NCBI GenBank assembly: GCA_030737835.1
Contig: CM060855.1
Location: forward strand, 15,195,438-15,259,437
DNA length: 64,000 nucleotides
Direction: 5' to 3'
Origin: Acorus gramineus
Lineage: Eukaryota > Streptophyta > Magnoliopsida > Acorales > Acoraceae
Both the position numbers and the translations under genes were made by a program. Each line of letters begins with the position of its first letter. Position 1 is the first letter of the stretch. The notes under the pieces are model-generated. The model was not told the DNA's origin and ran no database searches. It saw only the letters and a list, made by a program, of their open reading frames with translations. This document shows positions 1 through 64,000 of the stretch, piece by piece.

Positions 1-456
1 TAACAACAACCAATTAAATAGGAATGTAGTAAATGAGTGTGTAGTGGAGGTATAAAGTGCTGACATGGCACTTTAACATCTTGTTTAGCTAACATATACA
101 TTGGAGATGCTCTAATAAGATCACTGGACAAAGTGAAATAGAAGGTGCAGCCAATGCCTTTTTCTGTGAAATGGGGGGGTTTGGTCAGAAAAGATTAAGA
201 GAGTTTTGATAGACGGTGGAATAAAAGGGGCCTGGGGGAATGCAAAAGATAAGGATTTCCCTCATAAAAGTTCTTGGAATTCCCTAGAAATTTAATGTTA
301 AGGAAATAAGGAAAGGCTAACAGAAGAAAACGACAATTTTTTTTTACTGCATCACAAATTTGGATAGGTAGGTGCTAGGTAGCGATGATTGCATATAACT
401 ACAAAAAAGAATTTTAATAACATGACTATTCCTAGACAGTAAGACACTATAAAATA
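1..456. other. intergenic, nothing recognised
   Basis: No open frame longer than background, no RNA gene and no repeat structure was recognised here. It is plain AT-rich plant intergenic DNA ending at the target site of the hAT element that follows. Confidence 0.5.
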
Positions 457-1341
457 CAATGTTCTAAAAAGCGGCAAAAAGCGACACCTAGGCGGCGCTT
501 TAGGCAGAGGCGGGTGCAGCCTTCATCGCCCAGGCCCCAGGCGGCCTGCCTAGGCGGCTTGGGCACAATAGGCCGCTTAAGCGGGCCTAGTCAGCTTACA
601 ATGCCCACAACTGGATTTAAAAAAAAAAGTCAAAACCCTTAAAAACTAGTCAGCCCCTCCTAAGAACTCTCACGGCGCCCCCTCTGGACATCCCTCTCTC
701 AACCTCTTCTTCTTCAGTCTCTGCTGCTGCTTCTTTTTTGTCTGCTTCTTCTTCTGCTGCTTCAGTGCTTCTTCTGCTTATTGTTCTTCTTCAGTCAGTA
801 CATACTTCTGCCTCAGGGGATCAGTCACCGCCCACTTGAACTCGTAATTGAGTCCCATCTGTGGCGACGGGTAAAGGTGTCGGTGTGTGTGTGTTTTTTT
901 TTAACTTATTAGGGTTTAATAAATAATTTTTATGGGGGAAAGAGAAGGAACAGCATGAGCTTCGTCGAAGGGTCGACACGTGTAAAGACTTGAAGACAAA
1001 GAGCGAGTGTGGTGGAGACTGGAGACTTGACAAAGACATTGACGGGGTTTCTTTTTGTAATGTCATCTTTGCATTTGGTCTGTCTGATCTGTGTGGTTTT
1101 GGTTCAGGTGGGGTACTGAGACCATTAGATATAATCATGGTATTTAGTTTTATCACCCACCCGGACGATGGCCATGAGTATTATTACCCATCAGATTTTT
1201 TCAATTGAGGGTGATGAATGTTGATATAACAACCGATTTTGTATTCTCATCTACAACTTAAGTGATCCCTCAATATTTTATTGTTTTCAATTTTATTTTT
1301 TCAATATTTAGCTCTCTCTCTCTCTCTCTCTCTCTCCCTCT

Positions 1342-1381
<40 letters not shown>

Positions 1382-1460
1382 TATTTTGTATTATTAAATT
1401 AGTGGCTGATTAATCCCTAATCCTCCCTCAACCGCTCGATTAGCGCTTTTTAGAACATTG
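457..1460. mobile_element. non-autonomous hAT-type DNA transposon, about 1.0 kb
   Basis: A 17-bp perfect terminal inverted repeat, CAATGTTCTAAAAAGCG, lies at 457-473 and inverted at 1444-1460. It is flanked by ATAAAATA (449-456) and ATAAAATG (1461-1468), an 8-bp target duplication with one mismatch, as expected for hAT. Next to the left end is a GC-rich subterminal block rich in AGGCGGC-like words (480-600), a feature known from many plant hAT MITEs. The inside has no transposase frame. It holds a (CT)n run near 1312-1336 and a (TA)n run near 1344-1377. The short open frames at 821-1208 look like chance. Confidence 0.85.
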
Positions 1461-1701
1461 ATAAAATGTCTTCAATTGGTATTTAATTTTCCCTTCAATT
1501 TTTTTTTAAAAAATTTGTTTGTCATTGCACCTACAATGCATATAACTGAACCAATTCTGGTCACGTCTCTATCACATTCTCAACCTCGAGTTGCTAGAAA
1601 TTGAGAAAAGTGGGAAATCATGCATTTCAAAATTTCACAGAATCCAAAGACTGGAGGATAAATGCAGAGAATTCATGCACTTCTGAGAAGACGTATGAAA
1701 A

Positions 1702-3975
1702 TTAATTTGAACCTGAAGTTGCAGCACTAGAAGATGATGTATTGCTTCCATCAGGGACAGCATTTCTGTGACTCTCAGTAGTTGGCTCACTGCTAGTTCC
1801 TGTATCTGAATGTACTACTGAGGCATGTGTGACAGATGGATCATCTGCTCTGCTATTGTCTCTAGTGTCCAGACGCTCCATCAAGCGTGACACAGTGGCA
1901 ATTCCGGCATTCACCTCTCTCCGAACCTCAGAACCAATATCTGACACGGAAGAATTACGTGAAAATAACCTCTCCTTCCACCCTCTAGTACTCTTTGTGA
2001 TAGACTCTTTGTACCTGAATCAAATCAGATGAATAACATATAATTTAGCTTTTCAATGTATAGCAGAATGCGCAACACTGGGAGGTGATGTGCAAAGACT
2101 TATACCTCATAGACACTGCATTAAAGCGTGATTTCAAGGTCTCTGAAAAAGATTGGAAGTCTGATGGTCCTGCTCTATCTTGGCTTCCAGGGGAAGATTG
2201 GCCAGCAGTATTACTGCAGATAAATAATCATACAATACCTTATACTCAATTAGAACCAGAAGATGAATTAGGAGATAGGATCCTTCAAGAATTGTGAGGG
2301 GGATGGGGGGGGGAGAGATGGGATCATATGGAAATATATGAATTACCGATTATTTGAAAGTGGCCTATTGGATGAATTCACATTGGTACCAGGTGGCACA
2401 GCAGGAACGGGATCGACTTGAGCTGAGGGCAAGGGCAGTACATGTTGTGAGGATTCCTCTCCAATAGCAGGAAGAGTAACCCCAGGGCTAGCCGTAACAA
2501 GAGTTGGAGACACTTCATTTTCTCCAGCTCCCTGACCTGGAGACGTGGCAACAGATCCAGCAGGAGGTGCATTAGCATGGGTGGAGAAAACCAAATACTG
2601 TTGGCGGCCTGCTGATGATCTTCCCCTGTGTCCTTCCCTTCTAGCAATGTGATGCGCTCTTCCCATAGCAGCAGCGGCGGCCAAGTGCTGCATTATGCGC
2701 TCCTCGAGTTCACTGTCATTCGCTCCTACTGGAAGCTGAAATGCGTAAAAAATGAAATAAGCTTCTTCCAAAAAAGCGATAAACTCATATCAACTTATCA
2801 ACAAAAGCACAACGACATGAACTGGTAAGACCACTTACATGCTGCAGTTCAAAATCCCCAAGGGTGGGATGATGAAAAATAGCAGTGTTTCGTGGTTGAT
2901 TAACCCTAAAGCTCCTCTCGCGTTCGACTGCCTCAAGTAATTCTTGACTGCAAGGTGAACATATCAGATATTCATCGTACAAAACAAAAGTGGAAATAAT
3001 TATTTTTATTCAAAGAATCAACACGCCGTACAAACCTGGTGGGGTCCTTCAGGCTGATTGGTTGCCAACACATGGGACATTGAGAGCTTCGCTGACACCT
3101 ACAAGACAATGAAATAATAACATTTTTGAGAAAAATGGAATGATCATCATCAAATTTCCAGCAAAAATTTTAACTGGAAAGAGTGACCAAACATAGGAGA
3201 GCAGAAAATAATGTCAATAGAGAGAATAAGAGAGGTAATACAAAAAGACATTCAGACCAATAAATTTCACATTCACTAAAAAGTTCAGAGCGGAACTGTC
3301 AAGGGGCTGAACAAAACTACCTATTATTAAATTGCAAAGAAAAATCCTCCAGGTACTATGTAGGTACATCCTGAAGACTTGCATTTGCATGTAGAATAAG
3401 AAAGGATGAACCATATCACTGAAAAGTTTTTTTAAAATTAAAAACACATCATCTTCTTCCTCATTACATATCATGAGTTGGTTTTTCATAAATAAAGTAA
3501 AGTAAAAGTAAAACGCACTTGTTACTCAGTAAATGTTACATCTCTACTAAACAAAAAAGTAATGTAGCCAATGGAAAGAGATCAGAGCAACCAGGATGAG
3601 CACAACCTTCTGATCAGATCCAACTAAACCAAGCATTTGCAGTTTAATCAGAATTTCTCCAAGAACCCTACGAATAAACTTCATTTTTCAAAGTAAAGAA
3701 TCCTACTATACCATTCAAGAATGCACTGAAGATGGAACTCGTGCTTGCAATTAGTCACCTGAACAATAAACAACAAACCGTCAAATCTTATATGCAAAAC
3801 ATGTAAGATCTATAAAATCCAAATCCTGTCAATGTTGATTTACCGTCGAGGGATCGCTGTCGCAGAAGGCTTCGAGGCAGATGCTACAGGCATCATCGCA
3901 TGCATCCTGGATCCCGCCCTCCACGAAAGCCGCGGCGGACGTCAAGTGGCTCTCAGTCTTGGTTGTCTCTTCCAT
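1702..3975 (-). CDS. RHF2A: RING-H2 E3 ubiquitin ligase, RHF2A-type, 7 coding exons
   Basis: Coding exons on the minus strand, in order of translation: 3975-3844, 3758-3712, 3098-3036, 2947-2839, 2735-2347, 2213-2106, 2014-1702. All introns are GT-AG and phases agree, giving 386 aa. The protein starts METT-like (MEETTKTESHLTSAAAF), matching the family start. The RING-H2 finger uses C30, C33, C48, H50, H53, C56, C67, C70. It is followed by the conserved DPTSQELLEAVE and HPTLGDFELQH blocks, the LAAAAAMGRA helix, a low-complexity Pro/Ser linker, then the KSRFNAVSMRYKES and SDIGSEVRREVNAGIATVS blocks and a Ser-rich tail. In Arabidopsis RHF1A/RHF2A target the CDK inhibitor ICK4/KRP6 for degradation in gametogenesis; that role here is inference by family. 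I see no lesion. Another RHF2 paralogue is the main alternative. Confidence 0.95.
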
Positions 3976-4660
3976 CTCGTATGATCTCCCAGAAATCCAA
4001 AACCCAACTCCACCAAAACTAATCTACAAAGCCACAAATCAGTCCAAAGTACGATTTTTTTAACACTAAAAACTTGATAAAGTCCGCAAATTTGACATCT
4101 TGTGAACATATTTACATTAGGAATCGATAAAAACTAATGCTTCTTTTACGGTACTCCAACGAATTCAAAGCTCAAATTCACAGAAACATATTTAATTAAA
4201 AAAATAAAAATCTGGATCGTCAAATCGGGAAAGCAGGGGCTTTCACTAGATTTGAAGAACAAGAAACACAAAATACCGATCAAATCGAAAAATCACCTCA
4301 AATCAATCATCGATTTCAGAAAAAGAAAAACACAACAAACCAAATCAAGAACTGAAAACAATTACCGATCCAAAATAACAATTCACAAGCTTAAAATACA
4401 AACGATCGGCTCAAAATCGAAGCGAATCGACCACAGAAGACCAGAACCCAAAAAAAAAAAAGGAAAATCACCTCCGACAACAGATCTCGAAAGAACAAAT
4501 CAGAGAAACCGAGAGGAGGGGGAGATATCAGGATCGTGTGCGAATTCCGAGGCGGGGTGGCTTCGAAACCAGTACGAGAAGGAGAGGTGAAGCCGATGAT
4601 GATATCGTCGAATATAATATTTTCAAAGAAAGAACAAAAAAAAAAAAAAAGTCTTCTTCA
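3976..4660 (-). promoter_or_regulatory. 5' leader and probable leader intron of the RHF2A-like gene
   Basis: No coding sequence lies upstream of the ATG at 3975. A possible leader intron runs from a GTGATTTTCC donor near 4467 to an acceptor near 4026, leaving an untranslated exon near 4468-4650 rich in GAGA-like purines. RNA data are needed to fix the ends. The open frames called on the plus strand here are A-rich chance frames. Confidence 0.4.
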
Positions 4661-6689
4661 AAGGGGGGAGACGAAGAGAGAGAAAACGCGTCTTTTTTTT
4701 ATATTTTCTTTAACTTAATCGATCACAATCGGATCTGTTCAACGGCCCTCATTTTTTTCTTTTTTTGACCGGGAATTTGACTTGGGAATAAAATAGGAAT
4801 TCGTTGATCTCAGTCGTTGATTTGATGATGGACGGTTGGCTGATGGGGTTTAGTTTTTCTATGGTGGGACTTCGTCAAGATAATGTTGGATCATGAAGAA
4901 GTTTCAAATATACATTGCAACCAGCAAATTTATTATTGAAAATTTGATACTATAATCATGTTTCAATGTAATGTGTGGTCGGCATTTGTTCTCAGGCTTA
5001 AAATCACATATATACTCACTTGTTTAGTACATGTGATCGCACATTGTCTGTTTTTTTTTGTGATCGACTTGTTTTGACAAGCACGATTATTCAAACAAAA
5101 ATATATCATTCTGATGGTTTAAAATAAAATAGTTAAAATATTTATAGCCCGCGTATGTTGCACATGCCGCACAATATGTGTGACACAAGTGATCACACTT
5201 ATGGTACATTTTTCTTTAAGAATGATATATTTTTTTATAACTTGGGCCCTGTTTGGCAATGTGATTATCCCGTGTCTGCGGTTTGACAGGTGTGAAATTT
5301 TGAAATCCGGAACCAAAAGGGCACTATGTTTGAAACTCAAACAAGTTACGGTTTGCATTTACCATGTCAAATATAAGTGGTACAAAACGCCCACAGAGTA
5401 TGTTTTTCAAACTCTGCCCCTTAATGTAGCCAATTCCCCTCGTTAAAGTACACAAATGCCCTCAAACATTATTGAAATTTACTACTTCTGTCTCTGAATA
5501 ACAAAACCCTAGAACCTCAATATTGGGCCCACCGTACTTTTTCTTTTTCTTCCACTAGGGAATTGTTGTCCCCCAATCTCTTCTGCACAGCACTAGAAGG
5601 TGGTCTACCATCCACCAGTGAACAAGTGAATATCATCCTTCCTTCGATCGATCTGTTACAAACGCATTGGAATATATATTGGGGTTTCCATTTGATGATG
5701 CTTTGTTTATATTTTTTTTAAGGATGAGTTTGGAATGGATGGTTATATTCATTGTAATTTGTAATTCCCCCGACTAGTTTAATATTTGAGGATTGACATG
5801 ATCATATATCATATAATAGTTCATTATGGACCAGAGTATAGACATGCCATACATCTATTTATTATTCCTCGATCCGAAGTTAACATGCAGAACAATGGAC
5901 ATGTCTCGCCCCAATTAGGTGGCATCCCTAATCCTGAATGCGGTAAATCATGGTGTCTTGGAGGTTTTCAATGTAGAATTGTAGGCAAAGATCATACTAT
6001 TCTTGTTGTCTACATCCCTATCAGAAGATATTTTAAAATCTCATTTGTGTCATTTTTTCACCTTTTTGTGTGAATATGGACCTTGCCCCCACAACTCCTC
6101 CATGCTCTAGAAATTAAGTTGCAAACCTACTGATGCACTTAAGAAACGTTGAGCGTTGAGACACAATAGGTGTTTCACTATCTTTATATCCGACTTATCC
6201 GACTAGCATAAGTGCATAACACACAGATAGTAGGTTCTGCAAATCACCATTTTGTCTTGTATTCTCTCGCTATCAATATCACACATATTGATACATTGAT
6301 GGCATATATGCAGCACATAGCACATCAAGTGTCGTTGGGCTTCAAAACAACATGTGCGGTTTTTATTTAAATCTATGGTTACAACTCTAAAATAGAAGAG
6401 AACAAACAAAAAGTGAAAAACAAGCTGCGATAGAAGTGGGTCTATCGTGGTCTCCATACACACATAGCATGCTTCTCCTTTATGAAGAGTCGGACGCTCT
6501 TGATCTCTACCTAGTCTTGCCCATTATGCCATCACTCCCAATTTTTAACACTAGCCTCAACCCTCTCCCAAATATTTTAAATCACCATTCCTTGTATGCA
6601 TTCACCAAATAATCCTCTTATATATTCTCGTCGAGATGAGCAATTGGGAGATATTTCCTCTTATGCATTCTCCTAAAATTGTTTCATTA
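4661..6689. other. intergenic, AT-rich, no gene recognised
   Basis: No exon chain on either strand. The stretch at about 5245-5430 begins with GGGCCCTGTTTGGCAA, a start typical of plant MITEs, but I could not find the matching end. Near 6594-6660 is a first, diverged copy of the sequence that forms the left arm of the palindrome starting at 6690. Confidence 0.4.
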
Positions 6690-6847
6690 TGCATTCACCA
6701 AATAGTCCATACTCCCATCGAGATGAGCGATTGGGAGATATTTGCTACTTTACTTTGTCACCCCTTGTTTTTAAACTTCCTTCCTGCTTCCCACATCTCG
6801 TCCAATGACTAGAAATGGGGAGTCCATCTCCTTAACCATGCTCATGG

Positions 6848-6929
<82 letters not shown>

Positions 6930-7221
6930 AACGTTGTAAAGTTTGCTTAACTCTTTGCGCAGTTTCATAATGTTCCTTGCCAACGATCCTAGGTTGGAGC
7001 TCCCGAACTAACATCCAATGAATCCAGCAATTCGTCTTTTCCTTTTACCCGAGAAAGACAAGATCTAATTCCCGAGGGAGGATCTTTATTTCTTCGTACA
7101 AATACGGGAATTTCAATTACTTCAACTAGTACCGATCGATAGGGGAGAGGCATGTACAGATTGGTAGAAAAAAATTATTAGATACCATTTACTTCGGTAT
7201 CTAATAAATTTTTCTATCCAT

Positions 7222-7266
<45 letters not shown>

Positions 7267-7420
7267 CCATGAGCATGGTTAAGGAGATGGACTCCCCATT
7301 TCTAGTCATTGGACGAGATGTGGGAAGCAGGAAGGAAGTTTAAAAACAAGGGGTGACAAAGTAAAGTAGCAAATATCTCCCAATCGCTCATCCCGATGGG
7401 AGTATGAACTATTTGGTGAA

Positions 7421-7424
<4 letters not shown>
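6690..7424. repeat. long palindrome: two 158-bp inverted arms around a 419-bp loop
   Basis: The arm at 6690-6847 is repeated inverted, nearly without mismatch, at 7267-7424. The loop holds long (TA)n runs (about 6850-6925 and 7227-7263) and a piece of plastid DNA. A third long (TA)n run follows at about 7424-7484. A diverged direct copy of the outer part of the arm lies at 6594-6660. The near-identity of the arms suggests a recent inverted duplication or break repair. The terminal inverted repeat of a transposon is an alternative, but no target duplication could be called because the outer side is TA repeat. Confidence 0.8.
6932..7012 (-). pseudogene. atpB: plastid atpB fragment (nuclear copy of chloroplast DNA)
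   Basis: On the minus strand this piece encodes [14 protein letters not shown] followed by [10 protein letters not shown]. This matches plastid ATP synthase beta subunit (family has [17 protein letters not shown]), and not the mitochondrial paralogue, which has a different sequence there. About 27 codons remain; both sides run into unrelated sequence. The adjoining stretch at 7013-7145 is also more balanced in base composition and open on the minus strand, so it may be a second organellar piece, but I could not identify it. The fragment is far too short to work. Confidence 0.8.
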
Positions 7425-7488
<64 letters not shown>

Positions 7489-7493
7489 TGATT

Positions 7494-7665
7494 TGTGAAG
7501 TCCGTGCGAACCACGTATATACATTCTTTATCGAGGTATATGTGTCGATAAAGAAAGCATACAATGCAGTGATGCTTCAATGAGCTGATATGCATTCTTT
7601 ATCGACGCATATACATCGATAAGAGATGTATATACGCGGTTCGCACGGATCGCATGGACCGCACT
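7494..7665. mobile_element. hairpin-type MITE, about 170 bp
   Basis: The left half (GTCCGTGCGAACCACGTATA, then a TTATCGA/TCGATAA motif) is repeated inverted at 7595-7655 (CGCGGTTCGCACGGAT). The element folds into one long imperfect hairpin with a short loop near 7560-7595. A (CA)n run follows at about 7676-7696. Superfamily is undecided because no target duplication could be called. Confidence 0.65.
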
Positions 7666-7696
7666 ATATCACTATTCACACACACACACACACACA

Positions 7697-9491
7697 TATT
7701 TGCGTATATATATTATGAAAAAAATGTAAAAATACATGCATTCAATTCATTCGTGCAAGTATTTCATTTGTTATAAAAGTATGTACTTCATTAGACGGGT
7801 ATGAATATTTCAAAAATATTCAAATCGTGTACAGTCTATAAGTATGCAACAATACCTAAGTATAACATTTATTTATTTACCCCCCGTTTGGGGTGGAACA
7901 TAAGCATGGAATAGAGAAGAATACAAGAGAATAACAAAAAAAAGTTGTTTGTTTTGCTAGAATAAACCCTGATAGCTATGTCTGGATAAGCTAGGATAAA
8001 GCCTGATAACTATTCTCAGAAAATGCTAGAATTGCTTATCAGGGCTTATCTATACTAATGGATAAAAATATCCTTCTTTGTCATTTTAAAATTTTTATCT
8101 AACCTATTACTCTCTGCACACATTCTAAAAACTGGCACATCTATCGTATCACACACACATCTCTCATACTTATTCTCAAACACAAATAATTTATGCACGG
8201 GTACAATTGTCATTTAAAAAGTCATAAACTCTTATCCATCTCTTATCTACCACTTATCCTCCTTACTTTATCCAAGATGAACAAAACAACAAAAATATCA
8301 TTTTTATGTTTTCCAATGAGAATAACAGAAAATTTAATCAAATAAAAATTTATTTATTCAGCATAGATTGTTATATATCCCAATATAATTATCAAATGTG
8401 AATAACCCTATGTCACACCCCAGACGGGAGGTTAAAAAATTAGGATAGTGTTTGGAAATATATTAACGTGCATTCTAATACCCAAGTGGTCACAGCTTTG
8501 AAAGAAATCATTAAGATAAAATTTATGTCATAAACAATAATAAAAAAAAGTTTCCATGAATTCAAAAAACTCTTTTGGATGTGTTTTGAAACACAGGACC
8601 GGCTCTTTTATTAGACAACTTAGGTAATTGCCCAAGGCCCCCAGATGCACAAAGGCCCCTAAATTTTTTTTTATTTATAAGTATGTATAGATGTTGACCA
8701 ATAATTGCTTAATACATTATTTTTTATTTATAAGTAGGCACAAAGGTCATTTTGATATTGTTAAAAAGTAACCAATTGAAAATTGATAATATTTTATGAT
8801 ACTTAAAAATAGAAAAAAAAAATACATGACCAATAGGAATTAAAAGAATTTTTAAATCCCAAAAAAATAAGAATATGAAACGGCAAGGCCTAAAAAAGTG
8901 TCGCTATTATTTTTCACACTCTCTTCTTTTATTCTTTTCAATCTATTTCTTTTTTATTTAAAAAAAAAACCTTCTTCTCACTCTAGAAATTTTGCGTCTC
9001 AAAAAACTAGAAGAATGATTTTTAAATACAAAATTAATAATTTAAAATTAAAATAATTATTATTTAATTGTCTTAGGCCTAATATATCCAGCCGAATGAA
9101 ACACATTCAAATAAAGTATATTTTTTTTGTCAAATTAGAATCATTAAATGTGACTCAAACTTTTAAACTTTGCAATCCAGAGGCGGTCCACTAGTAGACT
9201 GCAAAAGGGACCAGTCATAACATTTTTTATTATAAAAAAGAATGTTGATACGCTCAGTTCCGTTTGCAATCCAAAAATGGTTTATCAATAGACTATACAC
9301 TTCACTAACAGGGTTTATATTGATTTTTTTAAGGTAAAAGTAATCTTGATAACATATGAAAGAGGTTACAAAATCCGAAACTTGCCCCAAAAGTATAGCA
9401 AGGAAAGGGAGAAGAAGAAGGGGAAAAAGGGGGATACATATAAAGAAGATAAAACAAGGGAATGCATACACACAAGCAGTGTAGATTCATC
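7697..9491. other. AT-rich intergenic stretch with probable decayed repeats
   Basis: No gene was seen. At 7880 the sequence CCCCGTTTGGGGTGGAAC begins a MITE-like stretch with several GATAA/TTATC words, running to about 8330, without a clear far end. At about 8597-9090 GGACCGGCT and inverted AGCCG, with AGGCCCC words inside, may be a worn non-autonomous element. Both calls are weak. Confidence 0.3.
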
Positions 9492-10326
9492 TAGTGTTCT
9501 GAAATGCGGTATGCGGTTTGCGTGCGACTGAGGTACTGCACAGAATATATGCGTTATGCGGGAGTATATGCGATTTTGTAATTTTTTATTAATGAAAAGA
9601 ATTTTGTAACAATGACAAGATAAATTTTAAAGATATCACAATTAGACCTATTTTTTATAATATTTTTAGATACACATTATAACATTAATAATTCAAAGAA
9701 CCGTTAATAATTTTATCGTAAACTGATTATATAAACTGTATCAGTTTATCACATTAGCATAAACAAAACATGGCTAAGGTTGGTCTCTCTCTCAACCCAT
9801 ATCACTTTTTCATAATAAAAAAATCCATGTGGCACTTCTTCATTCATATAAAAAATACACATGTCAGTCCCTTCATGTGTCACTTCTTCTCTTAATAAAA
9901 AAAACCACATCACTAGCTACTTCTTCTTCTCCATTAATAAAACATGACAGAGAGTGAGAATTTTGACGTGGATGGAGAGACTGAGAGAGCCACTGTTCGG
10001 GAAGAAGAAGCTGTCGAAGAAGAAGGTGTCTTCGATGAAGGTCAAAGAGCGTCATGTGTCGTCCGACGTGACGACATCAATGAAGAAGAAGAACTAAGGA
10101 AGGGGTCTCGACTCTCGATTGCATAATGTCGTCGGACGTTCGATGCGTCTATATTTGCTCTCTTCTTCTTTAATGCTGTCTGTTCGACCAAACCTTAAGC
10201 GGACGCATATGCGGAATCCGGCTGCATATGCGGGCCACCCGATTCCATGGAAGGCGCTTCGGTCTCCCGACCGAACCGCTCGTGCGGCCGCATATGCGGC
10301 CGCACGGGTCGCCTTTCAAAACACTG
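9492..10326. mobile_element. non-autonomous hAT element with perfect 8-bp target duplication
   Basis: Ends are TAGTGTTCTGAAATGCGG (left) and CAGTGTTTTGAAAGGCGA (right end, read inverted), an imperfect terminal inverted repeat. The 8-bp sequence GATTCATC stands directly on both sides (9484-9491 and 10327-10334). Length 835 bp. The right subterminal region holds repeated GCATATGCGG palindromes, as is usual for hAT. There is no transposase frame; open frames inside (for example 9944-10126) show no known domain. Confidence 0.9.
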
Positions 10327-10399
10327 GATTCATCCCATCCCAATCCCCTAGCCAAAAAACAAAGATGACAAGGCCGCCGCCTCATGCTTACTAACTCAG

Positions 10400-10810
10400 C
10401 CCAGGTCTATTTGGAAGGAGTCCCCTCTAAGTTAGAAGAAACAAGCCCCCGCCAACCCACACCCCCAATCGGCAAGAAAATGAAGCGCATCATCCCAAAC
10501 ATTTTCCATGTAAGAACATTGGCCTTGAAATAGCTTCTTGTTCTTGCACAACCAAATGGCTCACAAAGCTGCCGGAATCATGATTTTCATCGCCTGAGAC
10601 TACGTCCGCGAGTCTCCAAGGCGCTTGGGGGGCAACATTTGATCCCAAAGTTCTTCCTTGTTCTGAAACCGCAATGCCACCCCCGACGACATGTGCAACA
10701 TATCCCAAAATGTGATCAGTGTTGGGCAACAACATAATAAGTGATTTACTATCTCCTCATGCGCATCACACAACTCGCAAACTGTTGGAGACTCCGACCT
10801 CCATTTGGCA
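10400..10810 (-). pseudogene. LINE reverse-transcriptase C-terminal (zf-RVT) remnant
   Basis: Minus-strand translation reads CELCDAHEEIVNHLLCCCPTL, then TFWDMLHMSSGVALRF, then IPAALWAICLCKN and ENVWDDALHFLADWG. This Cys-Cys-His-Cys zinc-knuckle layout with the following W-rich block is the zf-RVT region at the C-terminus of plant non-LTR retrotransposon ORF2. The frame is broken by a stop near 10610 and no upstream polymerase domain is present, so it is a dead 5'-truncated copy. It lies directly next to the hAT element that ends at 10326. Confidence 0.75.
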
Positions 10811-11256
10811 TGGTAAGACCTTGTAAGAGGAGATGATTGTTAGATGATTTTTAAGATTGATATCACGAGCAGGTGACACATGTGTAGTTGCAGATCACCT
10901 GCCAGTACTGATTTGGGGTGATTGTTGTATTTCACGTTGGGTGATTTATAATATATATTAGTCTCGGGTCAGGTTGACCCATTAACATGTTTAAGCCATA
11001 TAAAGAGAGATCAATCAATTTCTTAAAGGTCTACATGGATTCATTTGTTTTTTTTTTTTAATAGAGTCTAATGTACTATAAATAGTTATTCACTATTTAG
11101 ATTTTTTAAAATTTGGAATATGGGTAGATTATTATGCTTTTACGTGAAGCCAAAATGTTGTACAAATATTTCAAATACTTAAAATTTTAAATGATTATTC
11201 AGTATTTAGTTATAAATATTGGGTTGGATCATGAGTGTTGGGTTGAATCATAAATA

Positions 11257-11775
11257 AAAAAATCCAAATAACCCCCTGACTTTCCCTAAAGTCCATATAA
11301 CCCCCTATAAACACCTATGTAAATCCAAATAACCCATTGAATTAAACTTATTTATGTTGACAGATGATGAATATTATGTGAATATTCCGTTTAGTTAATC
11401 CTAACTGAAAACATAGTATACCAAAAACCTCTTAAAATTTGTCAAAAATGTGGAAAATCTTTTATAAATGACGATTTTATCCATCCGAATAGTTTATAAA
11501 CTCTATGTGGTGAGGCGAAATCATCATTTATAGAGGCTTTTTGTGCAATTTTTAACACATTGTAAGAGATTTTTGATATACTATCTTTTCAACCAGGGTT
11601 AACCAAATAGAATATTTATAAAATGTTCCTCATCTTTCAAAGAAAATTTAACTCAGGAGGCTATTTGAATTTATATTAATTATTTCAGGGGGGTCATATG
11701 CATTTTAGGAAAAATCATGAAGTTTTATGGATTTCAAACAGTTTACAGGGGGTTATATGCATTTTTTAGCTTTAT
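11257..11775. mobile_element. Mutator-like MITE, older copy of the 24506-25020 family
   Basis: The ends carry AATCCAAATAACCCCCT on the left and the inverted form AGGGGGTTATATGCATTTTT on the right. Inside are the same ordered segments (CCTGACTTT, ATTCCGTTTAGTTAA, CATTTATAGAGG) as in the element at 24506-25020. Edges here are less sharp and no clean target duplication was found. No coding content. Confidence 0.65.
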
Positions 11776-12211
11776 CTAATAAGTGCTTGTATTTAATATT
11801 TATTGTCACGTGAAACGGCAAGTTTTATTGATTTTGGATATAAATGCTGTGGACTGAGTCAATGCGTGGAAGGAAAAATGCATAAGCAATATAATTAAGG
11901 CCACTTTACTTTCATTCTCAATTTTTTTTTTTTTTTTTTTGCAACATCTAATTTTTTTTTTTCAAAATCCTTCGTTTTTATATATATATTCCAATTAAAA
12001 AAATTTCCTACTTATAGTCAGTGGCCGAGCCATGAATTTCTAAAATGGAGGCTTTACACGAAATTCAAAAAGATCCATTGTTTATATCTCTTACATAAAA
12101 TTAGAGAAAAATCTTCATAGGTCCCTGAAATATTTGTAAAATCACAGAAAGTCCCTATAAAACTCAAAAATCGTCATAGGTCCTTTTAAAATGATATGGT
12201 TAATAGATTTA

Positions 12212-12440
12212 GGGTGCGTTTGGTTACGCGATTGCGCTGATTGCGATTACAGGAAGCTGCGTTTATAATCGTGCAACCAAACAGTTTTACTGTAGCAGCT
12301 TCCTGCACACAGATTTCAGACAAATAGTGCACAAAAGCTGCGATTTCAAAAAGCTGAGAAAATGAGCTTTCTGCATAATCAGTTTTACAATCGCAGATTC
12401 CTGCATAATCAGTTTTGTAATCGCGCAACCAAACGCACCC
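12212..12440. mobile_element. Tourist-type (PIF/Harbinger) MITE inside the Pack-MULE
   Basis: The 229-bp element begins GGGTGCGTTTGGTTACGCGA and ends in the inverted form (TCGCGCAACCAAACGCACCC). TTA flanks it on both sides (12209-12211 and 12441-12443), the 3-bp target duplication of PIF/Harbinger. It lies just inside the left terminal repeat of the Pack-MULE and so is younger than it. A diverged relative may begin at 23781 (GGCTGCGTTTGATTGCACGA). Confidence 0.88.
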
Positions 12441-12593
12441 TTAGTCCTCCGGTTAATTTTACGTCAGTTTGTGAGGAATATTAGTTGAATATTCTATAAC
12501 AGTAACAATGTTTAGCAAAACTATATTAAAATAAGTCTCTATAAACTTTGTAAAATCGTATTTAGTCCTTTAAATTGACAAGAATGCCCCTAT

Positions 12594-13420
12594 CACTTTC
12601 CAATGCTCCCAACGAGGCGCACTCCGAGAGCAGGAGCATCACCATCCTGTTCGACCTCATGTCCTCCTCCATCTAACCTGGTTCATGAGGTAGTACAACA
12701 TGAATGATGCGTGCCCGACCGAATCAAGCCGGGCCTTCCCTTCCACGCTGCAGAGCAGGCGCATGACGTCCAGGTTGTGAAGCAACCGCGGGAGCTCTCT
12801 CAGGAATATTTGTAGGCACGCGGCGAACAACAAATGCGCGGTCTCGTCCAACCAGTACTCGACGAATGCGATCGCGTCTTTGATGGTGGTGACGAGAGAC
12901 GCCAATCGCTCGTCGCACGCACATTTCAGGCATTCGCAGTAGAACCGGTCCGCGAAGGGGAGGAGCTCTAAAAGGGTGTCCACGGAGAAGGAATTGATGG
13001 AGCCCGTCCGACTGAATGACTCGATCGGTCGCATTGTGTTGATGGAGATGCCAATTTGGGTGAAATCGACTGTCTCCCGCCACGACTCCGGGAACCCGCC
13101 AAAAAGCATCGTCTTTATAGGTTTGGAGAGGGAGGAGAATAGGAGATGTTGGCGTGCACGCAATTCACCTCCCCGGACCTGACGCGGAAGACAACGTCGC
13201 CGGGGATTGGTTCAGAGTCTCTGTCGAATGCGACGATTGGGTCGTCGTTTCGGCAGCACAGGCAGGGGCCGAGTGGGTTGGGTCGGGGCCGGGGTGGAGG
13301 GAGGAGTAGGGGAACTCTAGGGGGAGGCCGGGGCAGTCGGAGGAGGAGGAGGGTCGCAGCGCTTGAGGCGGAGAGGACGAGCTTGTCGTGTACAGAGGAA
13401 GCGCAGATGCGAGTGGAGCA
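12594..13420 (-). pseudogene. ETO1/EOL-like BTB protein fragment captured by the Pack-MULE
   Basis: The minus strand encodes the BTB region of the ETHYLENE OVERPRODUCER 1 family, which are CUL3 adaptors that send type-2 ACC synthases for degradation. Matches in order: VHDKLVLSA (about 13400-13370), DVVFRVRSGEVNCVHA, then SKPIKTMLFGGFPESWRET, GISINTMRPIESFSRT, LLELLPFADRFYCE, AACLQIFLRELPRLLHN and SVGHASFMLYYL. After about 12675 the match goes on in another frame as MEEDMRSNRMVMLLL. There are frame changes near 13150 and near 12670; the longest open frame (12657-13163) codes for 168 aa. The TPR part of the family, several hundred residues, is absent. It is much richer in GC than the DNA around it. 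Probably dead, though a short BTB peptide or an antisense RNA cannot be ruled out. Confidence 0.88.
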
Positions 13421-14573
13421 GAGGGCGATTAATGATCTCAAATGTCTCGAAGGAGATGATCTCAAGAAGAAGATATTTGAGAAAGAAATTTCATTGTGTT
13501 AAAGTGAGTGAATGAGAGGGTATTTTAGTAATGTTATATGTGTGGTTAATGTTAACCATGTGTTTGGTTACTTGGTGTTTGGGTAGAGGCTTATTCAACA
13601 ATTTATTAAAAACACAGGGACCTGTAAGATTTTTGAGTTTTACAAGGGCTTTTTGTGATTTTACAAAGATTTTAGGGACCTGTAACCTATGACGATTTTT
13701 CTCATAAAATTAATTTTAAACAAAGACATTCATAGAAATCTTTCATAACATTTTAAAGAATCATCCATTCATGTGTTCATTCCTGGATATGTCAAATTTT
13801 TTAATTTCACAGGATTTATCTGAACTAGATTATTGAAAAAGAGAACTTCTCATTCTCAACTAGAATTATCAAACTGACTCTTAATAGTATACATATGATG
13901 CATAATAAAGGTTAATCTATAAAATACAAGAAATGGATAACAATGTATGAGTGAACAACATATACAAAGTGTATAATTGTGTGTAAAAAGTATTTCACGG
14001 GGTAAGCGATAAAAAGGGAGATGGAAGAACTTAGAAAAAATATAATCACTGCTGAAGGGTGTTTTCATATACTAAAAAGTTTGAGGGACCTTAACAAGAT
14101 AAAAAGTTTTTTTTTAAATATTTAAATTTATTTTCCTAAGAATTTTTGTTATGATTCAATAAATATATCCATATTAAACTCAGATACTCAACTGTTATTG
14201 TTTGTTTACCATAAAAAAAGTATTTTTACACGATTTTTATTTCAACCCACTTCCAGCCATATATGCGTCGATAGAAAATTATAAAAGCATATACTCACTG
14301 TAGCGAGGTTTATGTTTCGATAATTTTTTTTTACATTATCTATAAATGCATTCATACAATTCATTAAAGTACATGCTTCATTTTTTAAAAAACATGTACC
14401 TCATTAGATGAGTTATACTATTTTTAAAAAAATTTAAAATACTTGTATGCTGGATTTAATGCTAGAAAAAAAAGTAAATGCAACATTATCCAAAAAAATA
14501 TATATATATACTTAAGAAAGGGCTTGAGCCCCACCTTTGTCATGCATTACATGGCTCGGCCCCTGTGCTTAGT

Positions 14574-15881
14574 GACTCCAAATTTTTATTTTTTCAGAAA
14601 ATTACATGCAATATTGTATATGATTTTATGTACAATCTACACATGTTAACACTCTTTGATGGAAAAAAAGGTATAATAATGTAATAAAATATCATAAAAT
14701 TTTAATTTTTTTTAAAAAAATCACACTTACATTGACTAAGGAAAAATATCTAAAAAGATCAATGAAGGTTTTTGTTATATGTCATCTTTTAAGAAATCTA
14801 CCTAACATAGTCTTTTTCAACAATCTTTTAATATAAAATATATATTTATATATATTATTTAAAAATTTATAATAAATAATAAGATAAAATACTCCAAAAA
14901 ATCTTCTATAATTTCGTGGTGCTAATTTTTTTCAATGATGATTTCTTGATATGATACCCAAAATTGAAGAAAAACCATTTTCAAATAAAAACTTATATTT
15001 TAATCATTTTAATGTTTATTTATTAGTTGCGCATAGTGTGTGAACCCTTTGAAAGCAATTGGGATGAGAGGTGAGACAGCAAGTAATAAATGACATAATT
15101 GTAATTTAGTTATTTTAGATTAGAAGATTGTTGAAAAAGTTTTTTTTTGGGTAGAATTGTAAAAGACAACTAATTTGGGTATTTGAAAGCATTAGATGAT
15201 TTATTTGAATATTCTCTTATTTAAAAAATTTGCCTTTTCAAAACTTATACTTTTTTTATTTTTTAACCACAAAAGGAACTTGTTTAAGCTTCATTGGAAA
15301 CAAGAATTTATAATTTAGTTATTTGTTCTGGGATTCTTATCCCGTGGAATTAATTAGTCTAGAGTTGAATTGGTGAGAATTTAATTGGTTGGGAATTGGA
15401 ATTCCTCGTAATCCTGCCTGTTTATGCTAGACTTTAATAAATATATTTTTGAGATGCCATGTCCATCCAATATTTCTTTTGATATTCAAATCCAAAAAAA
15501 AAAATGTTTGGAATTAGGAAATGATATATATTCCACTTCCATCAATTCACTGAATCCAAAACCACACCACTTATCTTTCTTTGTTTTTTTTAAAAAAATT
15601 GGATAAACATTAATGTTACACATGGAAATACCAATACTACTTTAAGATAAGAAAAAAAAAATTCAATTTCATTCACATGACATCCTTGGTTTGATAAGGA
15701 TTCAAAAATTTACAGCCATCTCCAAATGGTTTTAAACCATGAGACAAAATAATAAGAGGGAGGACTAAATTTACATGTACAAAAAATTTCAAATATTTGA
15801 AATCAAACAAAACAACAAAAATGATGAGATGAGTATAATATATTATGATATGAATTTAAGCTAAAAAGTAAAAAACTATGA
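14574..15881. other. AT-rich downstream flank of the first membrane-protein gene
   Basis: No gene seen. From about 15640 onward the sequence resembles 23120 onward (GATAAGGATTCA, CAAATGGTTTT, TCATGTACAAA-like words in the same order), marking the 3' part of the segmental duplication, probably the 3' untranslated region of the gene that ends at 15882. Confidence 0.45.
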
Positions 15882-17010
15882 TTATTGACAATTAATAAGT
15901 CTTGAATGTCTCCTTCTATATTCTTTGTTGTTTGAGGATGGCTCCACCACATCCTTTGCAAACCTCACTCTCTTCCTTTTCATTCTACATTTTTCAGTGC
16001 CTAAAACATAAGCCAAATATTTTAACTCAAAAAAAAAAAAAAAACATAAGCCAAATATGAAAAAGAAAAAACACAAGATTCTTGAAAAAACATAAATTAA
16101 ATTTGAATTAGAATATAAAATAACAATTTTATTCACAAAGATTTTTTTTTTTTTACACAAAAAATACATGAAGAAGCTAAATTAGAAGAAAAAAAAATTA
16201 AAGCAAATAAAAGCAGTACAATCAAAAGAGACAAAATTAAAAAAACAAAACAAGAATGAAAATGTAGAATGAAAAATCTTTTCATTCTACATTTTTCAGT
16301 GCCTAAAACATAAGCCAAATATTTTAACTCAAAAAAAAAAAAAAAAACATAAGCCAAATAAAAAAGAAAAAACACAAGATTCTTGAAAAAACATAAATTA
16401 ATTTTGAATTAGAATATAAAATAACAATTTTATTCACAAAGATTTTTTTTTTTTTTTTTTTTTGCACAAAAAATACATGAAGAAGCTAAATTAGAAGAAA
16501 AAAAAAATTAAGGCAAATAAAAGCAGTACAATCAAAAGAGACAAAATTAAAAAAACAAAACAAGAATGAAAAGGTAAGGATATAAAGCATGACCAGGGAT
16601 CAAAACTAATTAAAGAACAAAAACATATTGATTTTAATAAACCAATACTCACATTGGAAGCAAAACTGAAAGGGGAAATTTTTTACAAAAAACAAATATA
16701 AAATCTTCAAAAAAAAATTCAAAACAAATCAAATTATCAGACCCAATGAACCAAAAAATCACCCAAAAAAACCCAAACGTGAATACAGATCAAAAACAAA
16801 AATTAAAATGGGTTACCCAAATAAAAAAAAAAAACAGCAAACCAAGATAAAAAAAAAAATTAAAAAAAGAAAGAAAAACATACCGAGCTCAGATTGAACT
16901 TTCTTCATGAAATCCGAAACGAGACGCTTATGAACTTGAAGAGCAACCAATGCTACGAATCCCGAAACCCCCATCACCGCCATTAATCCCACCCCACCCG
17001 AGCTTTCCAT
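15882..17010 (-). CDS. short single-pass membrane protein, copy A, two exons
   Basis: Exon 1 is 17010-16884 and exon 2 is 16000-15882, joined at a GT-AG intron in phase 1, giving 81 aa. Residues about 7-26 (VGLMAVMGVSGFVALVALQV) form one hydrophobic segment, followed by HKRLVSDFMKKVQSEL and a very basic tail with RKRVRFAKDVVEPSSNN and KEYRRRHSR. The two-exon structure, the first exon and the basic tail are kept in copy B (23361-25491), which argues that this is a true gene. I do not recognise a named domain and give no function; a basic cytosolic tail behind a short anchor is what can be seen. The leader upstream holds a (CT)n run near 17011-17032. The intron contains a tandem duplication that copies the start of exon 2. 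Confidence 0.8.
15976..16569. repeat. tandem duplication of about 297 bp including the 5' end of exon 2
   Basis: The block 15976-16272 recurs at 16276-16569 with few changes, mostly in poly-A and poly-T length. The copied part includes the acceptor and the first codons of exon 2 of copy A, so the intron now has a decoy acceptor near 16297-16300. Reading through from it gives GTEKCRMKR and then a different frame that soon leaves the family sequence. Confidence 0.85.
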
Positions 17011-17305
17011 CTCTTTCTGTCTCTCTCTCTCTAATGGAGAATTCTTTGATTTTTTGGAGAATTCTTTGATTTTTCAGACCCAGATCAAGAAAACCATACA
17101 AATTGAACCTCCCAAACCCAATGTCAAGACAGGTACAGAAATAAAAACAACGGAGAAAACGAAGGCCCGATGTTCTGTTTCATTGGCTTTTATTATTTGG
17201 TTCTGTTTAGGAAATATTAAAAAATTATTAAAACAATGGGGGTGTTGCACCTGTACCCTTCACAAATATCTTATCAATTGTTATACCATTAAAAAAATAT
17301 TCTAC

Positions 17306-18092
17306 TTTTGAGGTTAGTTTGGCAAAGGGGATAAGGATAATTATTAGGATAAGTGAGTGAAAGAACAGCTTATTTGGTATAAAAAATAATCGGGATAAAC
17401 TACGGACAATTGTTCTAATTTTGAAATAAAAATAAGGATATTTTATTTGACCTTTTGTCTTAATTTTGACAAATATAAATATGAATAAATTTGATGGATT
17501 TTTTATCCTTTACAATTGGGACAGCTTATCCTCAAAACCTTAACCCATTGTCAAACTAGCCCTTAAAGTTAGTTTGGCAAGAGGTTAAGGTTTTGAGAAT
17601 AAGTTGTTCTGATTTTAAAGGTTAAAACGTCCACTAATTTTGTTTTCTCTATTATTTTTTAATTCAAAATTGGGGCAAATGTATGCATTTTTATCCTATT
17701 ATTTTTTATACAAAATGGGAGTAAGCTCTCCACTCACTCACTTATCCCATAATTATCCATTATCCCATCACTTATCCCTTTTCCAAATCAACCCATTTAG
17801 TTTTGCAAGGAATTAAGGTTTTGAGGGTAAGTTGTCATAAATTTAACGAATAACAAATCTATCAATTTTGTCCATATTCATATTTATTAAAATTGAAAAA
17901 AAAAATGAAGATAAATGCTGTTACAATCTTTAGGTGGAACAAATATCTCCATTTTCATTTTAAAATTTGAACAACTATTCGTAGTTTATCCTGATTTTTT
18001 TTATACAAAATGGGGATAATTGTTCTCTCACTTACCTATCCCCATAATTATCTTATTCCATCATTTATCCTCTTGCCAAACCAACCCTTACA
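17306..18092. mobile_element. three MITEs of one family joined end to end
   Basis: Three units of about 250 bp lie at roughly 17306-17562, 17563-17795 and 17797-18092. Each is bounded by GTTAGTTTGGCAA-like ends (TAGTTTTGCAA in the third) and the inverted form TTGCCAAACCAACCC. Inside they share GGATAAG/CTTATCC, TTAAGGTTTTGAG and TACAAAATGGG blocks. Unit 1 is inverted relative to units 2 and 3. The junctions are very short, so the units either inserted into each other's ends or moved as a compound. Superfamily is not certain; no clean target duplication was found. Confidence 0.7.
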
Positions 18093-18104
18093 TCATTATT
18101 TTTT

Positions 18105-18914
18105 GGGAAAACTAATCAGAGGTCCCTGGGGACACCTCTGTAATAATAATAGGTTCCTGGATTTTTCCTTATTTTCTTTAGGTCCCTCAGTTAATGATAG
18201 TGTTATGTTTAGATCCTTCCATTCAATTCCATCCAACCTAATTTTTTTCATTCCTTTTTTACCCACAACTCAATATTTTTTTCCCATTCTCCCACAACAT
18301 TTCCCTTTCTCTCTCAAACAAATAAAAATGTGAGACCACCTCCAACAGCACCCCCCCCCCTCCAACCCCCCACCAGCCGATCTCACCTCCACCAGCGCCC
18401 CCAATTGCGCCCCCCGACCTCCTCCCACCGGTGCCCGACTGCCTCCCGCAACCCCATCACTGCCCACACCCCCTCGTGCTACCCATCCGCGACCCCGTCC
18501 TAGATCTCGCCCTCCCCCCAGCCCCGATCTCGCCCACCGATATCAGTGTACAAACTGCGGATAACAATATACACAGTGAACCACACAGAACCTGTAACAA
18601 GTATAAGAGTGTACACATTGCGGATAACAGTGAACACATTAAAACACACAAAACCTGTAACAGGTATAAGAATGTACACAGTGTAAGATACAGAACCCGT
18701 AGAACATGTAACATGTATAAGAATGTACAGGCTGCGCATAACAGTGTACATTAGAGGGTATAACGGAAAGAATGCACACAAAAAGAAACGGTTGTTGGTG
18801 CTAGGGACCTAGAAAAAATAGCTCAACCACTTCAGGGACCTAAAGAAAATAAGAAAAAGTCCAGGATCTATTGTTATTATAAAAGTGTCTCAGGGACCTC
18901 TAATTAATTTTTCC
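18105..18914. mobile_element. Mutator-like element with about 85-bp terminal inverted repeats
   Basis: The left end (18105-18195) has AGAGGTCCCTGG, AATAATAGGTTCCTGGA and TTATTTTCTTTAGGTCCCT; the right end (18825-18914) carries the same blocks inverted. TTATTTTTT stands at 18096-18104 and again at 18915-18923, a perfect 9-bp target duplication. The 810-bp element has no transposase. Inside is a C-rich segment (18345-18535), possibly captured coding DNA whose origin I cannot name, and the tandem repeat at 18545-18755. Confidence 0.85.
18545..18755. repeat. imperfect tandem repeat, about 63-bp unit, three and a half copies
   Basis: Units start near 18555, 18618 and 18680, with a partial one near 18730. 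The shared core is TGCGGATAACA, then ACACA, AACCTGTAACA and GTATAAGAATGTACAC. On the plus strand it gives a repeated peptide (TCNKYKSVHIADN and TCNRYKNVH), but neighbouring frames are open too, so coding is not implied. Confidence 0.75.
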
Positions 18915-19369
18915 TTATTTTTTTACACTAAATGGAGATAAGATTTTGAGATTATGTATATTTACCACTCCAAGTAAGATCCATCTAAGTATTTCTATTT
19001 ACATCATTATAGTTAAAGAGAAAGATCAAAATACCATTTATTTTATTTTTTATAATTTTATGGATAAAGTACAATAATTAACTTTGTATCATTTAAAATT
19101 TATATTTACTTTTAAATCCATCTTTAAATTGATTTAATAAATATATATCTTAAAATATAAAAAGGCATCGTAGTGATGTTCTCGTAGTATTTTCATTGAA
19201 TAAAAATAATCAAATTATAACAATTATAAATATTCTATTAAAGTTATTTTTATCATGTATGACTATTAGTTAGAGATTTACTCTAGTTAAGTTTAATATC
19301 GATTATAACAAGCTTCAATGATATAAAATTAAATAATAAAAAAACCTAAGACCATTGTTGACCTGATTC

Positions 19370-19790
19370 GTCTCTCCACGGTCTATTCGGGTGTCCAAAA
19401 ATAGAAGGGCGTTTTAGAAAATGATTAGGGACTTATTTGCATAATGTTTAATTATTTGTGTCCTTTTTAGTAATTAACACATATTTCTTTAAATAGATTT
19501 ACGGACAGAAGACCTACGGTCATCCCACACCAACGGCCCCGGTCTTCTAGAAGACGCTCCAACTACCCAGATTGGACAGTACAATGATTTCGACACGTGT
19601 CACCTTGTGATTCGACGTCCGTTTCGGGGAACTCGCTCTCGAGACGTTGCGATCGCGCCACGTGGAATCCACGGTGGTTCAGCCCTAATTCGAAACGTAC
19701 GGGGTCTGGGAACACGTGTTTGACACTCCCGGCTTTGGATAACGTTATCCACGGTTGTTAACTCCTTTGTTTGTGTGGCCATATAAGTTA
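19370..19790. repeat. upstream block of copy A, duplicated at 26085-26375
   Basis: This block lies upstream of copy A, beyond the MITEs. It shares with 26085-26375, in the same order, AACGACCCCGGTCTTCTA-like, TCGACACGTGTC, AACACGTGTT and GACACTCCCGNCTTTGGATAAC. The shared words include several ACGTG cores (G-box or ABRE type). It is more balanced in base composition than its surroundings and better preserved than the DNA between it and the gene, so it could be a distal promoter or the remains of an unrecognised exon or RNA gene. Confidence 0.6.
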
Positions 19791-20017
19791 TTTTAGGATA
19801 GAAAATTATTGGTTTTTTTTTTTATAATATCGGAGGGACCTTATGACTGATCTTACGATCAAACTGGGAAGACCACCTCCGTCTGTTTGCTCCACTCCCA
19901 CGAAAAATTCTTTTGAATAATCGTTAATAAACAGTTGTGTAAATCAACGCCAAGACTTGAACGCATATCTATCCTTAACATAGGTAACTAGGTAAGCCTA
20001 GGACGATTATGATTTTT

Positions 20018-20740
20018 TTTTTTTGTATATATACCCTTGTTAAATCTCAATTTTGTCATTATACCCCTTTAAAATGGTTCATCCAAAAATACTCCTGAAA
20101 ACTTCATAAGTTTCGAATTCATACCCCTCTGTTACACAATGTTAATGTCCTGTACCCCATCCTTGTTAATTGGTTAACCATGGAGCGTGCAATTATGAAA
20201 TACCCTTTTTTAATCCTTCTAAAATCCAAATCCTATACAAAACCCTAAAATTTCTCTCTCTTTCATCCCCTCTTCAATCTGTTGAAGCCCTTTCTTCGAG
20301 CAACTCAAATCAGTCATCTTCGTCCCCTCTTCAATCTGTCGAAAGCCCCTCTTCGAGAAACCCGAATCACAAATCCCTAACCAAGAGGGGCTCATGATGC
20401 TTGAGATGAAGAGATGATGATGTTTGAGATGAACTCATCTTAGAATGAGCATTTTGGGTTTTGAATGGGGTCCGGGGGAAAGAAGATTGGGTGGGAGGTT
20501 GAAAAAAAAGATGAAATCAATTTGGGGGTGAGAAATGTGAGATTTTCGACATGGGAGGTTGAAAAAGAAGATGAAACTAAGGTTAATTTGATCTTTTCAG
20601 TCATTTTTAACAGTGCTAACGACCTTTTGATGGTGAAAATTCACAACTTAAGGGTATTTTAGGGGTATTTTTGAATGGACCATGTAAAGTGGGGTATTTT
20701 GACAAAATTGATATTTAATAGGGATATATATGCAAAAAAA
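20018..20740. mobile_element. Mutator-like MITE with about 80-bp terminal inverted repeats
   Basis: The left arm (20022-20100) has TTGTATATATACCCTTGTTA, then TCAATTTTGTCA and ATGGTTCATCCAAAAATAC; the right arm (20665-20740) has these inverted. The inside has a small open frame (20170-20397, 75 aa, Ser/Gln/Asn-rich: LQSVEALSSSNSNQSSS) with no family I know. The arms resemble those of the element at 21061-21955 (CCCTGTTAAAT, TCAATTTGATCAAAATACCC), so both belong to one group. The ends are blurred by poly-T and poly-A. Confidence 0.75.
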
Positions 20741-21060
20741 TAAAAAATTATTTTACGTTTAATTATATTTTTAGTTATTTAAGATAGAAAAAACATAATG
20801 GTAAAATTTTTGTTGTTAGATTGAATTGGGAAAAGGTTGCGGATAAAAATGTAAATAAAATTTGGAAGGTGATCTATAAAAATTAAAAATGATTTTACAC
20901 TTTGAGCATCTTATTTTTTGAAATTGGATGACAGTCGAGTTTGACATATGTCCGCCCTTATAGAAGTGAAACATTGGGTAAAATAACATAATTTTTATAG
21001 AAGACTGACCTATAATACCAATATCCATTATGTATTAATATACTATCACGTAATTATAAT

Positions 21061-21955
21061 GGTGTTTTGTAAATATATCCCTGTTAAATTTTAATTTTAT
21101 CAAAATACCCTTGCAAAAACTCACAGTGCTAAAATACCCTTCAAAAACTTTATATAAGTGAGTGCAATCGTACCCTTGTGGTCAAATTCCGTTTGGTATG
21201 GTTAATATTTTACGTTTTCATTATGTTATAGGCGTTGAAATGACCATTGTACCCTTTGGCTATTCGAAGTGTGTTTTTTTTTTGTTTTTTTGTGTATATA
21301 CCCCTCTTAAAATCCATATTTGCATAATTGCCCCTTTTATTTTCAGTATTACATAAATGCCCCTAAAATTTTAATATATCGTGCAAATTTGCCCCTGAGG
21401 TTAGTGTTCATGAGAATTGATTAGAATATCTCCTTTAGCTATCGTTAATCACATGTAAATAGTCCAAAACACCCTTCCCACGCATTGTTTGGATGGTCGA
21501 ACCCTAGTTCTTTCTTCCTCCTTCAACCTTATCTTTTTCTTCTTCACGCAGGGTGGAATAGGGCGTGTGATTTAAATGAGGTTAAGAATGTAATGATGGT
21601 TCGGTCTGCGTTCCTAACAATGATTGACGGAGGGCAAATTTGCACAATTTATTAAAATTTCAAGGGTATTTTTTGTAATGGTAGAATTAATAGGGGTAAT
21701 TAAAAAAATATGGGTTTTAAGAGGGGTATTTATGCAAAAGAGTTTTTTTTTTTAAATTAGTGAGGGGATTTAGGTCAATGTACATGTGGAGTTAGAATTT
21801 TTAACCATAGTTAATCCAGAGTTCTTCACGGCGTGTGGTATAGGGGTACAGTTGCACTCACTTAATGTTTTTGAGGGATATTTTTGCACTGTGGGTTTTT
21901 GCAAGGGTATTTTGATCAAATTGAAATTTAACAGGGGTATATATGCAAAAATCCC
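21061..21955. mobile_element. Mutator-like element with perfect 9-bp target duplication, itself split by a second one
   Basis: Arms of about 140 bp (21061-21205 and, inverted, 21815-21955) share TATCCCTGTTAAATTT, ATCAAAATACCCTTGCAAAA, CACAGTGC and AAGTGAGTGCAA. TAATTATAA stands at 21052-21060 and at 21956-21964, a perfect 9-bp target duplication. No coding content. Another element of similar type is inserted between the arms. Confidence 0.88.
21283..21745. mobile_element. inner Mutator-like MITE nested in 21061-21955
   Basis: The left arm (about 21285-21405) has TACCCCTCTTAAAATCCATA, then TGCCCCT and AAAATTTTAATATATCGTGC; the right arm (about 21625-21740) carries the same blocks inverted. 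Edges fall in poly-T, so the target duplication cannot be told from the run itself. The 220 bp between the arms show no domain. Confidence 0.75.
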
Positions 21956-21964
21956 TAATTATAA

Positions 21965-23360
21965 CTGCACATTTCTTGCAAAAAAAAAAAAAAAAATTCT
22001 GAGTTTTGTTCACTTTTATTTCTTCATATTACATGTTGTGCACAAATAGAATATCTGAATATAGACCGCAGAATGTTTTTTGGGGTGGGGAATTACAGAA
22101 TCTATAAAATATACATGATTTATTTTAATTTTAATTTAATAAGTGAAACGTCACGTTTTATTGAATGAATGAAGATATAAAAAAAGTAGTCGAAACGTGC
22201 ACGGTTACATCACATGAGTGGAAACGGCAGGGCTTATAATAAACTGTCAAATTTCTTTGTTAATGCTAAATGAAATTAAAACATGATATCTTTGTTATAT
22301 ATACACTTCTTTTGCAATTTTCATGTGTTTTTGGACCGAGGGGAACTTCTCCTGAATCAGTCTCTAAATTTTTCAGTATTAAAATAATTAAAGCTTGCAC
22401 ATAAACACAACCTACAAAGATCAGGTAACAGTGGAATTTTTTTCTTTAAAGATAAAATTTTATTTTTTAAAGTACAAAAAGAAAGCCATCCTTTAATAGT
22501 TTGTTCATTTGCATCATGAATTTTGATCCCATGGAATTAACAAACAAAATAAAAAGACAAAAATTAACACGTATTTTTTAAGTCTGAATATTTTTAAGAT
22601 TTGAGATAAAATTTAAATTTTTAACATAAATAGGAATGAGTCTTCTTTCAGTCTTAATTCATCCCTAAAAATTAATCTAATGTTTAAGATTTGAAGTAAA
22701 GTTTAAATTTGAACTGTATTTTTAAAATAAAATATTAATGTATTATAATGTCTTCACGTAGATAATAATTATAGGAGTGTTATTACATGTGCAGAGATAA
22801 TTTTGAATCTCTTTTCACAGCTCCACTTAGTTGTATACATTTTGAAAGCCGTACAATCTTTGTTGTATACATCACTAGAGTGCAAGACATCAACCCAACA
22901 ACACAACATTTTACTTCATCCAATTTTACATTTAATATGCAAATCCTAAAAATTGACTGTGTGATTGAAATTAAAATAAGAAATGTAATCACAGCTCCAT
23001 CAAATTCCCTTATTCCAATACCATCACTTATCCTGTTATTTCATAAGGATTGGATAATCTTCAATATTATCCATGGAAATAAATAATAAAAGCAATCTCG
23101 AAATGTATAAAAGAAGAGTCCTTTAATTCTATTTAAAAAATAGATACCATTACAATTCCAAGAAAAAAAACAATTCTATTCACCTGTTATCCTTTGGTCT
23201 GATAAGGATTCACATAAATTTGAAGACCAGCACCAAATGGTTTTTAAGGAAACACTAAATTATCATGTACAAATTTTTTTAATATATGAAATCAAACAAA
23301 ATAACAAAAAAAAAAAAAATGATGAGATGGGTATTATGTATAAATGATTTTATGTTCAAA
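21965..23360. other. intergenic and 3' flank of copy B
   Basis: No gene recognised from 21965 to about 23100. From about 23120 the sequence follows the downstream flank of copy A (GATAAGGATTCA, CAAATGGTTTTT, TCATGTACAAA), so the segmental duplication begins near here. Confidence 0.45.
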
Positions 23361-25491
23361 CTATGAGTATTGGCAATGAAGTCTTGAATGTCTCCTACGA
23401 TATTCTTTGTTGTCTGTAGATGTCTCCACCACTTCCTTTGCAAATCTCACTCTCTTCTTTTTCACAGTACATTTTGCAGTGCCTGAAACATGAACCAATA
23501 TGAAAAAGGGAAATGATTAGCTAGGTAACTTAATATATGATAAATATTTAATCAAATGCAATAAAAATATGGCAATCCATGCTTTCAAATCCCATCCAAA
23601 ATTTATAGAATGACACATCTAAAACTTGGCTTAAAATGTGTTGGGTTCAAAATTGCTCAAATTTTTTTGTCACAAAGACACAGTTAGAACCGTGTGAAAA
23701 ATGCAAGATTCTTGAATATGCAATAATTTTTTAAAAAATATAAAAGAAATATACACACGCATTTGTAAGTGGACTAAAAGATTTTGGCTGCGTTTGATTG
23801 CACGATTGCAAAATTAACTGCATCTCTACAGCTTCTGGAAAACTCAAGTTTTGAACATTTTTTACACAATCTGTCTGTAACTTTGGCCATAGCTTTTCTG
23901 TTTGGAAACAGATTTGGAAAAAATAGTTTCCTGCAACTAGGGGTGTTAAACGAGTCTAATGAACCGAGCTTTGACATGTTCAAGCTTGGCTTATTTATAA
24001 ACGAGTCGAGCGAGTCGAGCTGAGCCGAGCTCACGAGCCTCAACAAGCCTAGTGTTTTTCTTCATTTTAGGGTTTTTAGGGGTTGAAATAAAATTTTAGC
24101 CTAAATGAGCTAAGTTCATCAACCTAAACGAGCATAATTTGTATTGATTTAATGTTCTAATTTTATAAAGGAGTTGAATCAAGCTTCAACTAAGTTTTTT
24201 ATAACACAAGCGAGTCAACTTTGAACACAAAATGAAGCTCGATTCAGGTCCCGAGCCTAACCGAGCTTTAAAAATCGTTCAAACTCACTCATTTGTATAA
24301 TTAAATGAGCTAGAAAGTCAGAACGAGCTGAAACCAAGCCAAGCCTGAGCGACTTGGGTTCGTGTACTAGCTCTACCTGCAACTCCAAAAGTTGCCTCAT
24401 TGTGTTTTCAAACGGGTCATTCAGCAAGTATACACATGAAGAATCCAAAATTTGAGAAAACTTAAATAAATGGAGGCAAATAAAAATACACAGTGTATAA
24501 AATTAGGGAAAAATCCATTCAACCCCCTAAAATCTGACTGAAATCCATATAACCCCTTGACTTTTTTTAAAATCCATATAACCCCCTAAAAACACTTAGT
24601 AAATCCACATAACCTCCTTAATAAACTTTTCGTTAATAGATGATGAATATTTTGTAAATATTTCATTTGGTTAACCTTGACTGAAATCATAATATACTAA
24701 AAAACTACTACAATGTGTTAAAAATGTAAAAAATCATATAAAAATGACGATTTTATCATTTTTGGATATATTATAAAACCCTATCCGGAAGAGTAAAATC
24801 GTCATTTACATAAGATTTTTCACATTTTTAACACATTGTAGGGTTTTTTTTTATATATACAGTGTTTTTTATTAGGGTTAATCAAACATAATATTCACAA
24901 AATATTCAGGGGGTTATTTGGATTTACTAGGTGTTTTCAGGGGGCCATTTGGATTTTAAAAACAGTCAGGAGGTTATATTAATTTCAATCAGTTTACAGG
25001 GGGTTATATGGATTTTTCCCAGAAAATTAATTAACACAAAAAAGAAAAAATACCAATTAAATATTGAATTGAATATAATTAAAGCATGACCAGGGATTAA
25101 AAAAAACCAATTAAAGCAAAAAAAAATACTGAATTAATTAATCAACCAAATACCCACATTGATTGATACCCAAATCGGAAGCCAACAAATAAATAAAAAA
25201 TGAAGAACCAATCAGACCAAGCATAATGAACCAAAGAATCGCAAAATTAAAAAAAAAAACCCATAAAAAACCAACATATGGGTTTCAATCAATCAACACC
25301 TACATTTTTAGAAAAACAGCAAACCAAGATTAAAAAAAAATTAAAAAAAGAAAGAAAAACATACCGAGCTCCGATTGAACTTTCTTCATGAAATCCGAAA
25401 CGAGACGCTTATGAACTTGAAGAGCAACCAATGCTACGAATCCCGAAACCCCCATCACCGCCATTAATCCCACCCCACCCGAGCTTTCCAT
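23361..25491 (-). CDS. short single-pass membrane protein, copy B, two exons
   Basis: Exon 1 is 25491-25365 and exon 2 is 23482-23361, GT-AG intron in phase 1, 82 aa. Exon 1 encodes the same 42 residues as copy A (MESSGGVGLMAVMG start, one hydrophobic segment, HKRLVSDFMKK). Exon 2 has diverged but keeps the pattern KKKRVRFAKEVVETSTDNKEY followed by RRRHSRL. Identical exon 1 with a changed but in-frame exon 2 points to purifying selection or to gene conversion. The 1.9-kb intron has grown by a hAT element (23938-24375) and a Mutator-like MITE (24506-25020), both absent from copy A. Function unknown. Confidence 0.8.
23938..24375. mobile_element. non-autonomous hAT element with perfect 8-bp target duplication
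   Basis: The element starts TAGGGGTGTTAAACGAG and its other end, read inward, is TAGAGCTAGTACACGAA. CCTGCAAC stands at 23930-23937 and at 24376-24383. The sides are GAGCTCG/CGAGCC-rich, the mark of this common plant family. It lies in the intron of copy B and interrupts an older MITE-like stretch that begins near 23781. A second copy, inverted, lies at 45322-45742. Confidence 0.9.
24506..25020. mobile_element. Mutator-like MITE, 515 bp, near-perfect 9-bp target duplication
   Basis: The ends are GGGAAAAATCCATTCAACCC and the inverted GGGAAAAATCCATATAACCC. ATAAAATTA (24497-24505) and AGAAAATTA (25021-25029) match at 8 of 9 bases. Terminal repeats of about 100 bp carry the words TCCATATAACCCC and CTGACTG. 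No coding content. It shares family with 11257-11775 and lies in the intron of copy B. Confidence 0.85.
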
Positions 25492-26084
25492 CTCTTTCTG
25501 TCTCTCTCTCTCTGATGGATAATTTCTTTGATTTCTCAGACCCAGATCAAGAAAACCATACAAACCTCTCAAACTCCACATAAAGACAGATATAAAAACA
25601 AAAACAACAGAGAAAACGAAGCCAGGAATGGCCTGCTTTTTCTCTGGTTTCTATTTTAGGAAATATTAAAAAAACAAACAATGTTAACCCGATTTTGCCC
25701 CTTCACTCTGAAGAAGGTTATGACGTTATGTGTGACAAAGAAAAACATACATTGAAAGAATAAAAGATGTTTATAAAATTGGGAAAAGCTTTTTAGTTAG
25801 AAAAAAATAAATGAGAACTGAAAAACTAATAGTTGAAAATATTTTAAATTCACTTTTGAGAATTTTATGTGTTTCAAACACGGAACCATTCCAATATTGA
25901 TTCAAACAGAATTAATCATGTTTTACCAACTATTTATTCATGTTTAATAAAACAATAAAAATAACTGAAAACACATTTAAATAAAAATAATTATCTTTAC
26001 ATATTATATAATTATTTACATATATAAAAATAAAAACAAATCATTTACAATGCTTAAAGAGAGGAGATTTCGGACAATTAATAG

Positions 26085-26375
26085 GGACATTTTTGTGAAT
26101 TTATGCATAATTGTATGTCCTTTTCCGTAAATATACATATCTTGGGTCAATCCGTCCTGTCAACGACCCCGGTCTTCTACGAACCCGCTTTTAACTGCCC
26201 AGCTTGGACCGTACAGAGGTTCTCGACACGTGTCGGTTTATAATCCGAAGACCCTCGTGTGAGAAGCATCAACGTCCGTTACACGAACTCGAGAGAATTC
26301 TCGATACGTTATGATCGCATTGTTTGAGAAACACGTGTTAGACACTCCCGTCTTTGGATAACATTATCCATGCTT
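26085..26375. repeat. upstream block of copy B, duplicate of 19370-19790
   Basis: It holds AACGACCCCGGTCTTCTACG, TTCTCGACACGTGTCGG, AACACGTGTTAGACACTCCC and TTTGGATAACATTATCC in the same order as 19500-19760. It is cut off on the right by the Helitron end at 26385. Conserved ACGTG cores suggest a regulatory role, which is inference. Confidence 0.6.
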
Positions 26376-26384
26376 TTATATATA

Positions 26385-29300
26385 CTAGTTGTTGTGTATG
26401 TGCAAATGCACATAGACAAAATGTAACATATGTAATGTCCAAAAAATTAGTTATTAGAACATTTTCATAATATTGATTTCAAATATAAAAAATCTAGTGT
26501 TTATAGTTTATCCAATTAAATGATGAAAATAATAGTGTCAAACACAAATTCATAGACGAAAATGTTTGATAGGCATTTTTTCAAAAAAGAATATAGAAAA
26601 ATATGAAACATTTGACAAAAAAATACAAGTACCAAGAAAACAAACCACCCTTGTGAAGTATATTGGACCCATAAAAAATGATCTAAACAAATGAAGCTAA
26701 TGTTTATATATAATTGATCAATTCAAAATAATCAAATAATTCTAAACTTTTAGTGAGAGATTCAAACTAAATTAAAATTGTTTGTCTCACGTCAAAAATG
26801 AATCAATTGAGAGGATTACAATTCGAGATAAAGGTAAAAGTGAATCATAGAAGAAGAAAAAAAAAATTAAATAAATTATAGAAAAGAAAAATATTTAAGC
26901 AAAATCTTCTAAACATATATTTTTCACATCATCATCTACTTGAAAAATAATATTAACATAAAAAATATTTTTTATTTGAAATTGATTTTAATTGTTTTTA
27001 AATATATATTAAATTTATTTTTTACACACACAAAGAAAATGATAATAACAAACACACCAGAAAAATAAAAGCTATTTCCTTGGCCTAGACAAGATTTCCT
27101 AACATGTTTGTTAAATGGAAACCAAAGTTATCTCCAAGCATGCCATTCTCCTTGAATGCTCGATTAGTCCTCAGTTCTAACTCTAGTCCCTATAAAGTCC
27201 AATAAGCGAATGGCGTAAAAATGCATATAGATTCTGAGAAAATGTATACCTTAGAGTTCCGTCTCTTAGTGGCTGCTTCTAAAACATCGAGTCGCACATT
27301 GCCATTCGGATTTTGACATTATCGGATGTTCATCTACATGCCGAATGAAGTATTCCTACAATCAATTCAAAAACATGCCCTTAAGATAATAATAATCATA
27401 AAACAAACTACTTCATGAACATATAAATTTACATAATGCACTTCTACCCCTATGTTATAAACCATTTCATGAAACATTTAATCAAATAGCAGAGTTAACA
27501 CTAACCTGAGAAGAATTTATGAAAACAACCTTGCATGAGAAAACACACAAAAAAACAAAGCGCAGACTATGTTTTTTTTTCTCTGTCCATCCAATGCATG
27601 ACTAACTAAACTACCATCACTGGAGCATGATCAACTTCCACAGTCCATTTGAGATTTTTTTATGTCAATCATGTATTTGTCCTCTCTACAACACTTTGTT
27701 ATCATGAATAACAATAAGTTAAGCATCTATTTAAAATCAACATCTTATCAATTAAAAGGGCCTGCAAGTGTTGTTTCAATGCTTTCATCAATATATATAA
27801 TTCGAATTCCACTTGTTTAAACATTTTGCAAATGGCTTGGTCAATTAGTTGAAATCTACATGCAACAATCTCCCTGCAGATTGAACTTATTTGCAACTTC
27901 ATGAAGCAATGAATAAGAATCTTCCTAATCAATGCAGATCATTTTCAACAGAAAGAATTCTATAGATTGCATTGAAATGAAAGAATAACTCTCTTCCCAA
28001 TATATAGTCTCATGCATAAATAGCTGATACATAATGTATGCTAGGAATCCAACCAAATATTCTACTTTAAAAAAAAACATAGTATTTTTTCTAAAAAAAA
28101 TAAAATAAATACACACTGTTACACATCCAAAAAGGAAGACAAGCATCCCAAATAAGTTTTCAACCAAAAACCACACTAAATTTTTTTTCGAATAGCTAAT
28201 CCATCAAATGTCAATATGAATTTTTTTTTTCAAACAAAAACAAGTTGGAATGTGGGATTTGCAAGTAAATTAAATGTTTACCATGACTGCCTCTCAAATT
28301 TGATAATAAATTAATAAACAAAAAACCATCTCATCAAGCTTAGAAACAGGTAATCCAATTCAATCATTCTTCAGGCATCAACCAACTCCCTGCCCAAGGG
28401 GCATTTTTTGGTTTGTGGAATATCACAATGTCAGTGGAAAAATGAAAATCTCTAAACAATACACCTTAATTAATTTTTCTCAAAGTAAATATACCCTAAT
28501 TAATAGTTAACCAACGACACGAAATCAAGCAATAAACATGTACTATATAAGAAATCAAATCAACTTAAACTCCCTTGTCCATGCCATTGAAAGATAAAGG
28601 CAGGCCCCAATTTAGAAAAAAATTTCATAAGCTCCATTTCACAGATAAAAAAAGAGAGGAAGTGATAAATCATCAAAATCTACATAATAAATTTAGAAAC
28701 AATTAAAGGCATTTATGGTTTCGCTAAAAATCAAACTTTTGCGTGGAGAGAAGCAGTTTATATTTAAAAATTACTGATAAAAGAGATTCACAAAAATTCG
28801 TAAGCTATTTAACCCTCAGTTCCAATCTCACCAGAAATTAGAAATTAAAGTCTTGATTATATGGTGACTAAATGTAGTTTCACTCCTATCCCTATAATCG
28901 ATAAAAAGACATTCACACAACCGTAATGTTGCAGGCATCAAACATTTTGTCCAGTTTTTTTTTTAATAGTGTTTATGTAGATTGTTGATTATTTTATAAA
29001 CTAAAACTAATCCACACTAAAAATGACCTTATGAAGGCTCATGCTAATAAGAATATCAAAAAACCCAATAAACTTTGAAACCCCTTTAACCATAATGCCT
29101 TTATCCCCTTCGGACCATCAACCTAGATTTGCTCCCTCTCCGGTAAAGCATTATCCAGATTTGTTAGTTTAATGTGACATTATTTATATGAACTCTTTGA
29201 CTTTCACCATCTAGAAAACACATCATCATGATATAAAACAGAGGCACAAAAATATTTTAAAAACTACTCCACGAAAATATTTGCACTTGGTGATTGCAAA

Positions 29301-31997
29301 TATATACCTAGAGTAACTGGTGAGATACAAGCATGTCCTTTTGTAATTTGTCTCATCAAAATGCTTAGTCAACAGATCAATGCTTTCAACGTAGAATTAA
29401 ATGATTTTTATTAGTACTGTGACAAACACATGCAAAATTATACGATAACAAATGAGAGATCAGAGTAAACCTCTGTCAAAACATCAACAGCTTCATGTTC
29501 AGCATTGTGCTGAAATATGAAAACAGATACATCAATAGTCGATATGATTGATAAATTATGCCCAGATTTTAATCGTAAGAATAAAGAAAAGTAAAATTTA
29601 GCCAAATAATGGAAAATGAGATGAAGAAACCATTTAAATCCCTATTAACATGAAAAGTGCAGTATCAAGTTATCAACCCCACAGAAGCTGACATTGAGGT
29701 TTACAAATGGCCTTTTTTTTTTTTAATTGATGTACCAGCTCAATAGATAGTGTGTGACTAACAACATTACTACACAATAACAGAAAATGTCTGAGTATCA
29801 AAACATCTTACACCACCTAATCTTTGGTTGAGCCATTGAGCCAGTGTCGGACACACACCAAAGCCCACTGCTACATATTCTGTAATAGAATTATGCTAGA
29901 ATCACCATACATCATACAGAAACTCCTTCCATATCCAAATTGCATAAATCCTCACAGTGTTGATAGTCAAAAGAAAAATTCAGCTACTTCTTGAGTTCCT
30001 TCGTTATGGATCACATAATTTTATATATCAATAGCCTAAAAAAATGGAAAACAACATTTAGTCTTTATAGGAGGTTAACTATCCATGGCTGCCATGGAAG
30101 TTCACATATTATTTAAAATTTCCATCTGTAACTTGGCAAAACAATATCCACACATGCTAATTGAAAAATCACTACGAAATTTATTCATACTACTAATTAT
30201 ATTAATAATTTAATATGCCTCTCTCATTGCCAACTTAAGTTTTTCTAAATCACATTCTTTTCTCTTCTTTTTTAGATATAATTTCATGAAGTGAGATCAA
30301 ATGATATACACAACAGACATGGTATAACTTCATCTGAAATGCTTTGGTCCATCAAATCCATCATATCAACTCTTGGCCAGATGTTACGCTGTCAAGGGAG
30401 ACAATAAGAAATGTTACACAATAATAAAAAAGGATGGCCAAAGACCCAAAAATCATTTAAATGTGATGTAAAATTCAATGTGAGACAAAAACAAAATAGG
30501 AACATGAAATGCTGATGTTTTAATCCCCACAGATATCTGGTTTATGGTGCACATAGACCCCTTAATGCAATAGCAGCTACCTTAAGAAGTCTATTACGAG
30601 TTCATCTGAAATGCTTAATCAAAGCCTAAACTTTAAAATGGTAGAACATGCTTTCGACCAGTCTAAGTTCAATGAATCCTGTTAGACCACAATTTCTTAT
30701 AATGAAAATAAAACAATGTATAATACTCCAGTTTAAGTTTTTTATAAACAAAAAATGGTTACTTTAATAATATATTCATTAGCACAATCCACTCCGATGG
30801 AAGCATTGCATACTTTTGAAGCTAAATGAAAGAGACAGGGTGATATTTTGAATTGAGGAACATAGCATAAAATGTTAGCAAACATGCTGAAAGATTTCAC
30901 TCCCTAACCTTTCGCATTATATACTCTCGGGAAATTCCTACTGCAAGGTTCCTGATTAAATAAAACCAAATATTTTATAAATGAGTACAAGAATATTACG
31001 AATTACAAACAATTAACAATAAGATTAAGTCTTGGCTATCACGCCTGCTAAGTAATAAAAAAGAAAGCAATGATTAGGGCATCCCTCCTTTTCTATGTGG
31101 TATTCATTAAGTGCTTAGTGCTTACCGTGCCTACATATTCATGATCACAGGAACCAACATCTTATGTTGTACCCAAAAGCTTATATTTCATACTCTCCGA
31201 TAAAGGCATCAAAAAAAAAAAGCGAAGAAGAACAAATTTAATTCAAACAAAAGTTCATAGGAACAACTAATTATCAAATAGACAAAAACAAACAAAGTGT
31301 GACAATTTGGCATATCCAAAATCTTATCCCTTCCCTGATTCTCTTCCCAGGAACAATAATTTAATTTTCACAATCAATCGAATGTGTAAATAACTATAAA
31401 AAAAAATGAAATAATAATGGTGAAGCAAAAAAGTTTCAGATTAAATTACCTGATCTCTCATATAAATGGTCATTGCTAAAACTGACAGAATGTCAGCAAA
31501 CTTCTTCTGCAACTTGTAAAACCAAACATTAAAACCTAATCACTAACAATTCAAAAAAAAAAAGAACAAAAGAAACAAAAATTATCACCTGTATATCTGA
31601 ATCCTTTGTAAGCTTCTCAAAAAAGGGGCACAAAAATGAGTAATGGGGCTTTAAATACTTCAAAGGCTTCGTAATAGAAATCATCGAGCCTGTCGATGGA
31701 CTGATTTCCTCCCAGTAAATGGCAAACGGAAAAACCAAGTCCTAAAACAAAATACAAATAATTGATGGGCTTGGGAAGAGTTCGCCGGCTCGGGGAAGAT
31801 GAAACATGGGTAGGGGAAGAGTTTTGAAAACAATAAATGATTTTTGTGATTAAATAATAATAAATAATTGATTGAATGTCACAACGTCTTTGGGTTTTGG
31901 GATTGATTGAATTTCACAATTTGAGGTGTGAATGGGATGGCATTGAAGAAATGAATGCCTATTTTTATGTTAAAGAGCTTTTGTATAGAAATATAGA
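26385..31997 (-). mobile_element. Helitron, 5.6 kb, carrying exons of RPN1
   Basis: Read on the minus strand the element begins TCTATATTTCTATACAAAAG (from 31997) and ends with a palindrome, TGTGCATTTGCACA, a short spacer and CTAG (26388-26385). The neighbours are A at the 5' side (plus-strand T at 31998) and T at the 3' side (plus-strand A at 26384), as expected for insertion between A and T without target duplication. Plant Helitrons typically begin TC with a TATATTA-like start and end with a 3' hairpin and CTRR. No Rep or helicase domain was found, so it is non-autonomous. The body from 27060 to 29290 has only weak exon-like pieces; one at 27260-27365 (NGNVRLDVLEAATKRRNSK on the minus strand, near GTATAC) I could not identify. 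Confidence 0.72.
29296..31741 (-). pseudogene. RPN1 (26S proteasome base subunit) fragment with introns, inside the Helitron
   Basis: Exons on the minus strand match RPN1/PSMD2 in order. 31741-31589 encodes STGSMISITKPLKYLKPHY and FEKLTKDSDIQ (family: SMTSVPKPLKFLRPHYGTLK). 31506-31450 encodes KKFADILSVLAMTIYMRDQ. 30951-30909 encodes NLAVGISREYIMRK. About 30385-30310 holds DMMDLMDQS. 29509-29471 encodes HNAEHEAVDVLTE. About 29392-29307 holds IDLLTKHFDETNYKRTC (family: LDLLVEHVDSTNFKRTC). Several introns keep GT-AG ends, so genomic DNA was captured, not a cDNA. Only about 150 of roughly 890 residues are represented; the ubiquitin-receptor toroid repeats are absent. RPN1 is a scaffold of the proteasome base. 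This copy is diverged and cannot make the subunit. Confidence 0.85.
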
Positions 31998-34766
31998 TAT
32001 AAATAATAATGAGTAATGAATGTTAATTAAAAAAAATGAATAGGAACATCATGCATCATGTGTAAGGAATAAGAATTTTTTCACGTATATGTTATAACTT
32101 GATTTTTATAATTAAAATAGAGTATAAAATATATTAAAATAATATTTATATTTTAAATATCATTTTATTTTATATGCATTTCTTTTTTTTTAATAATATT
32201 ATGACATCTGATTTTAATTATAAATTAATAAATATATCAATCTAATTTTGAAATATCCTTTTATTTTATAAGCATCCCCTTCTCTTAATAATATTATGAT
32301 ATCTAATTTTAATTATAAGTTAATAAATATATTAATCTAATTTCAGTTGGTATCTATAAATATTTAAAACACATATAATTTATGTAATGTAATTATTAAT
32401 ACAATTATATGATACATTTAAAAGATATGATAATAAAATGTATGTATAAAAATAAATTATGAATGAGATTAAAATGATGTGAATTTTCATGGTCAAATGG
32501 TTGTGACTAAAGTGATGTAAATAGATTGAATGGATTGACAGGGGTAAAATGGTCAAATGACAGTTAAAATATTACAATTTTGAAAACATAAAAGACTAAC
32601 GTATCCTTATGTAATTAGATCTTTAACATATTCCATACCTCTTAACTTTGTTAAAATATTTCACTTTCTTAATTTTGTTAATGTATTTCATATATTCTCA
32701 TGTAAAACTTTTATTACTTTAAATTCTTTGTGATTATGTGGATTTTCTTTTGACCATTTGACCCTTGTCAATTCATTCAATTCCATTACAGTCCATTCAC
32801 ACCACTTTAATGACAATCATTTTTTTCATTTTTACCCCTACATTTCTATTCAATTCCATTAAAATCCATTCACATCATTTTAATCTCATTTATAGTATAC
32901 TATAATACATACATTTCATCATATAACATATTTATTAACTTATATTTAAAATTGGTTATCATAATATTAATAGGATACTCCTACATTTCTATTTAATCCC
33001 ATGAAAATCCATTTACAATATTTTAATTTCATTCATAGTTTATTCTAATACATACATTTCATCATGTGACATATTAATATATATATATATTAAAATCTAT
33101 AGAATTTAATTTTTAGCCATTTCTATATATGATGAACACCAAAGCTTGTATGCAAATTGAAAATTAAAAATGAGAAGGCGCATAAATTCATATTAAAAAT
33201 TAAAAAACTTTTTAATAGATATCATCATAACCTTTATATATATCATATAATCTATTTAAAATAAATAGCTCACAATAATAACAAAACACTAAAATTGATA
33301 GAATACAATTAAAAAAGTGATTCATTTTAATTATGAAAATATTTTTTACTCTATTTTGATATTGAAAATATTGAAATCAAAATATGTTTGAAAAAATAAC
33401 ATATTTAGTTTATTTGCAATATAAAAACTTCAAAATAACCATAATTTCTACAAAAGATTAACTCACCTTCCTAAGGTTAAAAAAAATTTTGAGAGAGAGA
33501 AGAAAAAAGAGAGAGATGATAGATCCATTTATCTAAATGAATGGGGATGACAATGAATGGGTATTCAATGTTGCATAAATAAATTTGAGGGTTTGTGGAA
33601 TAGCATAAGCCATTGTCTCTAGAAGAAGATGAGGGGATTGAATGGAGAGGGGATGAATGATGAGGAGATTGAATGGAGGGTGGATGAATGAGAGTGGCCG
33701 TTTCATAGTTGGAGGTTGAAGGGTGTATTGAATTTTCATAATATAATTTGGAAATCTAAAATGAAGAGATTACATTAATATTTGATACCTTTTTTAATGT
33801 ATCATCATGTCTTTGCATATGAAATGGGAATTTTTTTTTTGGGAATAATATTTTGAATATATTTTCATTTTATAAGGATCCTCTTATCATAACAATATTA
33901 TGATATTCAAATATGATTATAATAAAATAATAAACATATTAATATAATTTTAGTCGGCATATTAATGTAATTTAATCATAATTGATGTAAAGGAATTTTT
34001 TCATGGATAAGTCGGCATATGAATGTAATTTTATCATAGATGATGTAAATTATTAATATTATTTTATTATATATCTATAGTAGTCATCATATAAGTATGA
34101 TGAAATGTGAAGCTTAAAATTTTAATGTGTCATGCATGATATGATGAAAATATGAATAAATTATGGATGAAATTACAATGATATGAATGGATTTTCATTG
34201 GATTAAATCTATCGTTGAGTTCACACAAAGCTCAAATTTGAATTTGTTCATTTTTATAGCAATAATTTTTTTTTTGTACCAGTATTTTATATGTTTGTTT
34301 TTTTTATTGGATTGCATTTTTAATTACTGTGAATTATAAAAAAATTTGTTGGGTAGATCTTATTGACTATTGATTATTTGGGGCATTAATAGAGTAGAGA
34401 AATCCAAGTAAATAGTAAATGCTAATCAAATATGTGTGAATTAAATAAATGCTAATAGATGTGAATTACATTAATATTTGATACTTTTTTTAAATGTGAA
34501 TAGAAATGTAATTGAATAGAAATGTAAGGGTAAAATGAAAAAAATGGTTGTCATTAAAGTGGTGTGAATGGACTATAATGGGATTGAATGAATTGACAAG
34601 GACAAAAAGGTCAAATGGCAAGTTTTTGGTTTAAGAGACTTTTATATAGTAATATAGATAGATATATCAATAATGATTCTTAGACCCTAACTTTTTAGGT
34701 CCCATCACAGGCCCCATGATGTGGCAATAGAACATTACCTATTATACCTTCTAATTGATAACCACC
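31998..34766. other. very AT-rich region with a second Helitron-like start and inverted copies
   Basis: No gene seen. On the minus strand TCTATATTACTATATAAAAG begins at 34658, the same start type as the Helitron at 31997; no matching 3' end was found. A block of about 150 bp with GACCATTTGACCCTTGTCAA, CATTCACACCACTTTAATGA and TTTTACCC words at about 32745-32840 recurs inverted at about 34500-34625, and a shorter relative lies at 32460-32575. This looks like several worn non-autonomous elements on top of each other. Confidence 0.5.
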
Positions 34767-37700
34767 TGTTATATATGTGTCACTTTTAACCTGCTGGTAA
34801 CCGTTAGAGCGTTCTGGCAGTTTTTCGTTTTTTTTCGGTTTTCGATCGGAACCGCTTATTTCTGGACTGTTAGCTATCGTCTTGAGTTAGAGGACTCCGA
34901 TTGAAAATCTAACTGCATATTTGGTGTCCTGGTGCCATTTTAGGCCTCTCACGAAAATTTCATCGAATTCCGGCATCGTTTCCAAAAATTTCGCAGTTCC
35001 GGGGCGTATCCGGGTTTTTAAGTCGCACGCTATATATAAGTGAGAGCTAAAATTCCGAGTTACTATTCATTATCCCTACCAAATCCCTCTCTCTCCCCCC
35101 TCTCTCTTTTTCTCACTTTCAAGCCCCCTAGACCCCTCAAACCAAGAAACCTAAAGCACGGGAAGTGTAGATCGGGTCCCGATCTACGCTCCGGTGTCTT
35201 CAAATCCAAGTTCCGGCGATCCTAGCCTCCCCGACCTCCCCTCTTTGTCCTCTGATTTGGCCCGTTTCGAAGGCCAAGATAGATCGGGGCGTGAGAAGGC
35301 CGTTGGGAAAGGTTTCGGCGCGCGGAGAGCGTCCGGACTTCGCTTCCTCCCCTTGGTAAGGCCTTTTTCTTCACTTTTCTTGCATAGATGTATGCTAGGA
35401 GGTGGATTTTGGGGTTGGGTGGAGGTCGGCGGCTGTGGGTGGCCGTCGGAGGGCGGTGGAGGTGGTCGGAGGTCGGTGGGTGGTGGTTTGGGTGGTCTCG
35501 GGCAGCAGGTGGTGGTGCTCGGGCTGGTGGGAGATGTCCTCGGGCGCAAGCAGCAGCGGCAGCGGCCCAGGCAGCGCACATGCTGGGCGCGCGCGGGCAT
35601 GCGCGCGTGCGTGCGCGGGTGTGCGTGCGCGCGGCGTGCGCGCGGGTGTGCGCGGGTCTGGTGCGGGGTGCTGGTCGTGCTGGGCGCGCGGGACGGGCTG
35701 GCAGTGCTGGCGTGCTCGGGCTGGGGGCCTCAGGCAGCAGGCAGCGAGCGCGAGGAGCTGGTGCGCGAGGTGCTGGGCGGCTAGTGCTGGGCGGGCTGGT
35801 GCGCGAGGAGCTGGTCGCGCGGGTGCTAGGCGTGCGAGCAGGGGTGGTGCGTGCGCGAGGTGGTGGCTGAGGCAGCGGAGGTGCGTGCGCGAGGTGGTGG
35901 CCGAGTGCAGGGTGCGCGCGGGGGTACGCGCGAGGCGAGGCGCGGCTCGGCGAGGTGGCGGAGGTGCGCGCGGGGTGCGCGCGAGGCGAGGCGCTGCGCG
36001 CGGGGGCGCGCAGGGTGCTCGCGGGCGGCGCGAGGCGTGCGGGGTGCGTGGGCTGAGGCGCGGCGGTGCGCCCGGGCGGTCGGGTGGCCGTGCGGGTGGG
36101 TGCCGGCCGTGCGGGGGGGGGGGGGGGGTTGCCGGAGTACTCGGGCTAGCGTGCGTGCGGGTCGTATGCACGTTTGCCCGAGTGTGGGGTGTTTAGTTGT
36201 GGGTTTATGTATGATCTTGTGTATTTTGTGGTATTTATGGATTTTAACTCACCATATTGAATGTCTGTCTTGCAGATCTAGACGGACGGTCGCGCGACGA
36301 CCCAGATACGGTGAGTGGGACAATCCAACCCAGTTGAGAGGCGTTATACGCACTTGGGCGTATACCGACCTCTCCTGGGGCACCGTGGATGAATATTAAC
36401 CTGCAGTAATATGTAATCCATGCTTGTATGATTTAATTGTAGAGTGCATGCTACCCTAGACTTTGCATGTTAGGGACTTGCACCCTTAGGATGTGTATGA
36501 GCCATGCACCATGTCTCCTGTTTCATGTTAGGAAACCTCGACCTATGTATGCGTCCTACTAGTTTATTTATTAAATTAAATGCTAGTGTATGTTAAATCG
36601 CATGCCTTAGGTAATATTATCGGGAGGAGCCTTGCGAGGTCAACATTGAGACCCGTGTTAGGGTACTCCGTGTTCCTTGTTTGGTTGTCGGGATGTCCTG
36701 TATCGGGACCTCATGCTGCCCTCCCAAGGTTTCTAGTCCCAATAATATTATAAGTAATGTTGTATGTTTGGTATGATTATTAGCATGAGTAGTGAATATT
36801 ATAGGGGAGGGGCCTTGCGAGGACAGCGGTGAGACCCGGGTTAGGGTACTCCGTGTTCCTTGTTTGGTTGTCGGGGTACCCTGTATCGGGAACTCACGCC
36901 GCCCTCCCGAGTTTCTTTCCCCCAATGATATTCCAACACTGCTTTTGATTGTACTTGTTTCCCCGCATCTTGGATATGCGCCCTGGAGGAACTCTGAAGA
37001 GTTCATGACATTTGAGTTGTAGAGATGTGTAGTTAGTGGATCCGAGTGGATCACGTGCGTATGGATGGGCCGTTCTGTCCCCCTCGTTGGATCCGGTAGA
37101 GGCTGCCCCCAGCGTTAGAAAGGTCGTCCTTCGGAGGACCCACATCAGTAGGCGCCTCCCGATATTTGTGACGGACTGTGCTGAAGTTGTGGGTGGAGAC
37201 CAAGCGACCTACGGAGTGGAGGAGAGACTACCGGTGGACTAAGGGTGACCAACAGCCTAGTCAGTCCCAAAATCCTATGTCACCTTTGGAAAGGTGAGGG
37301 TGAGGGTGTAGTGGGTTGGCGATGAGCGACCCGCTGGTTTTGTTTGTGAATGATTGTAAGTCCCAATATCCTGAGTCCCTTGTTGAGGGGTAAGGGTGAG
37401 GGTATGATCTGGGTTATGAAAATTGTGGATTAGAATGGATTAATGTTTATGTTGTTCCTGCCCCTTGGAGGCGGGACGAATAGCTGGATTAATATGTTGT
37501 GGTCAATATTGTCTGTGATGCATGGGTTGTGCCGTTCACTGAGCGTGTGGCTCACCCCTCGCATATGTTTTTCCCCAGTTGCCACTGAGCCTGAGCTGGA
37601 GCCGGAGCAGCAGTTGGAGCTTTCCGAGGGATTCCTTCAGTAGCGGAGCAGCGCTACGTCCGCGAGTGCCAGAGGCTATCAGCATCCCTTTTCTTGGCTG

Positions 37701-38004
37701 TATGTATTTTATTTCCGTGCTTGGCACGCGTCTGTATATATTCAGTTGTTTCTATGTATATTGGCTCTCACAGGACGTATGATTGTGTATCGAGTCTGTA
37801 ATATGTTTTGGGTTACAGACTCAGTTTTATGTCAGCCTGCCCTGAGTCTGTAATATATTGTGTATATATTATGTCAGCCTTGTTTGATCTATGTTGTCAT
37901 TTTTATCTGTGGTTTAGAGTATATGTATTTGACCTCATGTGTAGGCCTCTGATATGATATATACACCTGCCGCGTCCCGGGGACGGCCGCCCTGGGGCAT
38001 GACA
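34767..38004. mobile_element. solo LTR, 3.2 kb, probably Ty3/gypsy-type
   Basis: The element starts TGTTATATATGTG and ends GGGGCATGACA (TG...CA ends). CCACC stands directly before (34762-34766) and after (38005-38009), a perfect 5-bp target duplication. There is no internal region or second LTR, so recombination between two LTRs is the likely origin. Parts: a possible promoter with TATATATAAG at about 35030-35040 and a CT-rich leader, an unusually GC-rich block at about 35395-36170, and two direct copies of a roughly 140-bp unit at about 36610-36920. The long open frames at 35184-36399 are by-products of the GC-rich block. The exact lineage is inference from LTR length. A fossil. Confidence 0.85.
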
Positions 38005-38009
38005 CCACC

Positions 38010-39647
38010 TTTAAACAAGGAAAACAGTTTAATTTATTCCTAAGATTGTGGATATGGTCATCTTTTCAGCGGCGGCATTCTCCACCACAAGCAGAGGTGA
38101 GATCTCATCATCCTCCACTGTTCCAATCTCATCATCCACTGCTTCTGCTTCCGATTCTCCTCCCATCTTCGCCTCCTGAAGCTCAATCACACGGATCTCG
38201 TGCGCGTCTCTCGCTTCTTCTCCGTCTACGATTCCATCGACCGTGTCTGCAGAGGACCTTATCCTCGCTAGAACACGGATCCTCGTCTGTAGTTTTAGTT
38301 ATATAGAGGTAATATAATATATTTATTTTTCTCTATGAGAAAATCGTTGACCATGCCATGATGCGATTAAAAAATTCAGGTTTGATGTAAAATGTTATAA
38401 ATATAGATGATCACTGTAATATTTTTTTTAATTATTTTATATAGTCACCCTATTGATAAAATCAAATCATTTTAAAAATCATTTTTAATATTGTGTTTAT
38501 TGTTTATAAATAAAAAAAACATTGTATAAAATCATTAATCCCTATAATTTACGATGAACATATTCGTAGCAGTCCCGAAATTTTAATTTGAAGAAGTTTG
38601 AAAAACTGATTTGTTCTTTATCGAGTTGGATCTCTCTTCCGGATCAGGTTTGTCAATTGTTTTTTTTTTTTTTATCTTATTGAATGAAAGTCACATCGAA
38701 TTTGAAATTAAATTTTTGATGATCAAATATTCAATCTATGTTACATGTTTCAATTCAAAAAATAATTTTTTTTTATGTTTTGATCACTATTTCACACTTT
38801 TTTTTTATATTTGTTTCGTTATAATTTCATAAATGTAATTTTGATATTGTTACATTTAATTGTTACTGGTTCATGTGATGTTTATATTAGACTCCCGAAC
38901 TCGGATATTCATTTACACAATTTTTGTTACATTCATAAATGTAACACTCTGAAATGTAACATTATCTCATGTTGTGCATTTCTTTTAACAATGCAAATAG
39001 AAATGACGTATAAATGTAACAGTGAAGTACATACTTTTACAGAAGATTCTGATACATTTTCTTTGGAAGGCAGTGCATTAGAAATTGAAATAGATAATTT
39101 TAAATAGTAAATGTAACTGTTTGACATTTAGGTAAATATAATTGTTTGTTCCATCTATATAAATGTAACAGTTTTTATATAAATGTAACAAATCGTTGTG
39201 AGAGATGTAAACATTTAAGAAATGTATTTGTAACTACCAATATAAAATGTAACTGTTTCATATGTTAACTATATGTGTTTTTTATTTAAATTTGAATACA
39301 ATAACTACCTAGAGAAAATGAGTCGTTTGAAGGATTTTAATGAAAACAATTTCGGTAATTTTTGGTGTAATCTAGGTTCAATTATAATTTAGGTAATGAT
39401 TTCAAAATTCAAAATTTGAAATAGGTAAATGGATTTTATGATTTACATGGAAGAGTCATAACCAAATAGAGAAAATGGGGGGATTTGGGTTAATAAGACA
39501 AATTTTTAATGAATGATAAATTTGTATTTTGTCATTTTACTATTTTTTGAAAAAGTCAACAAACCAAAAAACCAACCAATAAAATGATATGATGACACTT
39601 CATGGGGCTTGTGAGTGGGACTTATATATATATATATATATATTACA
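38010..39647. other. intergenic, possible exon fragment and a clustered short motif
   Basis: The stretch at 38052-38300 is GC-richer than its surroundings and has coding-like composition (RVSRFFSVYDSIDRVCR in one frame, MVIFSAAAFSTTSRGEI in another), but the frames do not join and I know no family for it; a captured or decayed first exon is possible. The octamer AAATGTAA, mostly followed by CA or CT, occurs at least seven times between about 38940 and 39260. Nothing else recognised. Confidence 0.35.
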
Positions 39648-42600
39648 ACGGAGCTCTAAAGCGGACGCCCTCTTTATATTAGTTTGCGGACGATCAAAGG
39701 TCCATTAAATATGTGGCTGTGATCAAGGTAAAATAAATTTAATTTTTACCAAAACTAACTGCTCCCCAACCATATTTAGACTAACCTAGATTAAACAATG
39801 ACATGAAACCCTCCCCTCTCATTCACTCTCTCTGTCTCTCTCGCCTGTGTTTACGAAATCACCGCTCGACGCCGCCCACCCTCCCAACGCCGATAGCCCT
39901 CCCCGACGGTCCCTCCCGATGCCGATAACTCTTCCCGATCGATAGATCACGCAAAGGTTTGGTGTAACACTCCATGGTGACTGGTATTGAAAATCTAGGG
40001 CTTTTTTTTCTTTCTAATCTAGGGCTTTTTTAGGGGTGGATTATGAACATGAACATTGCATGTCAAGAAAATATAGTTTGTGATTTGATTTTTTTTTCAT
40101 ATAAGAGTTTTTGTCATTTGAAGCTTTTTTTGGAGACATATTTTAAAAACTCAGATATTAGGAATGTTATGGAGCTTGCTTTAAATTTTTTTTTTTTTTA
40201 GAATATTATGATTCATTGTATTAGATTTTTGAAGGTGTACTCTGAGCCCTGCTACAAGGCTAATAACAGTCATGATATTATAGACATCAACTCTGTTTTC
40301 TGGTTCTCACTAAGCCACTTTTAATCACCTAATTCAACAAATAAAACATGAACATGGCATGTGAAAAAAAATGTTGGACTTTTTGTTTTTTTTTTTTTTG
40401 TTCTGGTTTGAATGTTTTAAGGAGACATGTAATTCATGCGTTAATTTTATTGATGAGTTTACTTGAGTTTTGTCATTTGAAAATGTCTCTGTTTATTTTG
40501 GTTTGAAGCTTTTTTTATATAAGAGTTTGGAGCTTATTCTTTTTTTTTTTTTTTTGGCTTTTTAGTTTATACTAAAATGGATAATCTGGACTTGGGAGTG
40601 GAGAATGAATATAGCCAACATGAAGAAGAGTTAAATTCAAATTCTTGCAATGGTGTTTCATCCTTAGGTAATTGTTATACTCTTTTATTTCAATGTTTCT
40701 ATCTCACTAGTATTTGATTGGAAAGCTAAAGAAAGCTAATCCACTACCATGCTTTTTAAATTTTTAATGTAGGTTTATCCCAAGAAAGTTAAAGAAAGAA
40801 CTCGACACTTTGGGAAACAAATCCATCAATAGATTTTTACTTGTGTGGCATTTTCTTTGTAGTACGTAATTTTCCTTTGTAGCATGTATAATTTTCCTGT
40901 TAAAATGATGTTGGCACAATCTTTTTGTGGCATTGACAATGTCATGTGTAATTTTTTTTGTACTTCACTGCAAAAGTCATCTGAATGCAAAGAAAAAACC
41001 TTGGGGAGAACCATTTAACTAGTGCAGTTTTCTTTATAGATGTTTTCAAATCCCTTGTAGCATGTATTATCTGAGAGCAGAACTCCTGGTGAATTTTAAT
41101 ATCATGCCTGTTTGCCTATGCAAAAAGCAAACAAAGTTTTTTTTTATTGGTTTAGTTTTGATAAGGTTTTAAAAACAAAGTTATTATGAACATACTATTA
41201 AATACAGCTACATATAGCAAGTCTAGAACATGCTGAATGATAGGCTCAGGTAGAACTGTTAATCCAGTTTTCTTTCATACAACAGTGCTCCATATAATTA
41301 ATTCTTCAGCGAACCTGTTCATTTGGACATACTTATCCAAATCCAGGGAGACCAAACAATGCCAATGTAAAATACGAAGCTCAATGAGCAAATTCATGTA
41401 CCATTATTTACAATAAATTGAGAAGTTTAGGTTCCATAAGCGGCAGAGAAAATGTTAAATAAAAAAAGGCCCCCAAAGTGTTTTAAATCGGCATTAACAG
41501 TTCAGCACCACTATATATTCTCACTGTCTATATTTAAGAGAAATAGACTTTCGTAATTCAAACACTATTTATTCATACTTTGTACTGGACGGTTGGCCGG
41601 GATTTCTGTAATTGAATCACCGCAATCATACATGTATCAAGGGAAGATGAGAAAGAAAGGCTATCATACAAGAGCAAGCCAGCACCAATATTTTTTGAAT
41701 CCAGATCAAGTTACATAGTATCAGTTTTAATGCCGTAGAAAATAGCACAAAAGACAGCAAGCAAGAAAATAAAAAATAGCTTCATGCTCCATCATGCTCT
41801 TTAATTACTCTTTTGTTGACTTCATTGCAGCTATGGAGGTCTCTACATCTGTTAAACGCTTCAAGCCTACTACGAACTGGTTCGCTGAAGAAACTTCCAT
41901 CTCGTTTGTTGAGGAAGCCTCTAATTTCGTATATTCTCCAAAATTAAAAGGATCACCTATTCAAAAAAATTGCACTATTTTTCCATACATGTATATAATA
42001 CAATTTATATGGGTTTTTCTCTAATTCAGATATTTTAATGGCCGCCTTGCACTGACATTTGCAAAAAATGTTCTTGAAACTTAATTCACTAGCCTTATTC
42101 GACGAATGTTTTTTGCTCGACGATGCCATGTTGCACTGTAAATCATAAAAACTCAAGTAAACTCATCAATAAAATTAACGCATGAATTACATGTCTCCTT
42201 AAAACATTCAAACCAGAACAAAAAAAAAACAAAAAGTCCAACATTTTTTTTCACATGCCATGTTCATGTTTTATTTGTTGAAATAGGTGATTAAAAGTGG
42301 CTTAGTGAGAACCAAACAACAGAGTTGATGTCTATAATATCATGACTGTTATTAGCCTTGTAGCAGGGCTCAGAGTACACCTTCAAAAATCTAATACAAT
42401 GAATCATAATATTCTAAAAAAAAAAAAATTAAAACAAGCTCCATAACATTCCTAATATTTGAGTTTTTAAAATATGTCTCCAAAAACTTCAAATGACAAA
42501 CACTAGATGAAAAAAAAAATCAAATCACAAACTATATTTTCTTGACATGCAATGTTCATGTTCATAATCCACCCCTAAAAAAGCCCTAGATTAGAAAGAA

Positions 42601-42960
42601 AAAAAAGCCCTAGATTTTCAATACCAGTCACCATGGAGTGTTACACCAAACCTTTGCGTGATCTATCGATCGGGAAGGGTTACCGGCATCGGGAGGGACC
42701 GTCGGGGAGGGCTATCGGTGTTGGGAGGGTGGGCGGCGTCAGGCGGTGATTTCGTAAACACGGGCGAGAGAGACAGAGAGAGTGAATGAGAGGGGAGGGT
42801 TTCATGTCATTGTTTAACCTAGGTTAGTCTAACTATGGTTGGGGAGTAGTTAGTTTTGGTGGAAATTAAATTTATTTTATCTTGATCACAACCACATATT
42901 CGGTGGACCTTTGATCGTCCGCAAACTAATATAAAGCGGGCGTCCGCTTTAGAGCCCCGT
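39648..42960. mobile_element. DNA transposon with about 810-bp terminal inverted repeats
   Basis: The outer ends are CGGAGCTCTAAAGCGGACGC (left) and CGGGGCTCTAAAGCGGACGC (right, inverted). Arms run about 39648-40460 and 42150-42960 and stay alignable throughout, for example GGTTTGGTGTAACACTCCAT, GCTACAAGGCTAATAACAGT and the blocks around CATGAACATGGCATG. The central 1.7 kb holds a small exon-like frame (about 40578-40670, MDNLDLGVENEYSQHEEE followed by a GT) and MEVSTSVKRFKPTTNWF at about 41833. Neither matches a transposase I can name. Long arms suggest a Mutator-like or foldback-type element. The target site was TA repeat, so no duplication can be read. Confidence 0.8.
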
Positions 42961-43821
42961 TTATATATATTATATATCGTTTGTTTCTCCCAAAAGGGCT
43001 TCGAAAAGGCAGCTCTACCCTCACCATGCAGTTTACTGTCCCCACCTAATCAACTGATCCCACAAGCCAAACCCCCAATTAATACCTAATCCCACCCCTT
43101 TTTATATACCAATCAAAAAAACTTCTTAGCCCACCACCCATCAACTTCTCTCAGTTCTTTTCATTCTCTCTCTCCCTTCTCTCCTCTCCTCTCTCCACCA
43201 CCATCATCCTGTGGAGGCTGCCGCCGCACACGACGATGAGCACTCGATGGAGGCGCAACTCGAGCGATCGCCGCGTACGACGATGAGTACTCCCACCCCT
43301 TTTTATACCTATGAAGAGAAATAAAGGGATTTTGATTGAATTTATAGAAGGGTATGTGGAATTTGAGTTTGTATTTAAGGAGGAGATTGTGACGAAGAAA
43401 GAAAGAGAGATTGAATGCTTGTTTAATTGGCTGATTTTGTGTTTTCATTCTAAAAGAAAAGAAAAATGAAGGGATTGGAAGAGTTCGAAGGATGGATTTT
43501 CGGTTCTCTTTGTTCATCTACACAATTAATTAATTGTTTTGACTAATTTATTGACACAGTGTTTGTATTGAAGGGATAGGAGGTGATAGAGAAATAAATG
43601 TGATGTATTTCATTTTTATGTTTCCGTTTGACAGACTCAGTGTCGACATACATATCCCAGATTGACATATCCACTGTCGAATGTTTTTAAAATCTGTCGA
43701 CAAAATGACTGTCGAAGTTTTTAAACATGGGTTGACAGGAACATTGTCGATTGTTTTCTATAACGCTCGACAGGGATACTGTCGAATGGGTGAGGTTAAT
43801 GTTTTTCAAAAAACCTATGTA

Positions 43822-43852
<31 letters not shown>

Positions 43853-44337
43853 GGATTGAAAGATTGGTTATTAAAAAAAAAATTATGGTTTGAGATAGAA
43901 AACTATGGTTTTCTATAGAAAGTTAGGATTATTTTTGGATTGGACTAGATTGTATTTAGTGTTCAATATTGAAAATATATATATATTTTGTTGACAACTC
44001 TTGCATTTTGTTGTTAATGAAAACCATAGGGTTACTTAATTTGATAGAGTGAATGAATAGAGTGATAATTCATGTCTAAGATGGGGAATCATTGTTCTTG
44101 ATAAAAGCATTTCAATTGCCATCACTTAAAATGATTATATCATCATATTCATATGTCATTACTCTTAGAATACTTAATTTTGATTTATCTTAATAATTAA
44201 TCAACTTTGATCGAAGATTAACATGATAATGGAATTGGTGCTCCTAAAAGACTTGAATTTACCGATCACATGTTGTCTCACCTTGTTTTCCTATTGTATA
44301 CTCTTATAGAATGTATTGATTGTTTACGATCATTTGT
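42961..44337. other. intergenic; gene-start-like composition at 43000-43300, TCGACA words at 43630-43790
   Basis: At 43090-43300 a TTTTTATATACC box, a CT-rich stretch and a short GC-rich stretch look like a promoter and leader, but no gene follows. A second CCCACCCCTTTTTATA copy appears at 43289-43306. Between 43630 and 43790 the words TCGACA and CTGTCGA alternate (about ten times), related in sequence to the tandem array at 44668-45145. A (TA)n run lies at about 43827-43852. Confidence 0.4.
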
Positions 44338-44490
44338 TATAGTTTTGTATATCACGTTGTAAGAGCATAGGTTTAATTTGTCTCTTAGCTTGTGTATGTG
44401 AGGATCCAATCATCATAAAAAAATGTGATAGTTTTGTATATCACGTTGTAAGAGCATAGGTTTTAATTTGTCTCTTAGCTTGTGTATTTG
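44338..44490. repeat. tandem duplication, about 91-bp unit
   Basis: ATAGTTTTGTATATCACGTT and the following bases down to TTAGCTTGTGTAT occur at about 44339-44397 and again at about 44430-44488, separated by a short spacer. The two copies are almost identical. Confidence 0.8.
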
Positions 44491-44667
44491 TTTCGTTCTT
44501 ATCATTATGTTCATCTTTGTAATAGGAACTATTAATCGCTACTTTAGATTGTCGAGTGTTGTCATTGGTCATGCCTTTGAGACCCACAAATTGAAAGTAT
44601 TTTATTTTGTTCATCAATATGATTATGTGACTTCATAGTTAAAACATAGATTACTACATTGTAAAAG

Positions 44668-45145
44668 TTCGACGGGTCTTCCGTCGCCAGAGATTCCCCA
44701 GGTCGATTGACCTGTTGTCTTCCTCTAGTACGCATGTTCAACCTCAGGGTTGTCGAACGCCATCCAGAATGCAGGTTGCCTGTTGGTTTGTTCGACGGGT
44801 CTCCCGTTGCCCATGACTCCTCAAGTCGACTGACTTGTTGTCATCCCCAATACATATGTTTGATTTCAGGGTTGTCGAACGACTTTCAGAACACAGGCTG
44901 CCTGTTGGTTTGTTTGACGGGTCTCCTGTCGCCTGTTACCCCTCAGGTCGACTGACCTATTGTCGTTTGCCAATACATATGTTTGACTTCAGGGTTGTCG
45001 AATGACTTTCAGACCACAAGCTACCTATTATTTTGTTTGACGGGTTTACTGTCGCCCGTGACTTTCCAGCTCGACTGACCTGTTGTCGTTCTCTAATACA
45101 TATGTTCGACTTTAGGGCTGTCAAATGACTTCCAGAACACGCCTT
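44668..45145. repeat. four-copy tandem array, about 122-bp unit
   Basis: Units begin with TTCGACGGGTCT-like sequence near 44669, 44792, 44914 and 45037, spacing 122-123 bp. Each holds the near-palindrome AGGTCGACTGACCT, then TTGTCG, AATACATATGTTTGA, TCAGGGTTGTCGAACGACTT and CAGAACACAGGCTGCCTG. The array is GC-richer than its surroundings and ends sharply. Divergence between units is moderate. No transposon ends were seen around it. Confidence 0.9.
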
Positions 45146-45321
45146 TGAAAACGTAGGGGGGTCAACTGTTTTCATTTTGGTTCAGGTGGTGGGGATGGCC
45201 TTTCTAAGTTTTTGGGCTGGTGGGGAGAGAAGGTGGGGTTAATGGATTTCAAAACCAAATAGAATTTGTGTTTTATATTTTTTTTAGGTGGGGGGGGGGA
45301 CAACAACTTGCATGGTGGGGA

Positions 45322-45742
45322 TAGAGCTGCCCAGTAAACAAACCAAATCGTTCGGGCTCGGCTCGTGCTCAACTCTGTCTAAGCTCGTTCAATTAGACAA
45401 ATGAGCGAGCTTGAACAATTTTTAAAGCTCGGTTAGGCTCGGGACTTGGAGCGAGCTTCATTTTGTGTTTAAACTCGACTTGTTTACGTTATAAAAACTT
45501 AGTTGAAGTTTAATTAAACTCCTTTGTAAAATCAGAACATTAAATCAATACAAAGTTATGCTCGTTTAGGTTCATGAACTTAGCTCATTTAGGCTAAAAT
45601 TTTATTTTCAACCTCTAAAAATTCTAAAATGAAGAAGAATGCTAGGGTCGTGAGCTCGGCTCGGTTCGACTCGACGCGTTTATAAACGAGCCGAGCTTGA
45701 ATATGTCAAAGTTCAGCTCGTTCGACTTGTTTACCAGCCCTA
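45322..45742. mobile_element. hAT element, second copy of the 23938-24375 family, inverted
   Basis: It runs from TAGAGCTGCCCAGTAAAC to the inverted form of TAGGGCTGGTAAACAAG. The reverse complement can be followed along 23938-24375 throughout (CCCGAGCCTAACCGAGCTTT, CTAAATGAGCTAAGTTCAT). No target duplication could be found, unlike the other copy, so it is probably older or trimmed. Confidence 0.75.
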
Positions 45743-46325
45743 CCTCCGATAGCATAAGCTGTTTGGTACGACCTCGTGATGACAGAGGAGAGCTGTCCGA
45801 TCTTTTATGAAGATTAAGAACCGTTGAACTAAGTATTTGTCGGTCTCTTTAACAATGATTAAAAAACAAAAATTACAAGTATTTTTTTATTCGGTTATTG
45901 TTTTTTCGTCCTTGGCCCCTCCGGATGTAGAGTAAGGGTTACAATATCTTGGAATAAAACAGAATAACTCATTTTGATTGTTTGAGAGGGTTGAATATTC
46001 AGTAATAACCTATGTCAGACTAAACTGCTATAAAATGGTATATGGATTTCAGTCAACCTTTGGAATTAGAGTTATTCCAAGTTATTTCACTCAAAGAATA
46101 TGTATGCCTACCGTCAAATCAACTGTCACCATTTCTTATAAATAATAAATCACATGTGAAATCAACTATCATCATGTTATCACCCTTTATAAATCCTTAT
46201 CCACATTTTATCCAAACAAAAAAAACTTTATTATTATATTTATCAACAATAATTCAAAACACAACTGAACACAAAATCACTCATTCCACTTGTAGAAAAT
46301 CTAAATCTAAGATAATTAGATAAAT
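45743..46325. other. intergenic, nothing recognised
   Basis: No exon chain, repeat or RNA gene was recognised. The open frame 46042-46323 has no family and a composition like that of the surrounding non-coding DNA. Confidence 0.45.
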
Positions 46326-46900
46326 ATAAAAGATGCAGAGAAGAAGAGAGACAAAGAAATGGAACACAAATATACGGAAAAGACTACATCTTGAATATTC
46401 TAGATAATAGAAAGAGATTACATGAATCCTATTTATAGATAGGATGACTTAAGTTTTGGATAGAGTCAAATCTCAACAATTAAATCATTTAGTTGAGATT
46501 TGATATTATCCAATACAACTCAGTCAAACTCTTATTCTTAATACCCTCCTGCAATCACATGTTCTAATAGTAAAATAATGTGATAATCGTCGTCTATCTT
46601 TTGGAATCCATCATTTTGCTCCCGCTCTTCACGAGTCTATCGAAGTCGCTCCAGCTCTTGTTGAGTCTGTTGGAGTCGGTGGCCCATTAGATCAGATTTG
46701 TCACAATCACTCTCAATAAATACATTACAGGGGGCTTCATAAAGAAATTTAATTTTTTTTTTAAAACTAAGAAAAGAAAGGATCACATCAGATTAACATC
46801 TGATATAACATTACTAAATTAAATCATTTAGTTGAGATTTGATCTTATCCAATACAACTCAGTCAAACTCTTATTCTTAATATCACTACTATTCTTATTT
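46326..46900 (-). mobile_element. Copia-like LTR remnant
   Basis: On the minus strand a purine-rich tract (GATTGCAGGAGGG) is followed by TATTAAGAATAAGAGTTTGA and, further on, CTATAAATAGGATTCATGTA, which looks like an LTR start with a TATA box, at about 46545-46326. The first 70 bp of it recur as a direct copy at 46813-46882. No internal coding region is present. Family assignment rests only on LTR-like layout. A fossil. Confidence 0.45.
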
Positions 46901-47309
46901 ATGTTGATGTAACTGTATACTCTAAAATAAATCTTCTTCACTCGTACGAAAACAAACGCAAAATAATAGTTATGTTTTTCTAATCCGTCCCTCTAAATTT
47001 CATTCGAATGTGTATGTTATTTAACGATTATATGTGTTACTTAACAATGCATAATGATAAATGACATCTAAAGTGATTTAACAAGGGTACGTAGACGTGA
47101 AGGATATCATAAAAATGTGTAATGGATGGACAACAATTTACACATATGTTCAAAATATATAACGAAATTGTCGAATGACCATCTTTCTCTCGAATATATA
47201 ACCAAAAGGACAGGACTTAAAAATATGTATTTGAGGGTTTTTTTTCAATTTTCTAAAACAATACAACAAAGAATGAGGGGTTGGAAATAATTTTTTTATA
47301 TACAAAAAT

Positions 47310-47578
47310 GGGTTTTTTATTTTTAAGTCCACATAAACTATATGATTTAGTGATCGATCCCTCACTTCTTCATTAAGCCTCCAAATTTAAAGAATATATT
47401 TTATTTAGTCCCTCTCAGGGACTAAAAAAAATCAAATATTTTAGGGATAGACCTCTCTCAAGGATTAATGAAAAATATACCCTTTAAATTTAAAAACTTA
47501 AACTGATATATGAAAAAATGAGCGATCGATCAATCACTGAATCATATAATTTAGAAGGACTAAAAAATAAATAAACCC
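47310..47578. mobile_element. Mutator-like MITE, same family as 59965-60218
   Basis: Ends GGGTTTTTTATTTTTAAGTC and inverted GGGTTTATTTATTTTTTAGT. Between them AACTATATGATTTAGTGATC, TTTAGTCCCTCTCAGGGACT and its inverted counterpart match 59965-60218. Flanks TACAAAAAT and AAAAAAAAT agree at 7 of 9 bases. No coding content. Confidence 0.7.
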
Positions 47579-48268
47579 AAAAAAAATTGATGGTCGGAAA
47601 TATCCTTGATCTCGTTATTAGATAAGAGAGTGCTGAGCGGTTAACCACAAGCTCGGTTTGTAGGTTGGAAATAATGGTTGGATATAATTACTGGAATTGA
47701 TATTTTATATCTTCTGGTTGGATTACACCACCCCTTTCAAGCCTTAATTGCAGTGTATACGTATTTTAATTTTCTTTAAAAAATAGTATATTATATGCTT
47801 ATATGAAAAATAAAATATATATTTGAATGGCCTTATTGGAATCCAAATCCCAAAAATAACAATAATAATAATAAATCCCATGGATGATCTAGAAACAAAT
47901 GCTGAAAATTTATCTAGAAACAAATATGGATATCAAAATATTCAATCCATGTCAACTCAAAAACTCAGGATTTTCAGCTATGCAAAGAACAATTACACCA
48001 AAACAGAACTACAACATTCATACAACAAAACCATTCAATATTCCTTTCTAGCATGGTTTTGTAATTGTGACTGAGTTTTCATATCCTTCCCCCCCCCCCA
48101 AAAAAAAAAAAAAAAAAAAACAAAGAAAAAAGAACAAAATCCCCCACTCCCATTGACACCATCCATCCATCCTCCTGATTAAATGGGGAAACAATGCTAA
48201 CGAACAGAAAAAAGATATACAGTCAAAAAGTTTTTTTTTTTTTTTTTTGTGAAGGAAATTTTTTTTTT
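47579..48268. other. downstream flank of the SINA-like gene
   Basis: No gene recognised. It holds a C run followed by an A run at 48090-48120 and a T run just downstream of the stop codon of the SINA-like gene; part of it is probably its 3' untranslated region. Confidence 0.4.
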
Positions 48269-51200
48269 TCATATCTCCTTCCATATCTTTCCCGTGACTC
48301 TCAGTTTCAGCTCGTTCCCGTCACCCCCGGAGAAGTAGAGTGCGAGGCTGCGGGGGATGATGAGGCCATCGTGGCTGTCTCGTATGGTCCGGTGGTGGGA
48401 GCGGATGCTCCTCGGCACACCCTGCCAAGTTTGCTTCCGCCCGTTGCCTCCGACTTCAAGGGAGTATCCGAATCTCCTCGCCTCGGATTCCTCGCCCATG
48501 AACCGGAGGAAGGCCATGTAGACCGGTGTGTTTCCCAGGGGGAAGGCTTCAAAGTGCAGGCAGAAGTAGTGGCCAAAGCAGTTGAAAAGCTGAAAAAGAT
48601 TTATCCAGAGGAAGATAAGATCAGTTTGTAGGAGATTGTACATAAAGCATCCAATATATGAAGAAGGAAGATATATGAACAAAGACAAAGGAAAGCAAAT
48701 CTGTTACAAAATCATCAAAAGAGAAGTAGTAATATTATTTATAACAATTTATCAGTTGAGGTATCCCAATGAAAAATGTAGTGGTTCTAGCGGAAGAGTG
48801 ACAGTGCTGATGTTTATTCTTGGAGGGTAAATTTGTTCTGTGAATCACCAATATGTAAACTGCCCTTATCCTGCCTATGTCTTCTCTCAAGAGTAAGTGT
48901 GATAAATGAGGGAATTCAGCTGGTTTGGATGGTTCATTCAACAGTCTGGAACAATTATATGAAGCTGATAAGAAACTTAAGAAAAAGGGGGCAAAATTTG
49001 ACAGCCAAGGTGTCCCAAATATAATTCTTGTGGGGTGTTGGGTTATTTGGCTGATGAGGAATGAGGCTATTTTCAAATTGAAAATATATGGGAGAGTACT
49101 GCTATGTTTTTAAAGGATTGGGCGGTCAATTGTGCAGGGTTTGGGAGGGTGTGCCTAGAGGAGGGTAAACAAATGTCCGTTGAATAGAAGTTTCTTGACA
49201 GTAGATTACTCATCTATTGCTTTTTATATTTCTGTTTTTGTTTCTTTTTATTTGTACTGGAACTGTACACCAATTTTCTAATGAATTTGGTGGTATTAGT
49301 TTTACCAGTTTCTCAGAGAGAGAAATTGATGCTGCAATTTTCTTTGGACTTTTCAAGTAGCTAATTCAAGTAATTTTTTCCCTAAAGAGTTTGAAGTAGT
49401 AAAGTATTGGTGCAAGTATTGAAAAAAAGACATAAGGGAAAAATGGAAGAGTGGAAGAGTGGACGCTCATGTTTAAGTCTTGGAGAAATGGTCAGGGAAA
49501 AGTTCATAAGGTTGACAAATGACAACTAATATTAAAAACCTATTGAAAACATGAAATGAATCCTATAAGTGAACTAGTTTGACAACTGCTCAAAAATATT
49601 TGAGACTGTACGAGGCTGATGACAGGATAACACAAACGAAACATGATAAAATACGGGGACAGATACAATAATGCTATTTTTATATGGTGCATTTTATTAA
49701 GGAATGGGGTGTCTCCTGTGCCAGCGCAAGAAGGATTCTTGTTGTGGAGGGTAACTTGTGTGGTTTGTTGCCTTACCTAGAGTCCCAATAGATTCTCTTC
49801 TACTAGTGGCTCTTAGGTGGGAGGTTTTGCTTTTTATGTTTTACTTGTATACTTTGGGCAATCCCTTTCTTTGGAAAATAATTAAGGCTTAATGCCTACC
49901 TTTTCATTTCAAAAAAAAAAAAAAAATGCTATTTCTATATGGATATTGTTGCCATCAACGAAGAATGACAACTATGTAGAAGCTCAATAATCTGAAAGAG
50001 TGACAAGACATACTAACCGTTAACGTCCAAGATATACTATCAACCGAACATGGATCCTGCTTCACATATCGATGATTGAACGAAGAGCCCACTTGAAGAT
50101 CAACTTTATGACTCTCCTTCAGATGAGCCAAGAGAGGCGGAATGACCCCTTTAAAAGTACAATCAGATCCCGGATGCGGGCAGGTGTAAGGCCTAAAAGC
50201 ACACTGCATCTCATGCTTCTTCTTGCTGTAGTAAGGGAACATCTCCTCACAGCCAAGATAATGGTATGAGCACGGCAAATGCAAAGAAAGGGCAAGCTTT
50301 TCAAGTGCCAGACATCTTATACTTCCAATGTCCTTCCTGCAGACTGGGCATTTGTTGTTGACTTTGGATTTGCAATCAAAGCAAAGGGTGTGCCCACTGG
50401 GACACTGCAAAAAAAGGAAAAGGAAATTGATGGGTAAGAGGAGTATGAGAAAGCTACATTTAATTATAGCTTGCAACTTGGATAAGAAATCAACACACAA
50501 ATTAAGAATATGGTAGATCAATCAATTGGCAGAGTGGGTAGCAACTATCTTGATGCAAGAAAAGAAATTTTAATTGCCTTCATAAAGTAACCAGCACATG
50601 ACTTCTTAATAGTTTTGAATGATGATAAGGCCCAGGTCCCAGCCTAGGTGGCACTTGTCAAACTATGAAGAGCTAGAATTTCACATGGAGAACGGCTGTA
50701 TCATTCTCTGACCTCTGTAAAGTACATAAAATCTTGTCATATGCTGATGGCAGGCCCCATTACACATCCATGTAGAACAACAACACATGGCTACACATTG
50801 AACACCTTCCAATGAAATTAAGAAACGGTAACACATTGAACAACCTCAGGGATAAACATTAAACAATTTAGTAGCCTGCATATGTCTGACAGATTATTTG
50901 TAACTCTTCTTACATAAATATATCGTAAGAAAATAAATTTCACTGCCTAATGAAAAAACCACATATATTCAACAAAACACCCATCCATAAACTCTTTTAC
51001 TTTTAAAAAATGATGCTAAACGTGAAGTGAGTCAAGAAAAATTTCTGGTAATGTTTGCAACATATGGAAAATTTTATAAAAAGATTTATTAAAATATAAT
51101 ATGCAATTACATAATTTGTCGAAATTAAACATTTGTAGGATTTCCAAAATGGGTCTTAAAATAAATGAGATAAAGAAATAGGATGGCCATGTGACAATGA

Positions 51201-51908
51201 AACCAGATCGAGGATTAGTGACACCAAAAGAATTTGGTTATAATAGGCAGACCCAATTTGTGGCTCTCATACTATTGGATGCTTCCCTCTTTCTCAAATT
51301 ACCACACTATTTACCTTATAAAAACAAATAAAAAATGTTTCTTAAAAAATCTGAAAAACCCATGTAAAGAGCATCACAACACCAATTTTATCCATTTCTT
51401 GATAAATGTAAACAGTTTAAATTGACAGACTTCACATCTTGCAAACTCATTCAATGATTGAAGAATATATCAAGGAGAGTAGCAAAATCATCAGAATACG
51501 TACTTCAATATTCAAATCTTCAATAACATCTCCATACTTTATGTTGCATAATGGACACTAAAAATATCATGGAAATAGTTGCACAATACGACCAAGAACA
51601 TGCCTATAAAGCAAATTACATGGATATGCAAAGAGGCATCATGGACCAGAACAAACCTGCTGAATGGGTGGGTACATCGAGTTACTGCACACAGGACATT
51701 CCAACAATCTATTTATGTCACTGTTTGGAAGCATGAATGCTTGTTTTCCAGGAATTAATTTACTCTGTAAACTGGCTTCTTCATTTGATCCAGAAGAGGT
51801 GGAATCTGCCTTCCCAGGCAATGACGACGAATCATCCATGGTCTTTGAGCGAATGCAAGAAGCTAAGCTGGTTGCAGTGGGCTTTTTCCCCAGTTTAAGA
51901 TAGTCCAT
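48269..51908 (-). CDS. SINAT: SINA/SINAT-type RING E3 ubiquitin ligase, 3 coding exons
   Basis: Exons: 51908-51657, 50404-50018, 48589-48269; all GT-AG introns in phase 0; 319 aa. The ATG at 51908 is preceded by an in-frame stop. The N-terminal 68 residues are Ser-rich and variable, as in the family. The RING finger (about residues 71-106) reads LLECPVCSNSMYPPIQQ, then CPSGHTLCFDCKSKV and CPVCRKDIG. The SIAH-type zinc fingers follow (CSYHYLGCEEMFPYYSK, KKHEMQCAFRPYTCPHPG, HLKESHKVDL), then the TRAF-like substrate-binding domain (FNCFGHYFCLHFEAF, PVYMAFLRFMGEE, YSLEVGGNGRK, SHDGLIIPRSLALYFSGGD). The end at WKEI is about 5-15 residues shorter than usual for the family. SINAT proteins ubiquitinate NAC1, ATG6/ATG13 and others in Arabidopsis; the substrate here is unknown. 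The second intron has received LINE pieces. No lesion seen. Confidence 0.95.
48960..49330 (+). pseudogene. LINE ORF2 C-terminal remnant in an intron
   Basis: The plus strand holds GCWVIWLMRNEAIFKLKIYG, which matches the IWLERNxRIF motif at the end of plant LINE ORF2 (zf-RVT region). Frames are broken on both sides. It lies antisense in the second intron of the SINA-like gene. Confidence 0.6.
49688..49925 (+). mobile_element. 5'-truncated LINE tail with poly-A and target duplication
   Basis: A 238-bp insert ends in an A run of about 14 bases (49911-49925). ATGCTATTTTTATATGG (49671-49687) and ATGCTATTTCTATATGG (49926-49942) flank it, a 17-bp target duplication with one mismatch. The body resembles LINE 3' ends (ATTAAGGCTTAATGCCTACC before the A run). 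It lies in the second intron of the SINA-like gene, antisense to it. Confidence 0.85.
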
Positions 51909-52594
51909 GGTTTGCGAAACCAATCAAATAAAAACCTCTAGCTCCTCTTATGCTATGTCTCATCATCCTAACTCCTGTGACGATGTCATTATATCCAAAT
52001 TCAAAGTAATTTAGACTCCATCAAGTGAAGGTCAACATATATTCATCATGATTATCAACAATATTAACTCAAATTATAATAAAAAAAGATATCATGTTCT
52101 GTGATGCATGCGTCATTTCTAAGTTAGATCAAGAAGAAAGCATGTAAACATGAATGAATTTATCCCGCAACAAACAATTTTGCTATTCAAATAAATGGAG
52201 TCCCTCAGAAATGCAATAAGCAGTGGAAAAACATAAACAGTCGTCTACTAATTACAAAACCATGGGTCAAAAACATGCTTTTACAGGAAAACTTCATGTA
52301 GGGAGGAGATTCAAATCTAGGAAACAGCAAACAAAAAACTACCGTTTCCAAAGATATTTATAACAAATATGAGCACATTTTGATAAACAAAATATAATAT
52401 GTTTAAACTAGTGGCTAACTGGTTATTAGAAAGTAACAGAGATTTATATGCATGCTTTTTGCATATATCCTATGGCCCATAATGAATGAAGAAACTATTT
52501 CAACTGGGCATGGTTCTTATAAGTTTCTAACACCCCTCCCCCTCTCAAAATCAGCATTATCTTTGTTAGAAAAAATATTCATGTACCAATATCA

Positions 52595-52740
52595 ATCTAA
52601 ATTAACCCACACGTGAGCCATGGGTTTGCTCCCCATTGGTTTTGAGTTCAAATCCCCCCGGATTCTGTGCATCCGAGGTTTTCCAGATATTAAGAAAAAT
52701 TAATGTTAAGGTTCCTCGTCGCCATTTTTTTTTTATCAAT
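52595..52740 (+). mobile_element. possible tRNA-derived SINE remnant
   Basis: GAGTTCAAATCCCCCCGG at about 52646 resembles a tRNA-type B box with its flanks, and CGTGAGCCATGGGTTTGCTC upstream fits the A-box arm region loosely. A T run follows. Only the head region is convincing. Confidence 0.4.
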
Positions 52741-52789
52741 CTAAATTTTATAATAATAAAAAAAAAAAACACTCTTGTAATGGATTACT

Positions 52790-52935
52790 ATCTTCCTGAC
52801 ACAAAAAAGAATCCAAAAGCAAGCCGAAACAAACAAGTGACAACGCAGACACGAAAAATATATTTTTGTGATCGAACTCAAGACCTATGGAGAGAAAGTC
52901 TGCGGCTTTAGCCGAAGAGCCGCCCAGACAGATTT
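52790..52935 (-). mobile_element. possible tRNA-derived SINE remnant
   Basis: On the minus strand GGCGGCTCTTCGGCTAAAGC leads to AGGTCTTGAGTTCGATCAC, the layout of a tRNA-like head with B box. The tail beyond is T-rich on that strand. Located in the probable leader intron of the SINA-like gene. Confidence 0.45.
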
Positions 52936-53239
52936 GGGAGAGCACTTCATTAAACCACATTCCCAATATTAAAATAGATCCAATTCAAAACTCTCCTTAA
53001 TGTGCACCAAAAAAAAAAAAAAAAAAATCCATCAATCCGACAAGCAATCCCTCCAATGGTTTCAACAAATCTCTCACATTTCATATAAACAATTACAAGT
53101 GACTCGATCTGGATTCAGAAACACCGATCCGCATAAAACAAATAATCAAACAATCGTCGGTGGATACATGGAAACCCTACTTGAAATTGAAATGTATCAG
53201 AAGAAACCCTCAAAACAGATCGAATCAAACCGAATCGAA

Positions 53240-53340
53240 TGAAAAGTCTTACCGATCGATCAATGAAAGAGAAACCCTAATTCAAATTTGAACATCGAAA
53301 CTGAGAAGAAGAAACCCCCAAATACAATTTTTTTTTTTTT
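53240..53340 (-). promoter_or_regulatory. probable untranslated first exon of the SINA-like gene
   Basis: A good donor (GATCGATCG then GTAAGACTT, near 53252) lies upstream of the coding start on the minus strand, and an acceptor is available just before 51908 (GAGCTAG near 51936). The leader intron would be about 1.3 kb. The T run at 53330-53343 is near the likely transcription start. Confidence 0.45.
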
Positions 53341-53343
53341 TTT

Positions 53344-54469
53344 GTGTTTCTTCACAAACTAAAATAAAAAACGAGAAAAACATGATATCGTACTTTTTAT
53401 TATGAAATGACGGATTTGCGCACACCGTTCTTCTGGTTTGTGGTGTTAATGACGGGTCTTTTTCGCGATTCAGTAGGGCTAGTTTAGTCAATGATGTAAG
53501 GATCCGACAAAACGTGGATCTATGAATAGAGGGATTAATTAGAGGTAATGCGGTTTTAAAACGACACGTCCGAGACAAAACGAAATCTATTTTATACTCC
53601 ACCCCCAGGTCCCTATTCTCCACGTCTTGTCCGTGCGACCAAATTGTGGGGCCCACGCGACGTTAACCGGTCACTGACTGGCTATAGCAGGTGAGGTTTT
53701 GGAATTCCTGTGTGGGCTCGTCGTACATGCCCGTGGATCTCAGAAGATCGACGGCCCACATTGAAAACCTCGGAATATGCATGTCAGGGCCTGACAGGCT
53801 GCCACGTATCAGATCCGTTCAGATTTATTGAGGGAGAAGTTGATATTATCACACCCCTCACCGGTTAATCACAGGACCATTAGCATAGATAGCACTGTCT
53901 AAATCAATATTAACAAAAATAACAGCGAATGCAAAATATTTACAAAAAAAAAATAACACGGTTTAAATCAAGATATATATACATGGCACCTCCTTTTATC
54001 AATTATTTAATTAAATTTTAATGGTTGAAATTTATTTATAAAGAGAAAAAACCATAAAAGATTTGTTTCTAATTTTTTAATTTAATTTGAGAGTCTCTTT
54101 CAAAAAAATAAAAAAACGTTTTTTTTTATATATATATATGATGTCTCCAGTGTTAAAAAAAAAATTAACATTAACCAGTGTTACTTTTTACAAATATTTT
54201 ATCTCTGCTGTTATTTCCGCTAATATTTTGATTCATAAGTGCTATTTTTGCTAATTGAGAACATCGTTGAGACTTGAGAACACATCATCCTCGTGAATAA
54301 ACTTGAAACTTTAACCCTTGGTTTCTTAAACCACTCATTATCATCATTTTATCAAAGATAAATCAACTAATAAAAATATTATTTTTATTTTTTAGAAAAA
54401 TAACAAAAAAATGCTAGCCAATAAAAAAATTACTTATTTCTCCGGGTATAACAATCATAGCCGAATAAT
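53344..54469. other. upstream region of the SINA-like gene, nothing further recognised
   Basis: The first 450 bases are more balanced in composition and include GGGGCCCACGCGACG near 53650, fitting a promoter. From 53880 on it is AT-rich without recognised content. Confidence 0.4.
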
Positions 54470-56426
54470 TTTATGTCATATTTAGTGGGATAAGCATTAT
54501 TTACGAAGAAGAATCACATTATTTACATTCAACTCCCTACAAGGCTTACAAGCATTCTTGAATTTACATAACATCATTCTACAAAGGGAGATAAAAAAAA
54601 ATGCCTGACAAATTATAGGGGGTTTTACATAATTAGTTGAAGGGGATAAGTATAAATAACCAAGATCATAACGATCAAAACTGTCCTCAAAACATTCCCA
54701 AAAAAGTCCTTACTCAACCGGCTCCTGTGGCTTTTGTTTCTCAAACAGATGAATCTTTTTTTTTCCATTCATCTTGCCAACCCAGCTCATACGACATGGG
54801 CTTCCTCTCACTCATCAGTTCTTCCGAATAAATATTTTCCATGCGAAATTAGCTGCCCATGAATCCAAGTTGGTGAAGGATGAAAGCCAGAATCAGCATG
54901 CAAATCGCAAGGATCATGCCGGGTCTTCCCAACAGCCAGTTCTTCATTCTCCTCGCATGGTGGGCTGCTTTCTGTGCCCTCTCTGCCCATAACATCTGTA
55001 TAACGAGAAAAGACTATCAGAACTGGAACGTATTAATCAAACTGCATCGACAAATTGAAGCTTTGAACACATGGAGGTTTCATTTGGTGTTAGTTTGACA
55101 AAATCTGAACATCCGTTAAACATCCATCAGGTTTCCAAATCGGAAAAGCTTTTGTTTCTGTGATATCTGTTGCAATGTTGATTGAGTCTTCAAGTCAGAG
55201 ATAAGCTTTCGTTGTCACATAGAATAATGATAAACTTAGGAGATAGATTTTTATGGGAGTTCTATAGTTAGTCATATCGAAATATTTTCATCGCACACTA
55301 CTAAAATTCACCAAGGTATAAGAGGAAATACTGACATCAGACATCTTGCAGAAATCATGAAATCTATTATTCATGACAGGCCTGTATAACAGCATCAACT
55401 TTGTTTAAATATATCCGAGATTGTCTCAATAACTTTTCTTTTTATGTCACATCCTAAGTGGGATAAGCATTATTTACATTCAACTCCCTACGAAGAAGAA
55501 TCACATTATTTACATTCAACTCCCTACAAGGCTTACAAGCATTCTTGAATTTACATAACATCATTCTACAGAGGGAGATAAAAAAATGCCTGACAAATTA
55601 TAGGGGGTTTTACATAATTAGTTGAAGGGGATAAGTATAAATAACCAAGCTCATAACGATCAAAACTGTCCTCAAAACATTCCCAAAAAAGTCCTTACTC
55701 AACCGGCTCCTGTGGCTTTTGTTTTCCAAACAGATGAATCTTTTTTTTTCATTCATCTTGCCAACCCAGCTCATACAACATGGGCTTCCTCTCACTCATC
55801 AGTTCTTCTGAATAAATATTTTCCATGCGAAAATTAGCTGCCCATGAATCCTAGTTGGTGAAGGATGAAAGCCAGAATCAGCATGCAAATCGCAAGGATC
55901 ATGCCGGGTCTTCCCAACAGCCAGTTCTTCATTCTCCTCGCATGGTGGGCTGCTTTCTGTGCCCTCTCTGCCCATAACATCTGTATAATGAGAAAAGACT
56001 ATCAGAACTGGAACGTATTAATCAAACTGCATCGACAAATTGAAGCTTTGAACACATGGAGGTTTCATTTGGTGTTAGTTTGACAAAATCTGAACATCCG
56101 TTAAACATCCATCAGGTTTCCAAATCGGAAAAGCTTTTGTTTCTGTGATATCTGTTGCAATGTTGATTGAGTCTTCAAGTCAGAGATAAGCTTTCGTTGT
56201 CACATAGAATAATGATAAACTTAGGAGATAGATTTTTATGGGAGTTCTATAGTTAGTCATATCGAAATATTTTCATCGCACACTACTAAAATTCACCAAG
56301 GTATAAGAGGAAATACTGACATCAGACATCTTGCAGAAATCATGAAATCTAATTTTCATGACAGGCCTGTATAACAGCATCAACTTTGTTTAAATATATC
56401 CGAGATTGTCTCAATAACTTTTCTTT
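54470..56426. repeat. direct tandem duplication, two units of about 0.97 and 0.99 kb
   Basis: 54470-55440 and 55441-56426 are about 98 percent alike by eye. The second unit has an extra short repeat of CATTATTTACATTCAACTCC near its start. The junction shows TTTATGTCA at the start of both units. Each unit holds the complete last coding exon of the TPR7-like gene with its acceptor and stop. Near-identity implies a recent event. Confidence 0.93.
54849..54995 (-). CDS. distal copy of the last exon of the TPR7-like gene
   Basis: This 147-bp exon, 985 bp beyond the proximal copy, encodes the same 48 residues including the membrane anchor ([17 protein letters not shown]) and ends in TAA. The acceptor (TTATACAG then ATG) is kept. 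The only differences from the proximal exon are silent or lie outside it. Whether it is ever spliced in place of the proximal exon is unknown; if so, the protein would be unchanged and only the 3' untranslated region would differ. Confidence 0.8.
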
Positions 56427-57571
56427 ACAATTGATCATTCCATGCAGACACATTAAATACTAACAAAATTGGGTTCAGGAGATTCAGACCTAGTAATGTC
56501 AGACAAAGTCAACCATGTTAAGAAAAAAATCCAATAAGCACTGTCAAACCCATTGCATACGCATACCAAAGTCGGAAAAAAACAAATGTGATCAGTAAAA
56601 CACAGGAAGCAGTGAACAAATACATGCAAATGCAAGAAGAAGAAAAATAAGATAAACATTAAATACAGGCAATCAAGAGAAGAAGTACCATTTTTTCCAA
56701 GGAATCCGGTGAAAGAGATGATAAGGCTTGTTGGGCTTTCTCAGCCTCCTCCTTTGAAAGTTTGATCCCAAACTGTTGGCTCATGTCAGCCATCATCTCT
56801 GGGCTCATACTCCTCATCATTGATGTGAGCATCTACCAGTTGCAAAGACATAAAATAGTCAATAAAAAGTGCCATCCATATAAAGAGGAATGATAAAATC
56901 CAAATTGGTAATATATTAACCATATGAAATAACACACCTGTCGCATGGCAGGATCTTTCATCGGATTCGTCATTTGCTCTTGTACGGACCCTCTTGATGA
57001 TGGAATGGTCGATGATGATGAACCTATGTTACGATTTCTTTCTCCAGAAATGGAGTTCTCATCTGATCCACTAGTGCCCACAGCCCCTGAGGAATGTATA
57101 GTGCTGCGTGATCTTTGGCTATTTGATTCAGCTGCGCCCATTGGAAAATATGGACTTTTATCATTCAAAGAAGAGGTGACTTTAAACATTTGTTGACGCT
57201 CCTCCTCAGACATCCTGCCAATCATATCAGTTGCTGTCTTAACCATTTCGGGTGGCAATCCAACTGGATTACTACTAGTATCAGCTGCAGCTCCTGGGAA
57301 AAATGGACTGTTTCCTTTTAAAGAAGATGCGACCTCAAGCATCTTCTGAATTTCCTCTGGCTTCATCTTGTTAATCGTATCTGAAGCAACCTTTAACATC
57401 TCTGGTGACATACCTCCAGATCCTAAAGAAGCTAGAGACTCAGGATTATTTGAGAGAAATTTCTGGAATGACCTGAAACAGAAATCAGAATGTAAAAGAT
57501 ATATCATCAGCAAATAGTTATACATCATACAATTTGCAATATGGAACTGTAATGTATTTGTAAACCACTGA

Positions 57572-57615
<44 letters not shown>

Positions 57616-59073
57616 TCCCTCTCCCTCCTTCTCCATCTCCCTTTTTTTTTTTGAGACAACACTTGGGCGTCATTTGGACAGCAAACCCAAGGAATATGTA
57701 GGTTCTGTGGCTTACCAACATTTTGTGCATATTTCAAATTAAAGCACACTAATGAACAGGGGGAAAAGTAGAAGAAGTGTGTACATCCAAAACCGCGTTG
57801 AAATTTGATAAAGCAACAAAATCAAGTTGTGGTTCTCAATTCAATAGCAGGATGCAAGCTGAGAGAATCAAAAGGGTAAAAAGCAACCTGACAGCTTCTG
57901 GATTATCCTTGAAATTCTGCAGGTAGTCGGAATCCAGATCAGGAGCTTGAGTATGAGATTGACCATACTGAGAGCATTCTCCCCCATCTAGAGGGTGTCG
58001 CCCAGAACGCTCTGCATCTAAGCTTCGATACACTTCTGATGGAATTGATTTATTCTCTTCATTTGTTATTTCTTCAATAATTACCCCTGATAAACAGTGG
58101 CGAGGAATATGTGAAGCTACAAAGAAATAAATAGATTTATCTCAATTGTTCAGGGATCTACAGTAAACTTTACACCAAAGGAAGAGAAAAGAAAGTTATT
58201 TTACCCTGTGTCATTTGAGGTTGTCCGCCTTCTTTCATTAAGTTTTGTTGGGCATCACTGTGAAATTTAATGATCTAGATCAGTTTTTACACAAAGCTAC
58301 AAAGAAACGGGTTAACGGACGATGGACAATAAGGGAATGGGTTTAAATGGAAACCACATAGCATTTCAGGGCATCAAAAACTGTTAGATGTCGAGCTCAA
58401 TGTGCATCAAGACAAAGGATAGAAAAAATATCAAAAAACAAAAGACCAACTTGTTGGGTACCATTTAAACTGATAAACTCCCATTGTACCAGTGCCTTTT
58501 TGAGAAAGGTAAGTCCATAGAACACTGTTTTATCACCTCACAATTAGTTGGCCAGACAAAAATCGTGGGGACTTAAGATTAGATCATAGCTTCACTATGC
58601 ACGTTGATGTGGGTGGGGGAATTTTTGCACTTAGTGGAGTACTGGAGTAAGAACTCAGATGAGCAAATGTCAATCACTACATTGATGCACCAACTTGATC
58701 TTTTTTCTCTTCAATTCTATTTCAATACGAAGTTTAATTACAAGTAAATGGAAAGAGTAACTCAAGACATTGGCGATTGTTTTATCATCAGGTGAAATTT
58801 CATGAGCCTTATTCAAGTCTGCCACAGCAGCCTGTTGCAAAATTCAACAACAGAAGTTGCATGATGGAGCAGTTCCAATAAGATATTCCATCTTCTAAAT
58901 ATGGAATGGATTCTACAAAGTAAAATTCCACTTAAACCAGAATTGAGATGTTATGTCCATGCAAAGAGAAGATGAATTAGCAGGGCATTACTCACATGTA
59001 AGTTGCCCATTTCTTTATATGCTCGGCCTCTGCGATAAAAAGCTTTAACATTGCCTGTATCAAGAGCCAACAC
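55834..59073 (-). CDS. TPR7: TPR7/OEP61-like tail-anchored TPR protein, C-terminal exons (5' part not in view)
   Basis: Exons seen: 59073-58996, 58831-58761, 58257-58205, 58116-57888, 57472-56938, 56832-56689, 55980-55834; together 418 codons in one frame. They encode the last TPR ([20 protein letters not shown], then [13 protein letters not shown]), the VIIEEIT block, Met-rich repeats ([46 protein letters not shown]) and a C-terminal anchor ([20 protein letters not shown]). Arabidopsis TPR7 sits in the ER and chloroplast outer membrane, binds HSP70/HSP90 through the TPR clamp and works with the Sec translocon. The N-terminal 150-180 residues of the family, including the first TPRs, are not found up to 64000; a long intron, an exon beyond the window, or loss are all possible. 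At 58761 the frame needs AG joined to T, but no GT stands there (CTTGAG followed by TTACTC). Confidence 0.88.
57575..57626. repeat. (CT)n microsatellite in a TPR7-like intron
   Basis: A CT run of about 18 units grading into CCCTCT units lies in the intron between 57473 and 57887. On the minus strand it gives the Glu/Arg-rich start of a long open frame that is not part of the protein. Confidence 0.9.
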
Positions 59074-59964
59074 CTAAAACAATAAAGTATGACTAGAACC
59101 ATTAAGGAGAATAGATAAAGAGGAAAAAGGGGCAGAGAGCATCCACTTGACGAAAAGCTTAAGTAATTCAATAGATTTCATTTCAGTATTTCGATATACA
59201 CAAAGCAGCAACCCAATGTAGTGATATTTACAATAGCATGGGTGGAGAGGGAGGGCAAGCTGATATGTTTAAATGGACCACTACAAAAATGATTGTTTGA
59301 CATATTTGGTTATATGTCACAATATTTATCCTGCATATATTTATTATTCTCCATCATAAAACTCAACAAACCTTCATAAATAGACTTTTTCCTTCTAAAG
59401 AATATTGCATCATGCATGTTTAAAATCTACTAGATCAAAATGAATGTGTACCAACACTCTAATGCTGATCTCTTTGGATAGGAACAGGGGATATGATGGG
59501 GGGGGGGGGGGGGGAGGGGAGAAAGCCTAAAAATTTGCAAGTAACATGTAGATATGTCATAGTAAGTGAGAATAAATTAATATTAGTATTTTAGGTCTCT
59601 TTAAAATTATGTTATTTTACTGATATAAAAGAGACTCACATGTCAAATCACATCTCATTACTTTTCATAAATTAAAAAATCCACTTGTTTTTTTTGTTTT
59701 TTGATAAATTCGTATCTACATCTTATTTACATTTTATCTATAAATTATTTATGATCAACTAAATAACGCAACTTTCATTATTACGTTCTCGAACAAGAAA
59801 AAAAAAAAGTAAAATTAAATAAAAAATGACTTACTCATTATTCATATTGAAATAGTTAAATATTTTTGAATAGTTTATGTCATTACTCGTAAGCTAAAAG
59901 AAAAAAAGGATAAAAAATAAGTAACTATATATTTGATTCAAAATGACCAATCTAATAAAAAATA
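59074..59964. other. upstream side of the TPR7-like exons, no exon found
   Basis: I found no match to the N-terminal TPR7 exons. A run of about 18 G stands at 59499-59516. The rest is AT-rich. Confidence 0.45.
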
Positions 59965-60218
59965 GGGATTTTTAGTTTTAAGTCCCCATAAACTATATGA
60001 TTTAGTGATCGATCCCTCACTTTTTCATATTTCGGTTTAAGTCCCCAGATTTAAAGGGTATGTTCCTTTTTAGTCCCTCCCAAGGACCTATCCCTAAATT
60101 ATTTGGTTTTCTTTTTAATCCCTAAGAGGGACTAAAAAGGAACATACCCTTGAAATTTGGGGATCAAAATATGAAGAAGTGAAGAATCGATTTACAAGGA
60201 CTTAAAACTAAAAATCCC
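59965..60218. mobile_element. Mutator-like MITE with perfect 9-bp target duplication
   Basis: Ends GGGATTTTTAGTTTTAAGTC on both sides (inverted). TAAAAAATA stands at 59956-59964 and 60219-60227. The 254-bp element folds back almost completely on itself, with TTTTTAGTCCCTCCCAAGGA near the turn. Same family as 47310-47578, which is more worn. Confidence 0.9.
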
Positions 60219-60559
60219 TAAAAAATAACAATTACAAATTCATACACCCCATTAGTTAAGTTGTGGGTCACAAAATCAAAACCCAAAAATAAAAAGTCAC
60301 TGGCTTTCAATTGGAGAACAATACGTCCAACCCCAGTTACAACCTTTTTTGTGGTCAACAACTAACTGTGTTTTTTTAAATGCACACTCATTAATATATA
60401 TACTATATTACTATTATAAATCATTAGTTCATTACTTTTTTTTATTTTTAAGAAAAGATGAATTTTTTTAATCATACATATACAATACTAAAACATTGCA
60501 TACTTTACTAATAGAGTGTATAATCCCGTGTTGGGATACAATCAATGAATTAGGTTAAA

Positions 60560-61482
60560 GGATTAAAGACATCTAAGTCCCTACAAACATGAGAAAACCC
60601 ATATAAGTCCCTATTAAAATTGAGACAGACGTACAAGTCCCTGAAAACTCAGAAAAACCCAATTATCATCCCTGAGTTAAAATTTCATCCAAACTTAACG
60701 GAATATTCCCATAATATTCCATCACATATAATTGTGTTGACATTGAAGTCCTTATAAACAGTCATAAAGACAAATTAATCCCTGCAAAAGATAAAATTGT
60801 CCCTAAAATTGTGTACACATTGCTGTCCCTATAAATAATCATAAAGAAAATTAATCCCCGCAAAAGACAAAATTGTCTCTGAAAGACTTTTACATTTAAT
60901 TGAATAGACATTGCAGTATTTATAAACAATTGTAAAGGCAAATTAGTCTATGTAAAAGATAAAAACACCCCTGAAAGATTTTTACATTTAATTGTATAGA
61001 CATTGCAGTCCTTATAAACAATCATAAAGATAAATAATATAATTTATTTATTTATTTTTTCATCTTCTATCCTATCAATCACACTCCACCTGAAGATCAC
61101 AATTTGGATGTAAAACCAATATTTTGATCGGTAGAATGCATTCTTCAGGGGCATTTTGGTCTTTTACAGGGACCATTTTGTCTTTACGATTATTTATAAG
61201 GACTGTAATGTTTATCCAATTAAATGTAAAAATCTTTCAGGGCAATTTTGTCTTTTGTAGGGACTAATTTGTCTTTATGACTGTTTATAAGGACTTCAAT
61301 GTCTATACAATTATATGTGATGGAATATTCTGAGAATATTCCGTTAAGTTTGGATGGAAATTTAACTCAGGGATGATAATTGGGTTTTTCTGAGTTTTCA
61401 GGGACTCGTACGTCTGTCCCAATTTTAGTAGGGACTTATATGGGTTTTCCCATGTTTGTAGGGACTTAGATGTCTTTAACCC
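60560..61482. mobile_element. Mutator-like element with about 240-bp terminal inverted repeats and inner tandem units
   Basis: Arms 60560-60800 and 61240-61482 match inverted over their whole length (TTAAAGACATCTAAGTCCCT, CCATATAAGTCCCTA, ATCATCCCTGAGTTAAA, ATATTCC pairs). Inside the left part a unit of about 80-95 bp (GACATTGAAGTCCTTATAAA, AAAGACAAATTAAT, CCCTGCAAAAGA) is repeated about four times (near 60735, 60826, 60908, 61003), and inverted units lie at 61150-61300. No coding content. The flanks show no clean 9-bp duplication (TAGGTTAAA and ATGATTAAA, 6 of 9). Confidence 0.85.
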
Positions 61483-61559
61483 ATGATTAAATTATTAAGT
61501 TGTTTTTTTGTTTTTTTTTTATTATTAATTTGATTAAATGTTTTCAAAAAAATAAAAAG

Positions 61560-62005
61560 CCCGCGAATCAACACAAGTCCCTCAGCAATTTTTATATTTT
61601 ATTTTTATTTTGTCCGTTTGTCTTCAAGTACACGAAGAATCAAACGATTGCGACGACGAGATCCTCCACTTCGCAAACACCACCCCCACCTTCTCATAAA
61701 ACCCAACCCTCCCAAAAAAAAAAAAAAAAAAAACCCCAAATCAGAATCCTCAAATCCGTCGTTTCCTAAACGCACAAATGCTCCAATCATGGCTTCTCTC
61801 CCCACCCCTCCAAATCCCCTTTCCCCCAAAACCTAGCGTGCCCAAGACCGAGACGGGGGGGGGGAGTCGATTCACTGGAAGAAACTAGGGTTAGGGTTTA
61901 TCGAGAGGGCCGTCTCGGGTCGTGGATCTGGAGAAGTACGTGATCCCCCGGGGGGACCTTCGATGTCAGGATCTTCGATGATGTTCGGGGTTCAGTGACA
62001 AGGTT
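61560..62005 (+). promoter_or_regulatory. possible promoter and first exon of an unknown plus-strand gene
   Basis: A GC-richer stretch holds ACTAGGGTTAGGGTTTATCG at about 61887 (a telo-box motif common in leaders and promoters of plant housekeeping genes), coding-like GTGGATCTGGAGAAGTACGT, and ends AGTGACAAG followed by GTTTGTTTC, a good donor near 62002. No downstream exon was recognised, so the gene is unnamed. It may instead be the divergent promoter shared with the minus-strand TPR7-like gene. Confidence 0.4.
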
Positions 62006-63353
62006 TGTTTCTGTTGCATATGGTTTTAAAGATTCTCGCTTTTTTATTATTTTAGTTTTTTTTTTTTTTTTTTTGATAAATGGGTAATTGCGGGATTCGA
62101 TGCTTTAGTTGATAAGTGGAAGAACTTTATATTTATTGGGTTTATGATGGGATTCACACGGAAAATCAAGACCGAGTGGCAGCTGATGTCATATGAGTTT
62201 ATAATATGAGGAAGACATGTAACATGATAAAGTCTGTTGAAAATGTTATCGGTACTCTGTTGGTTTTAAAACTCTTGTGGAAAATGTTATGAGGGGTCCT
62301 TTTTCTAGCCCAATTTCCAATTCACATATGTTTTGATTTTTTTTTAAATGATATACTTCATCTAATTGGGTACATGCTTTTATAAAAAATGAAACATAAT
62401 ACTCCAATGAATTGCATGAATACATTTATAGAAAATGTAAAAAATTCCTAACAAGACATATGTCTTATTAATGTGAGTATATGACGCTAACAAAACATAT
62501 GAGACTGGAATTGGTGTTGGTCTTGTTGGAAAAGGAATTGTATGTAACAGAGCTCAACTCCTATTAACATGTGAATAGAAGTGAAAACCTTTTCAGTACA
62601 TCTTTTATTGATTTTTAAATTTGAATGCTTGGGCCACAATTGGGAAAGAAGAAAAGAAGAAATTGAACACCAATATATTATTATTATTATTATTATTATG
62701 TTTTTTGAAAATGGGGGCTCCCCTCGGTTTGATACCCTGACCTCCTTAATGGAGAGGGGAGGTGCTAGACAACTAAATAAAACTTGGTTTGCTTGATTAT
62801 AGGATAATGTTTATGAAAATAGATGATATGGGCTATAAAGGTCCCACTCACCTAAACGCCAGAAAATGGTTGAAGGAAAATGGGAGTAAAGCGGTTAAAT
62901 AAAATAAATAAATTAGCTTTTATATTCAATAAAAGTTCCTATCTTTTTTTCAAGAAAAAAAAAGCGGTTAAATAAACGAAAGCGGGGGACAAAAGAAGAA
63001 AAGAACTTATAAAATGATATATGCATCATGCAATATTAAGATGTTCATTATGATTTTTGTGTATATCAAATTGGTTTTAACATTTTGAACAGAAGCTTTT
63101 ATGTGTTTTTATATGGAATATGCTTGCTTATTAAAGAAAAAATAATTCTCCATGGAATGGATTTTACGTACAATAACACCTCCTTGCCAATTAAGAAGAA
63201 ACAACAGGTTTATTAAAATCTAATTACTGCTTCTCTTATCATCTCCTTTTAGATGCATCATTTATCAACTGACTTTTATCATTTTTTGGCTTTACTAATG
63301 ATAATCACAAGGGGGTTGTTTCCACTAAAGATTCACTTGATTTTTGAAAATGA
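62006..63353. other. AT-rich, possible SINE near 62700-62780
   Basis: A (TTA)n run at about 62677-62700 is followed by GGGGGCTCCCCTCGGTTTGA, then TACCCTGACCTCC and AGAGGGGAGGTGCTAGAC, which on the minus strand looks like a tRNA-derived head. No exon recognised otherwise. Confidence 0.35.
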
Positions 63354-63446
63354 AATCTCCTGCATTGGTTTTATAATTGTGGTGAATCTCCTGCATTGGT
63401 TTTATAATTGTGGTGAATCTCCTGCATTGGTTTTATAATTGCGGTG
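63354..63446 (+). repeat. three-copy 31-bp tandem repeat
   Basis: AATCTCCTGCATTGGTTTTA plus TAATTGTGGTG stands three times in a row; only the last copy differs, by one base (TTGCGGTG). The surrounding open frames (63253-63438) are a result of the repeat. Confidence 0.92.
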
Positions 63447-64000
63447 AACTTTAAGCTTCCCTGCTTTGCTCCAGCCATGGCGCTTAAGTCATTCTTGGAA
63501 TTGTGTGTTTATTTTACAGGGCTAGAAAAGGGATCAACTGTTTGGATGCTGCCTTTCTTTGACTTCCTTTCTTGGTTTAGGTCAATGGCTTACAAATATT
63601 TACCAGACACAGAGTTGTTGTACACAAGTGATGTTATGCATTGAATTGGCAGCCTCCATTCACAGAAGCACAGCCAGCCTCATCATGTGTACATCCTCTC
63701 AGGGCAACACACCCAGAGTATTAGTCACCTCATTCCTGAGTCATTGATGTGATCAATATTTTTAAGATCACTGCAGGTACTCTGCTGATCTATAAGGATC
63801 TATTCAAAATGAATATATAAAGTTCTGAGTTCAATATACCTTCATGTAATGGTTGCTTTGCCTCAAAAGACAGTCGAGGTATTGCTCAAAGCTTTAAGCT
63901 AAGGGGTCAGTTCATGAGGGATGTTGTAATTGATACATGTTTTTTTTCTTTCTATTTTATGTATTTTTGGGCTGTATGGCATGGCTTTTCCGGAAACTCA
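63447..64000. other. end of window, nothing recognised
   Basis: No exon chain or repeat recognised. The open frames at 63444-63747 overlap in two frames, have ordinary composition and match no family I know. The sequence could be a 3' untranslated region or intron of the putative plus-strand gene starting near 61600. Confidence 0.35.

Follow-up and report, generated by a model that had tools for sequence, protein, structure and literature searches.

A Pack-MULE in Acorus gramineus carrying a captured exon 1 fragment of an ETO1/EOL-like gene

Pack-MULEs, Mutator-like elements (MULEs) that carry pieces of host genes, are abundant, and passages in two papers put their number in rice at over 3,000 (PMC4858842, PMC13317346). 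The MULEs of rice and its relatives favour GC-rich sequences, as stated in a part of the first (PMC4858842). The captured fragments are usually pseudogenes, while some are expressed or have signs of selection, according to a section of the second (PMC13317346). The terminal inverted repeats (TIRs) are typically 100-500 bp long in excerpts from PMC3310237 and PMC4858842. Our literature search pairing Pack-MULE with ETO1 returned nothing, and the search pairing Pack-MULE with BTB returned no title naming ETO1.

We analyzed a stretch of 64,000 nucleotides, here called the window (C9:15195438-15259437), of the Acorus gramineus assembly (398,581,865 bases in 137 contigs, designated C with a number). 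An earlier note made from its letters had proposed a Pack-MULE at 12104-13703 with a captured BTB region of the ETO1/EOL family. This identification stands, as seen from the ends, the target site duplication, the captured fragment and a separate candidate parent. The segment is a genuine non-autonomous MULE with a captured ETO1/EOL-like piece. It resembles the Pack-MULEs of rice and other plants in having TIRs, a 9-bp duplication, a GC-rich host gene piece, no transposase found inside, a separate intact candidate parent and several copies. It differs from them by TIRs that measure 80-86 bp by BLAST, below the typical range, and by a MITE nested in one arm.

Structure of the element and its family

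The features of the element are as follows (positions in the window; basis in parentheses).

12095-12103, no strand: left target site duplication ATAAAATTA (direct reading and script)
12104-12183, plus strand: left TIR (BLAST against the right end; at least 40 match rows in the genome)
12209-12211 and 12441-12443, no strand: TTA duplication of the MITE (single TTA at the empty site in copies C8 and C4a)
12212-12440, no strand: nested MITE with ends GGGTGCGTTTGG and CCAAACGCACCC (other genome copies; empty site in sister copies)
12441-12611, plus strand: left MULE subterminal sequence (similarity to relatives without the ETO1 piece)
12617-13425, minus strand: captured ETO1/EOL-like exon 1 fragment, the BTB region and the stretch before it (alignment to the C5 gene)
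12657-13163, minus strand: 168-aa open frame with a TTG start, within the captured fragment (list of open reading frames)
13426-13475, no strand: junction stretch of 50 bp (gap between the parent match and the match of the relatives)
13476-13617, plus strand: right MULE subterminal sequence (similarity to relatives L053, L055 and L056)
13618-13703, minus strand: right TIR (BLAST against the left end)
13704-13712, no strand: right target site duplication ATAAAATTA (direct reading and script)

The inverted ends, estimated beforehand at about 85 bp, were found by BLAST to share 80.5% identity in an alignment of 87 columns that has two gaps, of 7 and 1. A looser local alignment covered about 100 bases with a score of 116, which exceeded all of 300 random comparisons at the same spacing in the window (maximum 106, mean 31). 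The 9-bp duplication is perfect, as the earlier note had read it; shortening the element by one base would allow an alternative 10-base duplication, CATAAAATTA. The interior was also correctly described as GC-rich, with a GC content of 0.59 at 12594-13430 compared to 0.28 and 0.26 in the 1-kb flanks. It had further been called coding DNA. Here descent from the ETO1 family holds, but the frame is broken several times and the stop-free length, at chance level, does not speak for coding.

Outside the fragment and the MITE the interior is MULE sequence. The left subterminal sequence was found to be 79-85% identical to five relatives, L054, L055, L056 and L057 (to 12611) and L053 (to 12601), all without the ETO1 piece, and the right one, from 13476, is 82-83% identical to L053, L055 and L056. 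Only 12612-12616 and the junction stretch were left unassigned to TIR, MULE subterminal sequence, MITE or ETO1 piece. The junction stretch matched neither the parent nor relatives L053-L057; two weaker relatives extend into it, from 13449 and 13464. No transposase was found inside the element: no place of the MULE transposase domain PF10551 falls here among the best 150 of 1162 candidates, and of the open frames the one at 12660-13211 was scanned against Pfam. A search of the whole window against Rfam at gathering thresholds gave no match.

The nested MITE, 229 bp of the left arm, had been overlooked in the earlier note. It has at least 32 other places in the genome at 91-94% identity and one at 77% (best 40 of 2203 candidates). 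We take it to be probably PIF/Harbinger-like, a family name drawn from the pattern of ends and duplication; its short inverted ends, TTA duplication and many copies are like those of that group. The MITE is present in copy C79 and had no match in copies C8, C4a and C4b. In C8 and C4a the sequence runs through the empty site with a single TTA, so the MITE most likely arrived after their split from the window lineage. A MITE copy 92% identical to this one lies at another position in a C5 relative with the same MULE ends (L057:4183-4415).

The ends recur through the genome. At least 40 rows match the left 103 bases (best 40 of 58 candidates), and at least 47 match the right 273 bases (best 40 of 77 candidates). 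Six elements with both ends are among the left-end rows, and by our own count about 34 places remain. Relatives with paired ends and no ETO1 piece were found on C6 (5.7 kb), twice on C10 (about 5.0 kb) and, shorter, on C2 and C5. The two C10 relatives are 98% alike, flanks included, so one arose by duplication of the segment that holds the other. For the shorter C2 and C5 relatives the right ends were matched in part only, and no convincing target duplication was found at them. The C6 element has a perfect 9-bp duplication, TATTAATAA, the ends GGGAAAAATCGTCA and TGACAATTTTTCCC, and a 365-aa frame with the DNA-binding domain of the MuDR family transposase (PF03108, 45.6 bits compared to a cut-off of 25); this frame had no catalytic core match. 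The inverted ends are thus those of a MULE family present elsewhere, one member of which carries a MuDR transposase domain. The host genome is rich in MULE transposase domains, with at least 150 places for PF10551, all 150 scored above the Pfam cut-off (best 150 of 1162 candidates). None of these 150 lies, by eye, between the five listed end pairs, so that they revealed no complete autonomous partner with the same ends.

Other features were seen in the window. Related repeats at 11258-11766 and 24600-25017, 77-80% alike in pieces and with motifs like CCAAATAACCCCCTGA and CAGGGGGTTAT, form a dispersed repeat adjoining the MULE. Long inverted arms at 39638-40471 and 42148-42970 (pieces of 460, 212, 86 and 71 nt, 95-99% complementary, about 1.7 kb between them) are perhaps another inverted-repeat element. 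A GC island of about 0.67, where most sequence is at 0.3, lies at 35155-36196 and has long stop-free frames on both strands, low-complexity Ala/Arg/Gly translations and no Rfam match. The minus strand at 49958-50521 holds an exon of a SINA-type E3 ubiquitin ligase (Sina_ZnF 92.2 bits, Sina_RING 32.1 bits). Several pieces of a direct repeat at 54502-56130 (spacing about 985) are 96-99% identical, which marks a recent tandem duplication.

Candidate parent gene and copies of the fragment

ETO1/EOL proteins are BTB-TPR adaptors of type-2 ACC synthase, and they normally restrain ethylene production. The claimed capture of about 0.8 kb from such a gene, read on the minus strand, is borne out by a match of 12617-13425 to an intact gene on contig C5 (L013:4886-5705; 85.1% identity over 833 columns, 37 of them gap columns). 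This gene we regard as the candidate parent on the basis of the alignment. The match falls wholly within its exon 1 and covers part of it only; DNA- and RNA-mediated capture are therefore indistinguishable. A complete ETO1-like gene was not found between the flanks of the window element.

Searching the genome with the C5 exon as protein yielded 21 match rows (28 of 28 candidates scored), 16 of them pieces of element copies and five on two genes. One is the C5 gene, represented by the query (643 aa, free of stops) and a single row from a later exon. The other family gene is at C7:5099697-5101418, 49% identical and with two later rows; its locus (L059) had no exact match to any 21-mer of the window fragment. 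In the C5 gene a stop-free frame of 673 aa has a GT resembling a splice donor close to its end, and BTB-like and TPR-like matches lie in this frame and in later exon-size frames. By Pfam the BTB part is weak (18.2 bits, under the cut-off of 20.5, E 0.0028), and TPR_1 scored 28.7 bits compared to a cut-off of 27.8, in the third frame. Compared to an approximate sequence of an Arabidopsis ETO1 segment, the C5 gene was 54.6% identical over 328 columns and the window fragment 52% over 155; the name ETO1/EOL draws in part on this tentative kinship. The BTB-then-TPR order of the C5 gene is that given for ETO1 in a part of PMC1199607. The window element, unlike the family, has only a part of exon 1, broken in frame and with no TPR part.

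The fragment was found at about six separate insertion loci, with a pair on C2 counted once. The copies are as follows (with percent identity).

C79: 97%; shares the flanks of the window
C8: 93%
C4, 12.78 Mb: 90%
C4, 23.15 Mb: 91%; 946 bp of other sequence as a gap near the right end
C2 pair: 79%; duplicated in inverted orientation over about 3.9 kb (97%)
C9x (C9, 10.00 Mb): partial, in pieces of 87% and 77%

The search for further copies, as the earlier note had suggested, found the same ends and fragment at other loci, on C8 and twice on C4. In C8 and both C4 copies (C4a and C4b) the fragment is joined to MULE ends and subterminal sequence as in the window element, but without the flanks of the latter, with 2 kb compared on each side. 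Of the window, C79, C8, C4a and C4b only the window and C8 have a perfect 9-bp duplication; that of C8 is its own, TTAAAAAAA, and low in complexity. The duplications of C4a and C4b are imprecise (one mismatch of 11, within A/T runs). The C2 pair and C9x share right-side MULE sequence with the window; at the C2 pair we found no left end. This pair, loci L014 and L015 (C2:4.90 Mb and C2:4.73 Mb), holds a version of the ETO1-like fragment that is broken differently.

C79, whose duplication has one mismatch, was rejected as a separate insertion. Its flanks match those of the window on both sides, and the two stretches compared are collinear with the window at about 8-15.7 kb and about 53.7-56.4 kb, so that C79 represents either an alternate haplotype or a long duplicate. 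Within the first stretch the matching pieces of C79 skip from about 9061 to about 11512 and are separated there by about 15 bp; C79 seems to lack about 2.4 kb, possibly a haplotype-specific insertion (window 9061-11512).

Order of events and the open frame

Nine sequences were aligned: the parent, the window, C79, C8, C4a, C4b, the two C2 copies (C2a and C2b) and C9x. Relative to the parent, all five near-full copies (window, C79, C8, C4a and C4b) have deletions of 10, 4 (10 in C4b) and 3 bases and insertions of 5 and 8 bases. Four of these five shared indels shift the frame, and the five copies end at a common 3' end of the fragment. Near the 3' edge a change from TCG to TAG is plain in C79, C8, C4a and C4b, and the window has a one-base deletion beside the same TAG. 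The C2 pair also has the 3-base deletion but neither the 5-base nor the 8-base insertion, and it carries private lesions. C9x, in which the region of these insertions is missing, has its own 5-base insertion and stops and extends further to the 3' side of the gene. In the tree the five near-full copies group with a support of 1.000; the parent and C9x are unseparated (support 0.165). Since the indels are common to the five copies, breakage of the ETO1 frame preceded the spread of this subfamily.

The best explanation, to which we give a probability of roughly 0.93, is that the ancestor of a Pack-MULE captured a piece of exon 1 of the C5 gene, that this piece broke and was then amplified, and that the element is a passenger-carrying transposon only. 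The ancestor would have taken up at least about 0.8 kb of internal exon 1 sequence, probably in one event. A single capture followed by deletions is the simplest reading of the alignment; more than one capture is possible, given the other breakpoints and lesions of the C2 pair and C9x. The fragment would then have gained the frame-breaking indels and the stop codon, and the broken version would have come to at least four loci (the window locus on C9, C8, and C4 twice), presumably by transposase acting in trans. Insertion of the Harbinger-like MITE into the window copy appears to have come later. A functional BTB protein is most likely not produced from the ETO1 piece; an effect on the parent, if there is one, would presumably go via small RNAs over short identical stretches. 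As a broken host gene copy, the fragment might instead be an ordinary duplicated ETO1-like pseudogene that lies between unrelated repeats by chance. The same composite on C8, with its own 9-bp duplication, and twice on C4, each time without the window flanks, makes this reading scarcely credible.

The 168-aa minus-strand frame at 12657-13163 is present as described. A further reading is that it represents a young functional gene, with a truncated BTB protein under selection that perhaps competes with ETO1/EOL for CUL3. Its length does not bear on this: the longest minus-strand stop-free run, 184 codons, was equalled in 37 of 500 dinucleotide shuffles and is therefore no evidence of coding. Nei-Gojobori ratios were 0.30-0.51 among the four loci (window, C8, C4a and C4b; C79 was excluded as the same locus as the window), but the silent sites are GC-rich (third-position GC 0.77). 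What favours the gene is a permutation test within base and CpG classes. For the parental frame of the open region (about 13139-12675) we counted 29 replacement and 26 silent unique changes among the four loci, compared to 38.1 and 16.9 expected (P 0.0026; 0.0012 in a first version counting every copy's changes). This deficit has no parallel in the other two frames (ratios 1.04 and 2.76) or in the frame-broken upstream region (1.08), and six of the seven changes on the branch shared by C8, C4a and C4b are at third positions. P was 0.0016-0.040 on leaving out one copy at a time and 0.0090 with C79 included; of the two halves the first gave 0.015, but the second alone gave 0.12. The direct contrast between the open and the frame-broken upstream region (29:26 vs 25:13) was also non-significant (Fisher P 0.29). 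Over a model with omega nominally set to 1, a codon model (IQ-TREE) improved the fit by 13.0 log units in the open region, yet the shorter broken region also gave an improvement of 7.9; mutation bias therefore contributes, and the model is uninformative on selection. The copies themselves speak against a gene. C4a and C8 have in-frame stops, seven of nine parent-polarised single changes in the window lineage are at codon positions 1-2, and the window and C79 differ over the fragment by eight replacement changes and no silent one. The BTB region is cut on its 5' side by a frameshift, Pfam recognised no family and no BTB in the window frame, and the best match to a solved structure was gigaxonin (E 0.045). 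We consider a young gene very unlikely. There is no good evidence for a protein from the open frame, and the reduced amino-acid change is a weak hint worth retesting. It is likewise very improbable that a BTB core of about 150 codons, broken at both edges, became a new open frame, was maintained by selection in source elements and, dispersed with them, served as a mobile truncated CUL3-adaptor decoy in ethylene control; the window copy would then be in decay.

Possible effect on the parent and meaning

The passenger-only reading leaves room for an effect through RNA. Small RNAs or antisense transcripts made from the element might reduce expression of the C5 parent. A TIR flanks the fragment on each side, with the fragment in antisense orientation to the left one, and a part of PMC3310237 states that the interiors of Pack-MULEs can be transcribed from promoters in the TIRs; captured sequences can be siRNA reservoirs in maize, as stated in a section of PMC13317346. 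Of the 21-mers of the window fragment 26/863 are exact in the exon 1 frame of the parent, and for C8 50/860. Against this stand the 85% identity and a longest exact run of only 29 bases (12999-13027), which allow a few targeting small RNAs but no long perfect duplex. Nor does the CpG observed/expected ratio of 1.04 in the captured part point to strong loss through methylation there, although 34 of the 109 changes among the copies are CpG transitions. We regard such an RNA effect as unlikely. The suggestion that a transcribed copy acts on the ethylene pathway looks weak, since the lesions precede the amplification and so few 21-mers are exact. Were small RNAs from the element to act on the parent, the element would amount to a mobile modifier of ethylene control.

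Altogether, the window element is a clear but ordinary case of a well-known phenomenon. Its interest is much lower than first proposed, because Pack-MULEs are abundant and the passenger was broken before it spread. It offers a worked example and also a warning not to take an open frame in captured GC-rich DNA as evidence of a gene. With a parent candidate, sister copies, a relative with a transposase domain and an empty site for the MITE, the order of capture, breakage, amplification and later insertion can be read.
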